Source of the DNA: Thiobacillus denitrificans DSM 12475 | GTDB taxonomy: Bacteria > Pseudomonadota > Gammaproteobacteria > Burkholderiales > Thiobacillaceae | Assembly: GCF_000376425.1 (NCBI RefSeq) | Contig: NZ_AQWL01000005.1 | Span: 326,007-390,006, forward strand | DNA length: 64,000 nt | Direction of reading: 5' to 3' | Shown here: positions 1 through 64,000 of the stretch, in pieces | How positions within the stretch are numbered: position 1 is the stretch's first letter | How the letters are laid out: the number at the start of each line of letters is the position of its first letter | Notes under the pieces: model-generated | What the model saw: only the letters and a program-made list of their open reading frames with translations | What the model was told of the DNA's origin: nothing | Database searches by the model: none | Made by a program: the position numbers and the translations under genes

Positions 1-1896
<1,896 letters not shown>

Positions 1897-1913
1897 TTAG
1901 AATCAAGCCGGCG

Positions 1914-1919
1914 ATTATA
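1914..1919 (-). promoter_or_regulatory. Candidate -10 box of leuS
   Basis: A perfect TATAAT on the minus strand lies 30 bases before the leuS ATG, giving a short leader. No convincing -35 box is visible at the usual distance, so this rests on the -10 alone. Confidence 0.4.
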
Positions 1920-2045
1920 CCGCCGGCTCTGCCGCGCCACCCGGACATGGCGCATTCCCGTTGCGGCCGGCCGGACTGCCCTGTTCTGGCTGGGAACACT
2001 GCCCGGCCATGGATGTCGGTTATTGTTTACCCCGAAGGAGACTCC

Positions 2046-2540
2046 ATGAAAACGCTGCTTCCGCTTGCCCTGCTTGCCGCTTCCCTGCCCGCCCTGGCCG
2101 CCGCCCCGCCCGATATGCTGCCAGTCAGGCAGATCAGCCTGGAACTGGCGCGCGATATCGCGATGGCCTCGGTCGAGGCCTGCCGCCAGGACGGCTACAA
2201 CGTCTCCGCCGTCGTACTCGACCGGGCCGGCAACGTGCAGGCCGCGTTGCGCGACACGCTGGCCGCGCGCCACACCCTTGAAATCGCCGAGCGCAAGGCC
2301 GGCATGACCATCATGTCGGGTATCGACTCGGGCGAGTTCCGCGCCGCGCGCGGCGACATCCGCCCCGAGCTCAACCACATCGACGGCCTTATCGTGATGG
2401 ACGGCGCCCTGCCGATCCGCGCCGCCGGCAGCCTGATCGGCGCAATCGGGATCTCCGGCGCGCCCGGCGGCGACAAGGATGCCGCCTGTGCCGCAGCCGC
2501 ACTGAAGAAAGTGGAGGAACGGCTGGAATTCGCCATGTAA
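2046..2540 (+). CDS. Exported GlcG/HbpS-family (heme-binding-like) protein
   Basis: A 164-residue protein with a clear signal peptide (MKTLLPLALLAASLPALA, cleavage about residue 18-19) and a single GlcG/HbpS domain. Family hallmarks are the strand VSAVVLDRAGNVQAALRD, the helix with AERKAGMT, and the C-terminal glycine-rich stretch LIGAIGISGAPGGDKD. Members are periplasmic or extracytoplasmic; HbpS binds heme and GlcG is of unknown function beside glycolate oxidase. A strong ribosome site (GAAGGAG, 2034-2040) fixes the start. No glycolate or heme genes adjoin it, so the ligand is open. Confidence 0.85.
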   Translation: MKTLLPLALLAASLPALAAAPPDMLPVRQISLELARDIAMASVEACRQDGYNVSAVVLDRAGNVQAALRDTLAARHTLEIAERKAGMTIMSGIDSGEFRAARGDIRPELNHIDGLIVMDGALPIRAAGSLIGAIGISGAPGGDKDAACAAAALKKVEERLEFAM

Positions 2541-2643
2541 ACAGCCTCGCCGGGGCGGCGCCTGCGGGCAACAAGCCCGCCCCTGCGCGGATGGTGCGTG
2601 CTTGTTGGCGCTTTGGCGCCTCTACTACCACGGCCTACTCCTT

Positions 2644-2654
2644 GCGGGTAAAAT
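2644..2654 (+). promoter_or_regulatory. Candidate prk promoter (GCGGGTAAAAT motif)
   Basis: TAAAAT at 2649-2654 sits 46 bases before the prk ATG, with a plausible leader and a good Shine-Dalgarno. The 11-base string GCGGGTAAAAT recurs before dusB and hemA in this window, supporting a genuine -10 element. No clear -35 is present, which would fit activator dependence (for example CbbR), but no CbbR site was identified. Confidence 0.45.
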
Positions 2655-2699
2655 GCGGCGTTTTCGCTTTTTATTCTTACCTCTTCAGGGAGTCCCAGC

Positions 2700-3587
2700 A
2701 TGTCCAAGAAGCATCCCGTCATTGCGGTCACGGGTTCATCCGGCGCCGGCACCACCACGGTCAAACGCGCGTTCGAGCACATTTTCTTCCGTGAAAAAAT
2801 CAATGCCGCCGTGATCGAAGGCGACAGCTTCCACAGCCTGGCCCGGATTGACTTCAAGGAAGCCGTGAAAAAAGCCGAAGCTGAAGGCAACATGTCGTTC
2901 AGCCACTTCGGCCCGCAAGCCAACCACTTCGCCAAGCTGGCCGAACTGTTCAAGACCTACGGCGAAACCGGTGGCGGCAAGAAGCGTTACTACATCCACA
3001 GCGACGAAGAAGCCGCCGAGCACAACAAGCGCCTCAATACCAGCCTCAACCCCGGCGAATTCACCCCGTGGGAAGACGTGCCCGCCGGCTCCGACGTGCT
3101 GTTCTACGAAGGCCTGCACGGCCTGGTGAAAGCCGACGACATCGACGTCTCGCAGCACGTCGACCTCGGCATCGGCGTGGTGCCCATCGTCAACCTCGAA
3201 TGGATCCAGAAAATCCACCGCGACGGCGCCGAGCGCGGTTACTCCGCCGACGTCATCGTCGACACCATCCTGCGCCGCATGCCGGACTATGTGAACTACA
3301 TCACCCCGCAATTCTCGCGCACCGACATCAACTTCCAGCGCGTCTCGACCGTCGACACCTCCAACCCCTTCATCACGCGCGACATTCCGACACCGGACGA
3401 AAGCTTCATCGTGATCCGCTTCCGCGAACCCAAAGGGGTCGATTTCCCCTACCTGCTGAACATGATCTGCAATTCCTTCATGTCGCGCCGCAACACCCTC
3501 GTGGTACCGGGCGCCAAGATGGGCTTCGCTATGGAGCTGATCCTGGCCCCCATCATTCAGGACATGATCGCGGGCAAGCGCACGTAA
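2700..3587 (+). CDS. prk: Phosphoribulokinase (proteobacterial type)
   Basis: Phosphorylates ribulose 5-phosphate with ATP to ribulose 1,5-bisphosphate, the CO2 acceptor of RuBisCO. The protein is 295 residues, the usual size of the octameric proteobacterial enzyme. The P-loop is GSSGAGTTTV at residues 12-21, and the family blocks EGDSFHS, MSFSHFGPQANH, YIHSDEEAAEHN, FYEGLHGLV and RRMPDYVNYITPQF are all present. Start supported by AGGGAG at 2685-2690. It stands alone rather than in a cbb operon, and a strong terminator follows. Indicates an autotroph using the Calvin cycle. Confidence 0.97.
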   Translation: MSKKHPVIAVTGSSGAGTTTVKRAFEHIFFREKINAAVIEGDSFHSLARIDFKEAVKKAEAEGNMSFSHFGPQANHFAKLAELFKTYGETGGGKKRYYIHSDEEAAEHNKRLNTSLNPGEFTPWEDVPAGSDVLFYEGLHGLVKADDIDVSQHVDLGIGVVPIVNLEWIQKIHRDGAERGYSADVIVDTILRRMPDYVNYITPQFSRTDINFQRVSTVDTSNPFITRDIPTPDESFIVIRFREPKGVDFPYLLNMICNSFMSRRNTLVVPGAKMGFAMELILAPIIQDMIAGKRT

Positions 3588-3603
3588 GTTCCGGTCACAT
3601 CCA

Positions 3604-3640
3604 AGAGAAAGGGCGACCCGCGGGTCGCCCTTTCTCTTTT
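3604..3640. terminator. Bidirectional Rho-independent terminator
   Basis: A perfect 16-base stem (3604-3619 with 3622-3637, AGAGAAAGGGCGACCC and its complement, loop GC) followed by TTT on the plus side and an A-rich flank for the minus side. It ends prk and the convergent PhoX/DUF839 gene. Confidence 0.93.
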
Positions 3641-3675
3641 CAGGCGGCGCCCGCCAGACGGGCGCCGAGCAACGC

Positions 3676-5214
3676 TTACTTCCTGCCTTTTCCGGCATCC
3701 CCGACCTTGGGCGAGGCCATCAGGTACACCTGGCCACCCTGGACAAGTTCGCCCGGGAGGCCGTAGTGCGCCTGCATGTTGCCGAGGTAATAGCGGCGGC
3801 CGGATTCGTACCAGTTGGCGTTGGCGACGATGTCGGTGACGTCGATGACACCCGAGTTCTCCTCGTCCTGGGTCAGGAAGCCAGGCGCACCCGACAGGAA
3901 GCGGCTGCGATCGGACTCGAAAATCTGCACCGCCTGCTTGCTGGCCGGGTTGAACTTCCAGACCTTGGCGATATACGCGCTATTGCCCGGATCTTCCTGG
4001 ATGATGATGTTGCCGTCGCCGTCGACCGTCATGTTGTCGAAGGAACGCGCGGCCTGGCCATCGGTACCGACGAGGCTGGCGGAATCGAGCACCATCTCGA
4101 CCGTGCCGCCGGTGGGATTCGCGACCGAGTCGAAGCTGAACTTGTACAGGCGGGCGGTCGCGCCGCTGCGGCCGGTCGTTGCCCAGTAGAACACGTTGGG
4201 ATTCTGGGTGTCCCAGTGTCCGTCTTCGGGGCGCGCCCACTCGGTGACGTCGCGTGCCGTCGACTGGGTCTGCAGCTGCGCGCCGCTGTCGAGCGCCACG
4301 ATGTCGGACATGTCGACCAGGTCGAAGCTGCCGTTGATCGCGCCCGCCTCCAGCTTCACCAGACCGTTGCCATAACCGTCCCCCCCGTTATTGACCCGGA
4401 TGCCGTAGAGCTTGCCGTTTTGCAGGCCCGCCTGCTCGACCGGATTGCCGGAACGCTGCTTGTCGCCGACATAGAGGTAGACCTGGCCAGGGCTGGAGTC
4501 GTCGAGACCGACGACCAGCGTCTTGTCGCCGGCGTTGGGATGGGCAACCGAGTTTTCCCAGGAGAAGCGGCCGAGGGAGGGCAGCTGATAGCTCGTGCCC
4601 TTTTCGTCGCCGCTGACGATGGTGGCATAGGCACGGCCTTCGTTACCCGCCTCCTCGCCCTTCATGAAGATCAGGCCGTCGAAGCCGCGGCCGGTCGCCG
4701 GGTTGTGGAAAGCCGTTTTGGCCGGCAGGTCGGCCGAACAGAAGCGGCCGAACTGGGTCGCGCCGGTCGCGTCGACGAACTGCTTGTTGAGATTGTCCCA
4801 GTCCTTCACCTGGGTGATGAGGTCTTCGCCCGCCATGATCTGCTTGCTGTTCAGGTGCATGGTCCACTGCGACACGAAGGCGCCGGTTGCGCCGTGGGCG
4901 CGCGTAACGCCCGAGGTGGCGCCGAGCTCGTGATTGAGGAAGAAGGTCATGTAGGCCTTGTCGGCGACATAGCCGCCGTTCGCGGCGAACTTGCCGGGCA
5001 GCGCGCCCATGCCGTCCGGAATGCCGACCATGCGGTAGTCGACGTTCTTGGCGGAGTCACCGACAGTGAGCAGCGAAACGACTTCCCAGCCGGGGGCGGT
5101 GGGAACGATATAGGGGGTCTGCGAGCTCTGCGGGCCGGTGCTGTCTTGCGCATGGACGGCGACGGCGGCGAGCGCCAGGCTGATGCCGAGCGCGACGGGG
5201 CTGAGTTTGAACAT
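3676..5214 (-). CDS. Exported PhoX/DUF839-family protein
   Basis: A 512-residue protein of the PhoX-like (DUF839) beta-propeller family, whose characterised members are calcium/iron alkaline phosphatases; many others are uncharacterised. The start at MFKLSPVALGISLAL is chosen because it opens with a signal peptide ending VHAQ and is preceded by AGGAGATGAAATCCCC; a longer reading (to 5292) adds an implausible N-terminus. Family motifs include FFLNHELGATSGV, WARPEDGHWDT, and DGDGNIIIQEDPGN. Substrate cannot be told from sequence. Single gene, ending at the shared terminator with prk. Confidence 0.85.
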   Translation of the reverse strand: MFKLSPVALGISLALAAVAVHAQDSTGPQSSQTPYIVPTAPGWEVVSLLTVGDSAKNVDYRMVGIPDGMGALPGKFAANGGYVADKAYMTFFLNHELGATSGVTRAHGATGAFVSQWTMHLNSKQIMAGEDLITQVKDWDNLNKQFVDATGATQFGRFCSADLPAKTAFHNPATGRGFDGLIFMKGEEAGNEGRAYATIVSGDEKGTSYQLPSLGRFSWENSVAHPNAGDKTLVVGLDDSSPGQVYLYVGDKQRSGNPVEQAGLQNGKLYGIRVNNGGDGYGNGLVKLEAGAINGSFDLVDMSDIVALDSGAQLQTQSTARDVTEWARPEDGHWDTQNPNVFYWATTGRSGATARLYKFSFDSVANPTGGTVEMVLDSASLVGTDGQAARSFDNMTVDGDGNIIIQEDPGNSAYIAKVWKFNPASKQAVQIFESDRSRFLSGAPGFLTQDEENSGVIDVTDIVANANWYESGRRYYLGNMQAHYGLPGELVQGGQVYLMASPKVGDAGKGRK

Positions 5215-5406
5215 GGGGATTTCATCTCCTGATTTCGGTCTGAAAGGCGCGCCCGCGACGGAAAGCGTCCGGGGTCTGGTCGCGTCGGACAAGCGTGCCT
5301 GCCCGACGCGATGCAGTATCCCGAGCGGCCCTTACAGAAAAATGATGCTCCCATGAAAGTTTGAAGCCGGACATCGAGAATCATCGCGTGTCCTCATGGC
5401 CATGGC

Positions 5407-5658
5407 TTACACCACGGCGAATCCCACCAGCGCAACTTCGTCGCCGTCCCTGAGCGGAGCGGATTTTTCGGCGAACTGCCTGTTCACCGTGATATTCAGC
5501 CTGGGATTGCCGAGCAGCATCTTTTTCCACATCTCGCCGCGCTTCGACAGCACGAACAGCAGCCGCTCAACGTCGGTGACGTCGGGCGGCAGGGAAATCT
5601 CGTCGGACGCCATGCCGAGGGTTTCGACCAGGTCGCCGAAAAACAGGATTTTCACCAT
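5407..5658 (-). CDS. MoaD/ThiS-like small protein lacking the C-terminal Gly-Gly
   Basis: An 83-residue beta-grasp protein that begins MVKILFFGDLVETLG and has the typical MoaD middle (LNITVNRQF) and late block LRDGDEVALVG. MoaD carries sulfur on a C-terminal Gly-Gly thiocarboxylate for molybdopterin synthesis. Here the protein ends GFAVV, so the acceptor diglycine is absent, and no nearby frame restores it. It is therefore either a divergent paralogue with another role or an inactive relic. No moaE or other moa gene is in the window. Head-to-head with uvrD. Confidence 0.75.
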   Translation of the reverse strand: MVKILFFGDLVETLGMASDEISLPPDVTDVERLLFVLSKRGEMWKKMLLGNPRLNITVNRQFAEKSAPLRDGDEVALVGFAVV

Positions 5659-5705
5659 GGGGGGGCCTTTATAATTACCAATTGACCGCCCGATTTTACC
5701 GCCGT

Positions 5706-7904
5706 ATGTCCCTCTCCCTGCTGGAAAACCTCAACCCCGAACAGCGCGCCGCGGTGACGCTGCCGCACGGGTCCGCGCTGATCCTGGCGGGCGCCGGCTC
5801 CGGCAAGACGCGGGTGCTGACCACGCGCATGGTATGGCTGATCCAGAGCGGCCAGGTGTCTCCGCTGGGCGTGCTGGCGGTGACCTTCACCAACAAGGCG
5901 GCGAAGGAGATGCTGACGCGGATTTCGGCGATGCTGCCGATCAACACGCGCGGCATGTGGGTCGGTACCTTTCACGGCCTGGCCAACCGGCTGTTGCGGA
6001 TCCACTACCGCGAAGCCGGCCTGCCGCAGTCGTTCCAGATCCTCGACTCCGCTGACCAGCTGTCGGCAATCAAGCGGCTGATGAAGGCGATGAACGTCGA
6101 CACCGAGAAATACGAGCCAAAGAAGGTGCAGTGGTTCATCAACGGCCACAAGGAAGCCGGACGGCGCGCGCGCGACGCCGAAGCCCACGACGAATACTCG
6201 ATGCGGCTGGCCGAACTGTACGAGACCTACGATGCGCAGTGCCAGCGCGAAGGCGTGGCGGATTTCCCCGAGCTGCTGCTGCGCGCCTACGAGCTCTTGT
6301 ACCGCAACGAACCGTTGCGCGAGCATTACCGCGACCGCTTCAAGCACATCCTGATCGACGAGTTCCAGGACACCAATACGCTGCAGTACCGCTGGCTGAA
6401 GCTGTTTGCCGGGCCGCATACCGCGCTGTTCGCGGTCGGCGACGACGACCAGTCGATCTACGCCTTCCGCGGCGCCAACACTGCCAACATGGCGGAATTC
6501 GAGCGCGAGTTCGCGCACGGCAACGTGATCAAGCTGGAGCAGAACTACCGCAGCCACGGCCACATCCTCACCGCCGCCAACACGCTGATCTCGCAGAACG
6601 CACACCGCCTGGGCAAGAACCTGTGGACGGCGGAGGGCGACGGCGAGCCGGTCCGCGTGTTCAACGCCTATTCCGATCAGGATGAGGCGAGCTTCGTCGT
6701 CGACGAGGTGCGCGCGCTCAACCGCGAGGGCGTGGCGCTGTCCGACATGGCGCTGCTGTATCGTTCCAACGCGCAGTCGCGGGTGCTGGAGCATGCGCTG
6801 TTCTCCGCCAGCGTGCCGTATCGGGTGTATGGCGGACTGCGTTTTTTCGAGCGCCAGGAAATCAAGCACGCGCTGGCCTACCTGCGCCTGCTGACCAACC
6901 CGGAAGACGATGGCGCCTTTCTGCGGGTAGTGAATTTTCCCGCCCGCGGCATCGGCACGCGCACCCTGGAACAACTGGCCGACGGCGCCGCGCGCGCGGG
7001 CACCAGCCTGTGGCAGGCGGCCTGCACTCCAAAGGGCAGCGGCGGCGGCAAGGTGGCGGGGTTCGCCCGGCTGATCGAGGAGATCAAGGCCGCCACGCGC
7101 GACCTGCCGCTGGCGGAGGCCATCGACCATGTGATCGAGGCCAGCGGGCTGGCGGACTACTACCGCGCCGACAAGGAAGGCGCCGACCGCCTGGAAAACC
7201 TCAACGAACTGATCAACGCCGCCGCGCTGTTCTCCGAGGAATTCGTTTCTCTAAATGCGGCCGACCCCGCCGCCACGGCCGAGGCGTCAGCCTCCGCCGA
7301 AACGACCCAGCCCGAGCTGGATCGTTTTCTCGCCCACGCCGCGCTGGAAGCGGGCGAGCACCAGGCCGGCGCCGGCCATGACGCGCTGCAGCTGATGACG
7401 GTGCACGCCGCCAAGGGACTGGAGTTTCACGCCGTGTTCATCACCGGGCTGGAAGAAGGGCTGTTTCCGCACGAACAGAGCGCGCACGAGGAAAACGGCC
7501 TGGAGGAGGAACGGCGGCTGATGTACGTGGCGATCACTCGCGCGCGGCGCCGCCTGTATCTGTCGCACGCGCAGTCACGCATGCTGCATGGGCAGATCCG
7601 CTACGGCCTGCCGTCACGCTTTCTGGATGAGCTGCCGGAACAGGTCTTGCTGCCGCTCAACCACCGCAGCGAATCCACCGTTTCCCCGGCCTATCGCGCG
7701 TCGGCCCCCATACCGCGCAGCCAGGGCCAGTCCGGCAACGATACCGGCTACAAGGTAGGGCAGAGCGTCGCCCATGCCAGGTTCGGCACCGGCATCATCA
7801 TCGACTTCGAGGGGCGCGGGCCGGACGCGCGCGTGCAGGTGAAATTCCGCGAGGCCGGGACCAAGTGGCTGGCGCTGGCCTACGCCAAGTTGTCGCCCGC
7901 GTAG
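5706..7904 (+). CDS. uvrD: UvrD/Rep-family DNA helicase (DNA helicase II)
   Basis: 3'-5' superfamily 1 DNA helicase acting in nucleotide excision and mismatch repair. The 732-residue protein shows motif I LAGAGSGKTRVLT, Ia TFTNKAAKEM, II LIDEFQDTN, III GDDDQSIYAFRGA, IV EQNYRSHG, V TVHAAKGLEFHAVF and VI YVAITRARRRLYL. The start MSLSLLENLNPEQ is the family start; an in-frame TTG at 5682 would add eight residues. Ends with the Tudor-like tail KWLALAYAKL. It overlaps the convergent downstream gene by 25 bases. Confidence 0.95.
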   Translation: MSLSLLENLNPEQRAAVTLPHGSALILAGAGSGKTRVLTTRMVWLIQSGQVSPLGVLAVTFTNKAAKEMLTRISAMLPINTRGMWVGTFHGLANRLLRIHYREAGLPQSFQILDSADQLSAIKRLMKAMNVDTEKYEPKKVQWFINGHKEAGRRARDAEAHDEYSMRLAELYETYDAQCQREGVADFPELLLRAYELLYRNEPLREHYRDRFKHILIDEFQDTNTLQYRWLKLFAGPHTALFAVGDDDQSIYAFRGANTANMAEFEREFAHGNVIKLEQNYRSHGHILTAANTLISQNAHRLGKNLWTAEGDGEPVRVFNAYSDQDEASFVVDEVRALNREGVALSDMALLYRSNAQSRVLEHALFSASVPYRVYGGLRFFERQEIKHALAYLRLLTNPEDDGAFLRVVNFPARGIGTRTLEQLADGAARAGTSLWQAACTPKGSGGGKVAGFARLIEEIKAATRDLPLAEAIDHVIEASGLADYYRADKEGADRLENLNELINAAALFSEEFVSLNAADPAATAEASASAETTQPELDRFLAHAALEAGEHQAGAGHDALQLMTVHAAKGLEFHAVFITGLEEGLFPHEQSAHEENGLEEERRLMYVAITRARRRLYLSHAQSRMLHGQIRYGLPSRFLDELPEQVLLPLNHRSESTVSPAYRASAPIPRSQGQSGNDTGYKVGQSVAHARFGTGIIIDFEGRGPDARVQVKFREAGTKWLALAYAKLSPA

Positions 7905-8653
7905 GGCGCGGTGTCGTCCGCCCATACCGCGAAAATCGCCTGATACGAGGCATACAGCGAACCGAACAGGACCGGCATCGCCACCAGCAGGCCAAGCAGC
8001 ATCGGCACCAGCGCGGCAAAAAACAGCAGCATCCCGAGCGCGAAACTGTTCAACAGCATCGCCGCCCAGTTTCTGGCTACCGCACGCAGGCTCACTCCCA
8101 GCGCCGTGGCCGGACGCGCGCCGCCGAACAGGATCAGCGCAGGCGCGAACCAGGTGGCCATGATCAGCGGAGCAAACAACGCCAGTCCGGCAAGCAGCGC
8201 GGGCGTGGCCTGATTGAGTATCGCCTGCATTTCCGCTGGCGAGGCACCCTCCTTGGCGGCAGCCATCATCGCCACCGGATCGAACCCCATGCCGAGCATG
8301 ATCTGGCCGATCAGCAAGGTGCCCAGCAGCTGCACCGCGCCGACGGCCATCAACGGAATCGCCGGCCCCTGAATCCCGGCCAGAAAATTCGGCAGTTCGA
8401 GCTCGCTGCCGCTGTCGAGCGCGCGGTATGCCGCCATGAATCCAGCCACTATCAGCGGCGAAGCCAGCTCCGACAGCGGCCCGCCGACCACGGGAATCAG
8501 GCCGAGCGCCATCACCGCGCCGAATAACACGCCGAACGCGGCGGACAGCAGCAAGGGATTCTTGCGATACAGGCGAAAGCCTGCGGCCAGCCACTGGAAG
8601 CCCTGGCTGGCTGCGACCTTGCGCGGAATGTCTTGATTGGATGCAGTAGTCAT
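7880..8653 (-). CDS. BPSS1780-type integral membrane protein of unknown function
   Basis: A 257-residue protein with about six hydrophobic segments (for example LLLSAAFGVLFGAVMALGL, LIVAGFMAAY, MLLFFAALVPMLLGLLVAM). The layout with the N-terminal block ASQGFQWLAAGFRLYRKNP and a final WADD matches a family of beta-proteobacterial membrane proteins of unknown function. The N-terminus is probably cytoplasmic. Its 3' end overlaps the 3' end of uvrD on the other strand. Confidence 0.8.
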   Translation of the reverse strand: MTTASNQDIPRKVAASQGFQWLAAGFRLYRKNPLLLSAAFGVLFGAVMALGLIPVVGGPLSELASPLIVAGFMAAYRALDSGSELELPNFLAGIQGPAIPLMAVGAVQLLGTLLIGQIMLGMGFDPVAMMAAAKEGASPAEMQAILNQATPALLAGLALFAPLIMATWFAPALILFGGARPATALGVSLRAVARNWAAMLLNSFALGMLLFFAALVPMLLGLLVAMPVLFGSLYASYQAIFAVWADDTAPYAGDNLA

Positions 8654-8715
8654 GCAGCGGATGGGATGGGTACGGCACGAATCGGCTTGAAAAGGAAACG
8701 TTCAGGCCGGGCTGT

Positions 8716-8755
8716 CATTGACGGGCGCCGCGAACGACCGGGGGCCCCGTCAATG
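8716..8755. repeat. Inverted repeat between two minus-strand genes
   Basis: Perfect 10-base arms CATTGACGGG (8716-8725) and CCCGTCAATG (8746-8755) around a 20-base GC-rich loop, downstream of the DUF2782 gene. There is no T tract, so it is a weak terminator candidate or an mRNA 3' stabiliser. Confidence 0.5.
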
Positions 8756-8780
8756 GAATAACCGGTGCGCCGGCAACGGG

Positions 8781-9104
8781 TCAGAATTCCTTCACCACCC
8801 ACATCGGCGGCCGCATGCCGGAGTCGAGGCTGTCCTGCCGTGCAAACTGGCCGTCGCCCTTCTGGTCGATCAGGAAATACGGCTTGCCGACCTTGGGAAT
8901 GACTTTCAGCATGTACAGCTTGCCGTTGGCGCGGTATTCGACGACGCGGCCCTGGCTGCTCGGCTTGATCGTCACCGCAGGTGCGTCGCCGGGCCCCGGC
9001 GCGCCATCCGGGACCGGCTGCAGCCCGGGTGGATGCTCGGGCGGTGCGGCGGCAACGGCAAGGCCACTCAGCATCAGGGTCAGCAACACAACGGGATAAC
9101 GCAT
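8781..9104 (-). CDS. DUF2782-family exported protein
   Basis: A 107-residue protein with a signal peptide (MRYPVVLLTLMLSGLAVAAA) followed by a proline-rich stretch and the conserved DUF2782 core VVEYRANGKLYMLKVIPKVG, ending MWVVKEF. Proteins of this family are commonly found beside polA in beta- and gamma-proteobacteria, as here. Function unknown; probably periplasmic. Confidence 0.82.
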   Translation of the reverse strand: MRYPVVLLTLMLSGLAVAAAPPEHPPGLQPVPDGAPGPGDAPAVTIKPSSQGRVVEYRANGKLYMLKVIPKVGKPYFLIDQKGDGQFARQDSLDSGMRPPMWVVKEF

Positions 9105-9156
9105 GGCAGGCTCCAGAAAGCGAATATTGTCAGCTTAGGTCAAAAGGAAACGGGGA

Positions 9157-9885
9157 CTACAGATTGAACTGGATTTCGCGCTCGGCCAGAGACGGCATGA
9201 AACCGCGTTTTTCATAGTGGCTGAAGATCGCATCGATCACCTCTTCCGGCCGGTCGATGATGCGCATCAGTTTAACGTCATCGGGGGAAATCATGCCTTC
9301 GTCGACCAGGCGGCCCTTCACCCATTCGGCAAGTCCGCCCCAGAATTTCGAGCCCACCAGGATGATGGGGATACCGGCGATTTTTCCGGTCTGCACCAAG
9401 GTCAGCGCCTCGAACAGCTCGTCCAGCGTGCCGAAACCGCCCGGCATGACGACGTAGGCCGCAGCGAACTTGACGAACATGACCTTGCGCGCGAAAAAAT
9501 GCTGGAAAGTCTGGCTGATGTCCTGATACATATTGGCGCTTTGTTCGTGCGGCAGCTGGATGTTGAGGCCGACACTGGGCGACTTGCCGAAATACGCGCC
9601 CTTGTTGGCGGCCTCCATGATCCCGGGGCCGCCGCCGGAGACCACCGAGAAGCCCGCATCGGACAGCTTGCGCGCGATGTCTTCGGTGAGCATGTAGTAC
9701 GCATGGTCGGGCGGCGTGCGCGCGCTGCCGAAGATCGAAACCGCCGGGCGGATCGACGCCAGCCGTTCGGTCGCCTCGACGAACTCTGCCATAATTCCCA
9801 GCATCCGCCACGACTCACGCGCCGAATAATTGATCTCGGCGGCGCGCCCCGGGTCGATAGCGACGGGCAATTTATCCATGTGCAT
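9157..9885 (-). CDS. LOG-family (lysine-decarboxylase-like, TIGR00730-type) protein
   Basis: A 242-residue Rossmann-fold protein with the family signatures SGGGPGIMEAANKGA and PGGFGTLDELFE (general motif PGGxGTxxE). Relatives are cytokinin-activating 5'-monophosphate phosphoribohydrolases or nucleotide 5'-monophosphate nucleosidases; the older label lysine decarboxylase is not supported biochemically. The longer N-terminal extension before FGSAR is typical of the proteobacterial PpnN-like subgroup of medium length. ATG at 9885 or 9879 (MHMDKLP). Divergent from polA, with 14 bases between start codons. Confidence 0.88.
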   Translation of the reverse strand: MHMDKLPVAIDPGRAAEINYSARESWRMLGIMAEFVEATERLASIRPAVSIFGSARTPPDHAYYMLTEDIARKLSDAGFSVVSGGGPGIMEAANKGAYFGKSPSVGLNIQLPHEQSANMYQDISQTFQHFFARKVMFVKFAAAYVVMPGGFGTLDELFEALTLVQTGKIAGIPIILVGSKFWGGLAEWVKGRLVDEGMISPDDVKLMRIIDRPEEVIDAIFSHYEKRGFMPSLAEREIQFNL

Positions 9886-9899
9886 TTTTCGAGCGCCTC

Positions 9900-12626
9900 G
9901 TGAACGATTTCAGTGTAAGCCAACCCAGAAAAATCCTGCTCCTGGTGGACGGCTCGTCCTATCTGTATCGCGCATTTCATGCGCTGCCCGACCTGCGCAA
10001 TTCGGCGGGCGAACCGACCAATGCGATCAAGGGCGTGCTGGCGATGCTGCACAAACTGCGGAAGGACTACGCGGCCGATTATATCGCCTGCGTGTTCGAC
10101 GCGAAGGGCAAGACCTTCCGCGACACGCTTTATCCTGCCTACAAGGCGCACCGCCCGCCGATGCCGGACGATCTGCGCAACCAGATCGAACCGCTGCATG
10201 AGGCGATCCGCGCCGAGGGCTGGCCGCTCGTCGTCGTCGACGGCGTCGAGGCCGACGACGTGATCGGCACCCTGGTGCATCACGCCGAGCGCAAGGGGAT
10301 CCACAGCATCGTTTCTACCGGCGACAAGGACATGGCGCAGCTGGTCGACGACCACGTGACGCTGGTCAACACCATGAGCCAGGAAACGCTCGACGAGGCC
10401 GGGGTGGCCGCCAAGTTCGGGGTGCCGCCGGAGCGCATCATCGACTACCTCACGCTGGTAGGCGACACGGTCGACAACGTCCCCGGCGTCGCCAAATGCG
10501 GGCCGAAAACCGCGGTGAAATGGCTGGCCGAATACGGCACGCTGGACAATCTGCTGGCGCATGCCGACGCCATCAAGGGCACGGTCGGCGACAACCTGCG
10601 CGCCGCCCGCGACTGGCTGCCGCAGGCGCGCAGGTTGATCACCATCAAGACCGATGTCGCGCTGCCGTTCGATTTCGACGATCTCGTCCTCAAGCCGCGC
10701 GACCGGGACGCGCTGCGCACGCTGTTCGAGCGCTACGAATTCCGTACCTGGCTGCGCGAGCTCGATGCCGCCGCCACCGGCACGGCCTCGACGCCCGAGC
10801 AGGACAGCAGCGGCGGGCATCGCGCCGGCTACGAAACCATCCTGACCGAGACCCGGCTCGACGCCTGGATCACCAAACTGGAAGCCGCGCCGGCGTTTGC
10901 GCTCGACACCGAAACCACCAGCCTCAACGCGATGCAGGCCGAACTGGTCGGCATCTCGTTCGCCACGGCCCACGGCGAAGCGGCCTACCTGCCGCTGGCG
11001 CATCACTATGCCGGCGCGCCCGCGCAGCTTGACCGGGCCACCGTCCTGGCCAGATTGAAGCCGCTGCTGGAACAGCCCGAGCCGAGAATCATCGGCCAGC
11101 ATCTCAAGTACGACCGCCATATTTTTGCCAATTACGGCATCGCGCTCGGTGCTGCGGCAGACGACACGCTGCTGCAGTCCTACGTGCTCGAAGCGCACCA
11201 GTCGCACGAACTCGGCAATCTGGCGACGCGCCACCTCGGGCTGGCGACGCTCAGCTACGATGATGTCACCGGCAAGGGCGCGGCGCGCATCGGTTTCGAA
11301 CAGGTGGCGATCGAGCGCGCCAGCGAATACGCGGCGGAGGACGCCGATGTCACGCTGCGGGTACGCGATGCCCTGGCGCCGCAGATCGCCGCCTCCAGCA
11401 CGCTGGCTTTCGTGTACAGGGACATCGAGTTGCCAGTGGCGCAGATCCTGTTCCGCATGGAACGCGCCGGCGTACTGCTGGATCGAAATTTACTGGCGGT
11501 GCAAAGCGGCGAGCTTGGCAAGAAGATGCTGGAACTGGAGCAGCGCGCCTATCAGGAAGCCGGGCAGCCGTTCAATCTCGGCTCGCCCAAGCAGATCGGC
11601 GACATTCTCTTTACGCAAAAGGGCCTGCCGGTGGTCAAGAAAACCCCGGGCGGCGCGCCCTCCACCGACGAGGAGACACTGGAGCAGCTGGCGCTCGATC
11701 ACCCGATCGCGCGGGCGATTCTCGACTACCGCGGCCTGGCCAAGCTGAAGTCGACCTACACCGACAAGCTGCCGCAGATGATCGATCCGGTCACCGGGCG
11801 GGTGCACACCAGCTATTCGCAGGCGACCGCGGTGACTGGGCGGCTGGCGAGCTCCGACCCCAACCTGCAGAACATCCCCGCGCGCACCGCCGAGGGCCGC
11901 CGCATCCGCGAAGCTTTCATCGCGCCGCCCGGCCACGTGCTGCTGTCGGCCGACTATTCGCAGATCGAGCTGCGCATCATGGCGCACCTGTCCGGCGACG
12001 CCGGTCTGCTGAATGCGTTTACCAACGACCAGGACATCCACGCCGCCACCGCCGCCGAAGTATTTGGCGTGCCGCTGGCAGACGTGAATGCCGAGCAGCG
12101 GCGCATGGCCAAGGTGATCAATTTCGGCCTGATCTACGGCATGTCGGCATTCGGCCTGGCCAGCCAGCTCAACCTCGAGCGTGCCGCCGCCCAGGCCTGG
12201 ATCGACCGCTATTTCGCGCGCTATCCCGGGGTGGCCGACTACATGCAGCGCACGCGCGAGGACGCGCGTCGCCAGGGCTATGTCGAGACCGTGTTCGGGC
12301 GCCGGCTGACCCTGCCGGAAATCAACGCCCGCAATCCGCAGCGCCGCCAGGGCGCCGAACGCGCCGCCATCAACGCGCCGATGCAGGGCACCGCGGCCGA
12401 CCTCATCAAGCTGGCGATGATCGCAGTGCAAGGCTGGCTCGATCGCGAAAAACTGGCCAGCCGCCTGCTGCTGCAGGTGCACGACGAACTCATCCTCGAA
12501 GTGCCGGAAAACGAGCTCGACCGCGTGCGCGCCGAGTTGCCGGGGTACATGTGCAATGTCGCGTCGCTCAAGGTGCCGCTGCGCGTGGGCGTGGGAACGG
12601 GGCGCAACTGGGAAGCCGCACACTGA
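9900..12626 (+). CDS. polA: DNA polymerase I
   Basis: Replication and repair polymerase, 908 residues with three domains in order. The 5'-3' exonuclease starts at the GTG codon (LLLVDGSSYLYRAFHA, then DGVEADDVIGTL). The 3'-5' exonuclease keeps acidic catalytic residues in FALDTETTSLNAM, so proofreading is likely active. The polymerase has SADYSQIELRIMAHLSGD (motif A), RRMAKVINFGLIYGMS (motif B) and LLQVHDELILEVP (motif C). A terminator follows directly. Confidence 0.97.
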   Translation: MNDFSVSQPRKILLLVDGSSYLYRAFHALPDLRNSAGEPTNAIKGVLAMLHKLRKDYAADYIACVFDAKGKTFRDTLYPAYKAHRPPMPDDLRNQIEPLHEAIRAEGWPLVVVDGVEADDVIGTLVHHAERKGIHSIVSTGDKDMAQLVDDHVTLVNTMSQETLDEAGVAAKFGVPPERIIDYLTLVGDTVDNVPGVAKCGPKTAVKWLAEYGTLDNLLAHADAIKGTVGDNLRAARDWLPQARRLITIKTDVALPFDFDDLVLKPRDRDALRTLFERYEFRTWLRELDAAATGTASTPEQDSSGGHRAGYETILTETRLDAWITKLEAAPAFALDTETTSLNAMQAELVGISFATAHGEAAYLPLAHHYAGAPAQLDRATVLARLKPLLEQPEPRIIGQHLKYDRHIFANYGIALGAAADDTLLQSYVLEAHQSHELGNLATRHLGLATLSYDDVTGKGAARIGFEQVAIERASEYAAEDADVTLRVRDALAPQIAASSTLAFVYRDIELPVAQILFRMERAGVLLDRNLLAVQSGELGKKMLELEQRAYQEAGQPFNLGSPKQIGDILFTQKGLPVVKKTPGGAPSTDEETLEQLALDHPIARAILDYRGLAKLKSTYTDKLPQMIDPVTGRVHTSYSQATAVTGRLASSDPNLQNIPARTAEGRRIREAFIAPPGHVLLSADYSQIELRIMAHLSGDAGLLNAFTNDQDIHAATAAEVFGVPLADVNAEQRRMAKVINFGLIYGMSAFGLASQLNLERAAAQAWIDRYFARYPGVADYMQRTREDARRQGYVETVFGRRLTLPEINARNPQRRQGAERAAINAPMQGTAADLIKLAMIAVQGWLDREKLASRLLLQVHDELILEVPENELDRVRAELPGYMCNVASLKVPLRVGVGTGRNWEAAH

Positions 12627-12644
12627 CCCATCGCCGGGACCCAT

Positions 12645-12675
12645 GAAAAAAGGCAGCCCCGCCGGGCTGCCTTTC
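12645..12675. terminator. Bidirectional terminator between polA and mscL
   Basis: Stem AGGCAGCCC (12651-12659) with GGGCTGCCT (12664-12672), loop CGCC, with an A run on the left and TTT on the right. Serves convergent polA and mscL. Confidence 0.88.
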
Positions 12676-12694
12676 GGTTCGCTGCGTCTTCGCC

Positions 12695-13117
12695 CTATTT
12701 TTTCAGGCTGTCACGGATTTCGCGCAAGAGCACGATGTCTTCCGGCGGCGCCGTGGGGGAGGCGGGCGGCGCTTCCTTCTTCAGTCGGTTGAGCTGTTTC
12801 ACCAGGATGAAGACGATGAACGCCAGAATGATGAAGTTGAGCAGGATGGTCAGGAAGTTGCCGTAGGCAAACACCGGGACGCCGGCCGCTTTCACTTCGG
12901 CCAGCGTCATCGCCACGCCTTCGGGCACCGTGTCCAGGGCAATGAACAGGTTGGAAAAGTCAAAGCCGCCGGACACCGCGCCAATGAGCGGCATGATGAG
13001 ATCGTTGACGATCGACTCAACGATCTTGCCGAAGGCAGCGCCGATGATGACGCCGACCGCCAGATCCATGGCATTGCCCTTGACCGCAAATTCCTTGAAC
13101 TCCGACATGAAACTCAT
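12695..13117 (-). CDS. mscL: Large-conductance mechanosensitive channel
   Basis: Emergency osmolyte release valve of the inner membrane; a homopentamer with two membrane segments per subunit. The 140-residue protein begins [20 protein letters not shown] and has the pore-lining TM1 [20 protein letters not shown] and TM2 [20 protein letters not shown], then a charged C-terminal helix ending [11 protein letters not shown]. The start at 13117 is preceded by CAGGGGG; a start ten codons earlier is less likely. Confidence 0.95.
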
Positions 13118-13227
13118 GTTTTCCCCCTGTTTTTCGATGAAAGACACCCTTGTGGATAGTAGCCGCTAAGGTGGCATGCCTCCAGTTTGAAATGTAAATT
13201 CTCTCCGGCTTGGTCGGGACCCGCGAC

Positions 13228-13238
13228 GCGGGTAAAAT
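13228..13238 (+). promoter_or_regulatory. Candidate dusB-fis promoter (GCGGGTAAAAT motif)
   Basis: The string GCGGGTAAAAT (TAAAAT at 13233-13238) is shared with the regions before prk and hemA. If it is the -10 box, transcription would start around 13245, only a few bases before the dusB ATG at 13249, giving an almost leaderless message. Confidence 0.4.
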
Positions 13239-13248
13239 GCGATCCCTT

Positions 13249-14295
13249 ATGCGTATCGGCAGCCACCTCCTCAAGAATCGCCTGATCGTCGCCCCCATGG
13301 CCGGGGTGACCGACCGGCCTTTCCGCCAGCTTTGCAAGAAGCTGGGCGCCGGCATGGCCGTGTCCGAGATGGTGACGTCGAACTCGCTGCTGTACGGCTC
13401 CGCCAAGACGGCGCGGCGCGCCAACCACGAGGGCGAGGTCGATCCAATCAGCGTGCAGATCGCCGGCGCCGATCCGGCGATGATGGCGGACGCGGCGCGC
13501 CACAACGTCGACCGCGGCGCGCAGATCATCGACATCAACATGGGCTGCCCGGCGAAGAAGGTGTGCAACGTGATGGCGGGCTCCGCCCTGCTGCAGGACG
13601 AAGCCCTGGTCGGGCGCATCCTCGACGCCGTGGTCAAGGCCGTCCCCGAGGTGCCGGTGACGCTGAAGATCCGCACCGGCTGGGATCGCGAGCACAGGAA
13701 CGCGCTTAACATCCTGAAGATCGCCGAGAACGCCGGGGTGCAGGCGCTGGCGATGCACGGTCGCACCCGCGCCTGCGGCTACAGCGGGGAGGCTGAATAT
13801 GACACCCTCCGCGCGGTGAAGGCGGAAGCGCGCATTCCCGTCATCGCCAATGGCGACGTCACCACCCCGGAAAAGGCGAAATACGTCCTCGAATACACCG
13901 GCGCCGACGCCGTGATGATCGGCCGCGCCGCGCAGGGCCGCCCCTGGATCTTCCGCGAGATCGCGCATTACCTGGCCACCGGCGAGCATCTGCCACAGCC
14001 CGAAGTGGCAGAAATCCACGCCGTGCTGCTCGAGCATATCCACGACCTCCATGCCTTCTACGGCGACGTCACCGGCGTGCGCGTCGCGCGCAAGCACATC
14101 TCCTGGTACACCAGAGGGCTGATCGGCAGCAGCGCCTTCCGCCACGCCATGAATCAGCTCGACACCGTGGCCGGGCAGCTCGCGATGGTCAACGAGTATT
14201 TTGCCCAGGCGGCGCGCGCAGACAGCCGCCTGCGCTACGAACAACAAAACAATAACGCGGACGACATGCCGGCTGTCACACGACTCGCGGCATAA
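13249..14295 (+). CDS. dusB: tRNA-dihydrouridine synthase B
   Basis: FMN enzyme that reduces uridine (position 17 in E. coli) in the tRNA D-loop. The 348-residue protein starts MRIGSHLLKNRLIVAPMAGV, with the family blocks VDINMGCPAKKVCN (catalytic Cys in GCPAKKV), LKIRTGWD, LAMHGRTRACGY, PVIANGDVTTPEKA and VMIGRAAQGRPWIF. Upstream in-frame starts add residues not seen in the family. It is followed 14 bases later by fis, the arrangement known from enteric bacteria, so it is likely co-transcribed under growth control. Confidence 0.95.
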   Translation: MRIGSHLLKNRLIVAPMAGVTDRPFRQLCKKLGAGMAVSEMVTSNSLLYGSAKTARRANHEGEVDPISVQIAGADPAMMADAARHNVDRGAQIIDINMGCPAKKVCNVMAGSALLQDEALVGRILDAVVKAVPEVPVTLKIRTGWDREHRNALNILKIAENAGVQALAMHGRTRACGYSGEAEYDTLRAVKAEARIPVIANGDVTTPEKAKYVLEYTGADAVMIGRAAQGRPWIFREIAHYLATGEHLPQPEVAEIHAVLLEHIHDLHAFYGDVTGVRVARKHISWYTRGLIGSSAFRHAMNQLDTVAGQLAMVNEYFAQAARADSRLRYEQQNNNADDMPAVTRLAA

Positions 14296-14309
14296 AGGGG
14301 AACCTCAAG

Positions 14310-14549
14310 ATGATGGAAGAAAACGAAATCGCCGCCTGCATGCGGCGATCGCTCAACCGCTATTTCAAGGATCTCGACGGGGAGGCACCGAGCGAGATCT
14401 ACACCATGGTGCTGAGCGCGGTGGAAAAACCCCTGCTGACCTACATCCTCGACCGCGCCGAAGGCAACCAGACGCGCGCCGCCGACATGCTCGGCATCAA
14501 CCGTAACACCCTGCGCAAGAAGATGCGCGAACACGGCCTTTCCGACTAA
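14310..14549 (+). CDS. fis: Fis-family nucleoid-associated DNA-binding protein
   Basis: A 79-residue helix-turn-helix protein. The C-terminal region [20 protein letters not shown] is the Fis/NtrC-type DNA-recognition motif and the body matches short beta-proteobacterial Fis proteins, which lack the longer N-terminal hairpin of the enteric protein. Bends DNA and acts at growth-regulated promoters. Lies between dusB and purH with short gaps, so likely part of a dusB-fis-purH unit. Confidence 0.93.
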
Positions 14550-14568
14550 CCTTTCCCTCTCTCGCCAA

Positions 14569-16128
14569 ATGAAGATCCAGCGTGCCCTGCTTTCCGTGTC
14601 GGACAAAACCGGCCTCGTCGATTTCGCCCGCGCCCTCGCCACGGCCGGCGTCGAGCTGCTGTCCACCGGCGGCACCGCCAAGGCGCTGCGCGACGCCGGC
14701 CTCGCGGTCATCGACGTCAGCGAATACACCGGCTTTCCGGAAATGCTCGACGGCCGCGTGAAGACGCTGCATCCGAAGGTCCACGGCGGCATCCTGGCGC
14801 GTCGCGACCTGCCGGAGCACGTGGCGACGATGACCGAACACGGCATGCCTTACATCGATCTGGTGTGCGTCAACCTGTATCCCTTCGTCGCCACGGTGTC
14901 GAAACCACACACGCTCGACGACGCTATCGAGAACATCGACATCGGCGGCCCGGCGATGGTGCGCTCGTCGGCCAAGAACTACCGCTTTGTGGCCATTGTC
15001 ACCGACCCTGCCGACTACCCCAAGCTCATCACCGAAATGCAGGCCAGCGGCGGCGCACTGACCGACGCCACCCGCTTCACGCTGGCGAAGAAGGCCTTCT
15101 CCCACACCGCCGAATACGACGGCGCCATCAGCAACTACCTGACTGCGCTCAACACCAGCAACGAACGCGAGGCCTTCGGCGAAAAACTGAACCTGCAGTT
15201 CACCCGCGCGCAGACCTGCCGCTACGGCGAGAACCCGCATCAGGCCGGCGCCTTCTACGTCGAGGCCAACGCGCCCGCCGGCACGATTTCAACTGCGCGG
15301 CAGATCCAGGGCAAGGAGCTGTCCTACAACAACATCGCCGACACCGACGCCGCGCTTGAGTGCATCAAGCAGTTCGACGCTGCCCCGGCCTGCGTCATCG
15401 TCAAGCACGCCAACCCCTGCGGCGTCGCCTACGGCGCGACCCTGCTGGAGGCCTACGACCGCGCCTACCAGACCGATCCCGAATCGGCCTTCGGCGGCAT
15501 CATCGCCTTCAACGGCCGGCTCGACGGCGCCACCGCCGCCGCCATCGTCGAGCGCCAGTTCGTCGAGGTCATCATCGCGCCCGAGGTCAGCCCGGAAGCC
15601 TCCGCCGCGGTCGCCGCCAAGAAGAACGTGCGCCTGCTCGAATGCGGAAAATGGACGGGAGCCATCGCCCAGCTCGACATGAAGCGCGTAGCCGGCGGCC
15701 TGCTGGTGCAGGATTCCGACATACTGCTCAACGCCGAACTGAAGGTCGTCACGCAGCGCGCGCCGACCGAAAAGGAAATGGACGATCTCCTGTTCGCCTG
15801 GCGCGTCGCCAAGTTCGTCAAATCCAACGCCATCGTCTACGCAAAAGACCGCATGACGGTGGGTGTCGGCGCCGGCCAGATGAGCCGCGTCAACTCCGCG
15901 CGCATCGCCGCGATCAAGGCCGAGCACGCCGGCCTCGCCGTGCCCGGTTCGGTAATGGCATCGGACGCCTTCTTCCCCTTCCGCGATGGCATCGACCAGG
16001 CCGCGGCCGCCGGCATCCAGGCGGTGATCCAGCCTGGCGGCTCGATGCGCGACGACGAAGTCATCGCCGCGGCAAACGCGCACGGCATCGCGATGGTGTT
16101 CACCGGCACGCGACATTTCCGGCATTGA
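14569..16128 (+). CDS. purH: Bifunctional AICAR formyltransferase/IMP cyclohydrolase
   Basis: Performs the last two steps of IMP synthesis. The 519-residue protein has the N-terminal cyclohydrolase domain ([42 protein letters not shown]) and the C-terminal transformylase domain ([28 protein letters not shown] with catalytic Lys-His, ending [10 protein letters not shown]). The start follows fis by 19 bases. purD follows after a 95-base gap that holds a heptamer repeat. Confidence 0.97.
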
Positions 16129-16173
16129 ATGCGAAGAGTTATAGGGGCCGGGGGGTGCGGCGAAGTCGCTCAT

Positions 16174-16208
16174 TCCCTAGTTCCTAAACCCTAGCCCTAA
16201 CCCCTAAC
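16174..16208. repeat. Five heptamer repeats, CCCTARY type
   Basis: Five 7-base units (TCCCTAG, TTCCTAA, ACCCTAG, CCCTAAC, CCCTAAC) in the purH-purD gap. It is a simple tandem repeat; no coding or promoter role is visible. Confidence 0.7.
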
Positions 16209-16223
16209 CAGCCCGTCACACAC

Positions 16224-17501
16224 ATGAAGATCCTCGTCATCGGCTCCGGCGGACGCGAACACGCACTGGCGTGGAAGCTCGCGCAATCGCCCCGCGTCTC
16301 GCAAGTGTTCGTCGCCCCCGGCAACGGCGGCACCGCGACCGAGGACAGACTCGTCAACGTGCCGCTGACGGAGATTCCGTCGCTGCTCGAGTTCGTCCGC
16401 CGCGACGAAGACATCGCATTCACGGTGGTCGGGCCCGAAGCTCCCCTGGCAGCGGGGGTGGTCGATGCCTTCCGCGCCGCCGGGCTGAAGATTTTCGGCC
16501 CCACCCGGGCCGCTGCCCAGCTCGAATCGTCGAAGGATTTCGCCAAGCAGTTCATGGCGCGCCACGCCATCCCCACTGCGGCGTTCGGTACCTTCACCGA
16601 CGCTGCCGCGGCACACGCCTACATCGATCAACACGGCGCGCCCATCGTGGTCAAGGCCGATGGTCTGGCCGCGGGCAAGGGCGTGGTCGTCGCGACGAGC
16701 GCCGAGGAGGCGCACGCTGCCGTGGACGCCATGCTGTCCGGCAACAGCATGGGCGAAGCCGGCCACCGCGTAGTGATCGAGGAATGTCTCATTGGCGAGG
16801 AAGCCAGCTTCATCGTCATGGTCGACGGCGAGCACGTGCTGGCGCTGGCGTCCAGCCAGGACCACAAGCGTCTGGGCGACGGCGACACCGGCCCCAACAC
16901 CGGCGGCATGGGCGCCTATTCGCCGGCGCCGGTGGTCACGCCCGAACTGCACGCGCGCATCATGCGCGAGGTGATCCATCCCACGGTCGAGGGCATGGCC
17001 GCCGACGGCATCCGCTACACCGGTTTTCTGTACGCCGGCATCATGGTCGGTGCCGATGGCGCCCCCAAGGTACTCGAATTCAACTGCCGCATGGGCGACC
17101 CGGAAACCCAGCCGATCATGATGCGGCTGAAGTCCGATCTGGTCGCGCTGGTGGAAGCTGCGGTCAACGGCAGGCTCGACCAGATCGAGGCCGAATGGGA
17201 CCGCCGCACCGCGCTCGCGGTGGTGCTGGCCGCCGCCGGCTACCCCGACGCCCCGCAGAAGGGCGCCGTCATCGGCCCGCTGCCCGCGGCCGCCGAAGAC
17301 CTGCACGTGTTCCACGCCGGCACCGCCACCCAGGATGACCGCACCGTGGTGAGCGGCGGCCGCGTGCTGGCGGTGACCGCGCTCGGCGACAGCGTGCGCA
17401 TGGCGCAGAAACGCGCCTACGAGGCGGTGACCTGCACCCATTTCGAAGGCATGCAATACCGCCGCGACATCGGCTGGCGCGCACTCGACCGCAAGAAGTG
17501 A
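16224..17501 (+). CDS. purD: Phosphoribosylamine-glycine ligase (GAR synthetase)
   Basis: ATP-grasp ligase making glycinamide ribonucleotide, the second step of purine synthesis. The 425-residue protein opens MKILVIGSGGREHALAWKLA and has the ATP-grasp blocks PIVVKADGLAAGKGVVVA, SFIVMVDGEHVLALASSQDH and the metal-binding EFNCRMGDPETQP. Co-directional with purH upstream and tsaC downstream (10-base gap). Confidence 0.97.
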   Translation: MKILVIGSGGREHALAWKLAQSPRVSQVFVAPGNGGTATEDRLVNVPLTEIPSLLEFVRRDEDIAFTVVGPEAPLAAGVVDAFRAAGLKIFGPTRAAAQLESSKDFAKQFMARHAIPTAAFGTFTDAAAAHAYIDQHGAPIVVKADGLAAGKGVVVATSAEEAHAAVDAMLSGNSMGEAGHRVVIEECLIGEEASFIVMVDGEHVLALASSQDHKRLGDGDTGPNTGGMGAYSPAPVVTPELHARIMREVIHPTVEGMAADGIRYTGFLYAGIMVGADGAPKVLEFNCRMGDPETQPIMMRLKSDLVALVEAAVNGRLDQIEAEWDRRTALAVVLAAAGYPDAPQKGAVIGPLPAAAEDLHVFHAGTATQDDRTVVSGGRVLAVTALGDSVRMAQKRAYEAVTCTHFEGMQYRRDIGWRALDRKK

Positions 17502-17511
17502 GGCGTCAGGC

Positions 17512-18060
17512 GTGAGCTGCGGGGCGACCAACCTGCGCGCACATCTGCGGCGTGGCGGCCTGATCGCCTACCCGACCGAATCCTGCTACGGCCTCGGCTG
17601 CGACCCGCGCAATCCGCGCGCACTCAAGCGCCTCATCCGGCTCAAGGGCCGCAGCGCCGCCAAGGGCATGCTGCTGATCGCCGACCGCTTCAAGCGGCTG
17701 CAAGCCTTTGTGCGCCCCCTGAGCGCGCCTGATCGGGCACGGATGCAACGCACTTGGCCCGGCCCCGTGACCTGGGTGGTGCCCGCCTCCGCCGCCTGCC
17801 CCCCCCTGCTCACCGGCGGACGCCCCACCATCGCGGTGCGCGTTACCGCCCAGGCCTGCGCCGCACGGCTGTGTCGCAGCCTCGGCATGGCGCTGGTTTC
17901 CACCAGTGCCAACAAAAGCGGCCAGCCGCCCGCCAAAAGTGCGGCCGAATGCCGCAGAATATTCGGTGCGCAGGTGCGCGTGATCGAGGGCCGCATCGGC
18001 CAGCGCCGCCGCCCTTCCACCCTGATCGACCTCTCCACCGGAACCGTCCTGAGACCCTGA
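17512..18060 (+). CDS. tsaC: Sua5/YciO/YrdC-family threonylcarbamoyl-AMP synthase
   Basis: Makes L-threonylcarbamoyladenylate from threonine, bicarbonate and ATP for t6A37 of tRNAs. The 182-residue, single-domain protein has the TsaC signatures [50 protein letters not shown] and [16 protein letters not shown]. Begins with GTG. Its stop codon overlaps the hemF start (TGATG), so the two are translationally coupled. Confidence 0.9.
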
Positions 18061-19028
18061 TGCCTACCGACGCCTTCGACCCCCCAGCCGTCAAAACCTG
18101 GCTGCTCGACTTGCAGACGCGCATCGTCGCCGCGCTGGAGATCGCCGACGGCCTGCCGTTCCGCACCGATGCCTGGGAACGCTCCCCCCCCGGTACGGGA
18201 GAGCACCCTGAAGGGCATAAAGGGGACAAGGCTGGATCAGGCTTGAAGGGCGGCGGCATCTCGCGGTTGATCGAGGAAGGCCGCGTATTCGAGCGCGGCG
18301 GGGTGAATTTCTCGCACGTGATGGGCAACCAGCTGCCGCCGTCGGCCAGCGCGCACCGTCCGGAACTCGCCGGGCGGCGCTGGGAAGCGATGGGCGTCTC
18401 GCTGGTGCTGCACCCGCGCAATCCCTACGTGCCGACGGTGCACATGAACGTGCGCTGCTTCGCCGCGATGAAGGAGGGCGAGACGCCGGTGTGGTGGTTC
18501 GGCGGCGGCATGGATTTGACACCCTACTACGGCTTCGAGGACGACGCGCGGCATTTTCACGCCACCTGCAAGGCCGCGCTCGACCCGTTCGGCGCCGGCT
18601 TGCATCCCCGCTTCAAGGAGTGGTGCGACCGCTACTTTTTCCTCAGACACCGCAACGAGCCGCGCGGCATCGGTGGCATCTTCTACGACGACTTTTCCGA
18701 AGGCGGCTTCGAGCATGTGTTCGGCATGACCCGGCGCGTGGGCGATGCGTTCCTGGATGCCTACCTGCCGATCCTGGAACGCCGCAAGGACACCCCCTAC
18801 GGCGAACGCGAACGCGATTTCCAGGCCTACCGGCGCGGCCGCTACGTCGAATTCAACCTGGTGTTCGACCGCGGCACCCTGTTCGGCCTGCAATCGGGCG
18901 GGCGCACCGAATCGATCCTGATGTCGCTGCCGCCGATCGTGAAATGGCGCTACGACTGGCATCCCGCGCCCGGCACACCGGAAGCGGTGCTCTACACCGA
19001 TTTTCTCACCGCGCGCGACTGGGTCTGA
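18060..19028 (+). CDS. hemF: Oxygen-dependent coproporphyrinogen III oxidase, with a small internal insert
   Basis: Converts coproporphyrinogen III to protoporphyrinogen IX using O2 in heme synthesis. The 322-residue protein has the signatures [67 protein letters not shown] and [13 protein letters not shown]. Compared with the family pattern DxWxRxxGGGG, about 18 extra residues (roughly 42-62, rich in Gly, Lys and His) are inserted in frame before GGGISRL, next to a run of eight C. Presence of HemF rather than only HemN suits an aerobically capable cell. Confidence 0.95.
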
Positions 19029-19031
19029 GGC

Positions 19032-22000
19032 ATGCACAAGATCCCGCGCCGCATCCTGATCGGCCTTGGCATCCTGCTGCTGTTGATCGGGCTGATCGGA
19101 CTGATCGCCTGGGAACTGCTGTCGTCGGCATTGGAGGCGAAATACCTCGCCAAGACCGCGCAGAAAATGACCTGGCAAATCCGGCCGGGACCGTCCAGCC
19201 GCATCCGTTACCCGGGCCAGGGACCCTATGACGTGCGCCTCGGCTACAGCAAGCTGCCGGATTACCTGGCGCGGCTCGACCGAGCGGACTGGCAGATCGA
19301 CCGGCAGGCCCGGATCAGCATCCAGATGGAGCGGGCTGACGATCTTGGCCTGTTCCTGCCGTACCAAGAAAAAGATCAGGCCGGCCTGACCCTGCTCGAC
19401 AGCGACGGCAAGCAGCTCTATCAAGGGCTGCACCCGACGCGGGTATACCATCGCTTCGAGGAGATTCCCAGGGTGCTGGTCGATGCCCTGCTCCACATCG
19501 AAAACCGCGAACTGCTGGCCGAGCAGTTCCCCACCCGCAATCCGGCGGTAGAGTGGGACCGGCTCGCCCAGGCCTTGCTGGAAAAAGGCATCAGCCTGGT
19601 CGACGCGGATCGCAACGTGCCGGGCGGCAGCACTCTGCCGACGCAGATCGAAAAATACCGCCATTCGCCCGAAGGCCTGACCGGCAGCATGAGCGAGAAG
19701 CTTCGCCAGATGGCCACCGCCAGCCTGCGCGCTTATCTCGATGGCACCAACACGCTGCCGATGCGACGCCAGACCGTGATGGCCTATCTCAACACGGTTC
19801 CGCTCGCCGCGGCGCCGCGCTTCGGCGAAGTCAACGGCGTTGGCGATGGCTTGTGGGCATGGTACGGACTGGATTTTGCCGAGATCAACCGCATCCTGGC
19901 CAGCAAGCCGGCTTCCCGCGACACGGCCTACGCCAGCGCGCTGAAGCATGCGCTGTCGCTGATCGTGGCGGAGCGCCGCCCGTCGTATTACCTCGCCGCC
20001 AACCGCAAGGCGCTGGACGCCCTCACCGACGACCACCTCGATCTGCTGGCCAGCGCCAATCTGATTTCACGCGAACTCGCCAACCACGCCAAGGCCATCA
20101 AGCTGCGCAGCACGCGTCTGCGCATCGACCCGCCGGCGCCGCGTTTCGCCGACCAGAAGGCCACCAATGCGCAGCGCATCCGCCTCGCCGCGCTGCTCGG
20201 CGAGCCGCGCCTGTACGATCTCGACCGGCTGGACCTGAAGGTCGACACCACCATCAACCAGCCGGCGCAAAAAATCGTCAGCCGCTACCTGCAAAGCCTG
20301 GCCAAACCGGAAGCCGCTGCCGCCTCGGGGCTGATCGGGTTTCGCCTGCTACAACCGGAAAATCCGCTGAGCCAGGTGATCTACAGCTTCACCCTGTATG
20401 AAAAAGCGCCGTCCGGGAACGTGCTGCGCATCCAGGCCGACAATCTCAACCAGCCGTTCGACATCAACAGCCAGACGCGTCTCGATCTCGGCTCCACCGC
20501 CAAGCTGCGCACTCTGGTCACCTACCTGCAAATCATCGCGCGGCTGCACGCCGAACACCGTTCGCTGGACGCCGCCGCGCTCAGACAAAAAGCCCAGCCG
20601 CAGCGCGACGTGCTGTCTCAGTGGGTAGCCGCCACCCTGCTGAACCAGCCCGACATCCGGTTGGACGCCCTGCTGGATGCCGCGATGGGCCGCCCGTATT
20701 CGGCGTCGCCGGAAACCTTTTTCACCGGCGGCGGACTGCACAACTTCGCCAACTTCGATTCCAGAGACAATGGCCGCGTGATGGACGTATGGGAGGCCAC
20801 CAAGAACTCGGTCAATCTCGTCTACATCCGCATCATGCGCGATATCGTGCGGCATTACGCCAGCGCCTCGCCGGGGGCGGCTGCACGTATTCTGGACGAC
20901 GCCAGCAACCCGATGCGCACAACCTATCTGATGCGTTTCGTCGACAAGGAAGGGCGCATCTTCACCCACCGCTTCTATCAGCGCCACCGGGGCCATACGG
21001 CGGCGCAGATGGCGGAAGATCTGTACGCCCGCGTGCGTGCCAACCCGCGCCGCTTCACCGCCGTGTTCCGCTATCTGGAGCCGCGGGCAGACTTCGAGGC
21101 CTACGCCGCCACGCTGCACAAACAGATTCCCGCCAGCGCCGGCCTCAGCCGGAAAACGCTCGAATCGCTCTACAAGACCCACGCACCCGACGCTTACAGC
21201 CTGACCGACCGCGGCTACGTGACGCAGATCCACCCGCTGGAACTGTGGGTGGTGCAAACCCTGCGCACGGCGCCGAAGACCGACCTCGATGCCCTCTACG
21301 AACAGGGCGCCGAGGTCCGCCGCGAGGTCTACAACTGGCTGTTCAAGACCAGTCGCAAGAATGCGCAGGACATCCGTATCCAGAGCCTGCTCGAAGTCGA
21401 GGCTTTCGACATCCTGCTGCGCGACTGGAAACGGCTGGGCTATCCGTTCGACAACATCACGCCGTCGTACGCCACCGCCATCGGCAGCTCGGGCGACCGC
21501 CCCGCAGCGCTGGCCGAACTGATGAGCATCCTGGTCAACGACGGCATGCGCGCGCCGATGGTGAGTCTCACCGGCCTGCACTTTGCGGCCAATACGCCTT
21601 ACGACACCCGCCTGTCGCTCAAACCAGCCAAGGGCGAACGGCTGCTGCCGGCCGAGGTGGCGCACACCGTGCGCCGCGCGCTGGCGCGCGTGGTGGAGGG
21701 CGGCACCGCCGCGCGGCTGGCCGGCGCACTCAAGAATGCAGCCGGCCAGCCGCTCGCCATCGGCGGCAAGACCGGCACCGGCGATCACCGGTTCGAGCGC
21801 TACGGCAAGGGCGGACAGCTACTCGAATCGCGCGTGGTCAACCGTACCGCCACTTTCGTGTTCTATCTGGACGATCGCTATTTCGGCACCCTCACCGCGC
21901 TGGTGCCGGGCGAGCAGGCCGGCCAGTTCGGCTTCACCAGCTCGCTCACCACGCAGATGCTGAAAACCCTGCTGCCGCAATTGCAGCAGCACCTGTATCC

Positions 22001-22229
22001 ACGGCCGCCGGCGGCTGCCGCCACACCCCTCGCCAAACCGGCACCGGTCACCGAACCGGCGCCCCTCGCCCCGCGCGTACCGCAGAAGGACAAGCCTGAC
22101 GGCGCCACCAGCCAGGCCGATCCGCCCGTCGAGGAACCCTCGACCGAGAGCGGTTTTCCGGAAGACCTCGAACCCAGCGTGGTGATGCCGGTGCCGCCCG
22201 TTCCCGCGGCACCGGCCGACGCGCCGTGA
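19032..22229 (+). CDS. Large divergent GT51 transglycosylase/transpeptidase (PBP1-like) protein
   Basis: A 1065-residue inner-membrane protein with an N-terminal anchor (residues 8-28, LIGLGILLLLIGLIGLIAW). A glycosyltransferase 51 region (about 140-300) is recognisable but degenerate: IENRELLAEQFPTRN replaces EDxxFxxHxG, and GGSTLPTQIEKY replaces GGSTITQQ. The transpeptidase domain retains all three catalytic motifs: SxxK in LGSTAKLRTL (about 487), SxN in KNSVNLVY (about 592) and KTG in GGKTGTGDHRF (about 911). A proline-rich tail follows. Probably a specialised peptidoglycan synthase; transglycosylase activity is uncertain. Starts 3 bases after hemF. Confidence 0.82.
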   Translation: MHKIPRRILIGLGILLLLIGLIGLIAWELLSSALEAKYLAKTAQKMTWQIRPGPSSRIRYPGQGPYDVRLGYSKLPDYLARLDRADWQIDRQARISIQMERADDLGLFLPYQEKDQAGLTLLDSDGKQLYQGLHPTRVYHRFEEIPRVLVDALLHIENRELLAEQFPTRNPAVEWDRLAQALLEKGISLVDADRNVPGGSTLPTQIEKYRHSPEGLTGSMSEKLRQMATASLRAYLDGTNTLPMRRQTVMAYLNTVPLAAAPRFGEVNGVGDGLWAWYGLDFAEINRILASKPASRDTAYASALKHALSLIVAERRPSYYLAANRKALDALTDDHLDLLASANLISRELANHAKAIKLRSTRLRIDPPAPRFADQKATNAQRIRLAALLGEPRLYDLDRLDLKVDTTINQPAQKIVSRYLQSLAKPEAAAASGLIGFRLLQPENPLSQVIYSFTLYEKAPSGNVLRIQADNLNQPFDINSQTRLDLGSTAKLRTLVTYLQIIARLHAEHRSLDAAALRQKAQPQRDVLSQWVAATLLNQPDIRLDALLDAAMGRPYSASPETFFTGGGLHNFANFDSRDNGRVMDVWEATKNSVNLVYIRIMRDIVRHYASASPGAAARILDDASNPMRTTYLMRFVDKEGRIFTHRFYQRHRGHTAAQMAEDLYARVRANPRRFTAVFRYLEPRADFEAYAATLHKQIPASAGLSRKTLESLYKTHAPDAYSLTDRGYVTQIHPLELWVVQTLRTAPKTDLDALYEQGAEVRREVYNWLFKTSRKNAQDIRIQSLLEVEAFDILLRDWKRLGYPFDNITPSYATAIGSSGDRPAALAELMSILVNDGMRAPMVSLTGLHFAANTPYDTRLSLKPAKGERLLPAEVAHTVRRALARVVEGGTAARLAGALKNAAGQPLAIGGKTGTGDHRFERYGKGGQLLESRVVNRTATFVFYLDDRYFGTLTALVPGEQAGQFGFTSSLTTQMLKTLLPQLQQHLYPRPPAAAATPLAKPAPVTEPAPLAPRVPQKDKPDGATSQADPPVEEPSTESGFPEDLEPSVVMPVPPVPAAPADAP

Positions 22230-22292
22230 CGCGAGGCTTGGGATCGCGCGCGAATCGGAATATGCTAAAAAGCCGCTTCTTCTGACCCGGCC

Positions 22293-23510
22293 ATGAAAGG
22301 CACTCATCCCTTGATCCAGCACCACGCTTCCACCGATCCGGACAACGTCAGCATCCCGGCGCTGCGAGTGTTGTCGGAAATCACCACCAGCCTGTCCAGT
22401 GACGCCAACGTCGAACAGCTGCTGGGGCGCTTTCTCTCGACCATGATCCGCCTGGCTGGCGCGCAGGCGGGTGCGGTGCGCGTCATCACCGACGACCGTA
22501 CGCACCTGCGCCTGATCGGCTCGGTCGGGCTACCGCCCGAACTGGTCGAACACGAGAGCATCGTCAGTGTCGATTGCGGGGTATGCGGCAAAGCCGCGCG
22601 CGAGGTGACGGTGAGCAGCTGGAACAACGTCGCCTTCTGCAAGCGCCAGGCCAACGACACCTATTTCAGCGATACCTGCAACACCGTGGTGGCAGTACCG
22701 CTGATGCACAAGAACCAGGTCATGGGGGTCTACAACCTGTTTCTGGACGAAGGTCACGCCGTCCCCGAGGACGTGCGTCTGCTGTTCCGCTCGATCAGCG
22801 AGCACCTCGGCATCGCACTGGAAAACGCGCGGCTGACCCGCGAGAACATGCGCATCTCGCTGATGAACGAGCGCCAGATGCTGGCCAACCAGATTCACGA
22901 CTCGCTGGCGCAGACGCTGGCCTACGCCAAGATGCGGCTCACCGTGCTCTCGGATGCGATGCGGCACGAGGACTATTCCAAGGCCAACCGCTACCTCGGC
23001 GATGTCGAGGAGGCGGTCGATCTCGCCTACGCCGATCTGCGCGACCTCATCACCCAGTATCGCGACCGCATCAACCCGCGCGGGCTGGTGCCGGCGATCC
23101 AGGAACTCGCCAAGAGCTTCCGCAAGAAGGCCAATGCCGACGTCGATTTCCTCAATCTGGTGCAGGACGTCTCGCTCACGCCCGACGAGGAAATCCAGGT
23201 CTTCCACATCATCCAGGAATCGCTCTACAACATCGCCAAGCACGCGCGTGCGCGCCACGTCGTCATCACCCTCGACCTGGAAAACGGCCAGTACATCGTC
23301 AACGTCGCCGACGACGGCGTCGGCGTGCAGAAGAAAAACGACGAGTCCTCGACCCTCGGCAAGAGCTTCGGCCTCACCATCATGCGCGAGCGCGCCGCCA
23401 GGCTGAACGGCAAGCTCATCGTGGAGTCCCGCCCTGCCGGCGGCACCGTGATCCGCCTCGCCTTCCCGCAACGCGCCGCACCCCGCCAACACAGCGAGAA
23501 CACCGCATGA
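22293..23510 (+). CDS. GAF-domain sensor histidine kinase (NarX/HisKA_3 type) with four clustered cysteines
   Basis: A 405-residue protein without membrane segments. GAF domain about residues 20-175; HisKA_3 dimerisation/phosphoacceptor region NQIHDSLAQTLAYAKMRL; C-terminal ATPase with IQESLYNIAKHARARH (N box) and DDGVGV (G box). The GAF domain holds Cys95, Cys98, Cys116 and Cys129 (C-x2-C-x17-C-x12-C), which could bind an iron-sulfur cluster, heme or zinc, or act as a redox switch; this is inference. Its stop overlaps the start of the response regulator (ATGA), so the two form a two-component pair. Confidence 0.9.
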   Translation: MKGTHPLIQHHASTDPDNVSIPALRVLSEITTSLSSDANVEQLLGRFLSTMIRLAGAQAGAVRVITDDRTHLRLIGSVGLPPELVEHESIVSVDCGVCGKAAREVTVSSWNNVAFCKRQANDTYFSDTCNTVVAVPLMHKNQVMGVYNLFLDEGHAVPEDVRLLFRSISEHLGIALENARLTRENMRISLMNERQMLANQIHDSLAQTLAYAKMRLTVLSDAMRHEDYSKANRYLGDVEEAVDLAYADLRDLITQYRDRINPRGLVPAIQELAKSFRKKANADVDFLNLVQDVSLTPDEEIQVFHIIQESLYNIAKHARARHVVITLDLENGQYIVNVADDGVGVQKKNDESSTLGKSFGLTIMRERAARLNGKLIVESRPAGGTVIRLAFPQRAAPRQHSENTA

Positions 23511-24172
23511 GCCTCACCCGCATCATTCTGGTCGACGACCACACCCTGTTTCGCAAGGGTCTGGCAGAACTGCTTGAACAGAGCGGCAGCATCGAGGTCA
23601 CCGCCTTTACCGGCAATCCCGACGACGTCGCCATGCTGTTGAAAGCGCACCGCCCCGACGTGCTCATCCTCGACCTCAACATGCCCGGCACCGACGGCAT
23701 CACCCTGATGCAGCAGCTGCGCGCCGACGACTTCGACCTGCCCATCCTCATCCTCACCCTCTCCGAAGCCGAAGACGACCTCGCTCGCGCCCTGCGCGCC
23801 GGCGCCAACGGCTATCTGCTGAAAAGCATGGAACCCGACGAAGTGGTCGACGCCATCCTGCGCGCCCAGCGCGGCGAAACCGTCGTCGCCCCCGCGATGA
23901 CCGCCAAGCTCGTCAAGCTGTACGACCAGAAAAACCAGGACGCCGGCTCCCTGCTCGACGCGCTGACCCCGCGCGAACGCGAGATCCTCACTCACCTGGC
24001 GCGCGGCGAAAGCAACAAGGCCATCGCCCGCACCCTCGACATCAGCCACGACACCGTCAAGCTGCATGTGCGGCATATCCTCGCCAAGCTCAACCTGTCG
24101 TCGCGGGTGGAGGCGGCGGTGTTCGCGGTGGAGCACCGGGTGGCGCCAGGGGGGCGTGGCGAAGGGCGATAG
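23507..24172 (+). CDS. NarL/LuxR-family response regulator
   Basis: A 221-residue regulator with receiver domain ([11 protein letters not shown]; phosphoacceptor Asp in [10 protein letters not shown]; Lys in [10 protein letters not shown]) and LuxR-type helix-turn-helix ([20 protein letters not shown], then [16 protein letters not shown]). Partner of the GAF kinase upstream through a 4-base overlap. By family, such pairs often control nitrate or anaerobic respiration, but the targets are not visible here. Confidence 0.93.
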
Positions 24173-24278
24173 CGCAACCCTCGCCGCCACAAACGAACGG
24201 CCACGGCCACCGGTATCCGTTCCATCAAGAAAAACCACCCGCCGAAAAAATGTGCCATCAATCAAAACAGGAAACGAC

Positions 24279-24617
24279 ATGAGCAATCCCCCCTGCTCGA
24301 AATGCGGCTCGCAATTCACCTACGAGGACGGCGCCCAATACGTCTGCCCGGAATGCGCGCATGAATGGCCACAGGCAACGGCAGCGGAGCATACCGAGCC
24401 GGTGCGTGTGGTACGCGATTCCAAGGGCACCGAACTGCGCGACGGCGACACCGTCAGCGTGATCAAGGATCTGAAGGTGAAGGGATCATCGCTGGTGGTG
24501 AAAGTCGGGACCAAGGTGAAGAACATTCGCCTGGCCGAAGGCGATCACGACATCGACTGCAGAATCGACGGTATAGGCGCGATGGGCCTGAAGTCTGAGT
24601 TCGTGAAGAAGGTCTAG
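24279..24617 (+). CDS. yjdM: YjdM/PhnA-family zinc-ribbon protein
   Basis: A 112-residue cytoplasmic protein with an N-terminal zinc ribbon ([20 protein letters not shown], second half CPECAHEW) and the C-terminal PhnA domain ([20 protein letters not shown], ending [11 protein letters not shown]). Despite the old name phnA it is not phosphonoacetate hydrolase; function remains unknown. Monocistronic, convergent with the dihydroorotate-dehydrogenase-like gene. Confidence 0.92.
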
Positions 24618-24635
24618 CCGCCCGGCTTTGCCGCC

Positions 24636-25652
24636 CTAGGACCACACCCCCGGCCGCGGCGAGAAGCTGTCCAGCACCCGCAGGTAGCTGTCACGCGCCA
24701 TGGCGGACGGATCATACAGATTCTTCTGGCTCATGCTGCCCTTCAGCTGGGCGACCGAGGCGTATTCACGCTCGGCCATCCAGCCTTCCATGGCGTGCAG
24801 GATTTGCGTCAACCGGCCCGGCCCATGCTGCAGCAGGCAGGACGCCAGATGCACCACGTCGGCGCCGACCAGCAGCAGCTTCATGGCTTCCTCGTGGCTG
24901 TGGACGCCGCCGGTGGCGGCCAGGGTCAGCGGGGTGCGGCCATGCAGAATGGATAACCAGCGGATGCGCAGCAAGGCCTCTTCGGGCAGCGACAGATGCA
25001 GCCGATCCACCACGTAGAGCTTGTCCAGGTCGATGTCCGGCTGATAGAAACGATTGAACAGGGCGACGCCGTTCGCACCCGCGAGCTCAAGCTGTTTCAC
25101 GAAATGCGGCAGCGAGGAAAAGAACGGCGACAGCTTCATGACGATGGGAACGCTCACCACCTGGCGCAGTTCGGTCAGCAGCTTGAGATAACGTGCCTCC
25201 ACCGCCTCGCCGGGTTCCATCATCTCCGCCGCGACGTGGTAGACATTGAGCTCCAGCGCATCGGCGCCGGCCTGCTGCAGTTCATGACCCAGTTCCACCC
25301 AGCCGGACGGAGAGATGCCGTTGAGGCTCGCCACCACGGGAATTTCCAGGCGGCATTTGAGCTGGTGCAGATGCGCCAGATAGTGATCGAGGCTGCTGCG
25401 GAACTCGCCATGATCGGGCAAGAAGCCATCCTCCGCTTCGCAGCTCCCAAGGCCGGCATGCAGCAGGAAGCGATCCATCATCGCGTCTTCCGCCCGCAAT
25501 TCCTCCTCGAACAGGGAATACATCACCAATGCGGCGGCGCCGGCGTCCTCCAGCCGCAGCGCCGTGTCCAGATTGCGCGACAGCGGCGAGGCCGAGGGCA
25601 CCAGCGGGTTCTTTAGCTTGAGGCCGAGATAGTCGGTGGAAAGATCGATCAT
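24636..25652 (-). CDS. Dihydroorotate-dehydrogenase-like FMN-barrel protein
   Basis: A 338-residue TIM-barrel flavoprotein of the DHODH-like family: MIDLSTDYLGLKLKNPLVPS, VVASLNGISPSGWVELG, ALELNVYHVA, VPIVMKLSPFFSS and the phosphate-binding end AATGGVHSHEEAMKLLLVGA. The usual pyrimidine pathway context is absent. It begins one base after the nifJ stop codon, so it is the second gene of a nifJ operon; an accessory redox role with the pyruvate:ferredoxin oxidoreductase is a reasonable inference. Confidence 0.88.
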   Translation of the reverse strand: MIDLSTDYLGLKLKNPLVPSASPLSRNLDTALRLEDAGAAALVMYSLFEEELRAEDAMMDRFLLHAGLGSCEAEDGFLPDHGEFRSSLDHYLAHLHQLKCRLEIPVVASLNGISPSGWVELGHELQQAGADALELNVYHVAAEMMEPGEAVEARYLKLLTELRQVVSVPIVMKLSPFFSSLPHFVKQLELAGANGVALFNRFYQPDIDLDKLYVVDRLHLSLPEEALLRIRWLSILHGRTPLTLAATGGVHSHEEAMKLLLVGADVVHLASCLLQHGPGRLTQILHAMEGWMAEREYASVAQLKGSMSQKNLYDPSAMARDSYLRVLDSFSPRPGVWS

Positions 25653-25653
25653 G

Positions 25654-28600
25654 TCAGGTTTCCGGTTTGGATTGATCGGCAGGTTTTTGCGCTAGATCCC
25701 GATAGGCCTTGAAGCGCCGTTCGGCATCCTGCTGCGCCTGTTCCAGGAAACGCTGCGCCGCTTCGGGCTGGCTGCGCGCGAGCATGGCGAAGCGGGTCTC
25801 CGATTCCATGAAGGCCTTGATCGGCTGGGTCGGCGCGGCGGAATCGAGCTTGAAGGGATTGCCGCCCGCCGCCTCCAGCCGTGGATCGAAGCGGAACAGC
25901 GGCCAGTGTCCGCTCTTCACCGCCATTTCCTGCTGGCGCTGGTTGTATAGCATGTCGTAGCCGTGGGCGATGCAGGGACTGTAGGCGACGATCAGCGAGG
26001 GGCCGGGATAGGATTCGGCTTCGTGGAACACGCGCAGCGTCTGCACATCCTTGGCGCCGTAGGCGACGGTGGCGACGTAGGCGTGGCCATAGTTGCTCGC
26101 CAGTTTGGCCAGGTCCTTCTTCGTGGTGGCCTTGCCGCCGGCGGCGAACTTGGCGACCGCGCCGAGCGGGGTGGCCTTGGAGGTCTGGCCGCCGGTATTG
26201 GAATAGACCTCGGTGTCGAGCACCAGGATGTTGACGTCGTAGGGCAGCGCGAGCACGTGGTCGAGACCGCCGTAGCCGATGTCGTAGGCCCAGCCGTCGC
26301 CGCCGATGATCCACACCGAGCGGCGGATCAGCCATTCGGCGACGCTGGCGAGTTCCTTCGCGCGCGAGTGGCCTGACGCCGCCAGTTTCTGCAGCAGCAC
26401 GGCGACGCGCTGGCGCTGTTCGGCCAGGCCGGCCTCCTCGCGCTGATCGGCATCGACCAGCGCGGCGGCGAGGTCGCCGCCGATATCGCCAGCCAGTTCC
26501 TGCACCAGCTGCTGCGCGTAGCCCATCAGCTGATCGGAGGCCAGCCGCATGCCGAGGCCGAATTCGGCGTTGTCCTCGAACAGCGAATTACTCCACGCCG
26601 GGCCGCGCCCGGCGCCGTTCACGGTGTAGGGCGTGGAAGGCAGGTTGCCGCCGTAGATCGACGAGCAGCCGGTGGCGTTGGCGATCAGCATGCGGTCGCC
26701 GAACAGCTGGGTGGCGAGCCGGATATAGGGCGTCTCGCCACAGCCGGCGCAGGCGCCGGAAAACTCGAACAGCGGGTCGAGCAGCATGGCGCTGGGAATC
26801 GTGCCGTGCTTGATTGCGCTGCGGTCGAACTCGGGCAGGCGCAGGAAGTAGGCGAGGTTGTCGCGCTCCTGGTCGCGCAGCGGCGCGATCGGCGCCATGT
26901 TCACCGCGCGCCGGCTGACGTTGGACTTGTCGTGGATCGGGCAGGCCTCGACGCAGTCGCCGCAGCCGGTGCAGTCCTCCGGCGCGACCTGATAGCTGAC
27001 GCGGGTGCCGGCGGGGAAGTCCTTGCTTTTCGCCGCAACGTGCTTGAAGGTCGGCGGCGCGTCCGCAACGGACGCTGCGCTGAAGGCGCGCGCGCGGATG
27101 GCGGTATGCGGGCAGACGAACACGCACTTGCCGCACTGCGTGCACAGGTCCGCGTCCCACACCGGGATTTCCAGCGCGATGTTGCGCTTTTCATATTGCG
27201 CGGTGCCGAGCGGATAGGTGCCGTCAGCGGGCAGCAGCGATACCGGCAAGGCGTCGCCCTTGCCCTGGTAGAGCGGCAGGGTGAGGTCGCGCACGAAATC
27301 GGGAATGCCGACTGCCGCCACCGGCGCGGGCTCGGGCTGCTTGCCGCTGGACGCTTCTGCCGGAATGGCGACCTGATGCAACTCCGCCAGCGTCATGTCG
27401 ATGGCACGGTAATTCAGTTCCACCAGGCGCCGGCTCTTCTTGCCGTAGGTCTTGTCGACCGCATGCTTGATCGCGGCGATCGCGGTGTCCTTCGGCAGGA
27501 CGTCGGCAATGGCGAAGAAGCAGGTCTGCATGATGGTATTGATGCGCCGCCCCATGCCCGCCGCGGCGGCGACGGCGTAGGCATCGATCACCCACAGCTG
27601 CAGGCGCTTGTCGCGTATCTGCGCGCGCAGCGGGTGCGGCAGCGTGTCCCACACCTGGGCGGGCGACGCCGGCGTATTGAGCAGGAACACTCCGTCCGGC
27701 GCGGCATGTTCGAGCAGGTCGTAGCGTCCGACGAACATCGGCTGGTGGCAAGCGACGAAGCCGGCCATACCCGCTTCCACCAGATAAGTGGAACGGATGG
27801 CCGCCGGGCCGAAGCGCAGGTGCGACACCGTGACTGCACCGGACTTCTTGGAGTCGTAGACGAAATAGCCCTGTGCCTGCAGGCCGGTGGCCTCGCCCAC
27901 GATCTTGATCGAGTTCTTGTTGGCCGACACCGTGCCGTCGGCACCCAGCCCCCAGAACACCGCATGTTGCAGCTGGCGGGCGGCATCGGTGCGGAACGCC
28001 GCGTCCCACGGCAGCGACAGGTGGGTGAGATCGTCGTGAATGCCAATGGTGAACTGGCGCATACGATCTTTCATGGGCTTCAGCCCATAGAAAGTCGGAG
28101 TCCCCTTGTGGGGCCTGGGCGCAGTATTGGATAGTTCGTCGAACACCGCCTTGACCATGCCGGGAGTGAATTCCTTGCTGGCGAGGCCGTAGCGGCCACC
28201 GATGACCCGGGGCATGGCGCGCGCGCCGTCGGCCGCCGCCTGCGCCAGCGCGGTCACCACGTCCTTGTACAGCGGTTCGCCGTCGGCGCCCGGTTCCTTG
28301 CAGCGGTCGAGCACGGCGACGGCTGTTGCGCTGGGTGGCAGCGCGGCCAACAGCGCCGCGGCCGAAAATGGCCGGTACAGCCGCACCTTCAGCACTCCCA
28401 CCTTTTCGCCGCGCGCAAGCAGGTGCTCGACCGTCTCGTGCACGGTCTCGGCACCGGAGCCCATGAGCACGATGACGCGCTCGGCATCGGCCGCGCCGAC
28501 GTAATCAAACAACCTGTAGCGTCGGCCGGTGAGTGCGGCGAAACGCTCCATCGCGTCGTGCACGATCTGCGGAAAGGCGTCGTAAAACGGATTGGCGCGC

Positions 28601-29286
28601 TCGCGCGACTGGAAGAAAACGTCCGGATTCTGCGAAGTACCCCGCAGCACCGGATGCTCCGGCGACAGCGCGCGCGCCCGGTGCGCCGCAACCTGGGTGT
28701 CGTCGATCATGGCACGCAGCGTGGCCGGCTCCAGCGCGACAATTTTCGCCACCTCGTGCGAGGTGCGGAAGCCGTCGAAGAAATGGATCAGCGGAATGCG
28801 CCCGGCGAGCGTGGCCGCCTGCGCGATCAGCGCAAAATCCTGCGCCTCCTGCGGCGAGTTGGCGGCGAGCATGGCGCAACCGGTGGCGCGACAGGCCATG
28901 ACATCGGAGTGGTCGCCGAAGATCGACAGCGCATGCGTCGCTACCGCGCGCGCCGCCACGTGCAGCACGCAGGGCGTCAGCTCGCCGGCGAGCTTATAGA
29001 GATTGGGGATGAACAACAGCAGCCCCTGGCTGGCGGTGAAGCTGGTGGCCAGGGCGCCGGAGGTGAGCGCGCCGTGCAGCGCGCCGGCCGCGCCGCCCTC
29101 CGACTGCATCTCGATGATGCCCGGTACCGCGCCCCACAGGTTGGGCTTGCGCTGCGACGCCCACTCGTCCGCCCACTCGCCCATGTTGGAGGAGGGCGTG
29201 ATGGGGTAGATGGCGATCACCTCGTTGCCCAGGTAGGCCACCCGGGCAACGGCCTCGTTGCCATCGATGGTAAGTGTGGTGGTCAT
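25654..29286 (-). CDS. nifJ: Pyruvate:ferredoxin (flavodoxin) oxidoreductase, with a repeat-derived insert
   Basis: Single-chain PFOR of 1210 residues: reversible oxidation of pyruvate to acetyl-CoA and CO2 with reduction of ferredoxin. N-terminal pyrimidine-binding domain (GNEAVARVAYLGNEVIAIYP), two 4Fe-4S motifs (CTQCGKCVFVCPH, CTGCGDCVEACP), the CAGCGE proximal-cluster motif and the TPP site GDGWAYDIGYGGLDHV. Residues about 391-409 (HKGTPTFYGLKPMKDRM) interrupt the conserved stretch before QFTIGIHDD and are encoded by a palindromic repeat found elsewhere in the window. In an autotroph it may supply pyruvate or reduced ferredoxin. Confidence 0.95.
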   Translation of the reverse strand: MTTTLTIDGNEAVARVAYLGNEVIAIYPITPSSNMGEWADEWASQRKPNLWGAVPGIIEMQSEGGAAGALHGALTSGALATSFTASQGLLLFIPNLYKLAGELTPCVLHVAARAVATHALSIFGDHSDVMACRATGCAMLAANSPQEAQDFALIAQAATLAGRIPLIHFFDGFRTSHEVAKIVALEPATLRAMIDDTQVAAHRARALSPEHPVLRGTSQNPDVFFQSRERANPFYDAFPQIVHDAMERFAALTGRRYRLFDYVGAADAERVIVLMGSGAETVHETVEHLLARGEKVGVLKVRLYRPFSAAALLAALPPSATAVAVLDRCKEPGADGEPLYKDVVTALAQAAADGARAMPRVIGGRYGLASKEFTPGMVKAVFDELSNTAPRPHKGTPTFYGLKPMKDRMRQFTIGIHDDLTHLSLPWDAAFRTDAARQLQHAVFWGLGADGTVSANKNSIKIVGEATGLQAQGYFVYDSKKSGAVTVSHLRFGPAAIRSTYLVEAGMAGFVACHQPMFVGRYDLLEHAAPDGVFLLNTPASPAQVWDTLPHPLRAQIRDKRLQLWVIDAYAVAAAAGMGRRINTIMQTCFFAIADVLPKDTAIAAIKHAVDKTYGKKSRRLVELNYRAIDMTLAELHQVAIPAEASSGKQPEPAPVAAVGIPDFVRDLTLPLYQGKGDALPVSLLPADGTYPLGTAQYEKRNIALEIPVWDADLCTQCGKCVFVCPHTAIRARAFSAASVADAPPTFKHVAAKSKDFPAGTRVSYQVAPEDCTGCGDCVEACPIHDKSNVSRRAVNMAPIAPLRDQERDNLAYFLRLPEFDRSAIKHGTIPSAMLLDPLFEFSGACAGCGETPYIRLATQLFGDRMLIANATGCSSIYGGNLPSTPYTVNGAGRGPAWSNSLFEDNAEFGLGMRLASDQLMGYAQQLVQELAGDIGGDLAAALVDADQREEAGLAEQRQRVAVLLQKLAASGHSRAKELASVAEWLIRRSVWIIGGDGWAYDIGYGGLDHVLALPYDVNILVLDTEVYSNTGGQTSKATPLGAVAKFAAGGKATTKKDLAKLASNYGHAYVATVAYGAKDVQTLRVFHEAESYPGPSLIVAYSPCIAHGYDMLYNQRQQEMAVKSGHWPLFRFDPRLEAAGGNPFKLDSAAPTQPIKAFMESETRFAMLARSQPEAAQRFLEQAQQDAERRFKAYRDLAQKPADQSKPET
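28059..28113 (-). repeat. Copy of the 56-bp palindromic repeat inside nifJ
   Basis: About 55 bases (plus strand GCATACGATCTTTCATGGGC, palindromic centre 28072-28089, then AGAAAGTCGGAGTCC) match the three tandem copies at 32937-33105. It is read in frame by nifJ. The core CATGGGCTTCAGCCCATAG forms a hairpin in either strand. Confidence 0.85.
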
Positions 29287-29301
29287 GGCTGCTCTTTAGC
29301 G

Positions 29302-29328
29302 GACAAATATGTCTTTTATTTTAGACAT
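29302..29328 (-). promoter_or_regulatory. Overlapping palindromes upstream of nifJ
   Basis: Two short palindromes share bases just before the nifJ ATG (29286): GACAAATATGTC (29302-29313) and ATGTCT-N8-AGACAT (29309-29328). AT-rich against a GC-rich background, and placed where an operator would be. The cognate regulator is not recognised. Confidence 0.4.
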
Positions 29329-29491
29329 GAGTTGCGCATGAAACCACCCCTCCTGCCAGCAGGTCGGCCATGCCGCTTGGCGCCGAACCTGGCTCAGCAA
29401 TGAGCAATGTGCGCTCGACGCCTGCAGGTCCGGAAAGAGCGGGGCCGCGGTAGCGGGCAGGATCGCGCATCATCGCACACGCCCGGGGGGA

Positions 29492-29728
29492 TCAGGCTTT
29501 GGCGCGGATGCAGCGCCCGACGAGCTTGCGCACCAGCGGCGCCACCACCATCACGGCAGGAAACGCCACCAGCCACGAATTCAGCCAGGCCGACAGCCAC
29601 TTATCGGTAAATTCCGCGTACAGGCCGACCGCATTCCAGGTCGCCACGCCCGATACCAGCAAGGACATCAGGCCGGACAGCAGCAGGGCAAAGAGGGGTA
29701 ATTCAAAACGTGCGGGGAGTCTGATCAT
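29492..29728 (-). CDS. DUF2798-family small membrane protein
   Basis: A 78-residue protein with two predicted membrane helices (LPLFALLLSGLMSLLVSGVA and WLVAFPAVMVVAPLVRKLV) in the DUF2798 pattern. Function unknown. It lies between cysG and nifJ on the same strand; 205 bases upstream of it contain the nifJ promoter region and no further gene. Confidence 0.8.
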   Translation of the reverse strand: MIRLPARFELPLFALLLSGLMSLLVSGVATWNAVGLYAEFTDKWLSAWLNSWLVAFPAVMVVAPLVRKLVGRCIRAKA

Positions 29729-29770
29729 GATTTGGCGGGATACGGGCAGGCCAGCGGCCTGCCGCGTTTG

Positions 29771-31210
29771 TCAGGGTAGATGATCCGGCGCTTCGAGCGG
29801 CGTGCGGCGGGCCTGTTCGCCATGCTGTTCAGGCTGATACCAGCTGAGCTTTTCGCGCAGCTTGACCACGTTGCCGACGATGATGAGAGTGGGCGCCTTG
29901 AGCCCGGCCTGTTCGGCCAGCGCGGGCAGCGTGGTGAGGTCGCCGGTGATGACGCGCTGCGTCGGCAGGGTGCCGTGCTGAATGATGGCCGCCGGCGTAT
30001 CCGCGGTAAGACCGTGCTTGATCAGCGCCTCGCACAGCAATGGCAGCCCTTTCAGCCCCATGTAGATGACGATGGTCTGGTCACGGCGCGCGATGCCTTC
30101 CCAGTTCAGGTTGAAGGTGTTTTCCTTCAGATGCCCGGTGACGAAGGCGACCGACTGCGCGTAGTCGCGGTGGGTGAGCGGAATGCCCGCATAGGACGCC
30201 ACGCCGGCCGCCGCGGTGATGCCGGGCACCACCTGGAACGGCACGCCGTGTTCGACCAGGGTCTCGATCTCCTCGCCGCCGCGGCCGAAGATGAAGGGGT
30301 CGCCGCCCTTCAGGCGCAGCGTGCGCTTGCCCTCCTTGGCCAGGCGCACCAGCATCAGGTTGATTTCCTCCTGCGGCACAGCGTGGTCGTCGCGTTCCTT
30401 GCCGACGTAGATGCGGTCGGCGTCGCGGCGGCACATGTCGAGGATCGGCTGCGAGACGAGGCGGTCGTAGACGATGACGTCGGCCTGCTGCATCAGGCGC
30501 AGGGCGCGGAAGGTCAGCAGATCGGGATTGCCGGGGCCGGCACCGACCAGATAGACCTCGCCGCGTCCGGTGACGTGGGAGGCGGCGTCACTGATCATGG
30601 CGTCGAGTTGCGCCTCGGCCTCGACGTCGCGCCCCGAAAACACCATTTCGGCGACCGGAGAGAGGAACACCTTCTCCCAGAACGCCCGCCGCTGTTCCGG
30701 CTTGACCGCCGCGCGCACGCGGTCCTTGTAGCGCGAGGCGAGTGCGGACAGGCGGCCGTAGGCGGCGGGAATCAGGGTTTCCAGCCGCGCGCGCAGCATG
30801 CGAGCCAGCACCGGCGATTCACCGCCGCTGGAGACCGCCACCATGATCGGCGAACGATCGATGATCGAAGGCAGGATGAAGCTGCACAGCGCCGGCTTGT
30901 CCGCCACGTTCACCGGGATATGGCGCGCACGCGCGGCGTCCGCCACGACCTTGGCAGCCGCCGCATCGTCCTCGACCACGATCACCGCGTCCTTGCCGTC
31001 GAGCAGAGCGGGGGTGAAGGCATCCGCTACCCGTTTGAGATGTTCGGCATGCGGCAGGCGCGCGAAGCCTTCGTGCAGGTCCGGCGCAGCGACATCGACG
31101 TAGGCTCCGGCGCGCAGCAGCAGTTCGGTTTTGCGCGCCGCGGTTTCGGAGCCGCCCACCACCAGGCAGTGGCGGTCGCGCAGATCGAGAAAAACAGGCA
31201 GGTAATTCAT
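29771..31210 (-). CDS. cysG: Siroheme synthase (trifunctional CysG)
   Basis: 479 residues with an N-terminal CysG-B part (MNYLPVFLDLRDRHCLVVGG, precorrin-2 dehydrogenase/ferrochelatase) and a C-terminal uroporphyrinogen methyltransferase part (GEVYLVGAGPGNPDLLTFRA, RLKGGDPFIFGRGGEE, PFQVVPGITAA). Makes siroheme from uroporphyrinogen III. It lies 5 bases after dsrR and is the last gene of the dsr operon, supplying the siroheme of DsrAB, which DsrN then amidates. Confidence 0.96.
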   Translation of the reverse strand: MNYLPVFLDLRDRHCLVVGGSETAARKTELLLRAGAYVDVAAPDLHEGFARLPHAEHLKRVADAFTPALLDGKDAVIVVEDDAAAAKVVADAARARHIPVNVADKPALCSFILPSIIDRSPIMVAVSSGGESPVLARMLRARLETLIPAAYGRLSALASRYKDRVRAAVKPEQRRAFWEKVFLSPVAEMVFSGRDVEAEAQLDAMISDAASHVTGRGEVYLVGAGPGNPDLLTFRALRLMQQADVIVYDRLVSQPILDMCRRDADRIYVGKERDDHAVPQEEINLMLVRLAKEGKRTLRLKGGDPFIFGRGGEEIETLVEHGVPFQVVPGITAAAGVASYAGIPLTHRDYAQSVAFVTGHLKENTFNLNWEGIARRDQTIVIYMGLKGLPLLCEALIKHGLTADTPAAIIQHGTLPTQRVITGDLTTLPALAEQAGLKAPTLIIVGNVVKLREKLSWYQPEQHGEQARRTPLEAPDHLP

Positions 31211-31215
31211 GGGGT

Positions 31216-31551
31216 TTACTCGGTAGGCGCAGCGGCGTCGCCCGGCTCGGCGGGTCCGTCTTCTGCTGAATAAGGCGGGATGAAGATGAAGCGCATGTCG
31301 CCCGGGCTCATCTCGACGAAATCGAGCGTCACGCCCTGCAGATAGGGCGTGCTCGATGACGCGATCAGGATTGCGATGCCATTGACGATGAGGTGTTCGT
31401 CGGCTGCTCGTTCAATGTCGAAGCCCATACCGTAGTTCACGCTGCCGTCGTCTTCCTGGTAGGCGGCGACACGCAGGATCATCTCGAACACATCGGGATT
31501 GTTGTTGGCGACGCGAATCTGCGCGGCGGCGGCATCGGTGATCTTGATCAT
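31216..31551 (-). CDS. dsrR: DsrR, A-type-scaffold-like protein without cysteines
   Basis: A 111-residue member of the IscA/HesB fold family (MIKITDAAAAQIRVA, YGMGFDIERAADE, YLQGVTLDFVEMSPGDMRFI). The three cysteines that bind iron-sulfur in IscA are all missing; in fact there is no Cys in the protein. That is the known trait of DsrR, reported in Allochromatium to be needed for full dsr expression at a post-transcriptional level. Between dsrN (18-base gap) and cysG. Confidence 0.93.
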   Translation of the reverse strand: MIKITDAAAAQIRVANNNPDVFEMILRVAAYQEDDGSVNYGMGFDIERAADEHLIVNGIAILIASSSTPYLQGVTLDFVEMSPGDMRFIFIPPYSAEDGPAEPGDAAAPTE

Positions 31552-31569
31552 GCGCGGGTCCTTACAAAA

Positions 31570-32940
31570 TTAGGCGGCAGCGCGCGCCTTGTGCGCGCGC
31601 ACCTGGTTCAAAAACGGGGCGATCCAGCCCTGTGCGCCGCTGCCCCGGCGATGTACATAGGCGGCCAGCAGATTGTGCTGCTGATAGCCGTCATGCTTGC
31701 CATCGATGCCGTGACCGCGCTGCACCCGGTAGGCGTATATGGAGTCGGCGGGCAGATTTTCCAGGCTCGAATAATGAAACTCGTGCGCCGGGACAGGCGC
31801 CGTCTCCTGCCAGCGATCCTCGCCGGTTGGCTGCAGGCGCGCATAGCCGCGTCCGACCGGGCGTTCGTGCATCACGGTATTGCCCGGCACCACGCCGACC
31901 ATCTCACACGTCCGCCCCTGCCAGTCGAGGCTTTTTGACAGATACATCAGCCCGCCGCATTCCGCATAGGTCGGCAGTCCGCCTTCGATCGCGTTGCGGA
32001 TGCTGCTACGCAAGGCCGTATTGGCTTCGAGTTCCACCATGAACATTTCGGGGAAGCCGCCGCCGATGATGAGACCGTCGACGTCAGGCAGTGCCTGTGC
32101 ACGCAGGGTGTCGATGTCGACCAGTTCGACATTGGCGGCGCGCAGGCTGTCGATATCTTCGCTGTAATAGAAACCGAAAGCCTGATCGTGCGCAATGCCG
32201 ATGCGCACACGCTCGGCGGACGCTACCGTTTCGGCCGCCGGCGGAACACTCAGCTCGGGCGCGTTGGCGGAAATCGCCAGCAGCCGGTCAAGATCGACCT
32301 GCGCCGCCACGCGTTCGCCGACGTGTCGAATCCGTGCGCGTGCAGCGTCCTGTTCATTGGCCGGCACCAGCCCAAGATGGCGCTCGGCGATCTGCATGCT
32401 GGCGTCATGTTGTACCGCACCGATCACCTCGACCTCGGTGTAATGCTCGATCACCGCGCGCAGCTTGGATTCGTGGCGACTGCCGCCTAGGTTGTTGAGG
32501 ATGACACCGGCGATGCGGATATCACGATCGAAGGCCTGGTAGCCGAGGATCAGCGGTGCCACGCCGCGCGTCATGCCACGCGCGTCGATTACCAGCACCA
32601 CCGGCACGCCCAGCAGCTTGGCCAATGCCGCATTGCTGTTGCTGCCATCAAGGTCGAGACCGTCGTACAGGCCCTTGTTGCCTTCGATCAGGCTGATGCG
32701 CGCGCTGGCGGCGGCACGGGCGAATTGCTGCTCGATCTCATCACGCCGCATCATGTGAAAATCGAGGTTGTAGCAGGGGCGCTGCGCCGCCATTCCCAAC
32801 CACAGCGGATCGATGTAATCAGGGCCTTTCTTGAAAGGCTGCACCGCGTAACCACGCGCGTGCAATGCAGCGCACAGCCCCAGCGTGAGCGTGGTTTTTC
32901 CCGACGATTTATGCGCGGCAGAAATGAAGACGCGGGGCAT
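31570..32940 (-). CDS. dsrN: DsrN, siro(haem)amide synthase (CbiA-like)
   Basis: Glutamine-dependent amidotransferase of the cobyrinate a,c-diamide synthase family that amidates siroheme for DsrAB. 456 residues: N-terminal P-loop VFISAAHKSSGKTTLTLGL and C-terminal class I glutaminase region (GGGFPEMFMVEL, catalytic Cys in YAECGGLMYLS, and a late His in HEFHYSS). The start MPRVF is preferred. An in-frame ATG four codons earlier (32952, MKDRMP) lies inside a palindromic repeat, which also supplies the weak ribosome site GAAAG. Most of the leader is thus repeat-derived. Confidence 0.94.
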   Translation of the reverse strand: MPRVFISAAHKSSGKTTLTLGLCAALHARGYAVQPFKKGPDYIDPLWLGMAAQRPCYNLDFHMMRRDEIEQQFARAAASARISLIEGNKGLYDGLDLDGSNSNAALAKLLGVPVVLVIDARGMTRGVAPLILGYQAFDRDIRIAGVILNNLGGSRHESKLRAVIEHYTEVEVIGAVQHDASMQIAERHLGLVPANEQDAARARIRHVGERVAAQVDLDRLLAISANAPELSVPPAAETVASAERVRIGIAHDQAFGFYYSEDIDSLRAANVELVDIDTLRAQALPDVDGLIIGGGFPEMFMVELEANTALRSSIRNAIEGGLPTYAECGGLMYLSKSLDWQGRTCEMVGVVPGNTVMHERPVGRGYARLQPTGEDRWQETAPVPAHEFHYSSLENLPADSIYAYRVQRGHGIDGKHDGYQQHNLLAAYVHRRGSGAQGWIAPFLNQVRAHKARAAA

Positions 32941-33105
32941 ACGATCTTTCATGGGGTTTTAACCCCATAGAAAGTCGGAGTCCTATTGTAAGGCATACGT
33001 TCTTTCATGAGGCGTCAGCCTCACAGAAAGTCGGAGCCCTCACGCAGGGCATACGCGCTTTCATGAGGCTTCAGATCTCATGAAAAGCCGGAGTCCTCTT
33101 GTAGG
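32937..33105 (-). repeat. Three tandem 56-bp palindromic repeats between dsrP and dsrN
   Basis: Copies begin (plus-strand GCAT) at 32937, 32993 and 33049, period 56-56, with the next GCAT at 33106. Each has a variable palindrome (ATGGGGTTTTAACCCCAT; CATGAGGCGTCAGCCTCAC; CATGAGGCTTCAGATCTCATG) flanked by constant ACGNNCTTT and AGAAAGTCGGAGTCC. The stems differ between copies but keep pairing, which points to conserved structure. A fourth copy is in nifJ. Confidence 0.9.
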
Positions 33106-33201
33106 GCATCGCAGCCCCGCGCCTGGAGGAATCGTTTGAAGTGGCTTGCCGGTTCATGCCTGACGATCCCCCGCCAGGCTTGCGCCTGACAGGCTATCCG
33201 A

Positions 33202-34404
33202 TCAATGTTCCAACTTGGCGACGCTGGCGTCGTCCAGGCTGGCCGGCAGCAGGCGCAGCACCTTGACCGCGAAGGTGGTTGCCAGCAACGCAACCGCCAC
33301 CCCGCCCAGACCGAGGAAGAACTCGGGCATGCTGGGCACGTAGGTATGGATCTCGCCGTCGAAGAAGCTGCTCTTTTCGGTCAGGCCGGGGAACATGTCC
33401 AGCGGATAGGCCTGGGCGCCGATGATGGTGACATACATCTGAATGATGCCGCCCAGAATGACGAGACCGCAGGCAATCATGAGCCACGTGCGCTGTTTGC
33501 CCAGACTGCTCAGCAGGATCACCAGCGGAACCACACAACCGATGACGATCTGCCCCACCCAGAACAGCGTGGTCAGGCTACCGCCATCGCGCAGGATGAA
33601 GGCTTCCACCGCGTGGAACTTGGTGAAATAGAGACTGGTCATGTGCTGGACGACGACGAAATACAGTACTGCCGCGACGAACACGGCAAGCAGGGTCTTC
33701 AGGCGCATCATCACGGCATCGCCTAGCGCCCGGCCGGTCCAGGCATAGGCTGCGGCCAGCACCATCAGGTAGATCGCCAGGCCGTAGGCAAACGACATGA
33801 TGATGAACATCGGCGCCAGCATGGCGGTGCCGTACAGTTCGCGCGCAACCAGGAAGCCGAACAGCGAACCGGTGCCGGTCGTCAGCGTCAGTCGCCAGAT
33901 GAAGGCCGCGGTGCCCGCCGCCTTGGAATAGGACTTGACGCTGCGGTCCAGCATGGTCCACAGATAAATGCCCACCAGCACAAAGAAGCCGGAATACAGG
34001 AACACGTTCCAGGTGAACATCGACTTGAAGTTGAAGTTCGTCATCGCCACGATCAGGCGGTCGGAGCGGCCCAGGTCAAGCACCAACACCAGCAACCCGC
34101 CCAGCAGCAGCGCCAGCGACAGGATCGCCGACAGCGGCGCCAGCGGTTTGTACATCGGCTTGTTGAACACCGAGGCGATCGAGGCGACGTTGAGCGCACC
34201 GGAGGCGGCGACGATCAGGAATACGGCGAACACATGCGGCAGACCCCAGACGATCTGGTTGTCCATACCGGTCACGACGTGGCCGTGGTGATGCATGTAG
34301 TTCCAGGCCAATGCGCCGAACAGCACGAACAGGCCGAGGAATCCGAGCAGTATCCAGTACTTGGGACTGCTGCCTTCTACTTCGCGGAAAGTAATGCTTG
34401 CCAT
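33202..34404 (-). CDS. dsrP: DsrP, NrfD-family membrane subunit of DsrMKJOP
   Basis: A 400-residue integral membrane protein with about ten hydrophobic helices of the NrfD/PsrC quinone-interacting family (for example YWILLGFLGLFVLFGALAWN, VVPLVILLSSLG). Within DsrMKJOP it exchanges electrons with menaquinone or ubiquinone via DsrO. It follows dsrO by 6 bases. The 260-base gap to dsrN carries the tandem palindromic repeats. Confidence 0.95.
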   Translation of the reverse strand: MASITFREVEGSSPKYWILLGFLGLFVLFGALAWNYMHHHGHVVTGMDNQIVWGLPHVFAVFLIVAASGALNVASIASVFNKPMYKPLAPLSAILSLALLLGGLLVLVLDLGRSDRLIVAMTNFNFKSMFTWNVFLYSGFFVLVGIYLWTMLDRSVKSYSKAAGTAAFIWRLTLTTGTGSLFGFLVARELYGTAMLAPMFIIMSFAYGLAIYLMVLAAAYAWTGRALGDAVMMRLKTLLAVFVAAVLYFVVVQHMTSLYFTKFHAVEAFILRDGGSLTTLFWVGQIVIGCVVPLVILLSSLGKQRTWLMIACGLVILGGIIQMYVTIIGAQAYPLDMFPGLTEKSSFFDGEIHTYVPSMPEFFLGLGGVAVALLATTFAVKVLRLLPASLDDASVAKLEH

Positions 34405-34410
34405 GTTGAT

Positions 34411-35190
34411 TTAGATTCCGTGATAGCGAACGCCAAGGTTGAGATTCAGGTCGGCCCGCACCTGTTTGGTCGGCAGTTCGCGCAGGCGCCTGGAAATCTC
34501 GCTCTCGGGGTCGTTCATGTCGCCGAACAGCAGGGCATTGTGTCCTGCGGCGGTACAGGCCTCTGCACACGCGGTATTGCCGTCGCCACGATCCACCTTC
34601 TGCACGCAGAAGGTACAGGCTTCGACGCAGCCAATGCCGCGCGGCACATCCGGCTTCTGGGTGTCGTTCAGCGGCTCGTGCACCAGTGAACGCGCCTTGT
34701 AGGGGCAGGCCATCATGCAGTAGCGGCAGCCGATGCAGGTGTGGCGGTTGACCAGCACGATGCCGTCGGCGCGCTTGAACGAGGCGCCGGTCGGACAGAC
34801 GTCCACGCACGGCGGCTCGGCGCAGTGCTGGCACAGCATGGGCAGATTGGTCTCCATCTGCGTCAGCGGGTCCTGCAGTTCCAGCTTGCGAATCCACTGC
34901 GGTGCCTGTTTCGGATGCTTGCTTTCCGCCACCGGTGTCCAGCCGTTTTCGGTGCTGCACGCGCTCACGCAATCATTGCAGCCGCTGGCGCACTTGGTGG
35001 CGTCCACCAGCATGCCCCAGCGCACGGCGCTGCTAGCAGCCTGCTCTTCAGCACGGCCGTGAGCCACTTCGTACAACATCACGCCGGGAGCAATGGCCAG
35101 ACCCGCTGCGGTCGCCGTGGCGGCGCCCACAAAGCGGCGGCGCTCGGGCGATGCTGGCGTGGAATCAGACCTCGGTTTCATATCACTCAT
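34411..35190 (-). CDS. dsrO: DsrO, Tat-exported iron-sulfur protein
   Basis: A 259-residue periplasmic ferredoxin-like subunit. The twin-arginine signal is ERRRFVGAATATAAGLAIAP (residues 16-35). Four cluster motifs follow: CASGCNDCVSAC, CQHCAEPPCVDVCP, CIGCRYCMMACP and the C-terminal pair CVEACTFC/CAEAC. Transfers electrons between DsrJ and DsrP. Its start overlaps the end of dsrJ by 4 bases. Confidence 0.95.
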   Translation of the reverse strand: MSDMKPRSDSTPASPERRRFVGAATATAAGLAIAPGVMLYEVAHGRAEEQAASSAVRWGMLVDATKCASGCNDCVSACSTENGWTPVAESKHPKQAPQWIRKLELQDPLTQMETNLPMLCQHCAEPPCVDVCPTGASFKRADGIVLVNRHTCIGCRYCMMACPYKARSLVHEPLNDTQKPDVPRGIGCVEACTFCVQKVDRGDGNTACAEACTAAGHNALLFGDMNDPESEISRRLRELPTKQVRADLNLNLGVRYHGI

Positions 35191-35675
35191 TGGGCAACCC
35201 CAGCCATCTCTTCTGCACTGATCTTGCTTTTCGTCTGGGCGGCAAGCTTGTGCTTGTAGTGTGCCGTTTCAGCATTCAACGGATGCATCGCCACCGAGCC
35301 TTGCGGCTTGGTGGAATGACAATCGAAGCAGTCGATCTTTACCGCCGCATAGCTGTGACAGCTCACGCAAAAATCGTCCTTGGCGGCGGCTACGCTACCC
35401 GTCTCTTCGCTGGCATGGCAATTGATGCACTCTTTGAGGCTGTATTTCTTGGTACGGATACCTTCAATCACCGTTTCATCGCGGTGGTGATTCAGTACCT
35501 TCATATGATTGCGCCGCATGTAGTCGGTTGGTTCCACACACTGCTCAGCCTTCGTGATCATCCGCTTGGACTCGCCCCCGGCCTTGGGCTGGGCATCGGA
35601 CCCGGCCCAGGCCAGGGCCGTGGTCGTCAGCACCACTGCACCCAGCGCCAGCAGACGTTTCATCTTGCCTGCCAT
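35187..35675 (-). CDS. dsrJ: DsrJ, periplasmic triheme cytochrome c
   Basis: A 162-residue protein with an uncleaved or cleavable signal anchor (MKRLLALGAVVLTTTALAWA). It has three CxxCH heme sites at residues 83-87 (CINCH), 103-107 (CVSCH) and 116-120 (CFDCH). Cys46 in AEQCVEP matches, even in number, the unusual Cys heme ligand described for Allochromatium DsrJ. Start chosen at MAGKMKRLL, 2 bases after the dsrL stop. Confidence 0.95.
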   Translation of the reverse strand: MAGKMKRLLALGAVVLTTTALAWAGSDAQPKAGGESKRMITKAEQCVEPTDYMRRNHMKVLNHHRDETVIEGIRTKKYSLKECINCHASEETGSVAAAKDDFCVSCHSYAAVKIDCFDCHSTKPQGSVAMHPLNAETAHYKHKLAAQTKSKISAEEMAGVAQ

Positions 35676-35677
35676 GT

Positions 35678-37636
35678 TTAGTCGCCCATACCCATGATGA
35701 TGTAGCCGGTCGGGCAGACGTCGGCGCAGATATGGCAGCCGATGCACTTGGTGTAGTCGGTGTCGACATAGCGCCCCAAGGTGGGGTTGTCCTTTTTCTT
35801 CACCTTGAATACAGCGGTCTGCGGGCAGTAGACGATGCAGTTGTCGCATTCGAAGCACTGGCCACAGGACATGCAGCGCTTGGCCTCATCCACGACTTCC
35901 TTGTCGGAGAGCGCATGCAAACGCTCTTCGAAGTTGCCTAGCGCACCGGCCTTGTCGAGCACGGTCACTTCGCGGATCTTGCGCGGCACGTTGGGGAAGT
36001 GACCGAGGAACAGATCGTCGTGCGGGATGATATGGCGCGCCGAACGGTCTTCGAAGTTGTGCAGGATGTCCTTGCGCTCCGAGGTGCCCCAGACGCCACC
36101 ATGAATTTCGCTGTACTCGTGACCGGTTTCAAGCCACTTGCGGATTTCGTCGAAGTGGTGAACGTCCACTTTCGGACGCTTGTCGAGTTCCTTGCCCTGC
36201 AGGAAGGCGTCGATGCCGTCGACTGCGATGGCGGCGTGGCCGATCGCGGTGGTCAACAGGTGTGGACGCAGCACGTCGCCGCCGACGAAGATGTGCTCCT
36301 TGCCGGGGAAGCGGTAGTTCTTGTCAGCCTTCATCAGGCCATTGTTGTTGTTGAATTGCTCCAGGCCGGTGAAGTCGACACCCTGGCCGATGGCGGACAC
36401 GATCAGGTCGGCCGGCAGGTCGCGCTCGGTGCCTTCGACGATCTTGGTTTCCTTGCCTTCCAGCACGAAGTCAGCCACGCGCAGCGCGGTGGCACGGCCA
36501 TTCGCGTCGACGACCACGGCAACCGGAGTCACGCCGCCGATGATTTCGATGCCTTCCTGTTGGGCATGCTCGACTTCGTGCTTGTTGGCAGCCATCTTGT
36601 CGATGGTGGCACGGGAAACCAGCACCACTTCTGCGCCTTCGCGGGCAGAAATAGCAGCCACGTCCTGCGCCATGTGACCGGAGATCACGGCTTCTGGACG
36701 GTCGTCATGGGTACCGGACTTGGTCACGTTGCCAAGACGGCGTGCAACGGTTGCCACGTCAATCGAGGTGTCGCCACCGCCGATGACCACCACGCGGTTG
36801 CCAACGTGCTGCAGACGACCTTCGTTGAAGGCGCGCAGGAACGCCACGGCGGTCACGCAGTTGGGCGCTTCGGCGCCGGGGACCGGCAGCGGGCGGCCAG
36901 CCTGGGCGCCCATGGCCATGAAGATCGCATCGTAGTCTTTTTCGATCTGCTCGAAACTGATGTCGGAGCCGATACGGGTCTTGAGGCGGGTTTCAACGCC
37001 AAGATCGATGATGCGCTGGATTTCGGCATCGAGCATCTCGCGTGGGGTGCGGAAGCCAGGAATACCGTAGCGCATCATGCCGCCGAGTTCTTCGTGCTCG
37101 TCGAAAATGGTTACGCCATGGCCGCGCAGACGCAGCTGATAGGCCGCGGCCAGGCCGGCAGGACCGGCGCCGATGACGGCTACTTTCTTGCCGGTCTCGG
37201 CTGCCGTGGACGTGTAGGCCATGTTGTTTTCAATGCCCCAGTCGCCGATGAAGTGCTCGACCGAGTTGATGCCGACATGATCCTCAACCATATTCCGGTT
37301 ACAACCGGATTCGCACGGCGCGGGGCAGACACGACCCATCACGCCAGGGAAGGGGTTGGCTTCGGTGACGCGACGGAAGGCATATTCCTGCCAGGTCATG
37401 CCTGCCGGCGGCTTCTCGATGCCGCGCGCGATATTCAGATAGCCACGGATGTCTTCGCCGGCCGGGCAGGAGCCCTGGCAAGGCGGCGTGGAGAGCATGT
37501 ATTCCGGGCACTTGTGCGTCCAGCTCGACTGGAAGATCCGGTCCTGTGCCGAGCGAATATCGGCGTCCGACTCGCCATCCTTATAACGACGCCATGTAAC
37601 GCCTTCGGTTTTTGCTTTGTTCGTCGTGACAGCCAT
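35678..37636 (-). CDS. dsrL: DsrL, NAD(P)H:acceptor iron-sulfur flavoprotein
   Basis: A 652-residue GltD-like flavoprotein that interacts with DsrAB in sulfur oxidisers. N-terminal cysteine region (CPEYMLSTPPCQGSCPAGED), FAD site (VIGAGPAGLAAAYQLRLRG, then EHEELGGMMRYGIP), NAD(P)H site (VVIGGGDTSIDVATVARRLG), and a C-terminal ferredoxin domain with MSCGQCFECDNCIVYCP and CIGCHICADVCP. ATG at 37636 is preceded by GGAGAACC. Its presence marks the operon as the oxidative type, though some reducers also have it. Confidence 0.95.
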   Translation of the reverse strand: MAVTTNKAKTEGVTWRRYKDGESDADIRSAQDRIFQSSWTHKCPEYMLSTPPCQGSCPAGEDIRGYLNIARGIEKPPAGMTWQEYAFRRVTEANPFPGVMGRVCPAPCESGCNRNMVEDHVGINSVEHFIGDWGIENNMAYTSTAAETGKKVAVIGAGPAGLAAAYQLRLRGHGVTIFDEHEELGGMMRYGIPGFRTPREMLDAEIQRIIDLGVETRLKTRIGSDISFEQIEKDYDAIFMAMGAQAGRPLPVPGAEAPNCVTAVAFLRAFNEGRLQHVGNRVVVIGGGDTSIDVATVARRLGNVTKSGTHDDRPEAVISGHMAQDVAAISAREGAEVVLVSRATIDKMAANKHEVEHAQQEGIEIIGGVTPVAVVVDANGRATALRVADFVLEGKETKIVEGTERDLPADLIVSAIGQGVDFTGLEQFNNNNGLMKADKNYRFPGKEHIFVGGDVLRPHLLTTAIGHAAIAVDGIDAFLQGKELDKRPKVDVHHFDEIRKWLETGHEYSEIHGGVWGTSERKDILHNFEDRSARHIIPHDDLFLGHFPNVPRKIREVTVLDKAGALGNFEERLHALSDKEVVDEAKRCMSCGQCFECDNCIVYCPQTAVFKVKKKDNPTLGRYVDTDYTKCIGCHICADVCPTGYIIMGMGD

Positions 37637-37696
37637 GTTGGTTCTCCTAACGTCTGTGTAACTAAAATGGATAAATCGCAATCAGCCCGCTGGATT

Positions 37697-39220
37697 TCAG
37701 TCCAGCTTGATCGCCTTGCTGACCAATTGATGCACGCCGCCCACCATGCCCATGTCGAAACCATACTTGGGCAAAACTTTGGTGAACTGCGCCTTGCAAA
37801 TAGCGCAGATCGTAGCCATGAAGTTGACCTGATGCTCCTTCACGACATTATTCAGTGCCGTAGCACGCGGCAATGCACCCTTGACGCGGACTTCCATCAG
37901 ATCATCGGTCAACAGGCCACCACCACCACCGCAGCAGAAGGTCGCCTCGTAAATCGTGTCGTCAGCCATATTGTGGAAATTGTTTACCACCGACTTGATC
38001 AGTTCACGCGGAATGGTGAACTGACCGCCGGGTTCGGTCCCCATCCGCGACGCGCGCGCAACGTTGCACGAATCGTGATACGTCACCACCAGATCGTCGT
38101 TGGCTGACGGATCGACCTTGATCTTGCCGGACTTGACCAGGTCATTGGTCAACTCGCAGATGTGCTGCGGCTGCGGATAAGTGGGGTCGAGCTGTTTCTG
38201 CAATTCAATCGAGAACGGGTCGTTGCCGCCATAGCCGATCCCGGTCAGCGTGTTCCAGAAACTGTAGGCAACGCGCCAGGCGTGGCCGCATTCGCCGACC
38301 ACGATACGCTTGACACCCAACTCAAGCGCGGCGTCGCGAATCCGCATGGCGACCTTGCGCATGACATCGTAATTGGCGTCGAACAGGCCGAAGTTGCCGG
38401 CTTCCGATGCGTGTGAAGACAGGGTCCAGCTAATGCCCGCGGCGTGGAACACCTTGGCGTAGCCAATCAGCGATTCCACATGCGGCTCGGAGAAGAAATC
38501 CGCCGACGGCGTGATCAACAGCACCTCGGCGCCCTTCACATCAAGCGGCATCTTCACCGCCACGCCGGTGTCTGCTTCGATGTCTTCCTCCAGACCTTCG
38601 AGCGTGTCTCCCAAGGCGGGGCCGGGCAAGCCGAGGTTGTTGCCGATCTTCTGCACCTTGCCCAGAATTTCGTTGGAATATTTCTGCCCCATGCCGACAT
38701 GGTTGAGAATCTCGCGCCCCGCCATGGTGATTTCGGCAGTGTCGATGCCGTACGGGCAATACACCGAGCAACGACGGCATTCCGAGCACTGATAGTAGTA
38801 GCTGTACCAGTCGTCCAGCACTTCTTTGGTCAGATCCTTGGCGCCGACCAGTTTGGGGAACAGCTTGCCCGCAGTGGTGAAATAACGGCGATAGACCTGG
38901 CGCATCAGATCCTGACGCGCCACCGGCATGTTCTTGGGGTCGGAAGTCCCCAAATAGTAGTGACACTTGTCGGTACAGGCGCCGCAGTGCACGCAGGCAT
39001 CCAGAAAGACCTTCAGCGAACGGTACTTGCCAAGCAGGTCGCCCATCTTGTCAATGGCGCGCTCCTTCCAGTCTTCACCCAACTCGCCGGGGTAACCCAG
39101 AAATTCCTGAATCGGTTTGGAGGCAGGAAATGTCTTGACATGCGACATCACGCCTTCGCGCAACCTGGGGATCTCAATGTCGTCCTTGATTTCCGGAATG
39201 TCAAATTCAGCAGCAGCCAC
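37697..39220 (-). CDS. dsrK: DsrK, HdrD-like iron-sulfur subunit
   Basis: A 507-residue cytoplasmic, membrane-attached subunit with two 4Fe-4S motifs (CVHCGACTDKCHYYLG, CSECRRCSVYCPYG) and a CCG-type cysteine domain (ATFCCGGGGGLLTDD, and YHDSCNVAR) that binds the catalytic cluster as in heterodisulfide reductase. With DsrM it is thought to act on the DsrC trisulfide or disulfide. Followed by dsrL after 60 bases. Confidence 0.96.
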   Translation of the reverse strand: MAAAEFDIPEIKDDIEIPRLREGVMSHVKTFPASKPIQEFLGYPGELGEDWKERAIDKMGDLLGKYRSLKVFLDACVHCGACTDKCHYYLGTSDPKNMPVARQDLMRQVYRRYFTTAGKLFPKLVGAKDLTKEVLDDWYSYYYQCSECRRCSVYCPYGIDTAEITMAGREILNHVGMGQKYSNEILGKVQKIGNNLGLPGPALGDTLEGLEEDIEADTGVAVKMPLDVKGAEVLLITPSADFFSEPHVESLIGYAKVFHAAGISWTLSSHASEAGNFGLFDANYDVMRKVAMRIRDAALELGVKRIVVGECGHAWRVAYSFWNTLTGIGYGGNDPFSIELQKQLDPTYPQPQHICELTNDLVKSGKIKVDPSANDDLVVTYHDSCNVARASRMGTEPGGQFTIPRELIKSVVNNFHNMADDTIYEATFCCGGGGGLLTDDLMEVRVKGALPRATALNNVVKEHQVNFMATICAICKAQFTKVLPKYGFDMGMVGGVHQLVSKAIKLD

Positions 39221-39270
39221 GTGAGAGTCCTTTGTCCGTACTTGGGTGTTCGCTAATCGATGTCAACGAA

Positions 39271-40005
39271 TCAGTTGTTCTGATCGAGCCGGGCCGCCCA
39301 GGCCGCCACATGGCGGTGCTCACGCGGGTTGTCCACCTGATTGCGTGTGGGGCTGAAGAACACGCCCGGCGCATGCAACAGTTTGCTGATCGGAAAGATC
39401 ACCATCAACAGCGCCACCAGGGCGAGATGCACCAGCAAAATCGGATCCTGCGGAATCGGCTTCAGGTCGAGATACATCAGGCCCATGAAGAAGCTCTTCA
39501 GCGCCACGATGTCGGTATGGGCGACAAAGGTCATCAGCATGCCGGACAGGCCGATCGCAATCAGCAGCACCAGCATCAGGTAATCGGACGGAGTAGAAAT
39601 GTAGCGCACGCGATCAACCAGGAAACGGCGCGCCAGCAAGCCCGCCAAACCCGCCACCATCATGATGCTGGCATATTTGCCAAACGGCTGCACGATGACG
39701 ACCCAGAACCAGACCGGCTCGGTGAAGTAGCGCAGATGACGCGCCAGCACCAGAAACAGGCCAAAATGGAATAGCCAGCCGAATACCCAAATCCACTTGT
39801 TGGACTTGAACAGCGACTCGAACAGCACCACCTCCTTCGCCATCCGGTATACAACGCCCTTTTGCGTCGTAGGCGCAGGGGTGGTCGGGATTTTCAGCGG
39901 CGCAGGCGTGCGGCTGTAATCAAAAATCTTGTAGCCCAGGCCGACCACCAGCAACAAGGTGGCGATGTAAAACATCCCGGCATAAATCATCGTCACAGTA
40001 GACAA
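39271..40005 (-). CDS. dsrM: DsrM, cytochrome b membrane subunit (TTG start)
   Basis: A 244-residue NarI-like membrane protein with about five helices and candidate heme b histidines in WLFHFGLFLVLARHLRYF, FVAHTDIV, LVHLALV and KLLHAPGV. The TTG at 40005 (MSTVTMIYAG) has a good ribosome site, AGGAGATAGGG, at the right distance. The ATG five codons later does not, so TTG is preferred. Passes electrons from DsrK to the quinone pool. Preceded by a 186-base gap after dsrC. Confidence 0.92.
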   Translation of the reverse strand: MSTVTMIYAGMFYIATLLLVVGLGYKIFDYSRTPAPLKIPTTPAPTTQKGVVYRMAKEVVLFESLFKSNKWIWVFGWLFHFGLFLVLARHLRYFTEPVWFWVVIVQPFGKYASIMMVAGLAGLLARRFLVDRVRYISTPSDYLMLVLLIAIGLSGMLMTFVAHTDIVALKSFFMGLMYLDLKPIPQDPILLVHLALVALLMVIFPISKLLHAPGVFFSPTRNQVDNPREHRHVAAWAARLDQNN

Positions 40006-40152
40006 ACCCTATCTCCTATTGGACCCCGATCCACTGCGCAGCGAAGCGCGCGGAATCACCTGCCCCAACAACGTTATGTTTACGAATCAAACGCAAAACC
40101 CGGCATAGCCCAGCCACATTCGATTGGGAAACACAGCCCTGAATCGAAGCCA

Positions 40153-40170
40153 CTCCGGAAAATCCCGGAG
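40153..40170 (-). repeat. Hairpin downstream of dsrC
   Basis: CTCCGG (40153-40158) and CCGGAG (40165-40170) with a 6-base loop, 22 bases after the dsrC stop. No T tract. It may mark the 3' end of a stabilised dsrC message or reduce read-through to dsrM. Confidence 0.5.
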
Positions 40171-40191
40171 CGACCCGACGGTGTTACGAAC

Positions 40192-40527
40192 TCAGATACA
40201 GCCGGTCGGCTTGGGCAGGCCAGCGATCTTACAAGCCTGCTTGGCGGGGCCGTAGGGGAACAGTTCGTACAGGTACTTGTTGTTGCCCTTGTCCGGACCG
40301 AGCTTCTTGCCGATGGCCTTGGTCAGCACGCGAACAGCGGGAGCGATCTGGTATTCGGCGTAGTACTCACGCAGAAAGTTGACGACTTCCCAGTGGCTCT
40401 CGGTCAGTTCGACCTTTTCTTCCACAGCCATGTACTTGGCGATGTCTTCGTTCCACTGCGACAGATCGACCAGATAGCCTTCTTCGTCGACTTCGACTTC
40501 CTTACCGGCGATATTCACCATGGGCAT
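40192..40527 (-). CDS. dsrC: DsrC, two-cysteine sulfur carrier
   Basis: A 111-residue soluble sulfur carrier and substrate of DsrAB and DsrMK. The flexible C-terminal arm ends KQACKIAGLPKPTGCI, with both conserved cysteines at 99 and 110, spaced as in genuine DsrC (TusE has only the last one). The start at MPMVNIAGKE follows AAGGAG with a 7-base gap. Last gene of the EFHC block. Confidence 0.97.
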   Translation of the reverse strand: MPMVNIAGKEVEVDEEGYLVDLSQWNEDIAKYMAVEEKVELTESHWEVVNFLREYYAEYQIAPAVRVLTKAIGKKLGPDKGNNKYLYELFPYGPAKQACKIAGLPKPTGCI

Positions 40528-40550
40528 AGCAATACTCCTTCTGTTAAAAG

Positions 40551-40850
40551 TTACAGCCAAGACTGACAGTTGCTGTGCTCTGCGACCAGATCCACAAAAC
40601 CGCCGTAATCCACGACATTGACTCCGTCCAGCACACGCCCGGTCATGCCGCGCGCCGCCAGATCAGGACCGAGTGCGTAAATCTTGAGGCCAGCCGCCGC
40701 CGCCTGGATTTTCGCCGCTGCCGCATTACCGTTCGTAGCCGCGCACACCGCGTCCTCGATCAGCAATACAGCAGAACCTTGGGTGGCCATGCGCAGGCAG
40801 CTTTCCAGCGAACTGCGCTCTGTGGCCGATTTATTTACAATATGCAGCAT
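40551..40850 (-). CDS. dsrH: DsrH, TusB-like subunit of DsrEFH
   Basis: A 99-residue subunit of the DsrE2F2H2 persulfide transferase. Begins MLHIVNKSATERSSLESCLR with Cys18; a second cysteine, Cys36, is in IEDAVCAAT. Ends in CQSWL. Small beta/alpha protein of the DsrE/TusB fold. Eleven bases from dsrF and 23 bases ahead of dsrC. Confidence 0.94.
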   Translation of the reverse strand: MLHIVNKSATERSSLESCLRMATQGSAVLLIEDAVCAATNGNAAAAKIQAAAAGLKIYALGPDLAARGMTGRVLDGVNVVDYGGFVDLVAEHSNCQSWL

Positions 40851-40861
40851 GTCTGGTCCCC

Positions 40862-41257
40862 TTAGAAGCTGATCACGACGTCTTGCTCGGCCATGAGATT
40901 CGCCATCTCATCGACGGCGAGAACCGTCACATCCACAATCAGGTCGTCTTCGGTCAAACCGCGCGCATCCAGCGACGCCTGGTCGACATACAGCTTCTCG
41001 ATGTCGTAGCCTTCCAGGGCGCGATAGGTCTTGGAGAAGTCCTTGACCTCGATGCCCTTGGTGTCGATGCCCTTCATCAACTGGTAGACACCGTCATCGG
41101 TGAATACCATGCTCACGTCCTGATCGAAAGCGGCGGTAATCAGCACCACTTCCAGACCTTCCAGCGCATACACGGTACCGTGCGGCGCCTTGCGGTTCAG
41201 GAACATGAATTTCTTGACGATGCCGGAGCCCTCGTCCATTTCGTCCATATCGCTCAT
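40862..41257 (-). CDS. dsrF: DsrF, TusC-like subunit of DsrEFH
   Basis: A 131-residue DsrE/DsrF-fold protein (KKFMFLNRKAPHGTVYALEG, LITAAFDQDVSMVFTDDGVY). It has no active-site cysteine, as expected for DsrF/TusC. ATG at 41257 (MSDMDEM) with GAGGAAT upstream is chosen over a TTG at 41272 that would overlap dsrE. Confidence 0.94.
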   Translation of the reverse strand: MSDMDEMDEGSGIVKKFMFLNRKAPHGTVYALEGLEVVLITAAFDQDVSMVFTDDGVYQLMKGIDTKGIEVKDFSKTYRALEGYDIEKLYVDQASLDARGLTEDDLIVDVTVLAVDEMANLMAEQDVVISF

Positions 41258-41268
41258 CTCGCTATTCC

Positions 41269-41628
41269 TCAATCGCCGAACGTCACGAGACGATCGTACT
41301 GAATACCCATTTCCACCAACTGCCCCAGACCGGAAATCCGGAAACCCGGCGCCAGAACATCATCGTTTATGCCCCGACGCTGTGCAGCGGCAACACACAC
41401 GACCAGATCGACGCCATGGTCAGCGGCCAGCTTGGACCAGCGCGCCGAGACATTGCGATCATCCTGCGGTGGCGTTGCCAGGCGGGTGGAATTGTTCACG
41501 CCATCATGGTAGAAAAAAATCCGCGGTACTGTGTGACCCTTCTCGATCGCCGTGCGGGCGAAGAGATAAGCGGAGTCACTGGCCTGATGGGTGTAAGGCC
41601 CTTCGTTTACAAGAATGCCGAATTGCAT
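41269..41628 (-). CDS. dsrE: DsrE, sulfur-binding subunit of DsrEFH
   Basis: A 119-residue TusD-like protein. The active Cys is at residue 78 in LVVCVAAAQRRG, the same position as the persulfide-carrying cysteine of Allochromatium DsrE. Accepts sulfane sulfur and passes it to DsrC. Found with DsrF and DsrH in sulfur oxidisers but not in sulfate reducers, so it sets the direction of the pathway. Confidence 0.95.
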   Translation of the reverse strand: MQFGILVNEGPYTHQASDSAYLFARTAIEKGHTVPRIFFYHDGVNNSTRLATPPQDDRNVSARWSKLAADHGVDLVVCVAAAQRRGINDDVLAPGFRISGLGQLVEMGIQYDRLVTFGD

Positions 41629-41669
41629 GGCTCGTTCAAACTCCGAAAAATCCAGTCAGTTATCATCGA

Positions 41670-41716
41670 CGCCGCCGCAATCAAGCTGCGGCGGCGCTGG
41701 TGGCCTCAAAAAGGCC
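41670..41716 (-). repeat. Two hairpins between dsrB and dsrE
   Basis: A perfect 10-base GC stem CGCCGCCGCA (41670-41679) with TGCGGCGGCG (41687-41696), loop 7, and beside it GGCC (41702-41705) with GGCC (41713-41716) at the dsrB stop. Strong secondary structure without a T tract, suited to mRNA processing or stabilisation. Confidence 0.65.
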
Positions 41717-42786
41717 TAGAAGCGGATGTGCGTAGAAGCGTTCAGGTTGCTACGGCTACCACGCCAGTTGTCGATGTGATACTTGGTGAAAGGCAGACCG
41801 GTCTTCTCGAAGAACGCCGGCCAACCGATGCGTTCGATCCAGTCATTCATGCGCTCCCACGGCTTGCCGTCAGCCTTGTAGGTGTACAGAATTTTCTTGA
41901 CCACCTCGGCCACTTCGGGCAAACGCGGCAAATTGTTCGGCAAGCCACTTGCCACCAGCTTATGGAAGGTAGGCTTGGAACGGGCGTTCGAGTTCTTACC
42001 ACCCACCCAGATCGCGAACTTGGAATGCTCAGGATCGTTGATCTGCATCGGGGGGCAGGGCGGGAAGCAGGCGCCGCAGCAGATGCACTTCTTCTCGTCG
42101 ACTTCCAGCGAAGGCTTGCCGTTCACCAGAGCGGGGCGGATCGCCGCCACCGGGCAGCGTGCCACGACAGAGGGACGCTCGCACACGTTGGCAACCAGAT
42201 CGTGGTTGATCTTCGGCGGCTTGGTGTGCTGCATGATGATGGCAATGTCAGCCTGGCCGCCGCAGTTGATTTCGCAGCAGGAGGTGGACAGCTTGACGCG
42301 GTTGGGCATCTCGCAATTGATGAATTCGTGATGCAGTTCGTCCATGACCGCTTTGGCCGCACCCGACGCGTCGCTACCCGGGATGTCGCAATGCAGGAAC
42401 CCCTGGGTATGCGCAATCATCGATACCGAGTTGGCCGTCCCGCCAATGGGATAGCCCTTATCGTTCAGCGCCTTGATCAAGGGCTCGACCTTCGACTCAT
42501 CGGACACCATGTATTCGACGTTGGAACGAATGGTAAAGCGCACGAATCCGTCAGCATACTGGTCGGCAATGTCAGCCAGCTCGCGGACCGTGTAGTGGTC
42601 CATCTGGCGCGACGTACCCGCCTTGACGGTCCAGATCTCATCGCCCGATTCGGCGCGATGATAGAGAACACCCGGCTTCGGATGGCTGTGGAAAGCCCAC
42701 TTGCCATAGTTCTTGACCATCACGGGATGCATATAGGGCATCGGATCCGGCGCACCGGATTCGATAGGCGGACGTAGTTCTGCCAT
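41716..42786 (-). CDS. dsrB: DsrB, reverse dissimilatory sulfite reductase beta subunit
   Basis: 356 residues. Siroheme/4Fe-4S cysteines in STSCCEINCGGQADIAI and CERPSVVARC; ferredoxin domain KKCICCGACFPPCPPM. Together with DsrA oxidises the sulfur atom delivered on DsrC to sulfite. Begins MAELRPPIESGAPDPMPY, preceded by TGGAGATAAAAC. Separated from dsrA by 65 bases. Confidence 0.97.
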   Translation of the reverse strand: MAELRPPIESGAPDPMPYMHPVMVKNYGKWAFHSHPKPGVLYHRAESGDEIWTVKAGTSRQMDHYTVRELADIADQYADGFVRFTIRSNVEYMVSDESKVEPLIKALNDKGYPIGGTANSVSMIAHTQGFLHCDIPGSDASGAAKAVMDELHHEFINCEMPNRVKLSTSCCEINCGGQADIAIIMQHTKPPKINHDLVANVCERPSVVARCPVAAIRPALVNGKPSLEVDEKKCICCGACFPPCPPMQINDPEHSKFAIWVGGKNSNARSKPTFHKLVASGLPNNLPRLPEVAEVVKKILYTYKADGKPWERMNDWIERIGWPAFFEKTGLPFTKYHIDNWRGSRSNLNASTHIRF

Positions 42787-42851
42787 GTTTTATCTCCAGC
42801 TGATTTAATGCGCGGACCCCAGTTCCCACCGGAGCCCGCGGGTAACGAAAC

Positions 42852-44156
42852 TCAAGCGGCCGACGACTGCTTGTACTCGTTCCACTTCTCGACCTGCTCG
42901 TCCCAGTCGTCGGAACGGAAGTAAGGATTGGAACGCGGTGCACTGATCATGTTGGGATCGACCGGAATATCCATCCCCTCGAGGAAGTTGGCCATCCCGA
43001 TACGCTCGATCATTTCACCGGTGCGCTCATGCTCGAGGGCATTTTCGGCGAAGAAGTCGATCGTGTTGCGCGCAAGCTCATTCAGCTTTTCAAAATCCTC
43101 GTCGGACTCGAGCTTCATGAACGGAACCACCACAGTACCCATCGTGGCGCCGATTTTCAGCACGCTCTTGCCGCCAATCAGGATAGTGACACCCTTGTCC
43201 ACACCGGTCCGCAGGCCGCCGGGGATGACGTTCAGGCAGTGCATGCAGCGGACGCAGTTCTTGTTGTCGATGCACAGGGTGTTGCCATCGCCCAGATTGG
43301 CAGCGGAAACGTGCTCGCTGGCCTGGAACTTGTCGCTGGACACCAGGGTAATGGCCTTGGTCGGGCACTTGCTGATCACATCGTTGACCAGGTCGTTCAT
43401 GCCATGCGCCTTGTAGTAGTCCCGAACCTGCTCCTCATTGACACGAATGTTGTCGCGCCAGGTGCCAATAGTCGCGAAGTCGGAACGCTGAATGGCGTTG
43501 ACGCAGTCGTTTCCACAACCAGAGAACTTGAACTTGAACTTGTAGGGCAAGGACGGGCGGTGCATGTCATCGATGTTGTTGTTGATGACCGTGCGCAATG
43601 CCTTGGCTTCATCGAAACAGGAATGCTCGCAGCGGGCCGCACCAACGCAGGACATCGAGGTACGCAGCGCAGGGCCTGCGCCGCCGAGGTCGAAACCCAT
43701 TTCGTTAAACGCGTCGAACGCCCGCTGGACGTCCTCCGTTTTACAGCCCTGAAGCATGAGATCGCCGGACTGGCCATGGAACGCGAGCAGGCCCGAACCA
43801 CCATTGTCGGACCAGGCGTCACAGATCTTGCGCAGCAGGTCGGACGTGTAATGCATGCCGGCGGGCGGCTGGATACGCAAGGTATGAAATTCGGCCGCCT
43901 CGGGGAACAGCGGCTGATGGTTTTCGTCCTTCAATTCGGTAAAGCGCGGGATGATGCCACCCCCATAACCGAACACGCCGACCGTACCACCCTTCCAGTA
44001 GCCTTTTCTGTGCTCATAGGACGTTTCCAGCTGACCCATCAGGTCAACCATCATGTCGTTATCCTTGGCCAGCCGCTTCAGGCCGGTCACGAAGCTGGGC
44101 CACGGGCCTTTCTCAAGCTCGTCCAGATTGGGCGTATCAATCATCTTCTTTGCCAT
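42852..44156 (-). CDS. dsrA: DsrA, reverse dissimilatory sulfite reductase alpha subunit
   Basis: 434 residues from ATG 44156 (MAKKMIDTPNLDELEKG), chosen over a longer open frame because AGGAGAGAAAACT lies directly upstream and the family starts here. Siroheme-cluster cysteines are Cys170, Cys176, Cys214 and Cys218 (C-x5-C-x37-C-x3-C). The ferredoxin insert has CIDNKNCVRCMHC. First gene of a 15-gene operon; no dsrD is present, as in oxidative systems. Confidence 0.97.
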   Translation of the reverse strand: MAKKMIDTPNLDELEKGPWPSFVTGLKRLAKDNDMMVDLMGQLETSYEHRKGYWKGGTVGVFGYGGGIIPRFTELKDENHQPLFPEAAEFHTLRIQPPAGMHYTSDLLRKICDAWSDNGGSGLLAFHGQSGDLMLQGCKTEDVQRAFDAFNEMGFDLGGAGPALRTSMSCVGAARCEHSCFDEAKALRTVINNNIDDMHRPSLPYKFKFKFSGCGNDCVNAIQRSDFATIGTWRDNIRVNEEQVRDYYKAHGMNDLVNDVISKCPTKAITLVSSDKFQASEHVSAANLGDGNTLCIDNKNCVRCMHCLNVIPGGLRTGVDKGVTILIGGKSVLKIGATMGTVVVPFMKLESDEDFEKLNELARNTIDFFAENALEHERTGEMIERIGMANFLEGMDIPVDPNMISAPRSNPYFRSDDWDEQVEKWNEYKQSSAA

Positions 44157-44207
44157 AGTTTTCTCTCCTAGAACATTTCGAAATGCCCGCTCAGCAGACA
44201 GCTCAAC

Positions 44208-44216
44208 GGTATAGCA
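44208..44216 (-). promoter_or_regulatory. Candidate extended -10 promoter of the dsr operon
   Basis: Minus-strand TGCTATACC fits TGnTATAAT with two mismatches and would start RNA near 44200, leaving a 43-base leader with the dsrA ribosome site. Only a poor -35 (TGTTCA, 16 bases upstream) is present, as in activator-dependent promoters. The inverted repeat would then be at about -59 to -122. Confidence 0.35.
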
Positions 44217-44258
44217 ACATGATATTGACTGAACATCCGCACCACCATCATCCTCATG

Positions 44259-44322
44259 GGGACATCCATCTACTCCATATGGGTAGGTATAAGCCTGCCC
44301 GCATGGCGTAGATGGATGTCCC
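44259..44322. repeat. 64-base inverted repeat in the dsr divergent region
   Basis: Outer arms are perfect over 15 bases: GGGACATCCATCTAC (44259-44273) and GTAGATGGATGTCCC (44308-44322). After one mismatch an inner stem of 13 positions (44275-44287 with 44294-44306) continues, with ten Watson-Crick pairs, two that are G-U only in plus-strand RNA, and one mismatch; loop TATAAG. Could be a DNA operator or a structured RNA. Confidence 0.9.
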
Positions 44323-44568
44323 AACTCGGTAATAGCCCCTTGCCGCGAAGCATGAGACATTTGGTGCCCGTTACAGGAGTGAGTGAGCGTATTAAAATAT
44401 GGTTAAAAACGCAAGTCCATACGCGGCCCAGGGTTGAAACGCCCAGCGGCACCCTTAATTAACAGGAGTGCAAAAGCTGATGTGGCTGATGGCAAGGGCG
44501 ACTTGCATTGCACCCCGGCAACACCACGCTGCCAATCGACCAACTGAAGCACCACGGATTGAGATGTC

Positions 44569-44790
44569 ATGCCAGAGATTACGTTTCTAGAAAAAATGCG
44601 GCTGCCGTTCGGCGGCCAGGAAGTCGAGTTTCATCATCTTGTGCACGAGTCGGGCGGCGTGCCGTTTCTGCGCATCCGCATCCGCGAAAACAAGCGTTTC
44701 ACGATTTTCGACGTCGACCCGGTCAACGCGCAGAAATGGGGCGACCTGATGCAGGCATGGGCCAGCGAGCATGGCGGGGACGCGCCATGA
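44569..44790 (+). CDS. Small protein of unknown function (73 residues)
   Basis: Begins MPEITFLEKMRLPFGGQEVE and is a soluble mixed alpha/beta protein with a basic centre (LRIRIRENKRFTIFDVDP), no cysteine and no membrane segment. Its stop overlaps the start of the Cas6-like gene (ATGA), so the two are translationally coupled. Codon usage matches the neighbours. Family not recognised. Confidence 0.75.
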   Translation: MPEITFLEKMRLPFGGQEVEFHHLVHESGGVPFLRIRIRENKRFTIFDVDPVNAQKWGDLMQAWASEHGGDAP

Positions 44791-45443
44791 GCTGGAGTTG
44801 GCCTGAAACCAAGCCGGAAGAATATGTGCCCCGCATGATCGACCTGCAGTTCGATCTGGTGGGGACGGTCATTCCGGCCGAGACTGCCCAGCTGCTCGCA
44901 GACGCGCTGCAACGGCTGCTGCCGTGGCTGGGCGAGGAAACCGGTGCCGGCATCCACCATCTGAAAGGCGCAGAAACCAACAGCGGGGACGCCACGCTCT
45001 GCATCAACCGGCGCGCCAAGCTGTTCATCCGCGTACCCAAGACACGGGTGGACGACATGCAACGACTGATCGGGCAAACGCTCGATCTAGCGGGCCACAC
45101 GCTGCAGATCGGCCGTTTCAAGCCCCGCGAATTCAGTCCGTTCTCACACCTCTACTCGCACTTTGTTGACACTGGCAGCGCCGGTGAAGAACAATTCGTG
45201 CAGGACGTGATGCATGAACTGGACAGTCATTTCCAGCTGCGTTGCGGCTTCATCTGCGGCAAGGCACAAACCCTGCAAAGCGCATCCGGTCCCTTGCATG
45301 GCTTCAGCCTGATGCTGCACGAGGTGCCGCCCCACAAGTCCCTGCAACTGCAGGACGAAGGGCTGGGCCGCAACCATTTGTTAGGCTGCGGAATATTCAT
45401 TCCGCATAAATCCATTGCGCCGGTCGCACCGGCGACCCTTTAA
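44787..45443 (+). CDS. Stand-alone Cas6/Cmx6-like protein
   Basis: 218 residues resembling the Cas6/Cmx6 (subtype MYXAN) RNA endonuclease family throughout: IDLQFDLVGTVIPAETAQLL, then LLPWLGEETGAGIHHLKGAE, RRAKLFIRVPK, LAGHTLQIGRFKPREF, LQDEGLGRNHLLGCG and the closing glycine-rich end GCGIFIPHKS. Family members bind and cut hairpins of CRISPR repeat RNA. No other cas gene and no repeat array is present. A conserved histidine in GIHHLKG is a candidate catalytic residue, not proven. Located between a 73-residue protein and an RspA-type DsrC homologue, divergent from dsrA. Confidence 0.78.
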   Translation: MSWSWPETKPEEYVPRMIDLQFDLVGTVIPAETAQLLADALQRLLPWLGEETGAGIHHLKGAETNSGDATLCINRRAKLFIRVPKTRVDDMQRLIGQTLDLAGHTLQIGRFKPREFSPFSHLYSHFVDTGSAGEEQFVQDVMHELDSHFQLRCGFICGKAQTLQSASGPLHGFSLMLHEVPPHKSLQLQDEGLGRNHLLGCGIFIPHKSIAPVAPATL

Positions 45444-45482
45444 CCCAAGTGCCGGCTGCTCCGGCGATTCTTTAGCACCCAA
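45417..45482 (+). repeat. Two tandem hairpin units at the end of the Cas6-like gene
   Basis: Unit 1 (45417-45448) and unit 2 (45449-45482) share the pattern GYGCCGG-N5-CCGGCGA-N3-TTTA-(N)CCCAA. Each folds into a CCGG-stem hairpin (7-base stem 45418-45424/45428-45434; 5-base stem 45451-45455/45461-45465). The first overlaps the stop region of the Cas6-like gene and the second leads into the rspA ribosome site. Confidence 0.75.
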
Positions 45483-45498
45483 CCCGAAAGGAGAAAAC

Positions 45499-45831
45499 AT
45501 GTCTTATGTTGTAAACGGCGAAGAGCTCGAAACCGGCGACGAGGACTTCCTGCTGGAAGCCAACTTCAGCGACGATGTTCCCCCGGTCATCGCCGCGGCT
45601 GAAAAAATCACGCTGACCGACGAGCACTGGACGGTTATCAACTACCTGCGCGACAAGTACAAGGAAGACGGTCAAACACCGAACTTCCGCAACATGCTGG
45701 CGGAAATAGAAGATATGCACCCGGGCACCGACTGGAAGAAAAAGCTGTATGAGCTATTCCCCAACATGCCGGCTCGCCAGGGTGCGCGCGTTGCCGGCCT
45801 GCCCAAGCCCTTCGGCAAAGGCGGCTACTGA
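45499..45831 (+). CDS. RspA-type DsrC/TusE homologue lacking both C-terminal cysteines
   Basis: 110 residues with the DsrC fold (MSYVVNGEELETGDEDFLLE, LTDEHWTVINYLRDKYKEDG). The C-terminal arm reads RQGARVAGLPKPFGKGGY, so neither CysB nor CysA is present. In the published scheme (DsrC two cysteines, TusE one, RspA none) this is RspA, thought to be regulatory. AAAGGAG precedes the start. Adjacent to the dsr control region and downstream of the Cas6-like gene. Confidence 0.88.
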   Translation: MSYVVNGEELETGDEDFLLEANFSDDVPPVIAAAEKITLTDEHWTVINYLRDKYKEDGQTPNFRNMLAEIEDMHPGTDWKKKLYELFPNMPARQGARVAGLPKPFGKGGY

Positions 45832-45852
45832 TCTCAATCAGGGCCGCCTGTT

Positions 45853-45900
45853 GGGCGGGGAGCGGAAAACCGCTGCCCGCCCCCCGGGCGGTTCATTTTT
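45853..45900 (+). terminator. Terminator after the RspA-type gene
   Basis: Thirteen-base stem with one mismatch (45853-45865 GGGCGGGGAGCGG; 45870-45882), loop AAAA, followed by a GC stretch and TTCATTTTT. It probably ends the 44569-45831 transcript, though the T run is 13 bases past the stem. Confidence 0.65.
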
Positions 45901-45913
45901 CACGGTTCCAACC

Positions 45914-46762
45914 ATGTTTTCCAACACCCTCGTTACCACTGAAGACCTGGCCGCGCATCTGGACGACCCCAACTGGGTCATTCTGGACTGCCGCTTCACC
46001 CTCACCGACACGGGGGCAGGCCGTCAGGCGTACGAGAAAGCACATATCCCGGGTGCACGTTACGTGCATCTGGACGAAGACCTCTCCGCTCCCGTCGGCG
46101 AAACCACGGGACGGCATCCGCTGCCCGATCCGCACGTGCTGACCGAAAAGCTCTGTCAATGGGGCGTCGGGGTCAACAAGCAGGTCGTAGTGTACGACGA
46201 CAGCTATGGCGCCATGGCGGTGCGGCTGTGGTGGATGATGCGCTGGCTCGGCCACCCTGGCGTGGCGCTGCTGGACGGCGGCTACCCGAAGTGGACGCGC
46301 GAAAAACGCCCGGTCGATGGCGACATCCCGGCACCGCACAAAGGCGCCTGCGCCTGCCTGCCCGAGCCCAGCCAGATCGTAACGGCGGACGAGGTTCTGC
46401 ACGCATCCCGGAGCGGCGAACAGCTCATACTCGACGCGCGTCCGGATCGCCGCTTCAGTGGCGAGTTCGAACCGCTCGACCCGGTGGCCGGACACGTGCC
46501 GGGCGCGATCAACTACCCGTTCGACGAGAATCTCGATGTGGACGGCACCTTCCTGCCGCCCGAAGCGCTGCGCGAGAACTACCAGGCCCTGCTCAAGGGC
46601 AAGCCGGCCTGGCAGGTCATCCACATGTGCGGCTCCGGCGTCACCGCCTGCCACAACGTGCTGGCGATGGAAATCGCCGGTCTCCCCGGTTCACGGCTTT
46701 ACCCCGGCTCGTGGAGCGAGTGGATCACCGATCCCGCCCGCCCCGTGGCCACAGGAGAATAA
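45914..46762 (+). CDS. Thiosulfate/3-mercaptopyruvate sulfurtransferase (two-domain rhodanese)
   Basis: 282 residues with two rhodanese domains (first: LVTTEDLAAHLDDPNWVILD; second with the active loop HMCGSGVTACHNVLAME). The loop CGSGVTA is typical of 3-mercaptopyruvate sulfurtransferases. Inactive first domain, catalytic Cys in the second. No signal peptide, so cytoplasmic. Next to dsr it could load sulfane sulfur toward DsrEFH; this is inference. Confidence 0.92.
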   Translation: MFSNTLVTTEDLAAHLDDPNWVILDCRFTLTDTGAGRQAYEKAHIPGARYVHLDEDLSAPVGETTGRHPLPDPHVLTEKLCQWGVGVNKQVVVYDDSYGAMAVRLWWMMRWLGHPGVALLDGGYPKWTREKRPVDGDIPAPHKGACACLPEPSQIVTADEVLHASRSGEQLILDARPDRRFSGEFEPLDPVAGHVPGAINYPFDENLDVDGTFLPPEALRENYQALLKGKPAWQVIHMCGSGVTACHNVLAMEIAGLPGSRLYPGSWSEWITDPARPVATGE

Positions 46763-46764
46763 CC

Positions 46765-47385
46765 ATGGTCAAACCCGTACGAGTACGTACCGTCTGGTTC
46801 AAGCGGGACGGCGAGCGCAGCGCCGAGGAAATCGCCAGTTCGGTGGCCTCCACCATCTGGCGCGTCGCCGACAAGGCCGTAGACAACCTCGGCCGCGAGG
46901 ACTACGACATCATCACCCCGGCACGCGGCTTCAAGCTGATCGCCGAATGCCTCGCCTTCCTGGTGCATTACTGCGACCGTATGGCCTACGGGACGCTGAC
47001 GCCCGAGCGCCGCGCCGCCGTGTTGCAGGCGATCAGCACCCGGCTGGGCGAAGTGATGGAAGAGAACATCATCGAGGCGGTCGGCCCCGACCCCACGCGC
47101 AACTTCAAGGCCGAATTCGTCGATTTTCTGAACCGGCGTTTCGTCGACTACGCGGAATTCGAGTTCCCCGACGACGACAAGGCCAGCTTCCCGGCGCTGC
47201 GCTTCCTCGGCCTGCAGATCCGCGACGAGATGGGCGACAGCGACAAGACCTGGATCATGGACCAGATCATGGACATCGAAATGCCCGAGATGATGGGCAC
47301 GGTGCGCAAGAGCTTCAAGGGCCTGCTGTCCGACGCGCCGATCAAGCGCGGCTTCGGCTCGCCCGACATGCTGCCGCCGGAATAA
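46765..47385 (+). CDS. Conserved-looking protein of unknown function (206 residues)
   Basis: A soluble, acidic, mainly helical protein ([52 protein letters not shown]) with no cysteine pairs, membrane segment or known motif. It has one isolated Cys in AECLAF and one in HYCDRM. Good AGGAGAAT ribosome site 2 bases after the sulfurtransferase stop, so co-transcribed with it. Function not recognised. Confidence 0.8.
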
Positions 47386-47393
47386 GGCGCGGC

Positions 47394-48290
47394 ATGGCGG
47401 GTTCGCCTTTCGATCTGGCCAACGAGAGCGGTTACCGCGCCTGGCGCGATGCCAGGCTCGCGGCCTATCCGCGCAGCGTGGACGAACTGATCGTGCCGCT
47501 GGCCGACCCGCGGTGCCTGAGCACGGAAGAATCCGGCGCCCTAGAATCGCGCTGCGCGCGCGCCAACATGGCGATCTACAGCGCAGCGCATCTGCCTGCC
47601 GCCGACAAGTCGATCCCGCATCAACTGGCACGCCAGCTCGGCCTCGTTCGCCTGGAAGGCAACTACCTCGCCGACGAGGACGGACTGTCCAGCATCACAC
47701 CAGCCGGCGATACCGGCAGCGTGCGCGGCGACTTCATTCCCTACACCCACAAGCCGATCAACTGGCACACCGACGGCTACTACAACGCGCTCGACCGCCG
47801 CATCCTCGGCATGACCCTGCACTGCGCGCAGGATGCCGAAGCCGGCGGCGAGAACGCGCTGCTCGACCACGAAATCGCCTACCTCCAGCTGCGCGATACC
47901 AATCCCGATTACGTCGCCGCACTGATGCAGCCCGACGCGATGACGATCCCCGCACGCATGGACGAGAACAACGTCGCCCGCCCCGAGCAGAGCGGGCCGG
48001 TGTTCGCGGTCGACCCCGTGCAAGGCTTCCTTTACATGCGCTACACCGCACGCACCCGCTCGATCATCTGGAAAGGCGATGCTGTCACGCAAGCCGCCGT
48101 CAAAACCCTGACCGAGATCCTCACCGGCTCCGAATACATTCTCACCGCCCGCTTGCGCCCGGGCATGGGACTCATCTGCAACAACGTGCTGCACACCCGC
48201 AACGCATTCTCCGATTCTCCCCGACACCGCCGCCTGCTCTATCGCGGTCGCTATTACGACCGCCTGCGCTTTCCCACACGCCCGCAATAG
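47394..48290 (+). CDS. TauD/TfdA-like Fe(II)/2-oxoglutarate dioxygenase
   Basis: 298 residues of the TauD fold. Iron ligands are the HxD pair in [10 protein letters not shown] and the distal His in [10 protein letters not shown]; the arginine in [10 protein letters not shown] would bind 2-oxoglutarate. Members oxidise sulfonates, herbicides, carnitine precursors and others; the substrate is not predictable. Eight bases after the 206-residue protein, so likely the third gene of a sulfurtransferase operon. Confidence 0.87.
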
Positions 48291-48295
48291 CGGGA

Positions 48296-48306
48296 GCGGG
48301 TAAAAT
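48296..48306 (+). promoter_or_regulatory. Candidate hemA promoter (GCGGGTAAAAT motif)
   Basis: TAAAAT at 48301-48306, 32 bases before the hemA ATG, embedded in the same GCGGGTAAAAT string as before prk and dusB. No clear -35. Confidence 0.4.
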
Positions 48307-48337
48307 AGCGGTCTTCTTGTTTCGGCCATCTGCCGTC

Positions 48338-49588
48338 ATGCAGCTTCTCACCCTCGGGGTCAACCATCACACTGCGCCACTTGCGATCCGCGAGCAGGTG
48401 GCATTCGGCCCCGACAAGCTGGCGCAGGCACTGCACGAACTGACCCTGAGCCAGCGCGCTTCCGAAGTCGCCATTCTGTCGACCTGCAACCGCACCGAGC
48501 TGTACGTCAACACATCATCCCCCGATGCCGTCACCGAGTGGCTGGCCGATTTCCACCACATCGAGCGGCGCGAGCTTGCCCCCTACCTCTACACCCTGCC
48601 GCGCGAGCAGGCCGCGCAGCATGCCTTCCGCGTCGCCGCCGGACTCGACTCGATGGTGCTGGGCGAAACCCAGATCCTCGGCCAGATGAAGCAGGCGGTG
48701 CTGGCGGCGGAGGAAGCCGGCACCCTCGGCCTGCTGCTGCACAAGCTGTTCCAGCGCACGTTCTCGGTGGCCAAGGAAGTGCGCAGCAGCACCGAAATCG
48801 GCGCCAATTCGGTGTCGATGGCCGCTGCCGCGGTACGCCTGGCAGAACGCATCTTCCCCAGCATCAAGGAGCAGGCCTGCCTGTTCATCGGCGCCGGCGA
48901 GATGATCGAGCTGTGCATCACCCACTTCGCCGCGCAGCATCCGCGCCGCATGACGGTGGCCAACCGCACCGCCGAGCGCGCACGCCCGCTGGCCGAGCGT
49001 TTCAACGCCGGGGTGATCCCGCTCACCGAATTGCCGGACGAACTGCCCAGTTACGACATCATCATCACGTCGACGGCAAGTCCACTGCCCATCCTCGGCA
49101 AGGGCATGCTGGAGCGCGCGATCAAGCAGCGCCGCCACCGCCCGATCTTCATCGTCGATCTCGCGGTGCCGCGCGACGTCGAGGCCGAGGCCGCCGACAT
49201 GGACGACGTCTTTCTCTATAGCGTCGACGACCTCGGCCAGGTGGTGCGCGAAGGCATGGACAACCGCGTCGCGCAGGTGGCCCAGGCCGAGGCAATCATC
49301 GAAACCAGCGTGGAAAGCTTCGTGCACTGGATGGAAGGCCGCGAACTGGTACCGGTGATCCGCTCATTACGGGATGCCGCCGAACGCCACCGCCGCCACG
49401 AAATCGAAAAGGCCGAAAAGGCACTGGCGCGCGGCGACGACCCGCGGGCGGTGCTCGACGCGATGAGCCACGCATTCGCCAACAAGATGCTGCACGCCCC
49501 AACCCACGCGCTCAACCACGTCACCCGCGACGAGCGCGACCAGTTCGTCCGTCTCCTCAGCCAGCTCTACGGGCTGCATCACGAATGA
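48338..49588 (+). CDS. hemA: Glutamyl-tRNA reductase
   Basis: First committed step of C5-pathway tetrapyrrole synthesis, feeding heme and siroheme. 416 residues with [14 protein letters not shown], the catalytic Cys in [30 protein letters not shown] domain [17 protein letters not shown] and the C-terminal dimerisation region ending [10 protein letters not shown]. Overlaps prfA by 4 bases (ATGA). Confidence 0.97.
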
Positions 49589-50667
49589 AGGCCTCCCTGG
49601 CGGACAAGCTCGCTCGCGCCGACGAGCGACTGGAGGAACTCGACGCCCTGCTGTCGCAGCCGGAAATCGCCGGCGACATGGAAAGTTACCGCAAGCTCAC
49701 CCGCGAGCACGCCGACCTCACCCCGGTGGTGGCCTTGTATCGCCAGTACCGGCAGGTCGCGGCCGACCAGAAGACGGCCGGCGAGATGCTCGCCGATCCG
49801 GATATGCGCGAACTCGCCGAAGCCGAACTCGCCGGCGGCGCCGCCCGTATCGCGCAGCTGGAAACCGAGCTGCAGACCGCGCTGCTGCCGCAAGACCCTA
49901 ACGATGAGCGCAACATCTTCCTGGAAATCCGCGCCGGCACCGGCGGCGACGAATCGGCACTGTTCGCCGGCAATCTGCTGCGCATGTACACGCGCTACGC
50001 CGAGCGCTGCGGATGGCGCGTCGAAGTGGTGTCGGAGAACCCCGGCGAAGTCGGCGGCTACAAGGAAGCCATCGTGCGCATCGTCGGCCACGGCGCCTAC
50101 TCGCGGCTGAAGTTCGAATCGGGCGGCCACCGCGTGCAGCGCGTGCCGGAAACCGAATCACAGGGCCGCATCCACACCTCGGCCTGCACCGTGGCGGTGA
50201 TGCCGGAAGCCGACGAAGTCGGCGAAATCGACATCAACCCGGCCGACCTGCGCATCGACACCTACCGTGCCTCCGGCGCCGGCGGCCAGCACATCAACAA
50301 GACCGATTCGGCGGTGCGCATCACCCACCTGCCGACGGGACTGGTGGTCGAATGCCAGGATGACCGCTCGCAGCACCGCAACCGCGCGCAGGCGATGAGC
50401 GTGCTGGCGGCACGCCTGAAAGACCGCCAGTTGCAGCAGCAGCAGGCGGCGGAAGCCAGCACCCGCAAGAGCCTGATCGGCAGCGGCGACCGCTCCGACC
50501 GTATCCGCACCTACAACTTCCCGCAGGGCCGCATCACCGACCACCGCATCAATCTCACGCTGTACAAGATCGACGCGATGATGGACGGCGACCTCACCGA
50601 ACTGTTCGATGCGCTGGCGGCCGAACATCAGGCCGAACTGCTGGCGACGCTCGCTGGCGAAAGCTGA
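49585..50667 (+). CDS. prfA: Peptide chain release factor 1
   Basis: Terminates translation at UAA and UAG. 360 residues; the catalytic GGQ is in [16 protein letters not shown] and the stop-codon recognition tripeptide is PET in [15 protein letters not shown] (PxT motif). Translationally coupled to hemA and followed 3 bases later by prmC, the classic hemA-prfA-prmC order. Confidence 0.97.
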
Positions 50668-50670
50668 GCG

Positions 50671-51519
50671 ATGAGCGTCACGACCTGGATTGCCGCGGCC
50701 ACCGTCCGGATTGCCGCGGCGCAGGGGCTGGAAAAGCGCGAGGCGCGGCTGGAGGCACGCGTGCTAGCGGCATTCGCCTGGGAGGTTACCCCGGCCTGGC
50801 TGATCGCGCACGACAGCGACACCCCGACCGCCGCGCAACTCGCCGCGTCCGACACCCTGCTGACCCGCAGACTGGCCGGCGAACCCATCGCCTATCTGGT
50901 CGGCGCCCGCGAATTCTATGGCCGTCCGTTCGAGGTTTCGCCCGCAGTCCTGATCCCGCGCCCCGATACCGAATTGCTGATCGAACTGGCGCTGGCACAC
51001 GTGCCGCCCGGCCAGACCGTGGAGATGCTTGACCTAGGCACCGGCAGCGGCTGCATCGCCATTACCCTGGCGCTGGAACGTCCACTTGCGCGGGTGACTG
51101 CGCTTGACCGCTCCCCGTCCGCGCTGGCCATCGCACGGCGCAATGCCGCCCGCCTCGGCGCAGATGTCGAATTTCTGAGCAGCGACTGGTTCGCCGCGCT
51201 CGGCGGGCGGCGCTTCGACCTCATCGTCAGCAACCCGCCTTATATCGCCGCCTGCGACCCGCATCTGGGCCGCGGCGACATCCGCTTCGAGCCGCTCACC
51301 GCACTGGCCGCCGGCCGTGACGGCCTGGACGATCTGCGCCGGCTGGCCGCAACAGCCCGCACTCACCTCAAGCCCGGCGGCGCGCTGCTGCTGGAACACG
51401 GCTACGATCAAGCGGATGCCGTCCAGGCCTTGCTGCGGACTGGCGGCTTCCACCATCCCCGGAGCTGGACGGACCTGTCCGGGATTCGCCGCGTCAGCGG
51501 CGACCATCTGTCGGAATAA
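50671..51519 (+). CDS. prmC: Release factor glutamine methyltransferase
   Basis: N5-methylates the glutamine of the GGQ motif in RF1 and RF2 using SAM. 282 residues with an N-terminal helical domain, SAM motif MLDLGTGSGCIAITLA and the catalytic NPPY in IVSNPPYIAACDP. Co-transcribed with prfA. Confidence 0.95.
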   Translation: MSVTTWIAAATVRIAAAQGLEKREARLEARVLAAFAWEVTPAWLIAHDSDTPTAAQLAASDTLLTRRLAGEPIAYLVGAREFYGRPFEVSPAVLIPRPDTELLIELALAHVPPGQTVEMLDLGTGSGCIAITLALERPLARVTALDRSPSALAIARRNAARLGADVEFLSSDWFAALGGRRFDLIVSNPPYIAACDPHLGRGDIRFEPLTALAAGRDGLDDLRRLAATARTHLKPGGALLLEHGYDQADAVQALLRTGGFHHPRSWTDLSGIRRVSGDHLSE

Positions 51520-51660
51520 TTTACATGCCCGCGTCGTCCGGCAACCCGCGACTCGGCGGCGGCCTGTATGCAGTGGGCATTTCAGGCTGATCGATGTAAT
51601 ATTGGTGCGATTCTTGCTCTAATTTTCGGGACGAATCCCAACAATTTATCGAGGCTTGCC

Positions 51661-52302
51661 ATGTCTGACCGCACACCCGAAACCCACGACACGCTGCCCG
51701 AGGCGCCCCCGCACGACACGATCGATCAGTCCCGCCGCAAACTCGCCGGCGCTGCGCTGGGCGTGCCGGCGATTTTCACCCTGGCCAGTCGCCCGGTATG
51801 GGCCAGCCAGTGCAGCATCTCGGGCATGGCGTCCGGCAACCTGTCCGCACCCAAGGGTCCGGCCTGTGCCGGCTGCACCCCCGGTTACTGGAACCAATGC
51901 CAGCACCTGGATTCCTGGGCCGCGACCGGCTACAGCCCGAACGATTCGTTCAATACGGTTTTCGGCGTCACGCAATACATCAACCCGAAAAACAACCAGC
52001 CTTACACCCTGCTCCAGGTGATGGGCCTGCAGGGCAGCGGCAACTGCACGCCGGACACGGTGCAGCCGAATTGCAACGCCAAGCCCAACGGGGCCGCCAT
52101 TGGCAACATGGGCTGCGACCCCATTTTCGTCAACCTCGGTTTCCATGCGGTCGCCGCCTTGCTCAATTCCGCGCATCCGGACGTCAACTTCGGTTATACC
52201 CCAGGCGAACTGACCGAACTCTTCCGCAACAACCTGCATCGTGCCGCCGAACTCAAGGATTCGCTCGCCATGCTGAATGAGCGCGGCTGCCCGCTGAACT
52301 GA
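51661..52302 (+). CDS. Tat-exported cysteine-rich protein with a CTPGYW motif
   Basis: 213 residues. A twin-arginine-like signal is seen as SRRKLAGAALGVPAIFTLAS, with cleavage likely after PVWA. The mature part contains eight or more cysteines and the block CAGCTPGYWNQCQHLDSW, similar to the CTPGYWK motif of surface proteins. It heads a cluster with a PqqD-like protein, an HprK-related kinase and a nucleotidyltransferase (5-base gap, then overlaps), so it is a candidate substrate or product carrier of that cassette. No biochemical function recognised. Confidence 0.82.
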   Translation: MSDRTPETHDTLPEAPPHDTIDQSRRKLAGAALGVPAIFTLASRPVWASQCSISGMASGNLSAPKGPACAGCTPGYWNQCQHLDSWAATGYSPNDSFNTVFGVTQYINPKNNQPYTLLQVMGLQGSGNCTPDTVQPNCNAKPNGAAIGNMGCDPIFVNLGFHAVAALLNSAHPDVNFGYTPGELTELFRNNLHRAAELKDSLAMLNERGCPLN

Positions 52303-52306
52303 TGCG

Positions 52307-52579
52307 ATGGCGCCCGCTACGCCTCTCCCGCCGCGTCTGCTGAAAAGCTGGGGAGACGAGGCGGTCGTCTACGATACGGCGTCGGGCGACACCCATTACC
52401 TGAAACCCATGACACTGGCGTTGTATCAACTCTGCCACGATCATCCCGGTTATACCTCGGTCGGCCTCGCCACTGCATTGGCGACACGCCTCGGCGCGGC
52501 GAACACACCGCAATTCCATGAATTGATTGAAGACACACTCGCCAGCCTGCGTGCAATTGGTCTGCTGAAATCCGCATGA
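52307..52579 (+). CDS. PqqD-like protein of the HPr-rel-A system
   Basis: A 90-residue winged-helix PqqD-family protein (LLKSWGDEAVVYDTASGDTH, then LKPMTLALYQLC). PqqD proteins bind and present precursor peptides to modifying enzymes. Followed by the kinase with a 4-base overlap. No radical SAM enzyme is next to it, so it serves another type of modification here. Confidence 0.85.
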   Translation: MAPATPLPPRLLKSWGDEAVVYDTASGDTHYLKPMTLALYQLCHDHPGYTSVGLATALATRLGAANTPQFHELIEDTLASLRAIGLLKSA

Positions 52580-53496
52580 AACTGCTGCAACTGCCCCCCG
52601 CCGAGTTGCGTCGGCAACTGGCCGGAGCCGGCATATGGCTGCGCACCGGGCCATTTTCACTCAAGCTGCAGTCGCGCATCCCGCGCGTGGCGGAAGGCCT
52701 GGCCGAACTCTACGGCCAGTTCGAGGTGCGCAGCGCGCACGAGGCCTTTGCCGATTTTCATGTGTCGGTCAATCCGCCCACCAATCTGCGCCGCTGGTTG
52801 CGCCCCCAGGTCTCTTTTTCGTTCGACGGCATGCGCCCTTTCAAGCCGCTGCCGCGCGACCAGGCTTTTCCGATGCTGGAATGGGGCCTCAACTGGTGCG
52901 TGTCGACGCAGGCGCACCACTTCCTCATCATCCACGCCGCCGTGGTCGAAAAGAATGGCCTGGCGGCGATTCTGCCCGCCCCGCCCGGCTCCGGAAAAAG
53001 CACGCTGACTGCCGGCCTGGTGCTGTCGGGCTGGCGCCTGCTGTCCGACGAGCTCACCCTGATCAGCCGCAAAACCGGCCTGATCCAGCCGCTGCCGCGC
53101 CCGGTCAGCCTGAAAAACCAGTCGATCGAAGTCATTCGCCAGTTCGATCCGAACGCTTACATCAACCGTGCCTCGCACGACACCATCAAAGGCACGGTGG
53201 CGCACATGCGGCCGCCGCGCGATAGCGTACTGCGCCAGCACGAACCGGCACGTCCCGGCTGGGTAATTTTCCCCCAGTGGCAGGCCGGTGCGCCCGCCAC
53301 CCTCAGCCCGCGCTCGCAAGCCCAGACTTTCATGTTCCTGGCACAAAACGCGTTCAACTACAGTCAGTTGGGCGTCGACGGCTTCCGTGTCGGCACGGCC
53401 TTGATCGACCAGGCAGAGTGCTACGATTTCCGCTACGGACAATTGCGCGAGGCCGTCGCCGCATTCGACCGCCTGGCCGAGCGCCGCCTTTCCTGA
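52576..53496 (+). CDS. HprK-related kinase A
   Basis: 306 residues related to the C-terminal domain of HPr kinase/phosphorylase. The P-loop is LPAPPGSGKSTLTAGLV (about residues 134-150) and the following acidic motif is LLSDELTLISRKTG. The HPr-specific N-terminal domain is absent. Family known from a conserved cassette with a PqqD-like protein and a nucleotidyltransferase; the phosphorylated target is unknown. Confidence 0.88.
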   Translation: MKLLQLPPAELRRQLAGAGIWLRTGPFSLKLQSRIPRVAEGLAELYGQFEVRSAHEAFADFHVSVNPPTNLRRWLRPQVSFSFDGMRPFKPLPRDQAFPMLEWGLNWCVSTQAHHFLIIHAAVVEKNGLAAILPAPPGSGKSTLTAGLVLSGWRLLSDELTLISRKTGLIQPLPRPVSLKNQSIEVIRQFDPNAYINRASHDTIKGTVAHMRPPRDSVLRQHEPARPGWVIFPQWQAGAPATLSPRSQAQTFMFLAQNAFNYSQLGVDGFRVGTALIDQAECYDFRYGQLREAVAAFDRLAERRLS

Positions 53497-53501
53497 ACCG
53501 C

Positions 53502-54599
53502 ATGAAATCCACTTCCCGCGATCTACTCGCCTGTACCCTGCGCTCACCCGATGCCATCAGCCGTTTTTCCAGCAGCGAATGGGACATCCTGGTGCGGCAG
53601 GCCCGAGCGGCAGGGCTGCTGGCGCGCCTGGCGCACCACTTTCATCAGCACGGTCTGACCGCCACGATACCGGACGTGGCACGCTGGCATTTCGACGCCG
53701 CCAAAACGCTGGCCGACAAGCAACGAACCGCGGTGTGCTGGGAGCTGCAACAGATCCGTGCCGCGCTGGCCGACCTCGACGGCCCGCTGATCGTGCTCAA
53801 GGGGGCGGCCTACGTTGCCGCCGGTCTGCCCGCCGCCGAGGGGCGCCTGTTCAATGACATCGACATCCTGGTACCGCGCGAGTATCTGCCGCAGGCCGAG
53901 TCTTCGCTCATGCTGGCCGGCTGGCATGCCACCGGACTGTCGGAATACGACAAGCGCTATTACCGCCGCTGGATGCACGAGATCCCCCCGATGCAGCATA
54001 TCCAGCGCGAAACCGTGATCGACGTGCACCACGCGATCCTGCCCGACACCGCACGCTATCATCCCGACTCCGCCAAGCTGCGCAGCCGCGCGGTCGCGGT
54101 GGAAGGCCTGCCCGGCGTCCATGTACTGGCGGCGGAAGACCGCATTCTGCATTCCGCCACCCATCTGTTCCACGACGGCGAGCTGCCGCACGGCCTGCGC
54201 GACCTGACCGACCTCGACCTGCTGCTGCGCGACGCCGCCGTGGACCACGACTTCTGGCCACGCCTGGCCGCACGCGCCGGCGAGCTGCAATTGAGCCGCC
54301 CATTGTTCTACGCGCTGCGTTATCTGCGCTATTTTCTCGACACCCCCATCCCCGCCGGCATGATGGCCGGCCTGGCGAGTGCCGCACCCAATCGCGCGAC
54401 GCTCGCCCTGATGGACGGCATTTTCAAACGTGTGCTGGCGCCCGCGCATGCCAGTTGTGCGGATGCCTTCACACCGGCCGCACGTCTGGGCGCCTTCATC
54501 CGCGCCCACTGGCTGCGCATGCCCCCGCAGCTGCTGATCCCGCACCTGCTCCACAAGGCCTTTGTCAGTCCCTACCCGCGTGCCCCCAAACCAGCTTGA
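53502..54599 (+). CDS. Nucleotidyltransferase-family protein of the HPr-rel-A cassette
   Basis: 365 residues with an NTP_transf_5-like domain: LIVLKGAAYVAAGLP, metal-binding acidic pair in LFNDIDILVPREYLPQAE, and IDVHHAILPD. A long helical C-terminal region ends near the grxD promoter. Fourth gene of the cassette. The transferred nucleotide and acceptor are unknown. Confidence 0.86.
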   Translation: MKSTSRDLLACTLRSPDAISRFSSSEWDILVRQARAAGLLARLAHHFHQHGLTATIPDVARWHFDAAKTLADKQRTAVCWELQQIRAALADLDGPLIVLKGAAYVAAGLPAAEGRLFNDIDILVPREYLPQAESSLMLAGWHATGLSEYDKRYYRRWMHEIPPMQHIQRETVIDVHHAILPDTARYHPDSAKLRSRAVAVEGLPGVHVLAAEDRILHSATHLFHDGELPHGLRDLTDLDLLLRDAAVDHDFWPRLAARAGELQLSRPLFYALRYLRYFLDTPIPAGMMAGLASAAPNRATLALMDGIFKRVLAPAHASCADAFTPAARLGAFIRAHWLRMPPQLLIPHLLHKAFVSPYPRAPKPA

Positions 54600-54623
54600 C
54601 GCCGGCCTCGTCGCGCGTATAAT
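54596..54623 (+). promoter_or_regulatory. Sigma70 promoter of grxD
   Basis: TTGACG (54596-54601) and TATAAT (54618-54623) with a 16-base spacer, 40 bases before grxD. The -35 overlaps the stop codon of the nucleotidyltransferase gene. Confidence 0.75.
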
Positions 54624-54662
54624 TCCCGAGCATTCCAGTCAAGTATTATTCAGGAGCCCGCC

Positions 54663-54983
54663 ATGACCCCCCTCGATCGCATTCGTGACCAAGTCACCAA
54701 CAATACCGTCGTGCTGTACATGAAAGGCACGCCCCAGTTTCCGCAATGCGGTTTTTCGTCGCGCGCGGCGCAAGTGCTGCAGGCCTGCGGCCTGAAGGAT
54801 TTTCTGGCGGTGAACGTGCTGGCCGATCCGGAAATTTTCGAAAACCTGAAGTACTACGCCAACTGGCCCACCTTTCCGCAGCTCTACGTCAAGGGCGAGC
54901 TGATCGGCGGCTCCGACATCATGATCGAGATGTACCAAAAGGGCGAGATCCAGAAATTGCTGGAAGAAGCACAGGCAGCCTGA
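54663..54983 (+). CDS. grxD: Monothiol glutaredoxin (Grx4 type)
   Basis: 106 residues with the CGFS active site (PQFPQCGFSSRAAQ), the glutathione-binding TFPQLYVKGELIGGSD and the usual length of the Grx4 family. Carries a glutathione-ligated 2Fe-2S cluster with BolA-type partners and helps iron-sulfur delivery. Confidence 0.96.
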   Translation: MTPLDRIRDQVTNNTVVLYMKGTPQFPQCGFSSRAAQVLQACGLKDFLAVNVLADPEIFENLKYYANWPTFPQLYVKGELIGGSDIMIEMYQKGEIQKLLEEAQAA

Positions 54984-55003
54984 CGTACCGTCCGGGCCAC
55001 ATG

Positions 55004-55030
55004 AAAAAGCCGACATTGCGTCGGCTTTTT
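55004..55030. terminator. Bidirectional terminator between grxD and ntrC
   Basis: Stem AAAAAGCCGAC (55004-55014) and GTCGGCTTTTT (55020-55030), loop ATTGC; A and T runs on both sides suit the convergent genes. Confidence 0.93.
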
Positions 55031-55051
55031 TACGGATCACGACCCGGCGAA

Positions 55052-56470
55052 TTATCCGGCCTCATCTGCCCCCGGCCCGTCGTCCATCCCCAGTTCGTGG
55101 ATCTTCCGCGTCAGGGTATTGCGCCCCCAGCCGAGCAGATGTGCGGCTTCGATGCGGCGCCCGCCGGTATGGCGCAACGCCACTTCGATCAGCGTTTTTT
55201 CGTAGGCCTGGGTGAGTTCATCGAGAATCGCCGCTTCACCGCGCGCCAGCCGCGCGCCCGCCTCGGTGGCCAGTCCCTGCAGCCAGTCGCTGTCGGACTG
55301 CACCACCATGCCCTGCATCAGATCGGCCGGTAGATCGCCTGCCTCGACCACTTGGCCGGGCGCCATCACGGTCAGATAATGGCTGACGTTTTCAAGCTGG
55401 CGCACGTTGCCGCTCCACGGCAGATTGAGCAGGGTCTTGAGCGCGGCTTCCGACACCCCCTTGACCTCCACGCCGAGTTCGCGCGCGCTCTTCTGCATGA
55501 AATGCCGCACCAGCAGCGGAATGTCCTCGCGTCGTTCACGCAGCGGCGGCAGGCGCAGCCGGATCACGTTGAGGCGATGGAACAGGTCCTCGCGGAACAG
55601 GCCTTCGCGCACCCGTACTTCCAGATCCTGATGGGTGGCGGCGATGACCCGCACATTGACCTTGATCGGGGAATGCCCGCCGACCCGGTAGAACTGGCCG
55701 TCTGACAGCACACGCAGCAGGCGGGTCTGCAGTTCGGCCGGCATGTCGCCGATCTCGTCCAGGAACAGCGTGCCGCCGTCGGCCTGTTCGAAACGTCCGC
55801 GCCGTTGCGCCGCCGCGCCGGTGAAGGCGCCGCGCTCATGGCCGAACAGCTCGGATTCCAGCAGGTCCCGGGGAATGGCGGCCGTATTCAAGGCGATGAA
55901 CGGACCGCTGGCACGCGGGCTGTGGCGGTGCAAGGCGCGTGCTACCAGTTCCTTGCCGCTACCGGATTCGCCGGTGATCAGCACCGTGGCATGCGACTGC
56001 GACAGCCGCCCGATAGCGCGGAACACCTCCTGCATGGCGGGCGCCTGGCCGAGGATTTCCGGCACCGGCGCATCGCTGCTGGCGGGCACGTCGCGGCTGG
56101 CGTTTTCCGCCAGCGCGCGGCGCACCAGGTCGAGCGCCTGATCGACATCGAAGGGCTTCGGCAGGTATTCGAACGCACCGCCCTGGAATGCCGCCACCGC
56201 GCTGTCGAGGTCGGAATACGCGGTCATGACGATGACCGGCACCTTGGGCAGCCGCTCTCTCAGCGTCTGCAGCAATTCCAGGCCGGACACCCCCGGCATG
56301 CGGATATCCGACAATACCGCGCCGGGCTGGCTGCGCTCCAGCTCGCGCAGCGCATCGCTGGCCGAACTGAAGGTCATGCACGGAATGTCCTCGCGCAGCA
56401 GGGCTTTTTCCAGCACCCAGCGGATGGAACGGTCGTCGTCGATGATCCAGACACAGCTTGGTTTCAGCAT
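55052..56470 (-). CDS. ntrC: Nitrogen regulation response regulator NtrC (NR-I)
   Basis: 472-residue sigma54 activator: receiver domain (VWIIDDDRSIRWVLEKALL, phosphoacceptor in LSDIRMPGVSG), AAA+ domain (GESGSGKELVARALH; GAFTGA loop in ERGAFTGAAAQ; LFLDEIGDMP) and a Fis-type helix-turn-helix (RRIEAAHLLGWGRNTLTRKI). Partner of NtrB, 5 bases upstream. Its predicted targets in this window are the glnA sites at 59838-59885. Confidence 0.97.
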   Translation of the reverse strand: MLKPSCVWIIDDDRSIRWVLEKALLREDIPCMTFSSASDALRELERSQPGAVLSDIRMPGVSGLELLQTLRERLPKVPVIVMTAYSDLDSAVAAFQGGAFEYLPKPFDVDQALDLVRRALAENASRDVPASSDAPVPEILGQAPAMQEVFRAIGRLSQSHATVLITGESGSGKELVARALHRHSPRASGPFIALNTAAIPRDLLESELFGHERGAFTGAAAQRRGRFEQADGGTLFLDEIGDMPAELQTRLLRVLSDGQFYRVGGHSPIKVNVRVIAATHQDLEVRVREGLFREDLFHRLNVIRLRLPPLRERREDIPLLVRHFMQKSARELGVEVKGVSEAALKTLLNLPWSGNVRQLENVSHYLTVMAPGQVVEAGDLPADLMQGMVVQSDSDWLQGLATEAGARLARGEAAILDELTQAYEKTLIEVALRHTGGRRIEAAHLLGWGRNTLTRKIHELGMDDGPGADEAG

Positions 56471-56475
56471 GATGT

Positions 56476-57591
56476 TCAGGTGGGCAAGGGTAGAAAAATC
56501 GCAAACACGGTATGTCCGGGGCGACTTTCGCAGTCGATGGTGCCATGATTTTGCGCGACCAGCGTCTGCGCGACCGCCAGCCCCAGACCGCTTCCGCCTT
56601 CGCGTCCCGACACCAGCGGATAGAAAATCTGATCACGGATATCCTCCGGCACGCCGGGGCCATTGTCGATGATTTCGACGCGCAGGCCCAAACGATAACG
56701 CCGGCTTTCCAGCGTGATCTGGCGCGCCACTCGGGTCTTGAAAATAATCTCGCCCTGGCCGTGCCCATGCCCGTTACCGTGCCCATGCCCGTTACCGTGC
56801 CCATGCCCGTTACCGTGCATTGCCTGTACGGCGTTGCGCGCGATATTGAGCGTGGCCTGGATCAGCTGTTCGGCGTCGGCCCGGATTTCCGGCAGGCTGA
56901 TGTCGTAGTCGCGCTGCAGGGCCACACTCGGCGTTTCAGCCAGGATCAGGCTGCGCACCCGTTCCAGCACTTCATGAATATTCACCGCACCAAAACGGGG
57001 CATGCGATGCGGTGTCAGCAAGCGCTCCATCAGCGACTGCAAACGGTCGGATTCCTTGATGATGACCTGCGTGTATTCACGCAGGGATTCGCGCGGCAGT
57101 TCGTGCTCCAGCAATTGCGCCGCGCCGCGTATGCCGCCGAGCGGGTTCTTGATTTCGTGCGCCAGGTTGCGCAGCAATTCGCGGTTGGCCTCCTGCTGCA
57201 GGCGCGCCTGCTCCAGCCGGGCGATGCGCAGGTGCGGATCGACCGCGCGCATTTCGATCAATACGGCATGCGCTGGCGCATCCAGCGGTGAAATGCTGCA
57301 GCCGAGGCGAATCGGCGGATGACCGCCCACCGCCACATCGAGCTCGTATTCGATCACCGTTTCCAGTTCGCTGCGCGCGGTCCGGATCGCCACCAGCAGC
57401 TCGGGGCTGCGCTCGAACACGCGCTCGGCATGATCGCCCGCCAGCAACGCGCCCGACACGCCAAGCAGGGTTTCGGCAGCCGGGTTGACATACACGATCC
57501 TGCCGTCGGCACCCAGCACCAGCGCGCCGGTGGACAGGCAGTCGAGACCGGAAAAGTCGGGGACAGTCGGGGACATCATGCTCATACGCAC
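56476..57591 (-). CDS. ntrB: Nitrogen regulation sensor kinase NtrB with a GNGHGH repeat
   Basis: 371-residue soluble kinase/phosphatase controlled by PII: PAS domain (ALVLGADGRIVYVNPAAETL), phosphoacceptor His in NLAHEIKNPLGGIRG, N box TLNIARNAVQAM, G boxes IIDNGPGVPED and GSGLGLAVAQ. Between N and G1 boxes the sequence runs HGNGHGH three times, ending GQGEI, encoded by an 18-base tandem repeat. Start among several Met codons (57591, 57585, 57579, 57576) is uncertain. Confidence 0.95.
   Translation of the reverse strand: MRMSMMSPTVPDFSGLDCLSTGALVLGADGRIVYVNPAAETLLGVSGALLAGDHAERVFERSPELLVAIRTARSELETVIEYELDVAVGGHPPIRLGCSISPLDAPAHAVLIEMRAVDPHLRIARLEQARLQQEANRELLRNLAHEIKNPLGGIRGAAQLLEHELPRESLREYTQVIIKESDRLQSLMERLLTPHRMPRFGAVNIHEVLERVRSLILAETPSVALQRDYDISLPEIRADAEQLIQATLNIARNAVQAMHGNGHGHGNGHGHGNGHGHGQGEIIFKTRVARQITLESRRYRLGLRVEIIDNGPGVPEDIRDQIFYPLVSGREGGSGLGLAVAQTLVAQNHGTIDCESRPGHTVFAIFLPLPT
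56761..56820 (-). repeat. Three 18-base tandem repeats inside ntrB
   Basis: GTGCCCATGCCCGTTACC (plus strand) repeats perfectly at 56761-56778, 56779-56796 and 56797-56814, plus a partial unit. It encodes Gly-Asn-Gly-His-Gly-His units. Perfect identity suggests recent or ongoing slippage. Confidence 0.95.
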
Positions 57592-57596
57592 AGTGA

Positions 57597-57612
57597 AGCA
57601 CCGATTGTGCCA
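57597..57612 (-). promoter_or_regulatory. Candidate sigma54 promoter at ntrB
   Basis: Minus-strand TGGCACAATCGGTGCT has the -24 GG and -12 GC at the required 10-base separation, with two departures from consensus. The implied RNA start (about 57586) would be just inside the longest ntrB reading, favouring a later Met. Confidence 0.35.
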
Positions 57613-57665
57613 GAGCGTGGTTGTTGACGCTTCAGCGTCTTTACAGCCAAGGCTCCTGCGCCGGC

Positions 57666-58136
57666 TTACTTCAGGTTGGCAAGCTCACGCTGGATGGAGG
57701 CAATATTCTGTTCGTGCTGCTGCACGCTGGTGCGCAACTTTTTCACGCGATTGAGATAGGTGGCGTCGGTCGCGCGCTCGCCCGGTTGCAGGCGCTCGCC
57801 CAGCGCCAACTGGCGACGCGCCTCGTCGGCGTTGCGGCGTTCGCCGGAAATTTCGTCCTGTAGCACTTGGCGGCGGATATCGTCGCGGCGTTTCTGCGTC
57901 CCCGCGTCGATGCGCGGAAAATCCGCCGGAGCGGGATTGTAGGAGGCGCGCCGGGGCGCCTTGCTGCCGGCCGGCAGCGACGCCGGGGCACCAGGAAGAT
58001 CAATACGCTTGGCGCCCTTCTTGTAGACATCGGTAAATGTCACCTGGCCGTTTTCATCGACGAACTTGTAGATTTCCGCCTGTGCGGGCACAGCCGGGAT
58101 CAAGCACAACAGGAAGAAAAAACGGACGGTTTGCAT
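57666..58136 (-). CDS. DUF4124-family exported protein with a coiled-coil tail
   Basis: 156 residues from MQTVRFFFLLCLIPAVPAQA (signal peptide), then the DUF4124 core AEIYKFVDENGQVTFTDVYK, and a charged helical region (RRDDIRRQVLQDEISGERRN, and on to QQHEQNIASIQRELANLK). Probably periplasmic; function unknown. Lies between glnA and ntrB on the same strand, a common place for this family. Confidence 0.87.
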   Translation of the reverse strand: MQTVRFFFLLCLIPAVPAQAEIYKFVDENGQVTFTDVYKKGAKRIDLPGAPASLPAGSKAPRRASYNPAPADFPRIDAGTQKRRDDIRRQVLQDEISGERRNADEARRQLALGERLQPGERATDATYLNRVKKLRTSVQQHEQNIASIQRELANLK

Positions 58137-58204
58137 AGGGCCGAGTGTAGCGTACCCGTTTGTTAACGGCCAAAACCGGGCAATCTTGACCACCCTGCCA
58201 GACA

Positions 58205-58241
58205 CGCAAAAGGGGCGACCGAAGCCGCCCCTCCTTTTGCG
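58205..58241 (-). terminator. Terminator after glnA
   Basis: On the minus strand AGGGGCG and CGCCCCT pair around an 8-base loop containing TTCG, followed by TTTTG. Lies 14-50 bases after the glnA stop. Confidence 0.8.
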
Positions 58242-58254
58242 ATACGTGCGGGAC

Positions 58255-59664
58255 TTACAGCGAGTAGTACATCGCGAATTCGACCGGGTGCGTGGTCATG
58301 CGGAACTTGGTGACTTCCTCCATCTTCAGCGTGATGTAGGCATCGATCATGTCGTTGGTGAACACGCCGCCACGGGTGAGGAACTCGCGATCCTTGTCGA
58401 GCTCTTCCAATGCCATTTCCAGGCTGTGGCAGACTTTCGGCACCTTCGCGTCCTCTTCCGGCGGCAGGTCGTACAAGTCCTTGTCCGACGGATCGCCGGG
58501 GTGGATCTTGTTCTGGATGCCGTCGAGGCCGGCCATCATCAGCGCGGCAAAGCACAGATACGGGTTGGCCATGGGATCCGGGAAACGGGTTTCGATGCGG
58601 CGCGCCTTTTCGCTGGAGGAAATCGGGATGCGGATCGAGGCCGAGCGGTTACGCGCGGAATAGGCCAGCATCACGGGCGCCTCGAAGCCGGGCACCAGAC
58701 GCTTGTACGAGTTGGTCGATGGGTTGGTGATCGCGTTCAGCGCCTTGGCATGTTTGATGATGCCACCGATGTAGTACAGGCTCAGTTCGGACAGGCCGGC
58801 ATAGCCGTTGCCCGCGAACAGGTTCTTGCCGTCCTTCCAGAGCGACATGTGCACGTGCATGCCGGAGCCGTTGTCGCCGACGATGGGCTTGGGCATGAAA
58901 GTCGCGGTCTTGCCGTAAGCGTGGGCGACGTTGTGCACGATGTACTTCAGGATCTGCGTCCAGTCGGCGCGCTTGGTCAGGGTGCTGAACTGGGTGCCGA
59001 TCTCGCACTGGCCGGCGGTCGCCACTTCGTGGTGGAACACTTCCACCGGGACGCCGGCTTCTTCCAGCGCCAGCACCATGGCGGCGCGGATGTCCTGCAG
59101 GCTGTCGACCGGGGGCACCGGGAAATAGCCGCCCTTGATGCCGGGGCGGTGGCCGGTGTTGCCGTTCTCGAATTTCTCGGCGGACGACCAGGACGCTTCC
59201 TCGGAATTGATTTTCACGCCGCAGCCCGACAGGCCGTCGTGCCAGGTGATGGAATCGAAAATGAAGAACTCGGGTTCCGGGCCGAAGTAGGCGGTATCGG
59301 CGATGCCGGTCGACTTCAGATACGCTTCGGCGCGCCTGGCCACCGAACGCGGGTCGCGCTCGTAGCCCTTGCCGTCGGATGGCTCGATCACGTCGCAGGT
59401 CAGGATCAGGGTGGGCTCGTCGAAGAAGGGATCCATGTAGGCCGTTTCCGGGTCGGCCTTCAGCAGCATGTCGGACGCCTGAATGCCTTTCCAGCCGGCG
59501 ATCGACGAGCCATCGAAGGGATGGCCATCCTCGAACCATTCTTCGGTGACGAAGCGCGCGGGAATGGAAACATGCTGTTCCTTGCCGCGGGTATCGGTAA
59601 AACGCAAGTCAACGAATTTCACTTCGTTGTCCTGAATCATCTTGATCACACTGGCCACGGCCAT
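58255..59664 (-). CDS. glnA: Glutamine synthetase type I
   Basis: Assimilates ammonium into glutamine; dodecameric GSI. 469 residues from [17 protein letters not shown]. Signatures: [43 protein letters not shown] (ATP/metal region) and the adenylylation site tyrosine in [11 protein letters not shown], so it is controlled by GlnE. Expression is predicted to be NtrC/sigma54-dependent. Confidence 0.98.
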
Positions 59665-59747
59665 GCTGAACTCCTCAAACTGAAATGGATTGAACGACGG
59701 CGTTGCATGCTGGACCGGCCACACCAAACGCCACACGGAGGATTGTT

Positions 59748-59763
59748 AGCAGCAACCGTGCCA
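59748..59763 (-). promoter_or_regulatory. Sigma54 promoter of glnA
   Basis: Minus-strand TGGCACGGTTGCTGCT matches TGGCACG-N4-TTGCW with one mismatch. RNA would start near 59737, giving a leader of about 72 bases before the glnA ATG. Confidence 0.85.
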
Positions 59764-59837
59764 TGCAAGAAATCAGGGGCGAACCATTGTGCCATAAGGC
59801 CTACGCAGCAGGATAGTGCAGAATCCAGCGGGGTTAA

Positions 59838-59885
59838 TGCACCATAAAAGTGCGCATCCCCCTGTTGCGCACTCTATTGGTGCGA
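59838..59885. promoter_or_regulatory. Two NtrC-binding sites upstream of glnA
   Basis: Site 1 TGCACCATAAAAGTGCGCA (59838-59856) and site 2 TGCGCACTCTATTGGTGCGA (59866-59885) both fit GCAC-N7-GTGC. Their centres are about 109 and 139 bases upstream of the predicted RNA start, matching the -108 and -140 sites of enteric glnA. Confidence 0.85.
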
Positions 59886-59886
59886 A

Positions 59887-59914
59887 TTGCATCGGGCATC
59901 GGCTTTCATATACT
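59887..59914 (+). promoter_or_regulatory. Sigma70 promoter of the rhodanese gene
   Basis: TTGCAT (59887-59892), 16-base spacer, TATACT (59909-59914). It abuts NtrC site 2, so binding of NtrC could affect this gene too. Confidence 0.6.
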
Positions 59915-59939
59915 GAATCAATAATAAAAGGAGTCCATC

Positions 59940-60395
59940 ATGGGACGCATCACCGACCTGCTCGACGCCGCCCACCATCGTAGCCAAACCCATGCCTGGT
60001 CCTACGCCGGCGCCTTGCTGCCGCACGAAGCGCATGAATTGTTGCAACTTGCACCCGGGGCACGCCTGATCGACGTGCGTTCGCGGGCCGAACTCGAACT
60101 GAACGGCGTCATTCCCGAAGCGCTGCACGTCGAGTGGCAGTCCTGGCCGGGCTGGGCTTCCAACCCCCATTTCCTGGTTCAACTGGCACAGGCCACCGAC
60201 CCGGAATCCCTGCTGATATTCATCTGCCGCAGCGGCGCGCGCTCGCACCGGGCCGCCGCCGCCTGCACCGAATCCGGCCGCAACCATTGCTACAACGTGC
60301 TGGAAGGTTTCGAGGGTGATCTCAACAGGACCACCGGCCACCGCAACGAATTGAACGGCTGGAAACGGCGCGACCTGCCCTGGGCACAAACCTGA
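59940..60395 (+). CDS. Single-domain rhodanese-like sulfurtransferase
   Basis: 151 residues, one rhodanese domain (ARLIDVRSRAELELNGVIPE; active loop FICRSGARSHRAA with the catalytic Cys). The extra N-terminal helix and C-terminal basic end (NGWKRRDLPW) are typical of cytoplasmic one-domain rhodaneses. AAAAGGAG precedes the start. Sulfur donor unknown. Confidence 0.9.
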   Translation: MGRITDLLDAAHHRSQTHAWSYAGALLPHEAHELLQLAPGARLIDVRSRAELELNGVIPEALHVEWQSWPGWASNPHFLVQLAQATDPESLLIFICRSGARSHRAAAACTESGRNHCYNVLEGFEGDLNRTTGHRNELNGWKRRDLPWAQT

Positions 60396-60452
60396 TCGCC
60401 GACCTCGCGGCAGGAGGCAATACGCGCATCAACAGTTAGAATTACGGCCGCC

Positions 60453-61304
60453 ATGACCGACCGTTACGCCGTATTCGGGCACCCGATTGCCCATTCAAAA
60501 TCCCCGCTGATCCACGCCGCGTTTGCCCGTCAAACCGGGCAGGACATGACATACGAGGCGATTCTCGCGCCGAAGGACGGTTTTGCCGACAGCGTGGCGC
60601 AGTTCATCGCGGCGGGCGGACGCGGCGCCAACGTCACGGTTCCATTCAAGGAACAGGCGTTTGCCCTGGCAAGCCGCCTCAGTCCACGCGCCGAACAGGC
60701 TGGTGCGGTGAACACGCTGACGTTCGATGCCGGCAGCATCCGCGGCGACAACACCGACGGCGCCGGACTGGTGGCTGATCTCACCCGCAACCTGCATTGT
60801 CTGCCGGGCGGCAGACGCATCCTGCTGCTCGGCGCCGGCGGCGCGGCGCGCGGCGTGATCGAACCGCTGCTCGACCTGCGGCCCGCCGAATTCGTCATCG
60901 CCAACCGCACCGTCAGCCGTGCACAGGAACTCGCCGAACAGTTCGGCCGCGGCGTCGTCGCCTGCGGCTTCGACGCACTGCACACCCCCTTCGACATCGT
61001 CATCAACGCCACCGCCGCCAGCCTCGCCGGCGAGCTGCCGCCGCTGTCGCCGCGCGTGTTCGCCACGGACGCGCTGGCCTACGACATGATGTACGGGCGC
61101 GACACCCCTTTCCTCGGCTTCGCCCGCGCGCACGGCGCAGCAACCGCCGACGGCCTCGGCATGCTGGTGGAGCAGGCGGCCGAAGCGTTTTACCTGTGGC
61201 GCGGCGTGCGCCCCGACACCGCGCCCGTCATCGCGGCGCTGCGCCAAGACCGCCTGGAAGGCGAGAGCCCGGCGGCGTCCCCCCCGCGGGGGCCGCGCAC
61301 GTGA
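60453..61304 (+). CDS. aroE: Shikimate dehydrogenase
   Basis: NADP-dependent reduction of 3-dehydroshikimate in aromatic amino-acid synthesis. 283 residues: [18 protein letters not shown], catalytic Lys in [11 protein letters not shown], catalytic Asp in [12 protein letters not shown], nucleotide loop [16 protein letters not shown]. Its stop overlaps the GTG start of mtgA. Confidence 0.97.
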
Positions 61305-62002
61305 TCCGCACCGCACTGCGCTGGCTCGGCAAGGGTATCGCTGCGGCGATCGCGCTGGTACTGCTGTATCAGTTGTGGATCTTCGCGCACGTGCTGTGGT
61401 GGATCGATCACAACCCCACCTCCACCTCGTTCATGGAAGCCGGCCTGGCGCGCCAGCAGGGCAAGAACCCCGACGCCGAACTGCGCCACAAGTGGGTGCC
61501 GTACGACCGCATCTCCATCCACCTGAAGCGCGCCATCGTCGCCGCGGAAGACGCAAAATTTCTCGAACACGAAGGCTTCGACGTCGAGGGCATCCAGAAG
61601 GCGGTCGAAAAGAACCTGAAGAAGGGCCGCCTCGTCGCCGGCGGCTCGACCATCAGCCAGCAACTCGCCAAGAACCTGTTCCTCTCCGGCGAACGCAGTT
61701 TCATCCGCAAGGGCCAGGAAGCTGTGATCACGCTCATGATCGAAGCCACCTGGAGCAAGCGCCGCATCCTCGAGGTGTATCTGAACGTCATCGAATGGGG
61801 CAACGGCATCTACGGCGCCGAAGCCGCCGCCCGCCGCTACTACAAGACATCCGCTGCCAACCTCAGCCGCGACCAGGCCGCACGCATGGCCGCGATGGCG
61901 CCGAATCCGCGCTGGTACGAGAACCACCGCAGCTCGCGCAGTTACCAGCGACGCGTTGCCGTCATCAAGCGTTATATGGGGTATGCGCAGGTGCCGCGCT
62001 GA
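61301..62002 (+). CDS. mtgA: Monofunctional biosynthetic peptidoglycan transglycosylase
   Basis: 233 residues starting GTG at 61301, overlapping aroE by 4 bases. One N-terminal membrane segment ([18 protein letters not shown] region) and a GT51 domain with canonical motifs [29 protein letters not shown] and [12 protein letters not shown]. Polymerises glycan strands from lipid II. Last core gene before the accessory tail. Confidence 0.96.
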
Positions 62003-62140
62003 CTCGACTCAACAGACCTATTCAGGCTCACCATTTCTGGACAAGAACGGCGCTCGGAATGACCTAGACTGATCGCCCGCTGCTCGGCCAAGGCAGCCGG
62101 TCAGGCTTTCCGCACAATACGTCCGGTCCTCGGCCCTAAG

Positions 62141-62235
62141 CAAACATTGGGTCGTTCAAAGGACAAGGCGCGGAGCCACGCAGCGGCGGAGCGTTCCAGT
62201 GAGCGAAAGCGAACGTATTTGAGCCACTTGTTATA
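62141..62235 (-). repeat. Possible integron attC-like palindrome
   Basis: Read on the minus strand from the stop of the next gene: TATAACAAGTGGCTCAAA, a structured GC-rich centre, then TTTGAACGACCCAATGTT. The outer parts are imperfect inverted repeats, in the place and size range of a 59-base element, and resemble VCR-like ends. The expected GTTRRRY end is not exact, so the call is tentative. Confidence 0.35.
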
Positions 62236-62833
62236 GATTCTCTTGGTATAGGTCCTTGTGAAGTTTCATTAGCTTAGTAGCAAGTTCTTCGCTGTCAGCC
62301 ACCTTAGCTATTTCAAGGCTTGCGGAATATGCGATTACAGCAGCAGACTGTAATACTCCACACATATGCTCTGGATTGTAGTTTGAAGCTATCTCGTCTT
62401 TTCTATTCCTGGCGATGACTTGGATAGTGCCACCGTGGGTGTAGTCATTTAATTTTCCCCAAAGGGACTTTTTTACAGAGCTAAGACTTTTCTCCCCAAA
62501 GGCCTCCACTTGCTCAATGGCCTCGATTAGTTTTCCGATTTTCGGAGGCTCCTTGCCAGTAAGAAATGAATCAACTTGCTCCTCACTAGCACAATGCTCG
62601 AACCACAAACCACGTACATAAGCTTCAAATTGTGGGCGCAAAAGAACTAGGGCTGAACCCCATACATGGTTGTGGACGAGAAGATGGATGGCCGACTGGT
62701 GTTCAAGTGCTAGGTGGAACAGAGCAACAGAAGCTCTGCGCTCCTTTGTCGTTTCAAAGTTGGTACCGTCGATCAGAGTATTCGACTGAACCATCCATGC
62801 TTCCGACTTATCGAGTTCCGTTTCAATATCCAT
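62231..62833 (-). CDS. Accessory protein of unknown function (200 residues)
   Basis: A soluble helical protein (HLALEHQSAIHLLVHNHVWG, LVLLRPQFEAYVRGLWFEHC) coded at much lower GC than the core genes. From memory it resembles a family often found as integron cassettes (DUF6988-like); this could not be checked. No catalytic motif recognised. Preceded by a 97-base gap and followed by the attC-like palindrome. Confidence 0.7.
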   Translation of the reverse strand: MDIETELDKSEAWMVQSNTLIDGTNFETTKERRASVALFHLALEHQSAIHLLVHNHVWGSALVLLRPQFEAYVRGLWFEHCASEEQVDSFLTGKEPPKIGKLIEAIEQVEAFGEKSLSSVKKSLWGKLNDYTHGGTIQVIARNRKDEIASNYNPEHMCGVLQSAAVIAYSASLEIAKVADSEELATKLMKLHKDLYQENL

Positions 62834-62930
62834 AACGTGGAATTAACCGGCGACCGAAAGCAGAACGTAGCCTGCTGTAGGGCGTCCGAAATACTCGGAT
62901 CAGTTCAGTCTGCTCCCTTTTTTTGTCGCT

Positions 62931-63611
62931 TTAATTTACATCATTGAAGTTGCGCAACATTCTGAACTTGATGTGCTGATTGGTGGCCTCCAGCACCTCG
63001 AGATCTGCGCCTTTGTAGCCAATCCTTGTCGATTCCGTTAGGTCATACTCAACATTGTTGTTGAATGCCGGGCGCGCTGTGTTGTTTGAGAACTCTCGAT
63101 AACCGATATTGATCTTTGATCCCACCCTGCCGTTGTAAATGAGGGTCTGCTGAAAGGCGTCCGGCGCTAAAACCGGACGCTTTGTTCGTTCAATGTCTTG
63201 TACTTCTTTACAGGCGGCCACATTGAACACCGTAACAACGCAAAGCTCGGGTACAGACTTTTTTGCCATGATGCTTTTCCAAGGATCAGCGATCATGGCC
63301 TTCTCTACTCTTCCACCGTCTTCTGTGCGTGCTGGTGAGTAATACTCGGCGGTTTCATCCTCTCCATCTTTAAGGTAGTACCCAGGATGAAGGGTGTAAG
63401 CCCAGCTTATTTCCCGAACCGCTCTAAGGTTTAGAGCGTCATGCTCTCGATATTTCCCTTGGCGGAGCATTGTGTCGCCTATGCGAGCAGTAGAAACTGA
63501 TCCAAGCGGTGGTTCGCTAATAGCGACTGAGCTTGGCGCATAGTTGTATTTCGGGCTGGCGCAACCTACTAGCATGATTGCTAGGGATGAAGCTATAAGG
63601 CTTTTAAGCAT
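62931..63611 (-). CDS. Predicted lipoprotein of unknown function
   Basis: 226 residues with a lipoprotein signal (MLKSLIASSLAIMLVGCASP, lipobox Cys17) and no known domain in the rest (YREFSNNTARPAFNNNVEYD is typical of its Asn-rich end). Low GC and unlike neighbouring core codon use, suggesting horizontal transfer. Likely anchored in the outer membrane. Confidence 0.75.
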   Translation of the reverse strand: MLKSLIASSLAIMLVGCASPKYNYAPSSVAISEPPLGSVSTARIGDTMLRQGKYREHDALNLRAVREISWAYTLHPGYYLKDGEDETAEYYSPARTEDGGRVEKAMIADPWKSIMAKKSVPELCVVTVFNVAACKEVQDIERTKRPVLAPDAFQQTLIYNGRVGSKINIGYREFSNNTARPAFNNNVEYDLTESTRIGYKGADLEVLEATNQHIKFRMLRNFNDVN

Positions 63612-63753
63612 TGACGCCTCTTTTGTTGGTAGATGGGAACGGCAGGGTGAATCGTGTCAGTTTACTCGATCCCTTTAAGTCTCATGCTTGTGTGTCCGCT
63701 TTTGACCGATGACCGGTTGTTAGGATCATCCAGCTTGAATGACCGCTTCGGCC

Positions 63754-63783
63754 GATTATGCAAAGTCGTTGATTATGGAAAGT
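63754..63783. repeat. Pair of 13-base direct repeats near a recombinase gene
   Basis: GATTATGCAAAGT (63754-63766) and GATTATGGAAAGT (63771-63783), one mismatch, 17-base period. Lies 67 bases beyond the recombinase stop; could be part of a recombination site or element end. Confidence 0.4.
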
Positions 63784-63849
63784 AGCGAGTCGGAACGCAC
63801 GCCAATAGCTGATTGGCAGCGGCAGGCGCGAATTCCGTCCTTCACATAA

Positions 63850-64000
63850 TCACAGGGTCTTTAGGAAGTCGATCAGCGAGTCGGGTGCACGATAGCGCTG
63901 CACCTTGACCTCTGGCGCTTGAAGGCGTGCCAAGGCACGGTCCTTCATGGTCAGGTCGGCCTCGACGTAGTGGTGGGTTGTTAGCGGGCTTTCATGCCCG
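63850..64000 (-). CDS. Tyrosine recombinase/integrase, C-terminal fragment (runs off the window)
   Basis: The last 49 residues read GHESPLTTHHYVEADLTMKD, continuing to an end at DSLIDFLKTL and TGA at 63850-63852. The block GHxSxxTTxxYxxAD is the C-terminal part of tyrosine recombinases, containing the second catalytic His and the catalytic Tyr. The upstream part is outside the window, so the exact class cannot be told. Confidence 0.8.
   Translation of the reverse strand, partial: GHESPLTTHHYVEADLTMKDRALARLQAPEVKVQRYRAPDSLIDFLKTL

Follow-up and report, generated by a model that had tools for sequence, protein, structure and literature searches.

Considering that proteins of the Cas6 family normally cut CRISPR RNAs, the presence of one of them beside dsrA, with no CRISPR array in the surrounding 64 kb, raises the question of what it does there. 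The gene was found in Thiobacillus denitrificans DSM 12475, in a stretch of 64,000 nucleotides (contig NZ_AQWL01000005.1, positions 326,007 to 390,006), which is called the window here. The part of the window around cas6 contains the following features.

42852..44156, minus strand: dsrA, for the alpha subunit of dissimilatory sulfite reductase; oriented away from cas6
44157..44568: control region common to dsrA and the DUF6967-cas6 pair
44259..44322: long inverted repeat with 29-nt arms, 86% complementary; RNA hairpin or DNA operator
44569..44790, plus strand: DUF6967 protein, 73 aa, overlapping cas6 by ATGA
44787..45443, plus strand: cas6, a Cas6/Cmx6-family protein of the dsr-linked type, 218 aa, C-terminal GCGIFIPHKSI
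45499..45831, plus strand: DsrC paralogue without C-terminal cysteine, ending GLPKPFGKGGY
45914..46762, plus strand: rhodanese-domain protein, part of this gene string (neighbour cluster 11)
46765..47385, plus strand: 206-aa protein without a named family (neighbour cluster 7)
47388..48290, plus strand: TauD-family dioxygenase-like protein, start approximate

The Cas6 protein and its family

The protein matched two family profiles over its full length, TIGR02807 (209.6 bits against a cut-off of 98.85) and PF09559 (196.6 bits against 26.7), and its predicted structure had the Cas6 fold. Both results bear out the preliminary description, which had called it a full-length Cas6/Cmx6-type protein, coupled to a 73-residue protein, followed by a DsrC homologue and sharing a control region with dsrA; this arrangement was also confirmed. 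The full-length profile match, the glycine-rich end (GLGxxRxxGCGxF) and the predicted fold place the protein with the type I-MYXAN Cas6/Cmx6 proteins, but its neighbours are dsr genes, and no cas genes or array were seen around it. The Cas6 of type I-B CASTs (PDB 8fcj_B and 8fcu_B) is held in a Cascade complex, whereas the gene string of the window showed no such partners.

Among 155 unique relatives, G192, G194 and G202 of the C-terminal glycine-rich loop were invariant, as were R76 and R82; K208 was present in 153 and H207 in 143. The candidate catalytic residue His57, which lies after the first helix and which we equate with His46, the catalytic residue of Pyrococcus Cas6, is present in the window protein and was His in 98 and Gln in 47 of the 155. 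In the two CRISPR-linked Cmx6 proteins that were compared (from Gloeothece and Nostoc; loci L207 and L209), this position was occupied by Gln in L207 and Asn in L209. These two I-MYXAN members and an orphan from Gloeobacter (L208) lack the H207-K208 pair and thus the PHK(S) end of the window type, and the PHK signature may be a mark of the dsr-linked Cas6 proteins, as judged against these three outsiders only. The dN/dS of cas6 was 0.14-0.18 in four pairwise comparisons, and the gene is under purifying selection. The named records closest to it belong to Thiobacillus, with an identity of 88% at most. A single copy of this Cas6 is present in the window genome, which comprises 3.61 Mb in 38 contigs (completeness of 100 and contamination of 0.55).

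A viral or mobile origin was considered and rejected: no match to Cas6 occurred in 50,697 phage records, five stretches of IMG/VR matched a pattern but none was confirmed, and the only three matches in 72,556 plasmid records were cyanobacterial, two of them being full I-MYXAN loci. In a tree of 51 sequences, which was not relied on, the three cyanobacterial sequences were separated from the other 48 with a support of 66%. On the Gloeobacter morelensis plasmid (L208), no other cas gene was annotated within 9 kb of the Cas6/Cmx6 gene, whose neighbours are hypothetical, PAPS-reductase-like, cupin and methyltransferase genes.

Linkage of cas6 to dsrA and its relation to CRISPR partners

The distribution of the protein was investigated in 300 genomes of the same order and in 360 genomes of the class (GTDB Gammaproteobacteria, including the betaproteobacteria). 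Matches to TIGR02807 above the cut-off were found in 58 of the 300 same-order genomes, one copy each, and in none of 14 control genomes. Counted as matches above the TIGR02064 cut-off together with long fragments, after weaker matches, which presumably represent other sulfite reductases or dsrB, had been dropped, dsrA was found in 64 genomes, including all 58 with Cas6 (Fisher p 1e-55, with related genomes counted as independent). In every one of the 58, cas6 lay on a dsrA contig and was divergent from dsrA; the gap between the profile matches was below 1 kb in 54, and the other four gaps measured 1.3, 2.0, 2.1 and 5.0 kb. The class sample gave a similar result. TIGR02807 matched in 119 genomes (113 above the cut-off) and dsrA at E <= 1e-30 in 118; both occurred in 112, Cas6 only in 7 and dsrA only in 6 (p 4e-76, again treating related genomes as independent). 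When the window genome was excluded, the remaining 118 Cas6 genomes had the two genes on one contig (84), on different contigs (27) or had no dsrA (7). The divergent order was found in 82 of the 84, with gaps of 0.65-4.5 kb. In two genomes of 1.4-1.5 Mb, G401 and G607, cas6 and dsrA were 41 kb and 517 kb apart, respectively. The gene setting of these distant cas6 genes (loci L177 and L176) is common to both and differs from the usual one, and the DsrC-like gene is missing.

Exceptions occurred in both directions. Six of the 64 same-order dsrA genomes (G082, G121, G130, G143, G212 and G272) and 6 of 118 in the class had no Cas6, so the protein is not indispensable, although some of these are fragmented drafts: G121 consists of about 600 contigs, and one dsrA fragment of G143 stops at a contig end. 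All seven class genomes with Cas6 and without dsrA kept at least one usual neighbour beside cas6: five had the TauD-like gene upstream, the sixth had the 64-aa gene, and the seventh, like four of the others, had the DsrC-like gene. Because several of these loci are on short contigs, they are probably incomplete dsr loci. The distances among cas6 sequences were correlated with those among dsrA sequences (r 0.76, 68 loci; dsrA against dsrB, 0.90), which indicates shared descent at most, because no unrelated control gene was compared. Two dsrA matches above the cut-off were also seen in six other same-order genomes. The window genome itself has a second, lone dsrA (contig C3; L199:9778-11085), where the next called gene is on the opposite strand and gene calling over the 19-kb stretch gave no dsrB and no cas6.

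Could the protein instead serve a CRISPR system located elsewhere in the cell, by processing its crRNA in trans? Most type III systems apparently use a Cas6 supplied in trans, according to one paper (PMC12669027), which would speak for such a role. However, profile searches of the window genome found no match to Cas1, Cas2 or DevR/Cas7 and only six matches to cas3_core, all below the cut-off; the genome-wide search consisted of these four, and arrays were searched for within the window. Cas1 occurred in 115 of the 300 same-order genomes without association with Cas6 (19 of 58 with Cas6, 96 of 242 without; p 0.37), and 39 of the 58 Cas6 genomes lacked it. None of the Cas1 matches listed, which leave out G049 and part of G196, adjoined cas6; the nearest on a common contig was more than 0.6 Mb away (G019, G042). 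Moreover, no CRISPR setting around cas6 was noticed in the loci with neighbours called, most of the 119 class genomes being outside this gene-level reading. Together with the position of all 58 same-order cas6 genes by dsrA, these results strongly disfavour a role in trans, which we regard as extremely improbable. A complete Cmx-type CRISPR locus elsewhere in the genome would have spoken against the preliminary description; as judged by Cas1, Cas2 and DevR/Cas7, to which that check was limited, none was found. There is strong support for its main proposal, the recruitment of a lone Cas6 to a function with dsr, since the gene tracks dsrA and not Cas1, and the survey of dsr-bearing relatives that it had suggested found the divergent order to be general in both samples.

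Neighbouring proteins and candidate RNA targets

The gene strings around cas6 fall into two common forms. In betaproteobacterial lineages, the usual string is dsrBA (transcribed away), DUF6967, cas6, the DsrC-like gene, a rhodanese or TusA-like gene, the 206-aa gene and the TauD-like dioxygenase gene. Many other Gammaproteobacteria have dsrBA (away), TauD-like, 64-aa, sometimes 236-aa, cas6, DsrC-like and often 68-aa, with the TauD-like gene thus between dsrA and cas6. The most constant pair, present also in the window, is cas6 and the DsrC-like gene 0-900 bp downstream. The latter was directly downstream in 20 of 20 same-order neighbourhoods, 77 of 78 named loci (2 more were too short) and 16 of 20 class neighbourhoods, and downstream in 24 of 28 short class loci (1 too short), 5 of 5 extra order loci and 5 of 7 class loci without dsrA; these sets of loci overlap in part.

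The DsrC-like partner matches PF04358 over its full length (102.4 bits), as expected of the DsrC/TusE sulfur-carrier family. It differs from the sulfur carriers in that the C-terminal cysteine is replaced and the end is a conserved KGGY, the usual ending of the partner; no cysteine was found in the last 14 residues of any of the downstream DsrC-like proteins found. This end is reminiscent of the RspA branch of the DsrC/TusE superfamily, which is also cysteine-less.

DUF6967 was found in 54 same-order genomes, 50 of which have Cas6 (50 of the 58), and in these it is encoded just upstream on the same strand. Of the four dsr loci with DUF6967 but without cas6, three also lack the DsrC-like gene, and G130 keeps a divergent one. 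The model of DUF6967 (pLDDT 89.7) is a beta4-alpha fold of four strands and a helix. In a Foldseek search, PUR-alpha repeats made up 15 of the top 20 rows with a probability of 0.96-1.00, with a best E of 0.08; no row had E <0.001, and some unrelated rows had equal probability. PUR-alpha repeats bind nucleic acids. The likeness concerns the beta4-alpha fold only, as profile searches revealed no PUR sequence similarity, and the model therefore gives a hint that DUF6967 might be a PUR-like nucleic-acid binder. Profile-profile comparison gave no credible relation between DUF6967 and the 64-aa, 68-aa and 236-aa proteins of the other Gammaproteobacteria.

The following elements in the dsrA leader and between dsr genes were examined as candidate RNA targets of Cas6.

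44259..44322: inverted repeat of the dsrA leader (see above)
42787-42851: GC-rich hairpin gap, dsrA-dsrB
41629-41715: GC-rich hairpin gap, dsrB-dsrE; a further such gap lies between dsrC and dsrM
32935-33109: three tandem 56-nt hairpin units (CTTTC..GAAAG) in the dsrP-dsrN gap

The leader hairpin of the window is stable in a single-sequence fold (-56.4 kcal/mol, z -6.19), and its other matches in the genome are only its own reverse and stretches of 14-15 bases. The half-sites of the inverted repeat (TACTCC/GGGTAG and CCTACC/GGAGTAG) are conserved in relatives; in loci of the Thiobacillus type they precede dsrA by about 140 and 115 nt. In an alignment of 43 such loci, from which L067 was left out since its anchor motif differs, only 1 of 11 predicted pairs changed on both sides, and the two strands folded alike (mean z -3.67 and -4.00, p 0.11, n=43). 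Because of this strand symmetry and the near lack of covariation, the repeats may equally be DNA operators, bound by an unknown regulator of dsrA and untouched by Cas6. A half-site pair that looks similar by eye precedes the lone second dsrA of L199, with no cas6 beside it, and is in keeping with operators. On the other hand, the dsrA strand has a weak bias in its wobbles (19 G-U against 7 A-C), and the long extra arms in the window, L078 and L131 exceed what short operators need. We consider the chances of the operator reading, which is compatible with the other readings, to be evenly balanced. In other families, 38 loci were scanned, of which 36 had dsrA (L176 and L177 had none); their leaders contain varied short palindromes, some of the TACCC/GGGTA or ATCCC/GGGAT type, and no common leader element was established across these 36.

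The intercistronic hairpins keep their position across many relatives. The gaps dsrA-dsrB, dsrB-dsrE and dsrC-dsrM folded better than shuffled sequences, with median z of -2.1, -2.7 and -3.8 (92, 78 and 82 gaps of 40-600 nt, 30 shuffles each), and no shared sequence among their hairpins was evident by eye. In the four Cas6-less dsr loci, 3, 1 and 4 gaps were foldable and z < -2 was reached in 1, 1 and 2, which is no clear contrast. The three-unit array was rejected as a general Cas6 target. It folds well (z -6.07), and by eye its stems are kept through paired changes between the copies. Nevertheless, it was absent from all 14 dsrP-dsrN gaps (7-200 nt) read among 20 relatives, including that of G163 of the same genus; of the remaining relatives, three have no such gap by estimate and three have gaps above 1 kb. 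A search of the loci with the array-hairpin pattern matched the window only, where it picked out one array unit and a site within a coding ORF near 28.07 kb. Thus, no substrate RNA was found among the leader, the intercistronic hairpins and the array. The suggestion that dsr mRNA is handled by Cas6 did not gain from these comparisons, considering the strand-symmetric leader repeats with almost no covariation, the intercistronic hairpins without shared sequence and the Cas6-less loci without contrast; dsr mRNA as the target is a possibility that we hold with some doubt.

Probable role of Cas6 in the dsr locus

Considering that the pairing of cas6 with dsr is kept so faithfully in relatives, the protein probably has a job in sulfur metabolism, and a dsr-dedicated, non-CRISPR role in the locus of the reverse dissimilatory sulfite reductase (rDsr), which serves sulfur oxidation in these Gammaproteobacteria, seems to us nearly certain. 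Judging from the predicted fold, the invariant glycine-rich loop and the invariant arginines, Cas6 likely binds RNA. We infer that the protein is best explained by a part in RNA handling for the dsr genes, its link to sulfur metabolism being based on linkage and its coupling to the cysteine-less DsrC on synteny. Cas6 would bind, and may cut, structured RNA and in this way would adjust the expression of dsr genes. The DsrC-like protein, which has no C-terminal cysteine to carry sulfur, could be its partner and report sulfur status, and in betaproteobacteria DUF6967 could be a second nucleic-acid binder. As a whole, this explanation, a CRISPR-independent Cas6 of the rDsr locus that adjusts dsr expression via RNA together with a DsrC-like partner, falls only slightly short of an even chance. 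A more specific form, in which a long-domesticated Cas6 RNA endonuclease and a state-sensing cysteine-less DsrC (with a PUR-like DUF6967 in betaproteobacteria) would recognise hairpins of dsr transcripts and control their processing or stability, is offered tentatively, and we would sooner doubt it than accept it. In that form, a major sulfur-oxidation pathway would be controlled at the RNA level by a CRISPR-derived or CRISPR-ancestral protein.

There are two other scenarios in which Cas6 would be dedicated to something other than dsr transcripts. Its target may be some other RNA of the cell, either a tRNA or a small RNA, and the sulfur-dependent modification of tRNA would be one example of such a function. 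TusE and TusBCD are related to DsrC and DsrEFH, the Cas6 partner belongs to the TusE/DsrC family, and a TusA-like gene (cluster 19) occurs within the cas6 string in some neighbourhoods, all of which would fit such a function. But the DsrC-like proteins should not relay sulfur as TusE does, because they have no cysteine in the last 14 residues, and Cas6 follows dsrA rather than general housekeeping; we consider this scenario unlikely. Alternatively, the Cas6 fold could have been retained purely for contacts between proteins, serving the DsrC-like protein or the Dsr complex as an interface or scaffold, and would then play no part with RNA. The variability of the putative catalytic histidine and the failure to find a conserved RNA target are in line with a scaffold, as is the contact between Cas6 and TniQ in I-F3 and I-B2 CASTs described in PMC11406308. 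Against it stand the invariance of the glycine-rich loop and of the two arginines, and the possible nucleic-acid binding of DUF6967, and the scaffold is therefore rather improbable in our view.

No paper on a link between Cas6 and dsr was found in the literature searched, mostly without subscription journals. About one-third of the class genomes sampled (119 of 360) carry a protein whose family model is that of the type I-MYXAN CRISPR Cas6. As it goes with dsrA in 112 of the 119 and, in the order, not with Cas1, automated naming points to CRISPR although possibly none is present, and it conceals a conserved component of a sulfur pathway of global importance. If the role in RNA handling is true, Cas6 would function outside CRISPR in central energy metabolism, and dsr regulation would be open to direct test. 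The finding also bears on the origin of Cas6, which either started as an RNA-binding protein of the cell or came out of CRISPR by recruitment.
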